DNA of 32,343 bases from assembly GCF_900491935.1 (NCBI RefSeq), contig NZ_UEXK01000004.1, positions 2,986,273 to 3,018,615 on the forward strand, in the 5' to 3' direction. Both the position numbers and the translations under genes were made by a program. Numbering within the stretch: the stretch's first letter is position 1; every line of letters starts with the position of its first letter. Positions 1 to 32,343 of this stretch are shown piece after piece. Origin of the DNA: Klenkia terrae (lineage in GTDB: Bacteria; Actinomycetota; Actinomycetes; Mycobacteriales; Geodermatophilaceae). A model generated the notes under the pieces. The model saw nothing but the letters and a program-made list of their open reading frames with translations. It did not search any database and was not told where the DNA came from.

Positions 1-39
1 GCCCAGCACGGAGCCGGCCGGGTCGGCTCCGTGCTGGGC
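1..39. repeat. Perfect 16-bp inverted repeat at the contig edge (probable snap-back artefact)
   Basis: Bases 1-16 are the exact reverse complement of bases 24-39, with a 7-nt spacer at 17-23. Bases 10-16 and 24-30 are probably genuine coding sequence with chance complementarity, while 1-9 copy 31-39 in reverse. A fold-back at the end of a molecule or assembly path is the simplest reading. Confidence 0.7.
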
Positions 40-861
40 GCCGCGCTCGCCGCCGCCGGCCACGAGGTGGTCGCCGCCGCGGGCCTGTCCGCCGCCTCCC
101 GGGACCGCGCGCAGCGCCTGCTGCCCGGCGTCCCGCTGCTGCCGGCCGACGAGGTCGTCGCCGCGGCCGACCTGGTCGTCCTGGCCGTGCCGGACGACGC
201 CCTGCCGGGGCTGGTCGCCGGCCTCGCCGAGACCGGCGTCTGGCGCCGCGGCCAGCTGGCCCTGCACACCTCCGGCGCCCACGGGCTGGCCGTCCTGGCA
301 CCCGCCCAGGCCGTCGGCGTGCTGGGCCTGGCCCTGCACCCGGCGATGACGTTCTCCGGCGGCCCCGAGGACCTGGACCGCCTGGTCGGCACGCCCTTCG
401 GCATCACCAGCCTGGTCGAGCACCGCGCCGTGGCCGAGACCGTCGTCCTGGAGATGGGTGGCGAGCCCTTCTGGGTCGCCGAGGCCGACCGCGTGCTCTA
501 CCACGCAGCGCTGGTCACCGGCGCGAACCACCTGGTCACGCTGGTGGCCGAGGCCGCGGACCTGCTGCGCGCCGCCGGCGTGGACGCCCCGGCCCGGGTG
601 CTGGGTCCGCTGCTCACCGCCGCCCTGGACAACGGGCTGCGCCGCGGCGACGCCGGGTTGACCGGGCCGGTCAGCCGGGGTGACGTCGGAACCGTGGCCG
701 GGCACCTGGCGGCGCTGGCCGAGCGCGCCCCCGACGCCGTCGCCGGGTACGCCGCCATGGCCCGGCGCACCACCGAGCGGGCGCAGGCCGCGGGCCGGCT
801 GCGGGCGCACGAGGCCCAGCCGCTGGTCGACCTGCTCGACGGGGTGGAGGTCCCGTCGTGA
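1..861 (+). CDS. DUF2520 / Rossmann-fold oxidoreductase-like protein, 5' truncated
   Basis: The reading frame is open from base 1, so the gene is cut by the window edge; the GTG at 31 lies inside the dinucleotide-binding loop and cannot be the true start. The glycine-rich GAGRVG motif is encoded at about 10-27, followed by a Rossmann domain ([14 protein letters not shown]) and the LHPAMTF signature, then an all-helical C-terminal half typical of DUF2520. The fold resembles 6-phosphogluconate dehydrogenase and ketopantoate reductase, so NAD(P) binding is likely; the substrate is unknown. It overlaps panC by 4 nt and matches the position of Rv3603c, which points to a link with pantothenate synthesis (inference). 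The first three codons (A-Q-H) do not fit the hydrophobic strand that should precede GAGRVG and may be an assembly artefact. Confidence 0.85.
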
Positions 862-1712
862 CGACGGCCGTGGCGGAGACCGCCGCGGAGCTGCGCGAGC
901 TGCTGGCCGGGCTGCCCGGCCCGGTGGTGCTGGTGCCCACCATGGGCGCGCTGCACGAGGGCCACCGCACGCTGGTCCGGCACGCCCGCTCGCTCGGCGG
1001 CAGCGTCGTGGTGTCGGTCTTCGTCAACCCGACCCAGTTCGGCCCCGGCGAGGACTTCGACCGCTACCCGCGCACCTGGGACGCCGACCTGGCCGCCCTG
1101 GCCGAGGAGGGCGCCGACGTCGTGCTCCACCCCGGCGTCGACGAGGTCTACCCGGCCGGCGCCGTCGGGGTCACCGTGCACCCCGGCCCGCTCGGCGACG
1201 TCCTCGAGGGCGCGGTCCGGCCCGGGCACTTCGCCGGCGTGCTGACCGTCGTGGCGAAGCTCTTCGGCCTGGTCCGGCCGGACGTCGCCGTCTTCGGCGA
1301 GAAGGACTACCAGCAGCTCACCCTCATCCGGGCCATGGCCCGCGAGCTTGCCCTGGGCGTGCAGGTCGTCGGCGTCCCCACCGTGCGGGAGGACGACGGC
1401 ATGGCGCTGTCCTCGCGCAACCGGTTCCTCGACCCCGCCCAGCGCACGGCCGCGGCGGCGCTGTCGGCCGCGCTGCGGGCCGGTGCGGCCGCCGGCCCGC
1501 AGGGGGCCGCCGCCGTCCTGGCCGCGGCCCGGGCCGTCCTGGCCAGCGCCCCCGACCTGGTCCCGGACTACCTGGCCCTGACCGACCCCGACCTGGGCGC
1601 CGAGCCCGGCCCGGGACCCGCCCGCCTGCTGGTCGCCGCCCGCGCCGGCAGCACCCGTCTGATCGACAACACGGCCCTCGACCTGGGGACCGAGCTGGGA
1701 GGCCCCCGATGA
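858..1712 (+). CDS. panC: Pantoate--beta-alanine ligase (pantothenate synthetase)
   Basis: PanC condenses pantoate and beta-alanine with ATP, through a pantoyl-adenylate, to give pantothenate in the cytoplasm. The 284-residue product has the family length and its motifs in order: [10 protein letters not shown] at 27-36 (HIGH-like ATP site, His33/His36), NPTQF at 57-61, GEKDYQQ at 147-153 and GMALSSRN at 181-188 (the KMSKS-like loop). The GTG start overlaps the upstream stop codon (GTGA), and panD begins in the same way at the other end, so translation is probably coupled. Its beta-alanine substrate is made by PanD, the next gene. Confidence 0.97.
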
Positions 1713-2149
1713 TGCGCACGATGCTCAAGTCCAAGATCCACCGGGCCACGGTCACCCAGGCCGACCTGCACTACGTCGGCTCGGTGACCGTCGACGAGGA
1801 CCTGTTGGACGCCGCGGACCTGCTGCCCGGCGAGCAGGTGGCCATCGTCGACGTCACCAACGGCGCGCGGCTGGAGACCTACGTCATCCCCGGCGAGCGC
1901 GGCTCGGGCGTGATCGGCATCAACGGGGCCGCCGCGCACCTGGTGCACCCGGGCGACCTGGTCATCCTGATCAGCTACGGGCTGGTGGACGACGCGGAGG
2001 CGAAGTCCTACCTCCCGCGGGTCGTGCACGTCGACGGCGCCAACCGGGTCGTCGAGCTCGGCGCGGACCCGGCGACCCCGCCCCCCGGCGTGGCCGGCAA
2101 CGATCTCGTCCGGGGCGACGTGGTCCGGGGGGATACGGTCCGGCGGTGA
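1709..2149 (+). CDS. panD: Aspartate 1-decarboxylase, pyruvoyl-dependent
   Basis: PanD decarboxylates L-aspartate to beta-alanine for PanC. The proenzyme cleaves itself at Gly24-Ser25 to create the pyruvoyl group; the sequence HYVGSVTVD places G24-S25 exactly there when the ATG at 1709 is used. That ATG overlaps the panC stop (ATGA); a second ATG follows directly at 1712. The start [14 protein letters not shown] matches the family, as does the core motif [12 protein letters not shown]. The product is 146 residues, longer than the E. coli enzyme (126), with a tail that carries a short VVRGD/LVRGD-like repeat. Mycobacterial PanD also has a C-terminal extension, but with a different sequence. 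Confidence 0.97.
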
Positions 2150-3831
2150 CGCTGGCCGGCCCGGTCGTGGGCCCCCCTCTCCTGACCAGCCTGCCCGTGC
2201 GGCTGGCCGCACAGGCCCCGGGCTGGGAGCTGACCGCCGACGTCTGCGTCGTGGGCTCCGGGGTGGCCGGGCTGTGCGTCGCGCTGCACGCCCGGGCCGC
2301 GGGGCTCTCGGTCGCCGTGGTGACCAAGGTCGAGGTGGACGACGGGTCGACCCGGTGGGCCCAGGGCGGGATCGCCGCGGTGCTGGCCGAGACCGACTCG
2401 GCCGCCGCGCACGCCGCGGACACCGAGACCGCCGGCGTCGGGCTGTGCGAGCCGGCGGCCGTGCAGGCGCTGGTCACCGAGGGACCGGACCGGCTGCGCC
2501 AGCTGATCGGCTGGGGCGCCGCCTTCGACCGCGGGGCCGACGGGCACCTGCTGCTGACCCGCGAGGGCGGGCACCACGCCGACCGGATCGTGCACGCCGG
2601 CGGCGACGCCACCGGCGCGGAGGTGCAGCGGGCCCTGCACGCGGCGATCACCGCCGACCCCGGCATCACGCTGGTCGAGCACGCGATGGTGCTGGACCTG
2701 CTCACCGACGGCGCCGGCCGGGCCGCCGGGGTCACGCTGCACGTGCTGGGGGAGGGGACGGCGGACGGCGTCGGTGCTGTGCGCGCCCGGGCCGTCGTGC
2801 TGGCCACCGGGGGCATGGGGCAGGTCTACGCCGCGACCACCAACCCGTCGGTGTCCACCGGGGACGGCGTGGCCCTGGGGCTGCGGGCCGGCGCGGTGGC
2901 CACCGACCTGGAGTTCGTGCAGTTCCACCCCACCGCGCTCTACCTGGGCCCGGACTCCCGCGGGCAGCAGCCGCTGGTGTCCGAGGCGCTGCGTGGGGAG
3001 GGCGCCCTGCTGCGGGACGCCGCCGGCGAGCGGTTCATGGTCAGCGTCCACCCGCTGGCCGAGCTCGCCCCACGCGACGTCGTGGCCAAGGCCATCACCC
3101 GGGTGCAGCTGCGCGACGGCACCGACCACGTCTTCCTCGACGCCCGGCACGTCGAGGGCCTGGCCGACCGGTTCCCGACGATCGTGGCGCGCTGCCGGGA
3201 GGCCGGCATCGACCCGGTCACCGAGCTGGTGCCGGTCACCCCGGCGGCGCACTACGCCTCGGGCGGGCTGGTCACCGACCTCGCCGGGCGCACCACCGTG
3301 CCCGGCCTCTACGCCTGCGGCGAGGTGGCCTGCACCGGCGTGCACGGGGCCAACCGGCTGGCGTCGAACTCCCTGCTGGAGGGTCTGGTGTTCGCCGGCC
3401 GGATCGGCGCGGCGCTGGCCGCCGAGCTGCCGGTGCCCGAGCCGGTGCCGCCGGCGGTCGCGCACCTCGACGGCCTGCTCGACCCCGCCGCCCGCGGTCG
3501 GCTCACCGCCACCATGTCCGCCCGGGTCGGTGCGCTGCGCAGCGGCACCGGCCTGGTCGTGGCCGCCGGCGAGCTCTCGGCGATCGCCGGGCTGCTGGGC
3601 ACCACCGAGCCCGGCGTCCCCGCCTGGGAGGCCACCGACCTGCTGACCGTGGCGACCGCGCTGACCGCCGCGGCCGGCGCCCGGGAGGAGACGCGCGGCT
3701 GCCACTGGCGCGAGGACCACCCCGACGCCGAGGACGCCTGGCGGGTGCACCTGGACATCCGGCTGCACCCCGACGGCTCGCTGCAGCTGACCCCCCGCCC
3801 GGTCGGCGCCGCCCCGGAGGTGCACTGGTGA
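2146..3831 (+). CDS. nadB: L-aspartate oxidase (NAD de novo synthesis)
   Basis: NadB oxidises L-aspartate to iminoaspartate, the first step of de novo NAD synthesis, and passes it to quinolinate synthase NadA. The 561-residue product shows an FAD-binding Rossmann motif GSGVAG at 37-42, STRWAQGG near 68-75, FHPTALY around His261, HYASGG near 369 and [13 protein letters not shown] near 402, all typical of the fumarate reductase/aspartate oxidase flavoprotein family. Its GTG start overlaps the panD stop by 4 nt. Aspartate is the substrate of both PanD and NadB, so one operon draws on a single amino acid for two cofactors. The partner gene nadA is not in the window. Confidence 0.96.
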
Positions 3832-4748
3832 CCGCCGTCCACCCGCGGGACCCCCGCGACCTGACCGGCACCGGCCTGGACGAGGCCTGGGTGACCGACC
3901 TGGTCGAGCGCACCCTGGCCGAGGACCTCACCGGCGGCTCGCCGCTGCCGCACGCCCCCGACCAGGCGGTCGCCCACGACGTCACCAGCGCGGCCACCGT
4001 GCCGGCCACCCAGCGCGGCACCGCCGACCTGGTTGCCCGGGCCGACGGCGTGGTCGCCGGGCTGCCGGTGGCCGCCCGGGTGTTCGCCCGGCTGTCCCCG
4101 TCGGCGTCGATCACCGCCGGCGCGGCCGACGGCGACGTGGTCCGCCGCGGCGACGTCCTGCTCACCGTCTCCGGCCACGTCCGGGCGCTGCTGGCGGCCG
4201 AGCGGTCGGCGCTCAACATCGCCAGCCGGGCCAGCGGCATCGCCACCGCCACCCGGGCCTGGGTGGACGCCGTGGCCGGGACCGGCGCGGTGGTGCTGGA
4301 CACCCGCAAGACCACCCCGATGCTGCGGCCGCTGGAGAAGTACGCCGTGCGCTGCGGCGGCGGCTCCAACAAGCGCATGGGCCTGTACGACGTCGCGATG
4401 ATCAAGGACAACCACGTGGCCGCCGCCGGGTCGGTGGCCGCCGCGGTCGCCGCCGTCCGGGAGCGGGCACCCCGGGTGACGGTGCAGGTGGAGGCGGACA
4501 CCGTCGGGCAGGCGGTGGAGGCCGTCGAGGCCGGCGCTGACTTCCTGCTGCTGGACAACATGACCCCCGACGTCCTGCGCGAGGCCGTCGCCGCGGTGGC
4601 CGGCCGGGCCGAGACCGAGGCCACCGGCGGGCTGACCCTGGCCGTCGCCCGCGAGGTCGCCGCCACCGGCGTGGACTACCTGTCGGTCGGGGCGCTCACG
4701 CACAGCTCGCCGATCCTCGACCTCGCGCTGGACCTGCGGCCGGCATGA
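3828..4748 (+). CDS. nadC: Quinolinate phosphoribosyltransferase (nicotinate-nucleotide pyrophosphorylase, carboxylating)
   Basis: NadC converts quinolinate and PRPP to nicotinate mononucleotide with loss of CO2, the entry into the shared NAD pathway. The GTG at 3828 overlaps the nadB stop by 4 nt and gives 306 residues, slightly longer than usual because of an insertion (GGSPLPHAPDQA) near the N-terminus. Diagnostic motifs are DTRKTTPMLRPLEKYAV from about residue 158, GGSNKRMGLYD, KDNH at 193-196, VEADT, LLDNM, and SVGALTHS near the C-terminus, which together line the type II PRTase barrel. The upstream in-frame extension runs through nadB and is not real. Confidence 0.96.
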   Translation: MTAVHPRDPRDLTGTGLDEAWVTDLVERTLAEDLTGGSPLPHAPDQAVAHDVTSAATVPATQRGTADLVARADGVVAGLPVAARVFARLSPSASITAGAADGDVVRRGDVLLTVSGHVRALLAAERSALNIASRASGIATATRAWVDAVAGTGAVVLDTRKTTPMLRPLEKYAVRCGGGSNKRMGLYDVAMIKDNHVAAAGSVAAAVAAVRERAPRVTVQVEADTVGQAVEAVEAGADFLLLDNMTPDVLREAVAAVAGRAETEATGGLTLAVAREVAATGVDYLSVGALTHSSPILDLALDLRPA

Positions 4749-5536
4749 GCCTCCTGTGCGTGGACGTCGGCAACAGCCACACCGTGCTGGCCACCTTCGA
4801 CGGCGACCGGGTGACCGGCTGCTGGCGGGTGCGCACCCAGCCCCGGGCCACCGCCGACGAGATCCAGCTGCTGTGGCGCGGCCTGCTGCGCGACGTCGAG
4901 GTCACCGGGGTGTCGGCCTGCTCGACGGTCCCGCAGCTGCTGCCGGTGCTCCGCCAGCTGCTGGACCGCCTGGACGTGCCGGTCACCCTCATCGGGCCCG
5001 GCGTGCGCACCGGGGTGCCGCTGCACGTGGACAACCCGCGCGAGGTCGGCGCCGACCGGGTGGTCACCGCGCTGGCCGCCCACGAGCTGCACGGCAAGCG
5101 CCCCGACGGCACCGGCCGGCCGGTGGTCGTCGTGGACTTCGGCACCTCCACCACCGTGGACGCCGTCGGCCCGGCCGGCCAGTTCCTCGGCGGCGCCATC
5201 GCCCCGGGGGTCGAGGTGTCGCTGGACGCGCTGGCCGCCCGCGCCGCCCAGCTGCGCTCGGTGGAGCTGACGGTCCCCACCAAGGCGATCGGGAAGAACA
5301 CGGTCGCCGCCCTGCAGTCCGGCGTCGTCCTGGGGTTCGCCGGGCTGGTCGACGGCCTGGTCGACCGGGTCGCCGCCGAGCTCATGGCCTCCTTCGGCGT
5401 GGGACCGGTCGTGGTCGCCACCGGCGGCCTGCACCCGCTGGTCGTGGACAGCTGCCGGTCGGTCGGCGAGCGGGACCCCGACCTCACCGTCCAGGGCCTG
5501 CGGCTGGCCCACGAGAAGCACCAGTCGACCCGCTGA
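4745..5536 (+). CDS. coaX: Type III pantothenate kinase
   Basis: CoaX phosphorylates pantothenate to 4'-phosphopantothenate, the first committed step of CoA synthesis, so it uses the product of PanC/PanD encoded upstream. The 263-residue protein has the ASKHA-fold signatures of the type III class: DVGNS at 7-11 (phosphate loop), GADR at about 102-105, DFGTSTTVD from Asp131, and GGAIAPGVEVSLDAL. It is unrelated to type I CoaA. The ATG overlaps the nadC stop (ATGA), making it the last member of a chain of 4-nt overlaps. Only 22 nt separate it from lysS, which has its own -10-like element. Confidence 0.95.
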   Translation: MSLLCVDVGNSHTVLATFDGDRVTGCWRVRTQPRATADEIQLLWRGLLRDVEVTGVSACSTVPQLLPVLRQLLDRLDVPVTLIGPGVRTGVPLHVDNPREVGADRVVTALAAHELHGKRPDGTGRPVVVVDFGTSTTVDAVGPAGQFLGGAIAPGVEVSLDALAARAAQLRSVELTVPTKAIGKNTVAALQSGVVLGFAGLVDGLVDRVAAELMASFGVGPVVVATGGLHPLVVDSCRSVGERDPDLTVQGLRLAHEKHQSTR

Positions 5537-5539
5537 GGC

Positions 5540-5552
5540 ACCTCCGTAGGCT
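5540..5552 (+). promoter_or_regulatory. Probable leaderless promoter of lysS (-10 TAGGCT)
   Basis: The hexamer TAGGCT (5547-5552) fits the actinobacterial TANNNT -10 and ends 6 nt before the GTG of lysS, so transcription could start at the start codon itself. No Shine-Dalgarno sequence sits in the remaining gap. The ten bases ACCTCCGTAG (5540-5549) recur exactly before cysS. Confidence 0.5.
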
Positions 5553-5558
5553 TGCCCG

Positions 5559-7064
5559 GTGACCGACGGCCCCCCTGAACCCCCGGACGACGAGCTCCCC
5601 GAGCAGCTGCGGGTCCGCCGCGGCAAGCTCGACCGGCTGCGCGCCGCCGGCGTCGAGCCCTACCCGGTGTCGGTGCCGCGGACGACGTCGCTGGCCGCCG
5701 TCCGCGAGGCGCACCCCGACCTGGACGCCGACGTGATGACCGGGACGACGGTCGGGGTGACCGGGCGGGTCATCTTCAGCCGCAACACCGGCAAGCTCTG
5801 CTTCGCCACCCTCCGCGAGGGCGGCACCGAGCTGCAGGTGATGCTCTCCCGCGACCGGGTCGGCGAGGACGCCCTCGCCGCCTGGAAGGCCGACGTCGAC
5901 CTCGGCGACCACGTGCTGGTCACCGGCGAGGTGGGCACCTCCCGCCGCGGTGAGCTCTCGGTCTTCGCCGACTCCTGGCAGCTGGCGGCCAAGGCGCTGC
6001 GCCCGCTGCCGGTGGCGCACAAGCCGATGAGCGAGGAGCTGCGGGTCCGCCGCCGCTACGTGGACCTCATCGTCCGCGACGAGGCCCGGCGCACCGTGCA
6101 CCAGCGGGCCGCGGTGAACGCCGCCGTCCGCGCCGGGCTCACCACCCGCGGCTACCTCGAGGTCGAGACGCCGATGCTGCAGGTGGTGCACGGCGGGGCC
6201 ACCGCGCGTCCGTTCCGCACCCACATGAATGCGTTCGACCTCGACCTGTACCTCCGCATCGCGCCGGAATTGTTCCTCAAGCGCTGCATCGTCGGCGGCC
6301 TGGACCGGGTCTTCGAGATCAACCGCAACTTCCGGAACGAGGGCGCCGACTCCTCGCATTCACCGGAGTTCGCCATGCTCGAGTTCTACGAGGCGCACGC
6401 GGACTACCAGGACATGGCCACCACGACGCGCGAACTCGTGCAGGAATCGTGCGCGGCATTGTTCGGCGACCACGTCGCCCGGCACCACGACGGGACCGAG
6501 GTCGACCTCGGCGGGGAATGGCCGCAGGTCTCCCTGTACGGGATCACCTCCCAGGCGCTCGGCGAGGAGATCACCCCGGCCACCACCGTCGACCAGCTGC
6601 GCGCCCACGCCGCCCGGGTCGACCTGGGCGTGGACCCCGCCTGGGGCCACGGGAAGCTGGTCGAGGAGCTGTTCGAGGCGCTGGTCCAGGACTCGCTGCA
6701 GGACCCGACCTTCGTCATGGACTACCCGACCGACACCTCGCCGCTGACCCGGGCGCACCGCAGCACGCCCGGGGTCGCGGAGAAGTGGGACCTCTACATC
6801 GGCGGCATCGAGCGGGGCACCGGCTACTCCGAGCTGGTCGACCCCACGGTGCAGCGCGAGCGCTTCACCGCACAGGCGCTGCTGGCCGCGGCCGGGGACC
6901 CCGAGGCGATGGTGCTCGACGAGGACTTCCTCGAGGCGCTCGAGTACGGCATGCCGCCCACCGGCGGCGTCGGCATGGGCATGGACCGGCTGATGATGAC
7001 GCTGACCGGACTCGGCATACGCGAGACCATCCTGTTCCCATTGGTGCGACCGATCACCTCCTGA
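5559..7064 (+). CDS. lysS: Lysyl-tRNA synthetase, class II
   Basis: LysS charges tRNA-Lys with lysine. The 501-residue protein has an N-terminal OB-fold anticodon-binding domain ([18 protein letters not shown], residues about 65-85) followed by the class II catalytic core: motif 1 around [11 protein letters not shown], motif 2 at [20 protein letters not shown] from residue 252, and motif 3 at [10 protein letters not shown] from residue 470. The GTG start at 5559 sits 6 nt after a -10-like hexamer. The stretch from about 6225 to 6525 uses codons such as AAT, GAA, TTG, GCA and CAT that are rare in neighbouring genes. The lysS-lsr2-clpC order matches mycobacteria. Confidence 0.97.
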
Positions 7065-7132
7065 GAATGGATCCACCCCGTTGGGGCGGGAACCTGCGCG
7101 GATTGCGCTTTCCCCGCCGATTCGTGGTGGAA

Positions 7133-7168
7133 TGCATTCACCGCCGGTGAATTCGACCGGTGAATGCA
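7133..7168. promoter_or_regulatory. Inverted-repeat cluster upstream of lsr2 (candidate operator)
   Basis: TGCATTCACCG (7133-7143) is the exact reverse complement of CGGTGAATGCA (7158-7168). A third copy of CGGTGAAT lies between them at 7145-7152, forming a tight palindrome ATTCACCG-C-CGGTGAAT with the left arm. Part of the central copy, GTGAATTCGA (7147-7156), recurs at 7201-7210 over the lsr2 ribosome site and start codon. This is what the 145-nt lysS-lsr2 gap mainly holds. A transcription factor operator or autoregulatory site is possible; the binding protein is unknown. Confidence 0.45.
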
Positions 7169-7209
7169 CCAGGCCACCACGGGGGCCGACAGCTACAGGA
7201 GTGAATTCG

Positions 7210-7566
7210 ATGGCACGCAAGGTCCAGGTCATCCTCAGCGACGACTTCGACGACGACGTCCCCGCCGACGAGACGGTGACGTTCGCCCTCGATGGGACGA
7301 CGTACGAGATCGACCTCTCGGACAAGAACGCCGCCGACATGCGCGAGGCGTTCGCCAAGTACGTGGGTGCCGCCCGCAAGGTCTCCGGTCGCGGTCGGGC
7401 GTCGGGCGGGGGCCGCAGCAAGGCCACCGGCGGCACCGGTGCCGGTCGCATGGACCGCGAGCAGGCCGGCGCGATCCGCGAATGGGCCCGCAAGAACGGC
7501 CACGAGGTCAGCGACCGCGGCCGCATCCCGGCCACCGTCGTCGAGGCCTACGAAGCCGCGCACTGA
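7210..7566 (+). CDS. lsr2: Lsr2 nucleoid-associated protein (H-NS-like xenogeneic silencer)
   Basis: Lsr2 bridges DNA, binds AT-rich minor grooves and silences horizontally acquired genes in actinobacteria. The 118-residue product has the family start [12 protein letters not shown], the N-terminal dimerisation domain (to about residue 60), a basic Gly/Arg/Ser linker, and the C-terminal DNA-binding helices ([25 protein letters not shown]) with the AT-hook-like RGR motif. The ATG at 7210 follows AGGAG (7197-7201) at 8 nt. An exact 10-nt repeat shared with the upstream palindromes overlaps the translation start. A strong terminator hairpin follows. Confidence 0.96.
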
Positions 7567-7574
7567 ACCACCGC

Positions 7575-7608
7575 GAAGGCCCGGTCCCCGGCAGGGGCCC
7601 GGGCCTTC
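7575..7608 (+). terminator. Hairpin terminator after lsr2
   Basis: A 10-bp perfect stem GAAGGCCCGG (7575-7584) / CCGGGCCTTC (7599-7608) is extended inward past one mismatch by CCCC/GGGG around a 4-nt loop. It starts 8 nt after the lsr2 stop codon. There is no T-rich tail, as is common in high-GC actinobacteria. Confidence 0.75.
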
Positions 7609-7614
7609 GTCGTC

Positions 7615-7625
7615 CGCTGTGGGCG
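7615..7625. promoter_or_regulatory. Possible ClgR-like operator upstream of clpC
   Basis: The 11-mer CGCTGTGGGCG has the CGC-N5-GCG core of sites bound by ClgR, an activator of clp genes in other actinobacteria, and agrees with CGCYNANRGCG except at the central A. It lies 217 nt before clpC in a 275-nt gap. Such cores are common by chance at this GC content, so this is weak. Confidence 0.25.
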
Positions 7626-7725
7626 TAACGGTGCCGGAACACCACCCGGGGGCCATCGGTTGAGCAGGGTGGACGACAGCACCCTCCCGGGTGTGGACGG
7701 CGCTCCGGCGACCGTCGTCCGCGAC

Positions 7726-7731
7726 TACAGT
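7726..7731 (+). promoter_or_regulatory. Candidate -10 element (TACAGT) for clpC
   Basis: TACAGT fits TANNNT and lies 110 nt before the clpC ATG, implying a leader of roughly 100 nt. I see no good -35 at 16-18 nt upstream, so the promoter may need an activator or another sigma factor. The rest of the 7567-7841 gap holds the lsr2 terminator, the ClgR-like core and a purine-rich ribosome site (GAGGGGAAG) just before clpC. Confidence 0.35.
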
Positions 7732-7841
7732 GGAACGACCGGTGCCCCGTTCATCGGAGAAGTCACCGACGACGTCGGTCAGCAGGACCCCGCGAGGGGA
7801 GCAGCACCGCACGTCCGAGCCGGTCAGAGGGGAAGCAGCAG

Positions 7842-10382
<2,541 letters not shown>

Positions 10383-10396
10383 CACCAGCACGACAC

Positions 10397-10431
10397 GGAG
10401 GCCGCCACCCGCACCGCGGGTGGCGGCCTCC
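10397..10431. terminator. Bidirectional terminator between clpC and mutY
   Basis: A perfect 16-bp stem (10397-10412 with 10416-10431) closes a 3-nt loop ACC. It lies 14 nt after the clpC stop and 12 nt after the convergent mutY stop, so it can serve both transcripts. Confidence 0.85.
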
Positions 10432-10443
10432 GCCGTGTCCGGC

Positions 10444-11337
10444 TCAGGAGGGCAGCGCGAACCGGTCGTCGTCGGTCTGGACGACGAGGCCGTCGCTGAG
10501 CAACGAGTCCAGGCAGCGCGACCGCTGCACCGGGTCCGACCACACGGCGTCCAGCTGGGCGGCCTCGACCGGTTCGGTGGTGCCGCGCAGCACGTCCAGC
10601 AACCGGCCGCGGACCTGCCGGTCGGTGCCGGCGAACCTCTGCACCCGCCGGGGTGGCCCGTCGTGCGCCGGGGAGCCGGCCAACCGCCAGGCGCACACGG
10701 TGCGCACCGGGCAGCTCCCGCACCGCGGGGTCCGGGCGACGCAGACCAGTGCGCCGAGCTCCATCACGGCTACGGAGAACCGCACCGCCCGGTCGTGGTC
10801 GGCCGGGGCCAGCGCCTCGACGTCGGCCAGGTCGGTCGCCCGGGCGGGCAGTGCCTCGGCCCGCCCGTGCACCAGCCGCGCCACCACCCGCCGCACGTTG
10901 GTGTCGACCACCGGCTGGCGCTGGCCGTACCCGAAGCAGGCGACCGCGCGGGCGGTGTAGGTGCCGATCCCGGGCAGGGACTCCAGCGTCGCCACGTCCG
11001 ACGGCACCACATTGCCGTGGTCGGTGGCGATCGCCGCCGCCGCGGCCTGCAGCCGCATGGCCCGCCGCGGGTAGCCGAGCTTGCCCCAGGCGCGGATCAC
11101 CTCACCGGTCGGCGCCGCCGCGAGGTCAGCGGGGGAGGGCCACCGGGCCAGCCAGGCCCGCCAGGCCGGCTCTACCCGAGCGACCGGCGTCTGCTGCAGC
11201 ATGACCTCGCTGACCAGGACGGCCCAGGCGTCGACCCCGGGCTGCCGCCAGGGCAGGTCCCGGGCGGCGGAGGCGTACCAGTCGACGACGACGTCGCCCG
11301 GGGAGTCACCGGGCAGCGGGGCGGGGGCGGTGCTCAC
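10444..11337 (-). CDS. mutY: A/G-specific adenine DNA glycosylase
   Basis: MutY removes adenine mispaired with 8-oxoguanine and so prevents G:C to T:A changes, a relevant risk in a GC-rich genome. The 297-residue protein has SEVMLQQTPV with catalytic Glu44, a helix-hairpin-helix LPGIGTYTA at 121-129, catalytic Asp145 in VVDTNVRR, and a [4Fe-4S] motif at Cys199, 206, 209 and 215 (C-x6-C-x2-C-x5-C). The C-terminal part is short (about 80 residues) and does not show a clear NUDIX-like 8-oxoG reading domain, as in other short actinobacterial MutY proteins. The start is GTG. The YgiN-like gene lies 39 nt upstream on the same strand, so the two may be cotranscribed. Confidence 0.95.
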   Translation of the reverse strand: MSTAPAPLPGDSPGDVVVDWYASAARDLPWRQPGVDAWAVLVSEVMLQQTPVARVEPAWRAWLARWPSPADLAAAPTGEVIRAWGKLGYPRRAMRLQAAAAAIATDHGNVVPSDVATLESLPGIGTYTARAVACFGYGQRQPVVDTNVRRVVARLVHGRAEALPARATDLADVEALAPADHDRAVRFSVAVMELGALVCVARTPRCGSCPVRTVCAWRLAGSPAHDGPPRRVQRFAGTDRQVRGRLLDVLRGTTEPVEAAQLDAVWSDPVQRSRCLDSLLSDGLVVQTDDDRFALPS

Positions 11338-11376
11338 GGGACGCCAGTCTCCCAGCGCCCGTGACCACCCGGTCGG

Positions 11377-11682
11377 TCAGCCGCCGTAGGGGCCGCTGGC
11401 CGAGACGTCGTGCACGGTGATCGTGGGCTCGGCGGTCAGCAGCGGCGGGAGGGCGCCGAGCAGCTCGGCGATCGCCGGGGTGGCCATGTGCCGGTCGAGG
11501 TCGTCCCTGGAGTCCCAGGTCTCCACCGAGACGAAGGAGTTGGGGTCCTCCACGTTGGCGGCGAACGAGTAGCTGGTGCAGCCCTGCTCGGTGCGGGCCG
11601 TCCCGGCGGCCTCGGCGAGGAGGGGGACGAGCGCACCGCGCTGGTCGGGGCGGGCCTGGGCGCGGGCGATGACGAGGATCAT
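11377..11682 (-). CDS. Small antibiotic-biosynthesis-monooxygenase (ABM/YgiN-fold) protein
   Basis: The 101-residue product starting at ATG 11682 (MILVIARAQARPDQ) is a single dimeric alpha/beta ABM domain, with the family pattern EQGCTSYSF, FVSVETWDSRDDLDRHMATPAI and a final strand. Relatives include quinol monooxygenase YgiN, which works without a cofactor, and heme-degrading MhuD/IsdG. Its position near mutY matches M. tuberculosis mhuD (Rv3592), but the N-terminal Asn that MhuD needs near residue 7 is Arg/Ala here, so heme degradation is not supported. Substrate unknown. A 29-codon upstream extension lacks family features and was rejected. Confidence 0.85.
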   Translation of the reverse strand: MILVIARAQARPDQRGALVPLLAEAAGTARTEQGCTSYSFAANVEDPNSFVSVETWDSRDDLDRHMATPAIAELLGALPPLLTAEPTITVHDVSASGPYGG

Positions 11683-11772
11683 GGCCGAACGGTCGCACGC
11701 GACGGGATGGGGCACCACCCCTGACCTGCGTCGTCCTCGGCGAGCCGCCGCGGTCGGGGGCCCGGGCACCGC

Positions 11773-11778
11773 TAGCGT
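11773..11778 (+). promoter_or_regulatory. Probable leaderless promoter (-10 TAGCGT)
   Basis: TAGCGT fits TANNNT and ends 7 nt before the GTG at 11786, with no ribosome site between. This spacing both supports leaderless transcription and fixes the start of the downstream gene. Confidence 0.45.
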
Positions 11779-11785
11779 CCGGCCT

Positions 11786-12493
11786 GTGTTGCACCCGGTC
11801 GGCGAGCTGCCCGCCGGCGTCTACTGGCGCCGACGTGCCCTCGTGCTGGGCATCGCACTGTCCGTGGCCGGTGGCGGCGGCTGGCTGGCCGCCTCGGTCG
11901 GCTCCGGCACGACCCCGGTGACGCCGGCTGCGTCCAGCGACTCCGCGGCCGAGCCCTCGCTGGACACACCGTCCCTGGAGCAGGTCGTGCCGTCCCTGGC
12001 GGCGGTGCAGACCCCCGCCGAGCAGACCCCGCTCGAGTCGGCCCCGGTCGCCACCGAGACCGCACCCCCGCCGGTGGCCCCGGCGGCGGGGCCGGTCGAG
12101 GGCCAGGCCTGCACCGACGACATGCTCGCCGTCGACGTGGTGCCCGCCGCGCCGCAGGCGGCGGTCGGCACCAAGCCCACGTTCACCCTGGTGGTCACCA
12201 ACATCGCCGGGGTGTCCTGCACGCGCAGCCTCGACGCCGGCCTGCGCGAGGTCGTGCTGCTCGACGCCGCCGGCACCCGGGTGTGGGGCAGCAACGACTG
12301 CTTCCCCGAGCGCAGCAGCGAGCCGCGCACCCTGGCCGCCGGGGAGGCGGTCAGCTTCCCGGTGCAGTGGGGCGGGCTGACCAGCGAGCCCACCTGCACC
12401 GTCACCCGGGCGAACCCGCCGGCCGGTGCCTACCAGCTGCAGGGGCGGCTGGACACCAAGGTCGGCGGCGCCACCCCGTTCACGCTGGTCTAG
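11786..12493 (+). CDS. Membrane-anchored extracytoplasmic protein of unknown function (Rv3587c-like position)
   Basis: The 235-residue product has a short cytoplasmic start, basic residues (WRRR) and one transmembrane helix ([19 protein letters not shown], about 17-35), then a Pro/Thr/Ser/Ala-rich stalk to about residue 105 and a folded C-terminal domain with four cysteines (in ACTDD, SCTRS, DCFPE and TCTVT) that could form disulfides outside the cell. I do not recognise a catalytic motif. In mycobacteria a membrane protein gene (Rv3587c) is likewise convergent with disA, so it is probably the positional counterpart. Its TAG stop overlaps the disA stop. An earlier in-frame start would run through the promoter and the divergent gene. 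Confidence 0.75.
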
Positions 12494-13572
12494 CTGTAGC
12501 GGTCGAGGATCGAGGTCTCGGCCAGGCGGGACAGGCCCTCGCGGATGCCCCGGGCGCGGGCCTCGCCGACGCCGTCGACGGACAGCAGGTCCTCGATGGT
12601 GGCGGCCAGCAGCTTCTGCAGGCCGCCGAAGTGGGTGACCAGCCGGTCGATGATGCCTGCCGGCAGCCGGGGCACCCGGGCCAGCAGCCGGTAGCCGCGC
12701 GGGCTGACCGGTGAGTCCAGGGCGTCGGGCGAGGTGGGCAGGCCGTAGCAGCGGGCGACGGCGGACAGGTCGAGCAGCTCGGTGGCGCTGAGCTCGCGCA
12801 GGTCGGTGAGCACCTGCTCGCCGATCGGCGTGCGTCGGCCCTCGGCGGGCAGGTAGTCGCGGACCAGCAGACCGCGGTCCTCCTCGACCCCGGCCAGCAT
12901 CTCGTCGAGCTGCAGGGCCAGCAGCCGGCCGTCGGTGCCGAGCTCGACGACGAAGCCCTCGATCTCGTCGGCGATCCGGCGGACCATCTCCAGCCGCTGG
13001 CTGACGCTCATCGCGTCGCGGACGGTGACCAGGTCCTCGATCTCCAGCGCGGACAGCGTGCTGGCCACCTCGTCCAGGCGCAGCTTGTAGCGCTCGAGCG
13101 CCGCGAGGGCCTGGTTGGCCCGGGCCAGGATGGTGGTGGGGTGCTCCAGGGTGTAGCGGCGGCCGGCGACGTAGACCGAGATGATGTGCATCGACTGGCT
13201 GACCGAGATGACCGGGAAGCCGGTCTGCAGGGCGACCCGCTCGGCGGTGCGGTGCCGGGTGCCCGACTCCTCGGTGGGGATGGTCGGGTCGGGCATGAGG
13301 TGCACGCCGGCCCGGACGATGCGGCTCCCGTCGGCCGAGACGATCACCGCGCCGTCCATCTTGGCCAGCTCGCGCAGCCGGGTGGCCGACAGCGCCACGT
13401 CCAGGGCGAAGCCACCCGTGCACTGGGACTCGACCACCCGGTCGTAGCCCAGCACGATCAGCGCACCCGTGCGCCCGGCCAGGATCCGCTCCAGGCCGTC
13501 GCGCAGCGCGGTGCCCGGGGCGATCCGCCCCAGCAGCTCCCGCAGGGCGACGTCGGGGTCCAGCGCGGACAC
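12490..13572 (-). CDS. disA: DNA integrity scanning diadenylate cyclase DisA
   Basis: DisA makes the second messenger c-di-AMP from ATP and slows when it meets branched DNA. The 360-residue protein has the N-terminal DAC domain with the catalytic DGA (73-75) and RHR (106-108, within GTRHRTAER), a helical linker, and a C-terminal RuvA-like helix-hairpin-helix region ([15 protein letters not shown]). It forms octamers in characterised species. The GTG start follows AGGAG at 6 nt. The radA gene lies 106 nt upstream on the same strand; RadA inhibits DisA in mycobacteria, so proximity reflects function. The stop codons of disA and the convergent gene share the palindrome CTAG. Confidence 0.96.
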
Positions 13573-13607
13573 GGGTGCTCCTGACCTCTGCGGATGTGGC
13601 TGGGCCG

Positions 13608-13613
13608 AGTCTA
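13608..13613 (-). promoter_or_regulatory. Candidate -10 element (TAGACT) of disA
   Basis: On the minus strand TAGACT lies about 35 nt before the disA GTG, leaving a leader of roughly 28 nt that contains the AGGAG ribosome site. This suggests disA can be transcribed apart from radA. No clear -35 is seen. Confidence 0.4.
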
Positions 13614-13678
13614 GGCGAGGGCCGGGGCGCCGTCCCGGCGTGCTGTCGCGCCGTGACCGGCCGGTGACCTGGGGGTGC

Positions 13679-15046
13679 TCAGAACAACCGGTTGAGCACC
13701 GACCCGAGGTCGGGGATCTCCACCACCCGCAGCCCGCGCGGCACCGGGCCGGGGTCCGGCGGCACGACGGCCAGCGTGTAGCCCTGGCGGGCCGCCTCGG
13801 CGAGCCGCCGGCCGATGCCGCCCACGCGGCGGACCTCGCCGGACAGCCCCACCTCGCCGAAGGCCACCATGCCCACCGGGAGCGCCTTGTCCTTGGCGGC
13901 CGAGGCGATGGCCAGGGCGATCGCCATGTCGGCGGCGGGCTCCACGATGCGCACCCCGCCGACCGAGGCGGCGAACACGTCGGAGTTGCCCAGCGGGACC
14001 CCGCCGCGGCGCTCGACCACCGCGTTGATCATCGCCAGCCGCTGCGGGTCCAGGCCGCTCACCGCCCGCCGCGGGGAGCCACCGCCGGCGTTCTGCGCGA
14101 CCAGGGACTGCACCTCGGCCAGCAGGGGTCGGCTGCCCTCCATCGTGACGGTCACGCAGCTGCCGGCCACCGGGGACGCCCGCTTGGAGACGAACAGGTG
14201 CGAGGGGTCGGGTACCCCGACCACGCCGCCGTCGCCGATCTCGAAGCAACCGATCTCGTCGGCCGGGCCGAACCGGTTCTTGGTGGCCCGCACCATCCGC
14301 AGCGTGGAGTGCCGCTCGCCGTCGAAGCTGATCACCACGTCGACCAGGTGCTCCAGCGCCCGGGGCCCGGCGATGGCGCCGTCCTTGGTCACGTGGCCGA
14401 CCAGGATCACCGTCATGCCGCGGGACTTGGCGATGCCGGTCAGCGCGCTGGCGACCGCCCGCACCTGGGTGGCACCGCCGTCGGTGCCGTCGACGGCGGG
14501 GGAGCGGACGGTCTGCACGCTGTCCAGGACCAGCAGCGAGGGGTTGACCTCCTCGATGTGCGAGAGCACCGCCGACAGCTCGGTCTCGGCAGCCAGGAAC
14601 AGCTGCGGGTGCAGCGCGCCGATCCGCTCGGCCCGCAGCCGCACCTGGGCGGTGGACTCCTCGCCGGACACCACGAGGGTGGGCCCGTTGGACTCGGCGA
14701 CCCGGTGCGCCACCTCCAGCAGCAGGGTGGACTTGCCGACCCCGGGCTCACCGGCGACCAGCAGCACCGCGCCGGGCACCAGGCCGCCGCCCAGCACGCG
14801 GTCGAACTCGTCGATCCCGGTCGGGACGGCGCGGGACCCGTCGAGCTCCACCTGGCCGATCGGCCGGGCCCGGCCGGTGACCGGCCCGGGCACGACAGCC
14901 CGCAGGCCGCCGGAGGCGGTGCCGCCGACCTCGCTGAGCGAGCCCCAGGCCTGGCACTCGGGGCAGCGGCCCATCCAGCGGGTGGCGGCGAAGCCGCACT
15001 CGGTGCAGCGGTGGGCCGGGCGGGACTTCACGACGGTGGGTGGCAC
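13679..15046 (-). CDS. radA: DNA repair protein RadA (Sms)
   Basis: RadA is a RecA-like, DnaB-like helicase that processes recombination intermediates. The 455-residue product has an N-terminal zinc finger (Cys14, 17, 28, 31), a RecA-type ATPase with Walker [10 protein letters not shown] at 99-107 and Walker B LLVLDSV at 171-177, the RadA-specific KNRFG at 256-260, and a C-terminal Lon-protease-like domain ([13 protein letters not shown]...[12 protein letters not shown]) that lacks protease function in the family. The GTG at 15046 gives the family-like start [17 protein letters not shown]. It is followed on the same strand by disA. Confidence 0.96.
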
Positions 15047-15100
15047 GCGTCCATGGTGCCGCCGGGGTACGACAGAACCGCGGGAGCGGCTGCTCCTCGC

Positions 15101-15646
15101 CTACTCCTCGCCCTCGCCGAAGTCGAAGCCCTCGCCGCGCGGCAGGTCCAGCGCGGGGGTGCCGACCAGCACCGGCAGGGTGACCTCGCCGGCGTCGCGG
15201 AAGGTGAAGGTGACCTCCAGCGACTGGGCCGGGGTCAGCTCCTCGGTCAGCCCGACCAGGGTGACCGTGGGCCCGCCCTCGCCGACGTAGACGTTCTGGC
15301 CGGCCGGGACGACGAAGCCGGTGGGGGCCTCCTCGGTGGCGGTGGGGTCGACGATCTCCACCGACTCGAAGCCCTCGCCGGAGATCTCGGTGAGCTCGTC
15401 GTCGGCGTCCCCGGAGTTGGCGATGGCCACCAGGAGGCGGGCATCGCCGCCCTCGGTGTAGGAGCCGGTCTGCGGGTACGCGGTGGTCGCCGTGCGCAGG
15501 TGGATGTCGCCGAGGTCGGCCTGGCCGCCACGGATGTCGCGGTCCTGGGTGGCGGTCTGGGCGATCTGGCCGGCGCTGCAGGCGGACAGGGCCACCGGCG
15601 ACAGCACCAGCGCACCGATCGTGGCGGCGCGCACAACGCGGTTCAC
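15101..15646 (-). CDS. Secreted lipoprotein, LpqE-like
   Basis: The GTG at 15646 is preceded by AGGAGG at 9 nt, which favours it over a start 24 codons upstream. The 181-residue product has a basic start (NRVVRA), a hydrophobic signal segment and the lipobox LSAC with lipidated Cys23, so it should be anchored on the outer face of the membrane. The mature part is a beta-rich domain with an acidic tail (GEGFDFGEGEE) resembling the LpqE family and, distantly, PCuAC copper chaperones; I do not see that family's full copper motif. It sits next to radA exactly as lpqE (Rv3584) does in M. tuberculosis. Function unknown. Confidence 0.8.
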   Translation of the reverse strand: MNRVVRAATIGALVLSPVALSACSAGQIAQTATQDRDIRGGQADLGDIHLRTATTAYPQTGSYTEGGDARLLVAIANSGDADDELTEISGEGFESVEIVDPTATEEAPTGFVVPAGQNVYVGEGGPTVTLVGLTEELTPAQSLEVTFTFRDAGEVTLPVLVGTPALDLPRGEGFDFGEGEE

Positions 15647-15704
15647 GGCGGGGGACCTCCTGGGGCACCGGGGGCACCGGGCTTCGTCGACTCGAGTAGC
15701 GCTG

Positions 15705-15710
15705 AGCCTA
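15705..15710 (-). promoter_or_regulatory. Candidate -10 element (TAGGCT) of the LpqE-like gene
   Basis: On the minus strand TAGGCT lies about 58 nt before the GTG at 15646, within the 86-nt gap to the divergent photolyase gene. The leader would include the AGGAGG ribosome site. Confidence 0.4.
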
Positions 15711-15720
15711 ACGGTCACCC

Positions 15721-15726
15721 CACGAT
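15721..15726 (+). promoter_or_regulatory. Possible leaderless -10 variant (CACGAT) of the photolyase gene
   Basis: CACGAT keeps the A2 and T6 of TANNNT and is followed by exactly 6 nt and then GTG. The same hexamer and spacing occur before the gene at 28740. Promoter function is inference. Confidence 0.3.
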
Positions 15727-15732
15727 GCGCGC

Positions 15733-17292
15733 GTGGAGGTGACAGGTGCGGCGCGCGACGACGGCCTCGGGGACCCGGCGCTGGCGGACTTCCCCGCCGA
15801 CGCCCCGGGGACCAGGCGGTGGTGCTTCGCCGACCAGCTGGGCCCGCACTTCCTGGACGACCCGCACCAGGAGGTGCTGCTGGTCGAGGCCCGGTCGGTG
15901 TTCCGGCGTCGCCGGTTCCACCGGCAGAAGGCGCACCTGCTGCTGTCGGCGCTGCGGCACCGGGCCGCCGAGCTCGGCGGCCGGGCGCGGTTCGTGCAGG
16001 CCGACACCTACGCCCAGGCCCTGGACGGCGTCGAGGAGCCGCTGAGCGTCTGCGCCCCCACCACGTGGGCGGCGCGGGACTTCGTGCTGGGCCGCCCCGG
16101 CGTCCAGGTGCTGGCCTCGCGCGGCTTCGTCACCGGCGAGCAGACCTTCCGGCGCTGGGCCACCGGCCGGGGCACCGACGGGGGCAAGCGGCTGCTCATG
16201 GACGACTTCTACCGGGCCGCCCGCCAGCACCACGGCGTGCTCATGGACGGCGGTGACCCGACCGGTGGCAAGTTCAACTTCGACCACGACAACCGGGAAC
16301 CACCGCCGAGGGACGGCCGGTCGCCGGCCCCCGAGCCGTGGCTGCCCACCGAGGACGGGATCGACGAGGAGGTCCGGGCCGACCTGGACCGGTGGGAGCG
16401 CGACGGCGACGTGTCCTTCGTCGGGGACGACGGCCCGCGGCTGTTCCCGGCGACCCGGCGGGAGACGCTGCACCGGCTGCGCGACTTCCTGGACCACCGG
16501 CTGGCCGCCTTCGGCCCGCACGAGGACGCGATGCTGGCCGGTCAGCCCTGGCTGGCCCACTCGCTGCTCTCGGCGCCGATGAACCTGGGTCTGGTCGACC
16601 CGGTCGAGGTGGTGCAGCGCGCCGAGCAGGCCTACCGCGAGCACGACCTGCCGTTGAACTCGGTCGAGGGCTTCGTCCGCCAGGTGATGGGCTGGCGGGA
16701 CTACATCTGGCACCTCTACTGGCACCTGGGGCGCGACTACCGGGACCGCAACGCCCTCGACGCGCGCGCCGCCGTCCCCACCTGGCTGGCCGAGCTGGAC
16801 ACCGCCGACCTGGACGCCGCCTGCCTGTCCGGCGTGGTGGGCGACCTGCGCGCCCGCGGCTGGGTGCACCACATCCCGCGGCTGATGGTGCTGGGCAACT
16901 ACGCCCTGCAGCGCGGGATCGACCCGGCGGCGATGACCGACTGGTTCCACCGCACGTTCGTCGACGGCTACGACTGGGTGATGGTGCCCAACGTGGTCGG
17001 CATGAGCCAGCACGCCGACGGCGGGGTGCTCGCCACCAAGCCCTACGCCTCCGGCGGGGCCTACATCGACCGGATGAGCGACTACTGCGGCGGCTGCCGG
17101 TACGACCCCAAGAAGCGGCTGGGCGAGGACGCCTGCCCGTTCACCGCCGGGTACTGGGGCTTCCTGGACCGGGTCGAACCGGTGCTGCGGGGCAACCGCC
17201 GGATGGCCCAGCCGCTGGCCGGCCTGCGCCGGTTGAAGGACCTGGAGGCCGTCGTCGAGCAGGAGCGCGACCGCGGCACCGACCCGTTCTGA
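15733..17292 (+). CDS. Prokaryotic (6-4) photolyase/cryptochrome of the iron-sulfur (FeS-BCP, PhrB) class
   Basis: The protein should repair UV (6-4) photoproducts or act as a blue-light receptor, using FAD, a lumazine antenna in studied members, and a [4Fe-4S] cluster. The 519-residue product has the N-terminal motif RRWCFADQLGPHF, the deoxyribodipyrimidine photolyase-related domain, and a helical FAD domain (LPLNSVEGFVRQVMGWRDY; MSQHADGG). Four cysteines at 364, 452, 455 and 468 are spaced 88, 3 and 13 apart, the same spacing as the cluster ligands of Agrobacterium PhrB as I recall them (350, 438, 441, 454). The first 27 residues precede the conserved core. It is divergent from the lipoprotein gene and convergent with ubiA, inside an otherwise conserved block. 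Confidence 0.93.
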   Translation: MEVTGAARDDGLGDPALADFPADAPGTRRWCFADQLGPHFLDDPHQEVLLVEARSVFRRRRFHRQKAHLLLSALRHRAAELGGRARFVQADTYAQALDGVEEPLSVCAPTTWAARDFVLGRPGVQVLASRGFVTGEQTFRRWATGRGTDGGKRLLMDDFYRAARQHHGVLMDGGDPTGGKFNFDHDNREPPPRDGRSPAPEPWLPTEDGIDEEVRADLDRWERDGDVSFVGDDGPRLFPATRRETLHRLRDFLDHRLAAFGPHEDAMLAGQPWLAHSLLSAPMNLGLVDPVEVVQRAEQAYREHDLPLNSVEGFVRQVMGWRDYIWHLYWHLGRDYRDRNALDARAAVPTWLAELDTADLDAACLSGVVGDLRARGWVHHIPRLMVLGNYALQRGIDPAAMTDWFHRTFVDGYDWVMVPNVVGMSQHADGGVLATKPYASGGAYIDRMSDYCGGCRYDPKKRLGEDACPFTAGYWGFLDRVEPVLRGNRRMAQPLAGLRRLKDLEAVVEQERDRGTDPF

Positions 17293-17295
17293 GCC

Positions 17296-18156
17296 TCAGC
17301 CGAGCGAGCCGCCGCCCACCAGCAGCAGGACGACGTCGACCACCGTCAGCAGCATGACCGCGGGGAAGGCGGCGGACCGGAAGCGCTCGGTCCCGGCGAG
17401 GCCGGCCACCACCAGCGCGGGGACGGCGACCACCAGCGCCAGCCAGCCGACCGTCGACGGGCCGCCGGCCGGGCCCAGGACGAGCACCAGCGACGCCGCC
17501 CCCAGCAGCCCGGCGGCCACCAGCGCCGAGGCGGTGGCCCCGAGCCGGTGCGGCAGCCCGCGGACGCCGGTGGCCGCGTCGTCCTCCAGGTCGGGGGCGA
17601 CGTTGGCCAGGTGGGCCGCGCCCCCCAGCAGCGCCCCGGCGGCGACCAACCACCACGGCGCGACCGGGGTGCCCGGTGCCGCGGCCACCACGCCGGCGGG
17701 CAGCAGGCCGAAGGCGACCAGGTAGGGCAGCAGGGACGCCGCGGTGCGCTTGAGGCCGGCGTTGTAGGCCCAGCCGCCGGCCACCACGCCGAGCAGCAGC
17801 ACCCCCGGCGCCGGGCCCAGGGCCAGCGAGGTGACCACGGCCAGCACGACGGCGACCAGGGCGCAGGTGCGCAGCCGGGCGGGTGTCACCAGCCCCTGCA
17901 CGGTCGGCTTGTCCGCGCGCGCGACCGCGGCGTCCCGGTCGGCGTCCAGCCAGTCGTTGCTCCACCCGATCGAGGCCTGGCCGGCCAGCACCGCGACCGC
18001 GACGAGCACCGTCCGGGCGGGGCCGACGTCGGCGGTCACGGCCAGCAGGGTGGCCACCGTCGTGACCGCCAGGGTGGGTCCCAGATGGGTCGCCAGGGCC
18101 ATCGCGGCGGCAGTCCGCAGCGCTCCCGGCCGTGCCCCGACGTCGTCGGCAGGCAC
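17296..18156 (-). CDS. UbiA-family membrane prenyltransferase
   Basis: UbiA proteins transfer polyprenyl groups to aromatic or other acceptors within the membrane. The chosen GTG at 18156 has AGAGGGG about 8 nt upstream and gives 286 residues; a longer reading would run into the carD promoter. The first Mg-diphosphate motif is NDWLDADRD (Asn67, Asp68, Asp71, Asp75) and the second lies in DLEDDAATG. About eight to nine hydrophobic helices fill the rest. The acceptor cannot be told from sequence; the gene is not beside menaquinone genes. Its stop lies 3 nt from that of the convergent photolyase gene. Confidence 0.85.
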
Positions 18157-18231
18157 ATCGACCACCCCTCTGTCAACCCCTGGCTGACCAGCGACAAGCG
18201 CCTGACCTGCACGTTTGGCAGGACCAACCAA

Positions 18232-18259
18232 TTCGGCCCAACCCGTCCCGTGGTATTCT
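18232..18259 (+). promoter_or_regulatory. Promoter of carD (-10 TATTCT)
   Basis: TATTCT (18254-18259) is a strong -10; a weak -35 TTCGGC (18232-18237) lies 16 nt upstream. The start would be near 18266, with the ribosome site AAAGGGG (18271-18277) in a short leader before the ATG. The 131-nt gap to the divergent ubiA holds no other clear signal. Confidence 0.6.
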
Positions 18260-18287
18260 GGTCGACAGCGAAAGGGGTCACACACAC

Positions 18288-18770
18288 ATGGGCTTCACTG
18301 TCGGCGAGACCGTCGTCTACCCGCACCACGGCGCTGCGCTCATCGAGGCGATCGAGCAGCGCACCGTGAAGGGAGTCGAGAAGGCCTACCTCGTGCTCAA
18401 GGTCGCCCAGGGCGACCTGACCGTACGAGTACCAGCAGACAACGCCGAGATCGTCGGTGTCCGGGACGTCGTGGGCCAGGAAGGCCTGGACAAGGTCTTC
18501 GAGGTGCTGCGTGCCCCGCACACCGAGGAGCCGACCAACTGGTCGCGGCGCTACAAGGCCAACCTCGAGAAGCTGGCCTCCGGTGACGTGAACAAGGTCG
18601 CCGAGGTCGTCCGCGACCTGTGGCGTCGCGACAAGGACCGCGGCCTGTCGGCCGGGGAGAAGCGGATGCTCTCCAAGGCCCGCCAGATCCTGGTCAGCGA
18701 GCTCGCGCTCGCCGAGGGCACCAACGAGGACAAGGCCGAGATCCTGCTCGACGAGGTGCTCGCCAGCTGA
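18288..18770 (+). CDS. carD: CarD-family RNA polymerase-binding transcription regulator
   Basis: CarD binds the RNA polymerase beta subunit and stabilises open complexes, especially at rRNA promoters. The 160-residue protein matches the mycobacterial one along its whole length: an N-terminal Tudor-like RNAP-interaction domain ([18 protein letters not shown]) and a C-terminal helical DNA-binding domain ([17 protein letters not shown]...[17 protein letters not shown]) with the conserved Trp in DLWRRD. The ATG follows AAAGGGG. It heads a run of genes joined by 4-nt overlaps (ispD, ispF, cysS), so one promoter may serve all. Confidence 0.97.
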
Positions 18771-19486
18771 GCACGAACCCCCCGCACCACCACCCCGCTC
18801 CCGGACCCGCGACGGCCATCGTCGTCGCGGCCGGGAGCGGAGTGCGTCTGGGCGCGGTCCGCGCCGGGCGCCCGGTGCCCAAGGCCCTCGTCGAGGTCGA
18901 CGGGCGACCGATGGTCACCCACGCCGTCGAGGGCCTCCTCGCCGCCGGGGTCGACGACGTGGTCGTCGCCGTGCCGCGGGAGCACCGCGAGGAGTTCGCC
19001 GCGCTGCTCCCGGCCGGGGTGACGCTGGTGGTCGGCGGGGACACCCGGACCGCCTCGGTCCGCAACGCCCTGGCGCAGTGCGCGGACGGCGACGGGCCGG
19101 TGCTGGTGCACGACGCCGCCCGCCCGTTCACCCCGCCCGCCGTCGTCCACCGGGTGCTCGCCGCCCTGGCCGGCGGCGCCCGCGCCGTGGTCCCGGTGCT
19201 GCCGGTCGTCGACACCACGGTCGTGGTCGACGACGACGGGCAGGTCACCGGGGAGGTCGCCCGCGCCGCGCTGCGCCGGGTGCAGACCCCGCAGGGCTTC
19301 GACCGCGGCACGCTGCTGGCCGCCTACGCCCGGGTGACCGACGGGGGACCGGGATTCACCGACGACGCGTCGGTGGTCCGGGCCGCAGGCGTGCCGGTGC
19401 ACACCGTGGCCGGCGACGAGCTGGCCGCGAAGATCACCGTGCCGCACGACCTGCAGCGCGTCGTCCGACCGGCGGTGCAGGCGTGA
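18767..19486 (+). CDS. ispD: 2-C-methyl-D-erythritol 4-phosphate cytidylyltransferase, probable CTG start
   Basis: IspD joins CTP and MEP in the non-mevalonate isoprenoid pathway. The product shows [10 protein letters not shown] (CTP loop), [22 protein letters not shown] and [13 protein letters not shown]. No ATG, GTG or TTG lies in frame between the carD stop and the CTP loop. The only in-frame GTG upstream (18620) would overlap carD by 151 nt. A CTG at 18767 overlaps the carD stop as CTGA, has GAGG about 10 nt upstream, and gives 239 residues, a normal length. All neighbouring junctions are also 4-nt overlaps, which supports CTG. Confidence 0.93.
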
Positions 19487-19986
19487 ACATCCCCCGCGTG
19501 GGCACCGGCACCGACGTCCACCCGGTCGAGGCCGGCCGCACCTGCTGGCTGGCCGGGCTGGAGTGGCCCGGCGTCGACGGCTGCGCCGGGCACTCCGACG
19601 GCGACGTGGTCGCCCACGCGCTCACCGACGCCGTCCTGTCGGCGGCCGGGCTGGGCGACATCGGCGGTCTGCTGGGCACCGACGACCCGCGCTGGGCCGG
19701 CGCCCGCGGGGCCGACGTCCTGGTGCACGTGCGCGAGACGCTGGCGGCCGCGGGCTGGGTGGTCGGCAACGCCACCGTGCAGCTGGTCGGCAACACCCCC
19801 AAGGTCGGTCCGCGGCGGGCCGAGGCCGAGCAGGTGCTGTCGGCGGCGCTGGGCGCCCCGGTCGGGCTGACCGCGACCACCACCGACGGGCTCGGGCTCA
19901 CCGGGCGCGGGGAGGGCCGGGCGGCGATCGCCACCGCGCTCGTGGTCCGGAGCAGCCCCGGGACCTCCGTAGACTCCCCGCAGTGA
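19483..19986 (+). CDS. ispF: 2-C-methyl-D-erythritol 2,4-cyclodiphosphate synthase
   Basis: IspF cyclises CDP-ME 2-phosphate to MEcPP, two steps after IspD; IspE is not in the window. The 167-residue product has the metal-binding GTDVHP near the start, [15 protein letters not shown], and [15 protein letters not shown] at the C-terminus, all family hallmarks. The GTG overlaps the ispD stop by 4 nt, and the cysS GTG overlaps its own stop by 4 nt. The tail [11 protein letters not shown] is encoded by DNA that also carries the -10-like element of cysS, so promoter and coding functions overlap there. Confidence 0.96.
19963..19975 (+). promoter_or_regulatory. Internal leaderless-type promoter of cysS (-10 TAGACT)
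   Basis: TAGACT (19970-19975) ends 7 nt before the cysS GTG and lies within the last codons of ispF. It is preceded by the same ACCTCC bases as lysS, so ACCTCCGTAG is identical at 19963-19972 and 5540-5549. Confidence 0.5.
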
Positions 19987-21383
19987 GCCTCCGCCTGTAC
20001 GACACGGCCGCGCACGCCGTGCGCGACTTCACGCCCCTGCGGGCCGGTCGGGTCTCCATGTACGTCTGCGGCCTGACCGTCCAGGGTCCGCCGCACATCG
20101 GGCACGTCCGGGCCGCGCTGGCCTTCGACGTCCTCCGCCGCTGGCTGACCCACGCCGGGCTCGAGGTCACCTTCGTCCGCAACGTCACCGACATCGACGA
20201 CAAGATCCTGGCCAAGGCCGCGGCGCACGGCGTCGAGTGGTGGGACTGGGCCTACCGCAACGAGCTGGCCTGCACCCGGGCCTACGAGGTGCTGGGCACC
20301 CTGCCGCCGACATACGAGCCGCGGGCCACCGGCCACGTGCCCGAGATGGTCGCGATGATCGAGCGGCTGGTCGAGCGCGGGCACGCCTACGCCGCCGGCG
20401 GCGACGTGTACTTCGACGTCCGGTCCTGGCCGGCCTACGGCGAGCTCACCGGGCAGAAGGTCGAGGACCTGCAGCCGGCGGCCGACAGCGACACCGACGA
20501 CCTCAAGCGCGACCCCCGCGACTTCGCCCTGTGGAAGGCGCACAAGCCGACCGACCCGGCCACCGCCTCGTGGGACACCCCGTGGGGCCGCGGTCGGCCG
20601 GGCTGGCACCTGGAGTGCTCGGCGATGGCGCACAAGTACCTCGGCGAGGAGTTCGACCTGCACGGGGGAGGGCTGGACCTGCGCTTCCCGCACCACGAGA
20701 ACGAGCAGGCGCAGTCCCGCGCGGCCGGGGACCCGTTCACCCGGTACTGGCTGCACAACGGCTGGGTCACCCTGGGCGGGGAGAAGATGAGCAAGTCGAT
20801 GGGCAACACCGCCCTGGTCGACGAGGTCGTCACCCGGGTACGGCCGGTCGAGCTGCGCTACTACCTGGTCACCCCGCACTACCGGTCGACCATCGAGTTC
20901 ACCGACGCCGCCCTGGTCGAGGCCGGGCAGGCCTACCGCCGGCTGGAGTCCTTCGTCCGCCGGGCGGTGGAGCGGGTCGGCGACGTCCCGTCCGGCACCC
21001 TGCCGACGGCCTTCGTCGACGCGCTGGACGACGACCTGGCCACCCCGGCGGCGATCGCGGTCGCCCACGAGCACGCCCGGGCCGGCAACACCGCGCTGGC
21101 CGACGGCGACGACACCGCCGTCGCGGCCGCGCTGGGCGCCGTGCGGGCGATGCTGGGAGTCCTCGGGCTGGACCCGCTGGACCCGCACTGGGCCGACGGC
21201 GGCGCCGACGACCGGCTGACCGAGGTGACCGACGGCCTCGTCCGGCTGGCCCTCGACCAGCGTGCGGCGGCCCGGGCCCGCAAGGACTACGCGGCGGCCG
21301 ACGCCATCCGCGACCAGTTGACCACCCTCGGCGTCGTCGTCGAGGACACCCCGTCCGGCCCGCGCTGGGAGCTCTCCCGGTGA
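19983..21383 (+). CDS. cysS: Cysteinyl-tRNA synthetase, class I
   Basis: CysS charges tRNA-Cys. The 466-residue protein has the Zn ligand Cys29 in MYVCG, the HIGH motif at 38-41 (PPHIGHVR), further zinc-site residues in LECSAM and FPHHENE, and KMSKS at 268-272. The C-terminal helical domain binds tRNA ([18 protein letters not shown]). The related mycothiol ligase MshC also has HIGH and KMSKS-like motifs, but the full length, the C-terminal domain and the place next to ispDF and rlmB favour CysS. The GTG overlaps the ispF stop and follows a TAGACT hexamer by 7 nt, so it may be made both by coupling and from a leaderless transcript. Confidence 0.95.
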
Positions 21384-21430
21384 GCCGGACGGCAGCAGCA
21401 CGATGAACCACAGGAAGAGGTGACCCGCTG

Positions 21431-22399
21431 ATGGCGGGCAACAGCCAGCGACGCGGCCGTTCGGCCGGCGCAGGGAAGAAGACGGCGACCGGCGGGACGG
21501 GGGGAAAGAACCGCCGGTCCCCGGCCGGTCGGGGGGCCACCCCCAAGGCCGAGGACCGGCCGTACCACCCGGCGTACAAGGCGGCCAAGCAGGCCGCCGC
21601 CCGCCGGGACAACCGCGCCCGGGTGACCAAGCGGAACGAGGAGCAGCCCGAGCTGCTGCTGGGCCGCAACCCGGTGGTCGAGGCGCTGCGCGCCCGGATC
21701 CCGGCGACCGCCCTCTACGTGGTCACCGGCGACACCAGCCGCGGCGGCACCGACGAGCGGATCGCGGAGTCCGTGCAGTTGGCCGGCGACCGCGGGCTGC
21801 CGCTGCTGGAGGTCGGCCGCGCGGAGTTCGACCGGATGAGCGACGGCGCCCTGCACCAGGGCATCGGCCTCATGGTGCCGCCCTACGACTACGCGCACCC
21901 CGACGACCTGCTCGACATCGCCCGCAACGCCAACCGGGCACCCCTGGTGGTCGCCCTGGACGGCATCACCGACCCGCGCAACCTGGGCGCCGTCGTCCGG
22001 TCGGCGGCGGCCTTCGACGCGCACGGCGTCGTCGTCCCGCAGCGGCGGGCGGTCGGCATGACCGCCTCGGCCTGGCGCACCTCCGCCGGTGCCGCGGCCC
22101 GCGTCCGGGTGGCCCGGGCGGTCAACCTGGCCCGCGCGCTCGCCTCCTACCAGGACCAGGGCCTGACGACCGTGGGCCTGGCCGGGGACGAGGCCGACAT
22201 GGACCTGCACGAGTTCACCGGGTTCGCCGACCCGCTGGCGCTGGTCGTGGGCAACGAGGGCACCGGGCTGTCCCGGTTGGTCCGGGAGCGCTGCGACGTC
22301 GTCCTGCGCATCCCGATGACCAAGGACACCGAGTCGCTCAACGTCAGCGTCGCGGCGTCGATCGCCCTCTACGCAGCAGCCTCGGCCCGCCGCCGCTGA
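21431..22399 (+). CDS. rlmB: 23S rRNA 2'-O-methyltransferase, TrmH/SpoU family (RlmB-like)
   Basis: The enzyme methylates a ribose 2'-hydroxyl, in RlmB that of 23S rRNA G2251, using SAM held in a trefoil knot. The 322-residue product has a long basic, Gly-rich N-terminal tail (1-70), a substrate-binding domain ([14 protein letters not shown]...[11 protein letters not shown]), and the SpoU motifs NLGAVVRSA from residue 184, [12 protein letters not shown] and [20 protein letters not shown]. The ATG follows AGGAAGAGG. The 47-nt gap to cysS contains CACGAT (21399-21404), a possible weak -10. The specific rRNA site is inferred from family and synteny. Confidence 0.92.
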
Positions 22400-22767
22400 T
22401 GCCGCGGCCCTCACGGGCGGTCCGGCTGGACCTGGCCGCCCACCCCGAGGGCGGCTGGTTCCGCCGGACCTGGACCGGGCCGGCCGGGGACGGCGGTCGC
22501 CCGCAGGCGACGGCGATCCTCTTCCTGCTGGCCGCGGGGGAGTCCTCGGCCTGGCACACCGTGGACGCCGACGAGCTGTGGCTGTGGCACGGGCCGGGGG
22601 AGCTGGAGCTGCAGGTGGGCCCCGACGTCGTCGTCCTGGGCCCGGAGCACCCGCAGGCGCTGGTGCCGGCCGGGGTGCGGCAGCGGGCCGCACCGGTGGC
22701 CGGGGAGGTCCTGGTCAGCTGCGTGGTGTCGCCCGGCTTCGAGTGGTCGGGGTTCAGCCTCGGCTGA
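22399..22767 (+). CDS. Cupin, DUF985 family
   Basis: The 122-residue protein is a single small cupin barrel of the DUF985 (Cupin_5) type: HPEGGWFRRTW near the start, AWHTVDADELWLWHGPGELEL in the middle and VSPGFEWSGFSLG at the end. Members are uncharacterised metal-binding or sugar-epimerase-like folds; no reaction can be assigned. The ATG shares one base with the rlmB stop (TGATG), so it is translated with rlmB. Its last codons form one arm of a terminator shared with the convergent DUF445 gene. Confidence 0.85.
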   Translation: MPRPSRAVRLDLAAHPEGGWFRRTWTGPAGDGGRPQATAILFLLAAGESSAWHTVDADELWLWHGPGELELQVGPDVVVLGPEHPQALVPAGVRQRAAPVAGEVLVSCVVSPGFEWSGFSLG

Positions 22768-22780
22768 GCGTCAGCCGAGG
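22758..22780. terminator. Bidirectional terminator built from both genes' last codons
   Basis: CCTCGGCTGA (22758-22767) and TCAGCCGAGG (22771-22780) are perfect 10-nt arms around GCG. Each arm contains the stop codon and the final Leu-Gly codons of one gene: the cupin gene on the plus strand and the DUF445 gene on the minus strand. Confidence 0.65.
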
Positions 22781-24039
22781 AGCTGGGCCACGGTGTAGAT
22801 CACCAGGCCGGCCAAGCCGCCGACCACGGTGCCGTTGACCCGGATCCACTGCAGGTCGCGGCCGACCTGCAGCTCGATGCGCCGGCTGGTCTCCTCGGTG
22901 TCCCAGCGGGCCACCGTGGTGCTGACCAGCTCGGCGGCGTCCCCGCTGAACCGCTGCACGGCCCACCGCGCGGCCCGCCGGGTCTGCTCCTGCACCTTGG
23001 CCCGCACCGTCTCGTCCTCGCGCAGCAGCCGCCCGGCCCGGCGGACCACGTCGGCCACCCGGGCGCGCAGCACCGATTCGGGGTCGTCGGCGGCGGTGAG
23101 CAGCGCGGTCTTGGCGTTGCCCCACAGGCCGGCCGACCAGGTGCGGACGGCGGGGTGGTCCAGCAGGTCGGCCTTGAACTCCTCGACCCGGGCCGCGGTC
23201 TGCGGGTCGGTGCGCAGCGCGTGGACGTAGGCCCGCAGCCGGGCGTCGTAGGAGCGGCGCAGCTCGTGCTGCGGGTCGGCGCCCACCTCGGCGAGGAACC
23301 GCTGCACGCCGTCGAAGGCCCGCACGAAGACCCGGTCGTCGAGCCAGTCGGGCACCCACACCGGGGAGGCGTCGGACAGCTGGGCGCGGAACATCGTCCG
23401 GTTGTCGCGGAGGAAGGCGGCCAGGCCGGTCAGCCCGGCCGACAGCACGTCCTGGTGCTTGTCGCCGTCCACGACGGCCTCGATGACCCGGGCCAGCACC
23501 GGGGCGGCCGGGGTCTCCCGCGCCTTGCGGTCCACCAGCGACCCCACGGCGTCGGTCACCACGTCGTCGTCGAGCAGGTCGAACAGCGCCCGGACGGCGG
23601 TGCCGGCGTCCCCGGCCAGCCGCTCGGCCCGGCCCGGGGAGCCGAGGAACTCCCCGACCCGGCCCGGCACGTCGTAGGCGGCCAGCCGCTCGTCCACCAC
23701 GGCCGGGGTCAGGAAGTTCTCCTGCACGAAGGCGCCCAGGCTCTCGCCGATCTGGTCCTTCTTGCGCGGGATGATCGCGGTGTGCGGGATGGGCAGCCGC
23801 AGCGGGTGCCGGAAGAGCGCGGTGACGGCGAACCAGTCGGCCAGCGCGCCGACCATGGACGCCTCGGCCGTGGCGCGCACGTAGCCGACCCAGGTCCGGT
23901 CGCCGCCCAGCAGCACGCAGGCCAGGAAGACCACGGCCGCCACCACGAACAGCCCGGTGGCCAGGCGCTTCATCTTGGCCAGGTCGCGCGCCCGGGCCGG
24001 GTCGTCCAGGGCGCCGGTCAGCGGGAGGGGTGCGGCCAC
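22771..24039 (-). CDS. DUF445 membrane protein
   Basis: DUF445 proteins (E. coli YjiN-like) are membrane proteins of unknown function. The product has an N-terminal helix (GLFVVAAVVFLACVLLG), the family signature ADWFAVTALFRHPLRLPIPHT followed by AIIPRKKDQIGESLG, a long helical middle with many charged residues, and a C-terminal helix (GTVVGGLAGLVIYTVAQLL). I place the start at GTG 24039 (422 residues). An in-frame GTG at 24120 would force translation through a 12-bp hairpin, and the added residues look non-conserved. ATG 23973 at MKRLATG is also possible. It is convergent with the cupin gene. Confidence 0.85.
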   Translation of the reverse strand: MAAPLPLTGALDDPARARDLAKMKRLATGLFVVAAVVFLACVLLGGDRTWVGYVRATAEASMVGALADWFAVTALFRHPLRLPIPHTAIIPRKKDQIGESLGAFVQENFLTPAVVDERLAAYDVPGRVGEFLGSPGRAERLAGDAGTAVRALFDLLDDDVVTDAVGSLVDRKARETPAAPVLARVIEAVVDGDKHQDVLSAGLTGLAAFLRDNRTMFRAQLSDASPVWVPDWLDDRVFVRAFDGVQRFLAEVGADPQHELRRSYDARLRAYVHALRTDPQTAARVEEFKADLLDHPAVRTWSAGLWGNAKTALLTAADDPESVLRARVADVVRRAGRLLREDETVRAKVQEQTRRAARWAVQRFSGDAAELVSTTVARWDTEETSRRIELQVGRDLQWIRVNGTVVGGLAGLVIYTVAQLLG

Positions 24040-24054
24040 CGGCCCAGCCAACCA

Positions 24055-24092
24055 CCAGGGCCCGGGCGCCGCGTCGCGGTCCCGGGCCCTGG
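24055..24092 (-). terminator. Hairpin terminator after htrA
   Basis: CCAGGGCCCGGG (24055-24066) pairs perfectly with CCCGGGCCCTGG (24081-24092), and CCGCG/CGCGG inside the 14-nt spacer can extend the structure. It lies 77 nt past the htrA stop and just before the DUF445 start, both on the minus strand. Confidence 0.6.
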
Positions 24093-24168
24093 TGAAGGAC
24101 CCGGCTGCCCCCCACGCCACGCTGCGCGCGCCGCGGGTCCCTGCAGCCGGGCCGTTCCAGTCCCTCGC

Positions 24169-25545
24169 CTAGCTGGAGGCGGTGCCCAGCGTGACGTCGA
24201 CGGTGTCGGTGCTGCTCCCGCGCCGGACGGTGAGCGACACCTTCTCGCCCGGGGAGGCGCTGCGGACCGCGGCGGTCAGCTCGGTGGAGGTGGTGATCTC
24301 GCGGTCGCCGACCGCGGTGATCACATCGCCCACCTGCAGCCCGGCCTCGGCGGCCGGCCCGCCGGAGGCCACCTGCGCGACCTCGGCGCCCTGGCCCACC
24401 TCGGAGCCGCTGGCCGAGGCGGTCTGCGCGCTCACGCCCAGCAGGGCGTGGGTGGCGCTGCCGGAGGAGATGATCTCGCTCGCGACCCGCTGGGCGGTGT
24501 CCGACGGGATCGCGAAGCCGACGCCGATGTTGCCGCTCTGCGACTCCTGGGAGCCCGACGAGCCGGCGACCGTGGCGATGGCCGAGTTGATCCCGATGAC
24601 CTCGCCGGCCGAGTTCACCAGTGCGCCGCCGGAGTTGCCCGGGTTGATCGCGGCGTCGGTCTGGATGGCGTCGATGACGGTGGTGTCGGTGTCCGAGCCG
24701 GTGGCGACGGCGCGGTCCAGTGCGCTGACGATGCCGGTGGTCACCGTGTTGGACAGGCCCAGGGGCGCCCCGATGGCCACGGCCTGGTCACCGACCTGCA
24801 CCTTGCCGGAGTCGGCGAAGGTGGCCGGGGTGAGCCCGGACGCGTCCTTCAGCTTGATCACGGCGAGGTCGGAGGTCGGGTCGGTGCCCACGACGGTCGC
24901 GTCGTAGAGCGTCCCGTCGGAGGTGGTGACCTGCACGGTGGCCGAGGTGGTGCTGCTGTCGAGGGTGACGACGTGGTTGTTGGTCACGACGTAGCCGTCG
25001 TCGGTCATCACCACCCCCGAGCCGGACCCGGACCCCGAGCCGTCGGTCACGTAGACGGTGACCACGCTGGGCTCGGCCTTGGCCGCCGCGGCCGTGGCCG
25101 AGGTGGCGGTCTGCGGGTCGGTGATCACCACGTTCTGGGCCGCCGCGGTCGAGGTGGAGGAGCCAGACGAGCCGTCGACCAGGGCCACCACGCCCGCACC
25201 GGCACCGCCGCCGATGAGCGCGCCGGCGGCCAGGCCGGCCACCGCGATCCGCCAGCGACCGGTCCGCCGCGGCGCGGTCCCGGGCGGGGGGCCGGCGGGG
25301 GTGAAGACCGGGGGCAGGCCGCCGCCGTGCTGCGTGGCCCCGTAGGTGGCCCCGGACGGGGCACCGGCCGGGACGCCGAACACCGGCTGCTGACCGGTCC
25401 AGCCCTGGTGCGGCGGGACCTGGTGCGGGGGGACCTGCTGGGGGGTCGCCGGCTGCTGCGGGCCCATCGCCGGGAACGGCTGCTGGCCCGGGTACCGGTT
25501 CAGGTGCTGTCCGTTCTCGTCGCCCGGACGGTGCTGCTCGGTCAC
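24169..25545 (-). CDS. Membrane-anchored HtrA/DegP-like serine protease with PDZ domain
   Basis: HtrA proteases degrade or process misfolded extracytoplasmic proteins. The GTG at 25545 follows GGGAGGAA and gives 458 residues; the 55-codon upstream extension lacks support. The layout is a Pro/Gln-rich cytoplasmic segment (1-95), one transmembrane helix (about 100-123), a Ser/Thr-rich linker, a trypsin-like domain with His191 (VVTNNHVV), Asp226 (TSDLAVIKL) and Ser305 (NPGNSGGAL), and a C-terminal PDZ domain (about 365-455). The triad is complete, so it should be active. Mycobacterial HtrA/PepD proteins have the same architecture. A 185-nt gap separates it from the divergent gene at 25731. Confidence 0.93.
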   Translation of the reverse strand: MTEQHRPGDENGQHLNRYPGQQPFPAMGPQQPATPQQVPPHQVPPHQGWTGQQPVFGVPAGAPSGATYGATQHGGGLPPVFTPAGPPPGTAPRRTGRWRIAVAGLAAGALIGGGAGAGVVALVDGSSGSSTSTAAAQNVVITDPQTATSATAAAAKAEPSVVTVYVTDGSGSGSGSGVVMTDDGYVVTNNHVVTLDSSTTSATVQVTTSDGTLYDATVVGTDPTSDLAVIKLKDASGLTPATFADSGKVQVGDQAVAIGAPLGLSNTVTTGIVSALDRAVATGSDTDTTVIDAIQTDAAINPGNSGGALVNSAGEVIGINSAIATVAGSSGSQESQSGNIGVGFAIPSDTAQRVASEIISSGSATHALLGVSAQTASASGSEVGQGAEVAQVASGGPAAEAGLQVGDVITAVGDREITTSTELTAAVRSASPGEKVSLTVRRGSSTDTVDVTLGTASS

Positions 25546-25611
25546 TGTGGTTCCTCCCCACGACGCGAGGGCTTCTCCGCTCGCAGGGACCACGATCGGC
25601 GCCCCGGATAG

Positions 25612-25649
25612 GTCTGGACTGCACGTGGCCTGTGAGGTGTCTGGACACC
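25612..25649. repeat. GTCTGGAC direct repeats and a small palindrome in the htrA divergent gap
   Basis: GTCTGGAC occurs at 25612-25619 and 25639-25646. The second copy is part of the palindrome GGTGTC-TG-GACACC (25636-25649). They lie in the 185-nt gap between htrA and the gene at 25731, where an operator could act; I see no firm promoter in this gap. Confidence 0.3.
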
Positions 25650-25730
25650 GCGGGGCGGGCGGCACATCCGGACCGCCCGCCCGGTGCGAACCCCCGCTGC
25701 CGATCCGCACCAGCGCCGAAGGGGTTCCCC

Positions 25731-26150
25731 GTGCCAGCCCCTCGCCGCCATGCCGCCGTGCTCTCGGTGGTCGCGCTGGCCGTGCTGGCCGTCGTCGCGG
25801 CCACGGCGGTCGCCGGGCTGGTCGTGGTGTCGTTCGGGCTGGCCGTCATCGGGGGCGTGGGCCTGGGGGTGCTCGCGGTGAGCACCTGGCACCGGTGGCG
25901 GTCCGTGGAGGCCCCGGTGCTCCCGCCGGTGTCCGAGCTGTCGACGGACCTGCTGGGCCGGGAGTGGCTGCGCACCTCCTCGGCGCTGCTCGGTCCGCTG
26001 GCCCCGGCCACCCGCGACGCCGTGGCCACCCGGCGGCAGGACACCCTCGACGAGCTCGAGCGCCGGGACCCGGCGGGCTTCGCCCGGTGGCTGGCCGACG
26101 ACAGCCCGGTCAGCCGGAACCCGGCCGAGTTCCTGCACGGCTCCGGGTAA
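25731..26150 (+). CDS. Small membrane protein of unknown function
   Basis: The GTG at 25731 has GAAGGGG about 7 nt upstream and gives 139 residues. Two adjoining hydrophobic helices (about 10-52) are followed by a soluble, charged C-terminal tail (TRDAVATRRQDTLDELERRDPAGFARWLADD) that probably faces the cytoplasm. I do not recognise the family. The tail pattern resembles hypothetical proteins common in Geodermatophilaceae-like genomes. It is divergent from htrA, and its TAA stop codon overlaps the likely promoter of the tRNA gene. Confidence 0.6.
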   Translation: MPAPRRHAAVLSVVALAVLAVVAATAVAGLVVVSFGLAVIGGVGLGVLAVSTWHRWRSVEAPVLPPVSELSTDLLGREWLRTSSALLGPLAPATRDAVATRRQDTLDELERRDPAGFARWLADDSPVSRNPAEFLHGSG

Positions 26151-26153
26151 CGT
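26148..26153 (+). promoter_or_regulatory. Candidate -10 (TAACGT) of the tRNA-Thr gene
   Basis: TAACGT fits TANNNT and lies 13 nt before the mature tRNA 5' end. Its first three bases are the stop codon of the upstream gene. Confidence 0.45.
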
Positions 26154-26166
26154 GCTCGGGGCACTC

Positions 26167-26238
26167 GCCCCGTTAGCTCAGTGGTAGAGCACCCGCCTTG
26201 TAAGCGGAAGGTCGTCCGTTCAATCCGGACACGGGGCT
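26167..26238 (+). tRNA. tRNA-Thr (anticodon UGU)
   Basis: The cloverleaf folds fully: acceptor GCCCCGT/ACGGGGC with discriminator T (26238), D-stem GCTC/GAGC, an anticodon stem CCCGC/GCGGA with one C-A mismatch at its base, loop CTTGTAA with T33 and anticodon TGT at 26199-26201, and T-stem GTCCG/CGGAC around TTCAATC. CCA is not encoded. It reads ACA and, by wobble, ACG. Confidence 0.95.
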
Positions 26239-26338
26239 CTCCTGACCCGCACCGCCGTCGTCGGGCGGATCGGCTCCCGGCGTGTGAGGGTCGCACCGGT
26301 GTCCCGGGGTCGTCCCGGGTCCGGACGAGGAGGACCCC

Positions 26339-26545
26339 GTGAGCGACCACGTGTACCGGCTGACCGAGGTCGTCGGCAGCAGCACCACCAGCGTCGACGA
26401 CGCCGTCCGCGCGGCGGTGGCCAAGGCCGCGGAGACCGTGCGCAACATCGAGTGGTTCCAGACCCAGGAGATCCGCGGGCACGTCACCGACGGCCAGGTC
26501 GAGTACTTCCAGGTCACCGTGAAGCTCGGGTTCCGCGTGGAATGA
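26339..26545 (+). CDS. Dodecin, flavin-binding storage protein
   Basis: Dodecins form hollow 12-mers that bind FMN or riboflavin (and CoA in some) and buffer free flavin. The 68-residue product SDHVYRLTEVVGSS...EWFQTQEIRGHV...FQVTVKLGFRVE has the complete beta-alpha-beta-beta fold and the Trp of EWFQ that stacks on the flavin. The GTG start follows GAGGAGGA. It has the same size as mycobacterial dodecin. It sits alone between the tRNA gene and a convergent DUF5313 gene. Confidence 0.93.
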   Translation: MSDHVYRLTEVVGSSTTSVDDAVRAAVAKAAETVRNIEWFQTQEIRGHVTDGQVEYFQVTVKLGFRVE

Positions 26546-26566
26546 GGTTCTCTGCTCGTCCGGCGT

Positions 26567-26612
26567 CGTCCTAGGGCCCCGCGGCGTGCGGAGCGCGTCG
26601 TGGGGGAGGACG
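26567..26612. terminator. Possible bidirectional terminator between dodecin and DUF5313 genes
   Basis: CGTCCT (26567-26572) pairs with AGGACG (26607-26612) and, after a bulge, CCCC (26577-26580) pairs with GGGG (26602-26605). The loop is long (21 nt), so the case is modest. Confidence 0.3.
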
Positions 26613-26621
26613 AGGTCCTTC

Positions 26622-27020
26622 TCAGTCGTAGGAACCGGCGCCGTCGCGGCGGTAGCGGGCTCCCCGCTCCACCGCGCGGCGCTCGGCGTCGGCCTCGCGG
26701 ACCCGGCGGGTGGTCCCCGGCGGCCCCCCGGCCTTGACCGCCCGGTGCTCGCTGGTCTCGGTCATGTAGGCCGCCGAGAACAGCAGCCCGAGCAGGACGC
26801 CGCCGCCGCCCGCGGCCAGCCGGTACTCCAGCGGCACCGGGACGGCGACCAGGCAGAGCACCAGCACCGGCGCCAGCTGGACCAGGGCGCGCAGCAGGTG
26901 CCGCCACGCCCAGCCGCGGCCGGTCACGTCGGCGAGCACCCAGTCGGCGAGCTCGCGGGGCAGGCCCCCGCCGAGGGCGTACCAGGTCCACTGCACCGGG
27001 TTCGGACGGCGACGGGCCAC
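26622..27020 (-). CDS. DUF5313 small membrane protein
   Basis: The GTG at 27020 gives 132 residues starting ARRRPNPVQWTWYALGG, the conserved opening of DUF5313 proteins found in actinobacteria. The motifs LADWVLADVTGRGWAWRHLLRALVQ and SAAYMTETSEHRAVKAG also fit. Two transmembrane helices are clear (QLAPVLVLCLVAVPV; GGGGVLLGLLFSAAYM); both ends are basic and probably cytoplasmic. Function unknown. A TATCGT hexamer 8 nt before the GTG suggests a leaderless transcript and argues against the very long upstream in-frame extension. Confidence 0.8.
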   Translation of the reverse strand: MARRRPNPVQWTWYALGGGLPRELADWVLADVTGRGWAWRHLLRALVQLAPVLVLCLVAVPVPLEYRLAAGGGGVLLGLLFSAAYMTETSEHRAVKAGGPPGTTRRVREADAERRAVERGARYRRDGAGSYD

Positions 27021-27028
27021 GCCGTCCG

Positions 27029-27034
27029 ACGATA
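27029..27034 (-). promoter_or_regulatory. Probable leaderless promoter (-10 TATCGT) of the DUF5313 gene
   Basis: On the minus strand TATCGT fits TANNNT and ends 8 nt before the GTG at 27020. No ribosome site lies between. Confidence 0.4.
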
Positions 27035-27075
27035 GGCGGCTGTGTGCCCGCTGTCCGGCCGACCGCCGTTGCAGC

Positions 27076-27104
27076 TTGACGACGCCCGTTCGGGCCCGTA
27101 TGCA
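27076..27104 (+). promoter_or_regulatory. Promoter of the deoR-family gene with internal palindrome
   Basis: TTGACG (27076-27081) and TATGCA (27099-27104) are separated by 17 nt, the best -35/-10 pair in the window, although the -10 lacks the final T. The spacer holds the inverted repeat GCCCG-TT-CGGGC (27084-27095), a position where a bound repressor would block polymerase. Confidence 0.5.
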
Positions 27105-27134
27105 CGGCGTGGAGTCGGCCGACGAGGGGTGCAC

Positions 27135-27896
27135 GTGTACGCAGAGGAACGCCAGGAGCACATCCTGCGGGCCGCCCGGTCCATGGGCCGGGTGGACGTG
27201 GGCGAGCTGGCCGTCGAGCTCGACGTCGCCCCCGAGACCATCCGCAAGGACCTCACCGCGCTGGAGCGGGTCGGCGTCCTGCGGCGGGTGCACGGCGGGG
27301 CGATCCCGGTCGAGCGGCTGGGGTTCGAGCCGCCGGTGGCCGCGCGCGACGTGGTGCTGACCGCGGAGAAGGAGCGGATCGCCAAGGCCGCCATCGCCGA
27401 GCTGCCGGAGGAGGGGGCGGTGCTCATCGACGCCGGCACCACCACCGCCCGCCTGGGTGACCTGATGCCCACCGACCGCGAGCTCACCGTGGTGACCAAC
27501 GCGCTGTCGCTGGCCGGCCGGCTGGCCGCCTTCCCCAACCTCACCGTGCTGCTGCTGGGCGGGCGGGTGCGCAGCCGCACGCTGGCCTCGGTCGACCCGT
27601 GGGCCATGTCGGCGCTGGCCGGCATCTACGTCGACCTCGCGCTGCTGGCCACCAACGGGGTGTCGGTGGAGCGCGGGCTCACCACCCCCGACCCGGCCGA
27701 GGCGGCGGTGAAGACCGCGATGGTCGCCGCGGCCCGCCGGGTCGTGCTGCTGGCCGACCACACCAAGGTGGGCCGGGACCACTTCGCCCGCTTCGCCGAG
27801 CTCGACGCGGTGGACCTCCTGATCCCCGACCCCGGGCTCGACGAGCGGACCGCCGCCGAGCTCGCCGACGCCGGCCCGCGGGTGCAGCGGGTCTGA
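27135..27896 (+). CDS. DeoR-family transcriptional regulator
   Basis: DeoR regulators repress sugar-use operons and are released by a phosphorylated sugar. The 253-residue product begins YAEERQEHIL, the standard family opening, followed by a winged helix (GRVDVGELAVELDVAPETIRKDLTALERVGVLRRVHGGA) and the C-terminal sensor domain with DAGTTT near residue 98-103, VVTNAL, LLGGRV and LADHTKVGR. The start is GTG 27135 with GAGGGG upstream; GTG 27129 is an alternative. It lies 68 nt before PTS EIIB and EIIA genes on the same strand and probably controls them. A PTS product such as a hexitol or fructose phosphate is the likely ligand (inference). Confidence 0.92.
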   Translation: MYAEERQEHILRAARSMGRVDVGELAVELDVAPETIRKDLTALERVGVLRRVHGGAIPVERLGFEPPVAARDVVLTAEKERIAKAAIAELPEEGAVLIDAGTTTARLGDLMPTDRELTVVTNALSLAGRLAAFPNLTVLLLGGRVRSRTLASVDPWAMSALAGIYVDLALLATNGVSVERGLTTPDPAEAAVKTAMVAAARRVVLLADHTKVGRDHFARFAELDAVDLLIPDPGLDERTAAELADAGPRVQRV

Positions 27897-27964
27897 GGCC
27901 CCGGCCCCGGTGCCGGGGTGACAAGCTGGACGCCGTCGTCCCCTCACCCGCAGGAGCTCACCCC

Positions 27965-28273
27965 ATGCCGAGCATCGAAGGCTCCCAGGTCCGCAAGCTC
28001 GTCATCGCGTGCGACGCGGGGATGGGCAGCAGCGTGCTGATGGCCAACCAGCTGAAGAAGCGGCTCAAGGACAACGGCGTCACGATCGAGCACAGCCCCA
28101 TCGACGCCATCCCGGCCGACGCCGACCTGGTGCTCACCCACACCAAGCTCGCCGACCGCACCCGCGCGCACGCCGGGGACCGCCCGGTCGTGGCGTTCAG
28201 CGCGTTCATCGGCGACCCGGCGGTCGACGGCGTCGTGGCCGCCATCCACGGCGGCACCACCATCGATGGCTGA
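27965..28273 (+). CDS. PTS EIIB domain protein, mannitol-type
   Basis: EIIB takes phosphate from EIIA onto a cysteine and gives it to the sugar bound by EIIC. The 102-residue protein has the P-loop ACDAGMGSS with phospho-Cys16, as in the EIIB part of MtlA, and a typical Rossmann-like remainder (VLTHTKLADR, GDRPVVAFSAF). In MtlA this domain is fused to EIIC; here it is a free protein. The ATG follows AGGAG at 8 nt, and the end overlaps the EIIA gene by 8 nt. The 68-nt gap before it holds a short CCCCGG/CCGGGG repeat and no clear promoter. Confidence 0.9.
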   Translation: MPSIEGSQVRKLVIACDAGMGSSVLMANQLKKRLKDNGVTIEHSPIDAIPADADLVLTHTKLADRTRAHAGDRPVVAFSAFIGDPAVDGVVAAIHGGTTIDG

Positions 28274-28712
28274 GCTGCTCGCCCTGCTGGACCCCAGCCG
28301 GATCCGGCTGGACGGCCGGGCGGCCGACCGCACCGAGGCGGTCCGGCAGGCGGGGGAGCTGCTGGTCGCCGCCGGTGCCGTGACCCCGGACTACGTGGCC
28401 AGCATGCTGGAGCGCGAGGACTCCGTCTCGACCTACATGGGCGAGGGCGTGGCCATCCCGCACGGCACCAACTCCGGCAAGCAGGCCGTGCTGGCCGACG
28501 CGTTGACCGTCGTCCGGTACCCCGCGGGCGTCGACTGGGGCAACGGCACCGCGCACGTGGTCATCGGCATCGCCGCCGTGGGGGAGGGGCACCTCCCGGT
28601 GCTCGCCGCGCTCGCCGACGTGCTGGTGGACCCCGAGCGGGCCGCCCGGCTGCGGGCGGCGACGTCGGTGGACGACGTGCTGGAGCTGCTCACCGCCGAC
28701 GTCGAGGACTGA
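28266..28712 (+). CDS. PTS EIIA protein, mannitol/fructose type
   Basis: EIIA receives phosphate from HPr and passes it to EIIB. The 148-residue product has the phosphohistidine motif GVAIPHGTN (His66) and the family C-terminus (HLPVLAALADVLVDPERAARLRAA). MtlF and the EIIA part of fructose/mannitol permeases are the nearest relatives. The ATG lies inside the EIIB gene (8-nt overlap), so the two are coupled. No EIIC, EI, HPr or sugar-phosphate dehydrogenase gene follows, so either the permease is elsewhere or the pair has a regulatory role. Confidence 0.9.
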   Translation: MAELLALLDPSRIRLDGRAADRTEAVRQAGELLVAAGAVTPDYVASMLEREDSVSTYMGEGVAIPHGTNSGKQAVLADALTVVRYPAGVDWGNGTAHVVIGIAAVGEGHLPVLAALADVLVDPERAARLRAATSVDDVLELLTADVED

Positions 28713-28727
28713 GCCGGTCCGGGCTGG

Positions 28728-28733
28728 CACGAT
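28728..28733 (+). promoter_or_regulatory. Possible leaderless -10 variant (CACGAT)
   Basis: CACGAT is followed by 6 nt and then GTG at 28740, the same arrangement as before the photolyase gene. It suggests that the downstream gene is separate from the PTS operon, although the gap is only 27 nt. Confidence 0.3.
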
Positions 28734-28739
28734 GCCCGG

Positions 28740-29459
28740 GTGCAGCCGTACCAGCCCCAGCCGCAGCAGTTCCAGCCCCAGTTCCAGGCCCAGCCGCAGA
28801 TGGCCCAGCCGCACATGCCGCCGCCGCAGCAGCAGTGGTCCGGCCCGCCGCCCGGCCTGGTCGCCCCGCTGGGACCGCCGGAGCGGGTCCCGGACGGCGT
28901 GCGGATCGGTGCGCTGGTGGTCCTGGGCATCGCCCTGGTCGGCCTGTCGGCGTTCGGCGGCTACGAGGTGGCCTTCTACGGCGGCAACAAGCTGCAGATC
29001 CTGCTGTGGTTCCTGCCGGCGATCATCGCGATGCTGGCCATGACCGCGATCCTGCAGAGCACGGTCTACTCCGTGCGCAGCGACGGCTGGGTGCTCGAGG
29101 GCACCGGGGTGCTGGGCCGGCAGGGCATCGCGCTGACCCGGCTCACCTCGGTGACCGCGACCGCCGCCGGCCGCGCGGTCCAGCTCGTGCTCCGCGACGA
29201 CGTGGCCCGGCTGACCATCGACACCAAGACCCTGCACAAGGCCGGTCCGGCGGTGCTCGACGTGGTCGGCCGCGCCGTGTGGGCCGGCCACGCGCAGGGT
29301 CGCTATGCGCTGCCCCGCACCGTCGCGGCGGTCTGGGGCATGCCCACGCGCGACGACGCCCCTGCCCGCGGCAAGGCCGGGGCGACCGGGCGGGCCCTGG
29401 CGGTGGTCGGGTTGCTGCTGCTGGGCACCGTGGCGGGCGTCGTCCTCGCGCTGGCCTGA
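28740..29459 (+). CDS. Membrane protein of unknown function with Gln/Pro-rich N-terminus
   Basis: The 239-residue product starts with a low-complexity Q/P-rich segment (1-35), then two transmembrane helices (IGALVVLGIALVGLSAF; LLWFLPAIIAMLAMTAIL), a soluble beta-rich middle (VYSVRSDGWVLEGTGVLGRQGIALTRLTSV...LRDDVARLTIDTKTL) and one C-terminal helix (LAVVGLLLLGTVAGVVLAL). The middle has the look of a bacterial PH-like domain, but I am not sure. No catalytic motif is visible. It follows the PTS genes closely on the same strand and is convergent with the antiporter gene. Confidence 0.65.
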   Translation: MQPYQPQPQQFQPQFQAQPQMAQPHMPPPQQQWSGPPPGLVAPLGPPERVPDGVRIGALVVLGIALVGLSAFGGYEVAFYGGNKLQILLWFLPAIIAMLAMTAILQSTVYSVRSDGWVLEGTGVLGRQGIALTRLTSVTATAAGRAVQLVLRDDVARLTIDTKTLHKAGPAVLDVVGRAVWAGHAQGRYALPRTVAAVWGMPTRDDAPARGKAGATGRALAVVGLLLLGTVAGVVLALA

Positions 29460-29467
29460 GTCGCCGG

Positions 29468-29506
29468 CCTGGGTCGCCGGCCCGGGTCAGAGCCGGCCGA
29501 CCCAGG
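29468..29506. terminator. Imperfect bidirectional terminator before the antiporter 3' end
   Basis: CCTGGGTCGCCGGC (29468-29481) pairs with GCCGGCCGACCCAGG (29492-29506) with one bulged base and a 10-nt loop. The right arm covers the last codons of the minus-strand antiporter gene. Confidence 0.5.
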
Positions 29507-31124
29507 AGTTCGCGGTCGCGGCCTCCTCGTAGTCCAGCTCCTGGAGCACCGCCCGCATGACCTCGTCGTCCAGGTGGCCCTTGTCGCGCTCCTCCATGAG
29601 CACCCGGCGCTGCACCTCGATGATCTCCTGCCGGACCCGGTGGAAGGTGCGTGCCCGCCGGCGGTCCCGGTCGCCGTCCTCGCCCTGCTCGGCCCGCATC
29701 GAGGCCGACATGGAGCGCGCCCGCGCCAGCAGGGGACCCCGGATCCGCTCGGCGACCGCGTGCGCCCGCTCGACCCCGACCTTCTCGACCAGCTCCTGCT
29801 CCACCTCGGCGATCCGCTCGAGGGCCGCCGCGGTCGCCCGCTCGGCCAGGTGCACCTCGGCGGCGGCGTCCCGCCGGGCCTGCCCGGGGTCGGTCACCCC
29901 GAGCACCCGGATCAGCCACGGCAGGCTGAGCCCCTGCACCAGCAGGGTGCCGATCGTGACCACGTAGGCCAGCAGCTGCAGCACCTCGCGGTCCGGGAAG
30001 TCCTCGGGCACCGCGGCGGCCGCCGCCAGGGTCACCACCCCGCGCATCCCGGTCCAGGAGATCACCGCCTGCTGCCGCCAGGTGGGCCGGTGCGAGCGGG
30101 ACCGCCGCTGCCGCCACGGGCGCGGCACCCGGCGCAGCCCCTCGACCAGGTAGACGAACAGCGGCCGGACGACGACCGCGGTGGCGAGCACGGCCAGCGC
30201 GGCGCCGGCCAGGGACCAGTTCGACCGGGCCGAGGCCTCCGCGGACTCCGCGACGCCGCGCAGCTGCAGCCCGATGAGGGCGAAGACGAGCGCCTGCAGC
30301 AGCAGGTCCAGGGAGGTCCACAGCGGCCGCTCCTGCAGCCGGCTGGCGTAGCCGGCCTCGGGTGACCGGTGGCCCAGGTAGAGCCCGGCCGCGACCACCG
30401 CCAGGACCCCGGACCCGGACAGCTCCTCGGCGACCAGGTACGCCGCGAAGGGGACGACGACCCCGAGCACCGAGGTGACCACCGGGTCGTCGAGCCGGAC
30501 CCGGACCAGGTGCACCAACACGCCGATGGCCAGCCCGAGGGCCACGCCGACCGCGACGGCCAGGCCGAAGGTGGCCGCGGCGTCGGAGGCGTCCAGCCCG
30601 AGGAGGACACCGCCGGCGCCGAACACCGCGGCCAGCGCCACCTTGTAGAAGGTCAACGAGGCGGCGTCGTTGATCAGGCTCTCGCCCGACAGCACGGTCA
30701 TCACCGGCCGCGGCAGGCCCAGCTGCCGGCCGATGGCCGCGGCCGAGACCGCGTCCGGCGGCGCCACGACCGCACCCAGCACGAGGGCGGCCGGCAGGCT
30801 CAACCCGGGGACGACGGCGTGCGCCACCAGGGCCACCACGACCGAGGTCACGACCACGAGCCCGACGCCCAGCTGCACGATCGGGCGGAGCAGGGCGCGG
30901 AAGTCGGCGTAGGAGACCTCCAGGGCGGCCGAGTACAGCAGCGGGGGCAGGACGACGGCCAGCAGCAGGTCGCCGTCGATGCTGAACTCCGGCACCCCGG
31001 GCACGAAGCTGGCCGCGAAGCCGACCAGCACCAGCAGCAGCGGCGCCTGCCAGCCCAGTCGTCGGGCCACGGCGGTCACCGCGACGGCACCGACGGCCAG
31101 TGCGAGCAGGGGGGCCACGTCCAC
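29487..31124 (-). CDS. CPA1-family Na+/H+ antiporter
   Basis: The protein should exchange protons for Na+ (or K+) across the membrane and so govern pH and salt balance. The GTG at 31124 follows AGAGGA and gives 545 residues. About twelve hydrophobic helices carry the family motifs APPDAVSAAA (PPDAV at 122-126) and GESLINDAASL with the ion-binding Asn152-Asp153. From about residue 400 a charged, helical cytoplasmic tail (EVHLAERATAAALERIAEVEQELVEK and onward) can form coiled coils and is likely regulatory. It is divergent from rarD across a 95-nt gap. Confidence 0.92.
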   Translation of the reverse strand: MDVAPLLALAVGAVAVTAVARRLGWQAPLLLVLVGFAASFVPGVPEFSIDGDLLLAVVLPPLLYSAALEVSYADFRALLRPIVQLGVGLVVVTSVVVALVAHAVVPGLSLPAALVLGAVVAPPDAVSAAAIGRQLGLPRPVMTVLSGESLINDAASLTFYKVALAAVFGAGGVLLGLDASDAAATFGLAVAVGVALGLAIGVLVHLVRVRLDDPVVTSVLGVVVPFAAYLVAEELSGSGVLAVVAAGLYLGHRSPEAGYASRLQERPLWTSLDLLLQALVFALIGLQLRGVAESAEASARSNWSLAGAALAVLATAVVVRPLFVYLVEGLRRVPRPWRQRRSRSHRPTWRQQAVISWTGMRGVVTLAAAAAVPEDFPDREVLQLLAYVVTIGTLLVQGLSLPWLIRVLGVTDPGQARRDAAAEVHLAERATAAALERIAEVEQELVEKVGVERAHAVAERIRGPLLARARSMSASMRAEQGEDGDRDRRRARTFHRVRQEIIEVQRRVLMEERDKGHLDDEVMRAVLQELDYEEAATANSWVGRL

Positions 31125-31206
31125 GCGGTGCGGTCCTCTCGTCGGGGATGGTTGCCCTCCCACCATGCCCGGGACGGTCGGCCCGGGAACTGTCGGACCC
31201 CCGACC

Positions 31207-31212
31207 TAGTCT
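31207..31212 (+). promoter_or_regulatory. Probable leaderless promoter of rarD (-10 TAGTCT)
   Basis: TAGTCT fits TANNNT and ends 7 nt before the ATG at 31220. No ribosome site lies between, so a leaderless transcript is likely. Confidence 0.5.
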
Positions 31213-31219
31213 TCGGGTC

Positions 31220-32143
31220 ATGAGCGAACGGCGCACCGGCGTCCTGATGGGCCTGGCGGCCTACGGGCTGTGGGGGCTGTTCCCGCTGTACTTCCCGCTG
31301 CTCGAGCCGGCCGGCGGGGTCGAGATCGTCGCCCACCGCATCGTGTGGTCGCTGCTGTTCGTGGCGCTGCTGCTCACCGTGCTGCGCGGCTGGTCGGCGG
31401 TGCGCCGCGCGGCCACCGACCGGCGCACCCTGCTGATCCTGGCCGGGGCCGCGGTGCTGATCACCGGCAACTGGCTCACCTTCGTGATCGCGGTGAACGC
31501 CGGCCACGTCGTCGAGACCTCGCTGGGCTACTTCATCAACCCGTTGGTCAGCGTGCTGCTGGGCGTCTGCTTCCTCGGGGAGCGGCTGCGCCGGCTGCAG
31601 TGGATCGCCGTGGGCACCGCGGCCGTGGCGGTGGCGATCCTGACCGTGGAGTACGGGCGGCCGCCGTGGATCGCCATCCTGCTGGCGGGCACCTTCGCCA
31701 CCTACGGCCTGCTCAAGAAGCTGGTCCGGGTCGACGCGGCGCCCGGGTTGTTCCTGGAGACCCTGATCCTCGTGGTCCCCGCACTCGTCGTGCTGGTGGT
31801 GCTGCAGGTCCGCGGGGCGAGCTCGCTGGGCGAGGCCGGCGCCGGGCACGTGCTGCTGCTGATGACCTCGGGCATCGCCACGGCCATCCCGCTGCTGCTG
31901 TTCGCCGCCTCCACCCGGCGCATCCCGCTGTCCACGGTGGGGCTGCTGCAGTACCTGACCCCGCTCATGCAGCTGGCCATCGGCGTGTTCGTCAACGGCG
32001 AGCCGATGCCGCCGGCCCGGCTGGCCGGGTTCGTGGTCGTCTGGCTCGCGCTGGCGATCTTCACCGTCGACGGCCTCCGGGCGAACCGGGCCACCCGCGC
32101 CGCCCGCCGGGACACCCTCGAACCCGCACCCGCCGGGCTCTGA
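31220..32143 (+). CDS. rarD: EamA/DMT-family transporter RarD
   Basis: RarD-type proteins are small-molecule exporters or permeases of the drug/metabolite transporter superfamily; their substrate is not settled. The 307-residue product has about ten transmembrane helices in two EamA halves and the RarD features GLAAYGLWGLFPLYFPLL at the start, EIVAHRIVWSLLF, GNWLTFVIAVNAGHVVETSLGYFINPL and STVGLLQYLTPLMQLAIGV. The ATG at 31220 is fixed by the -10 element 7 nt upstream. The gene is complete; the adapter-derived sequence begins 41 nt after its stop. Confidence 0.93.
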   Translation: MSERRTGVLMGLAAYGLWGLFPLYFPLLEPAGGVEIVAHRIVWSLLFVALLLTVLRGWSAVRRAATDRRTLLILAGAAVLITGNWLTFVIAVNAGHVVETSLGYFINPLVSVLLGVCFLGERLRRLQWIAVGTAAVAVAILTVEYGRPPWIAILLAGTFATYGLLKKLVRVDAAPGLFLETLILVVPALVVLVVLQVRGASSLGEAGAGHVLLLMTSGIATAIPLLLFAASTRRIPLSTVGLLQYLTPLMQLAIGVFVNGEPMPPARLAGFVVVWLALAIFTVDGLRANRATRAARRDTLEPAPAGL

Positions 32144-32184
32144 CGCGGGCCGCTGCCCGTCCGTCGGCCACCCGCCACCCCCCC

Positions 32185-32250
32185 CTGTCTCTCATACATA
32201 CCCCCGAGCCCACGAGACCAGAGAGGCACTTGTATGCCGTCCTCTGCTTG
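32185..32250 (+). other. Illumina Nextera adapter with i7 index (sequencing contamination)
   Basis: Bases 32185-32218 match the 34-nt Nextera transposase adapter read-through (from CTGTCTCT to CCCACGAGAC) with four substitutions. Bases 32219-32226 are CAGAGAGG, exactly the N708 i7 index. Bases 32227-32250 match the 24-nt i7 flow-cell primer (ending ATGCCGTC...CTGCTTG) with four substitutions. Element order and lengths are exact. This is not genomic DNA. Confidence 0.95.
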
Positions 32251-32343
32251 GAAACAAAATACCGACATCGATGTGCCGTCCGTCACCACCATGATGTTGT
32301 GCCCGTACGCGTTGCAACGCTATCCGGTCCGCTTCGATGACCC
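32251..32343. other. Unplaced tail after the adapter
   Basis: These 93 nt begin A-rich (GAAACAAAAT), as reads often do past the adapter end, and then continue with visibly lower GC than the contig. I recognise no gene. The tail could be low-quality read sequence or a chimeric join to another molecule and should not be treated as the neighbour of rarD. Confidence 0.7.

Follow-up and report, generated by a model that had tools for sequence, protein, structure and literature searches.

Features at the 3' end of the window

The window, by which we mean the whole 32,343-nucleotide stretch of DNA analysed here, corresponds to C4:2986273-3018615, where C4 is a scaffold of 4,731,847 bases in a genome of 4,806,923 bases and 23 contigs. 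The last intact gene before the artefact described below (31220..32143, forward strand) encodes an EamA-family transporter of 307 aa (Pfam EamA, E=2.2e-15), which we take to be RarD-like, and shows 82-89% DNA identity in six aligned genomes of the same genus. It is followed by the last genomic bases (32144..32184), which end in a run of C. Alignment with the six relatives breaks off 8 to 40 bases short of 32184, and the boundary between genomic and adapter sequence at this position is uncertain by about one base because the adapter also starts with C.

Immediately downstream, the 66 nt at 32185-32250 aligned without gaps to the Nextera i7 oligo and matched it at 50 of 58 adapter positions; the adapter letters used for this and all other alignments are those that we presume to be the kit's. 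Read on the forward strand, the stretch consists of a 34-nt transposase arm with 4 mismatches, an 8-nt index with none and a 24-nt P7 end with 4. Within the arm, the Tn5 mosaic end (32185..32203) differs at 4 of 19 positions, and the i7-side arm CCGAGCCCACGAGAC (32204..32218) is exact and has five further exact copies in the genome. The i7 index CAGAGAGG (32219..32226), presumably N708 of the Nextera kit set, is likewise exact and is followed by the P7 end of the i7 primer (32227..32250, 4/24 mismatches). Mosaic end, i7 arm, 8-nt index and P7 end were all found in the order and at the spacing of a Nextera dual-index construct. The eight substitutions, numbered along the adapter, are 9 T>C, 15 C>T, 17 T>C, 19 T>C, 43 A>C, 44 T>A, 47 C>T and 58 T>C. 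A preliminary description of this DNA had placed the adapter at the same coordinates, with the same order, part lengths and mismatch counts (4, 0 and 4), and had observed that most of its substitutions were T/C changes; the alignment bore out each of these points, with T/C changes making up 6 of the 8. Its further statement that the contig ends here was partly right: a run of 10 N starts exactly at the window's end, but the scaffold goes on beyond it, and the non-genomic stretch extends past 32250, to 32343.

The remaining 93 bases leading up to the N run (32251..32343, forward strand) have the appearance of a read tail, with an A-rich start that gives way to noise-like sequence. The tail has 56% GC and is more than a plain homopolymer, as would be expected if the adapter were an artefact and the tail real DNA of another molecule, joined to it as a chimera. 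We consider such a chimera very unlikely. Although 28 of 41 genomes, the source genome included, show some match to the tail at E<=1, the best match besides the tail itself in these genomes covers 33 bases (E=8.2e-4) and the other weak ones have E above 0.01. Among plasmids, two records matched over 21 and 30 bases (E of 0.2 or worse), and phage records gave zero matches, leaving no convincing source among the 41 genomes, plasmids and phages. Moreover, poly-A followed by noise-like sequence stands after the adapter at several other sites in this genome.

On the far side of the 10 N lies a reversed i7 adapter with 13/58 mismatches, in which the index CAGAGAGG is again exact. Both contig ends that meet at the window's gap are adapter tails. 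An open frame (L015:1010-1783) starts in the tail at window position 32337 and reads across the N run, then through the reversed adapter, into a LytR_C gene; automatic annotation of this frame could carry a false N-terminus.

Adapter sequences across the genome

At a cut-off of E<=1e-3, the i7 and i5 oligos matched 26 adapter places, 11 of them i7 and 15 i5, the latter being a lower bound (for i5, 40 of 49 candidates were scored). The i7 hits at C4:1551142 and 1551219 were counted as one place, and the reversed adapter beyond the window's gap lies outside the 26. Almost all of these adapters point at an interruption of the assembly: 24 of the 26 aim at an N run or a scaffold end within 192 bases, 23 of them reaching an N run after 8 to 192 bases in adapter direction and one stopping 27 bases before the scaffold end. 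Behind the adapter, in the upstream stretch read (up to 1500 bases), an N run was found at 0 of the 26 places. Three other adapter copies in the genome are exact over 47-50 nt. At C4:4428625 (L301), the N run adjoining an i5 adapter is 673 bases long; the other C4 adapter places have runs of 1, 2 or 10.

The two places with no N run nearby are C1:4357 and C9:5693. At C1:4357 (L295:1400-1750), an i5 adapter arm sits within the contig, uninterrupted by N. In one relative (G004), the sequences flanking it are separated by about 2.2 kb and occur in a different order, one being close to the end of a contig, and contig C1 may for this reason be a false join through the adapter. At C9:5693 (L302:1400-1700), a 29-nt remnant of an i5 adapter is likewise found within the contig.

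As a control, 12 evenly spaced 20-kb stretches (240 kb) were inspected and found to contain 7 N runs. A clear full adapter arm stood beside one of the seven, namely the window's own gap (4 and 6 mismatches on its sides). At the other six, the best match had 16 mismatches or more, inside or close to the 14 to 20 that 299 random pieces gave as background. At one of these six, C4:617379, an 18-nt piece of the mosaic end, with a single mismatch, abuts the N run and points at it; the remaining five of the 7 have no recognisable adapter beside them. Adapters in this assembly mark gaps, yet most sampled gaps are without a recognisable adapter.

The index is nearly constant across these places. CAGAGAGG is exact at 8 of the 11 i7 places, the window's included, and the other three read CAGACGAG, CAACGAGG and CAGTGAGG, which differ from CAGAGAGG at 1 to 3 positions, a pattern of one i7 index throughout as in a single library. 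This constancy is a library signature, since CAGAGAGG is otherwise rare: among the listed public matches to a pattern of i7 arm, any 8-nt index and P7 start, it was carried by only 1 of 82 in genomes and 4 of 83 in viral contigs. The deviation is one extra adapter copy. At C4:1551142-1551260 (L036), two copies stand in tandem, and the second, at C4:1551219, bears the index GCTACGCT, which we take to be N709; it could stem from a second library or from index mixing. Partner i5 arms are present in the same assembly, at the 15 or more places counted above. Their index reads TACTCCTT at 1 and TACCCCTT at 3 of 15 i5 places, and the remaining 11 are too degraded or unreadable to show one index. On the assumption that TACTCCTT is the reverse complement of S507, we infer that the index pair of the library was N708/S507. 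A literature search did not find the index letters in print, and the names N708, N709 and S507 are those presumed for these indices.

The sequence replaced by the gap

The flanks of the gap were aligned to six of the eight same-genus genomes (G001-G006, with G007 and G008 left out). In all six, the left and right flanks share a single contig and keep their order, with 1222 to 1516 bases between the match ends, showing that the scaffold join is right. After subtraction of the unmatched genomic bases on both sides, between 1108 and 1465 bases are missing at the gap, according to the six relatives; roughly 1.1-1.5 kb is thus represented in this assembly by 10 N and two adapter tails. The corresponding stretch of the relatives has 79.7-83.1% GC, reaching up to 92% in 100-base pieces, and 1.3% of 2244 overlapping 1300-base control windows of the source genome reach 79.7% GC.

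A protein encoded in the gap stretch, taken from G003, is a member of the DUF3263 family (Pfam E=1.9e-36), and by coordinates the DUF3263 matches of all six aligned relatives fall within the gap stretch. The gene is present in 7/7 other genomes of the genus that are at least 90% complete, and was unmatched in two of the nine genomes searched, the source genome and G008, the latter being 73% complete. The right flank of the gap in the source genome encodes the back half of a protein matching LytR_C (E=1.6e-11), the proline-rich front of which, judged from translations, also falls in the gap stretch of the relatives. It is conceivable, though very unlikely, that the species really lacks both the DUF3263 gene and the front of the LytR_C protein, with the gap there by coincidence; the adapter would be an artefact all the same. 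As it stands, the gap makes a gene that is kept throughout the more complete genomes of the genus look lost, and scoring of gene loss or of an odd N-terminus from this genome would be misled at this position.

Two other adapter gaps were compared with relatives. At the second, C4:3453663, only 7 bases lie between the flank matches in G004, and nothing large is missing. The flanks of the third, C4:350436, gave no usable match. Extending an extreme-GC cause to other gaps was not borne out at C4:3453663, the sole other comparable site.

Origin of the adapter

We are close to certain that the adapter at the window's end is Nextera i7 read-through left at a contig end, an artefact rather than biology. 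The preliminary description had already called it a degraded Nextera adapter at a contig end, and an untrimmed adapter in that position is what the genome as a whole shows: the index recurs at further gaps, i5 arms stand at others again, and the adapters face the gaps. At E<=1e-3, the i7 oligo was found in 0 of 40 other genomes from the same genus, family and order, and nothing that contradicts the adapter identity was found.

A real transposon end in the genome, that is a natural Tn5-like mosaic end, would account for the first 19 nt, which match the Tn5 mosaic end with 4 mismatches. It is exceedingly improbable, given that the mosaic end is followed by the synthetic parts of the oligo (arm, index and P7), that none of the 40 other genomes carries the adapter, and that 24 of the 26 arms are directed at gaps or a scaffold end. 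That GC-rich genomic DNA merely resembles the adapter by chance is as good as impossible: no observation spoke for it, and it was refuted by the expectation of 1.5e-17 places with at least 50/58 matches per genome (both strands, 9.6 Mb in all, assuming the base composition of the window), by a scan of both strands of the window in which the second-best match had 29/58 mismatches, and by the exact recurrence of CAGAGAGG at other gaps. The index taken by itself would match exactly with a probability of 1.6e-5 by composition alone, a value somewhat higher if any kit index is counted. These figures uphold the earlier view that an exact index between imperfect flanks is unlikely to arise by chance.

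The Nextera read-through probably arose as follows. A library fragment from a very GC-rich, hard-to-sequence place would have been shorter than the read, and the read would have passed through the insert into the i7 adapter, the index and the P7 end, and then into noise. The reads would have been incompletely adapter-trimmed, and the assembler would have kept the tail as a contig end where coverage was thin or nil; the scaffolder would then have joined the two contigs, leaving 10 N between them. We infer, in particular, that one or a few reads were involved, that coverage was low from the extreme GC and that trimming was lacking. A poor-quality read end as the source of the errors would fit both the noise-like tail and the T/C changes in the sequence. 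PMC6796507 describes Nextera XT as strongly biased in regions of low GC but only somewhat biased in species of high GC, which gives the GC-driven mechanism weak support at best. Also weighing against parts of this mechanism are the five control N runs with no adapter beside them, the two adapter places far from any N run, the small spacing at C4:3453663, the GCTACGCT copy and the degraded i5 indices.

Read-through of this kind is an ordinary artefact that bears on data quality alone. Despite ratings of 99.98% completeness and 0.27% contamination, the assembly holds at least 26 adapter places. In public data the pattern of i7 arm, any 8-nt index and P7 start is common, with at least 120 stretches each in genomes and in viral contigs. 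Among the matches listed (80 loci each), 79 of 82 in genomes and 82 of 83 in viral contigs have the end of the fetched stretch no more than 200 bases away in adapter direction, where the stretch end may differ from the contig end. The sequence described here shares with Illumina Nextera (XT) i7 read-through in draft assemblies its order, spacing, index, A-rich and noise-like tail and position at a contig end. It differs in being more degraded than some copies (8 mismatches) and in standing mid-scaffold owing to the N join. Two other cases with such a mid-scaffold position were seen: in Streptomyces mexicanus Marseille-Q0842 (L077), a Nextera i7 adapter is embedded in a large scaffold, and an N run follows it 201 bases downstream, and in Nocardia suismassiliense S-137 (L121) the N run follows 177 bases downstream of an adapter placed likewise. 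The indices differ from that of the window, reading AGGCAGAA in the former and CGTACTAG in the latter.
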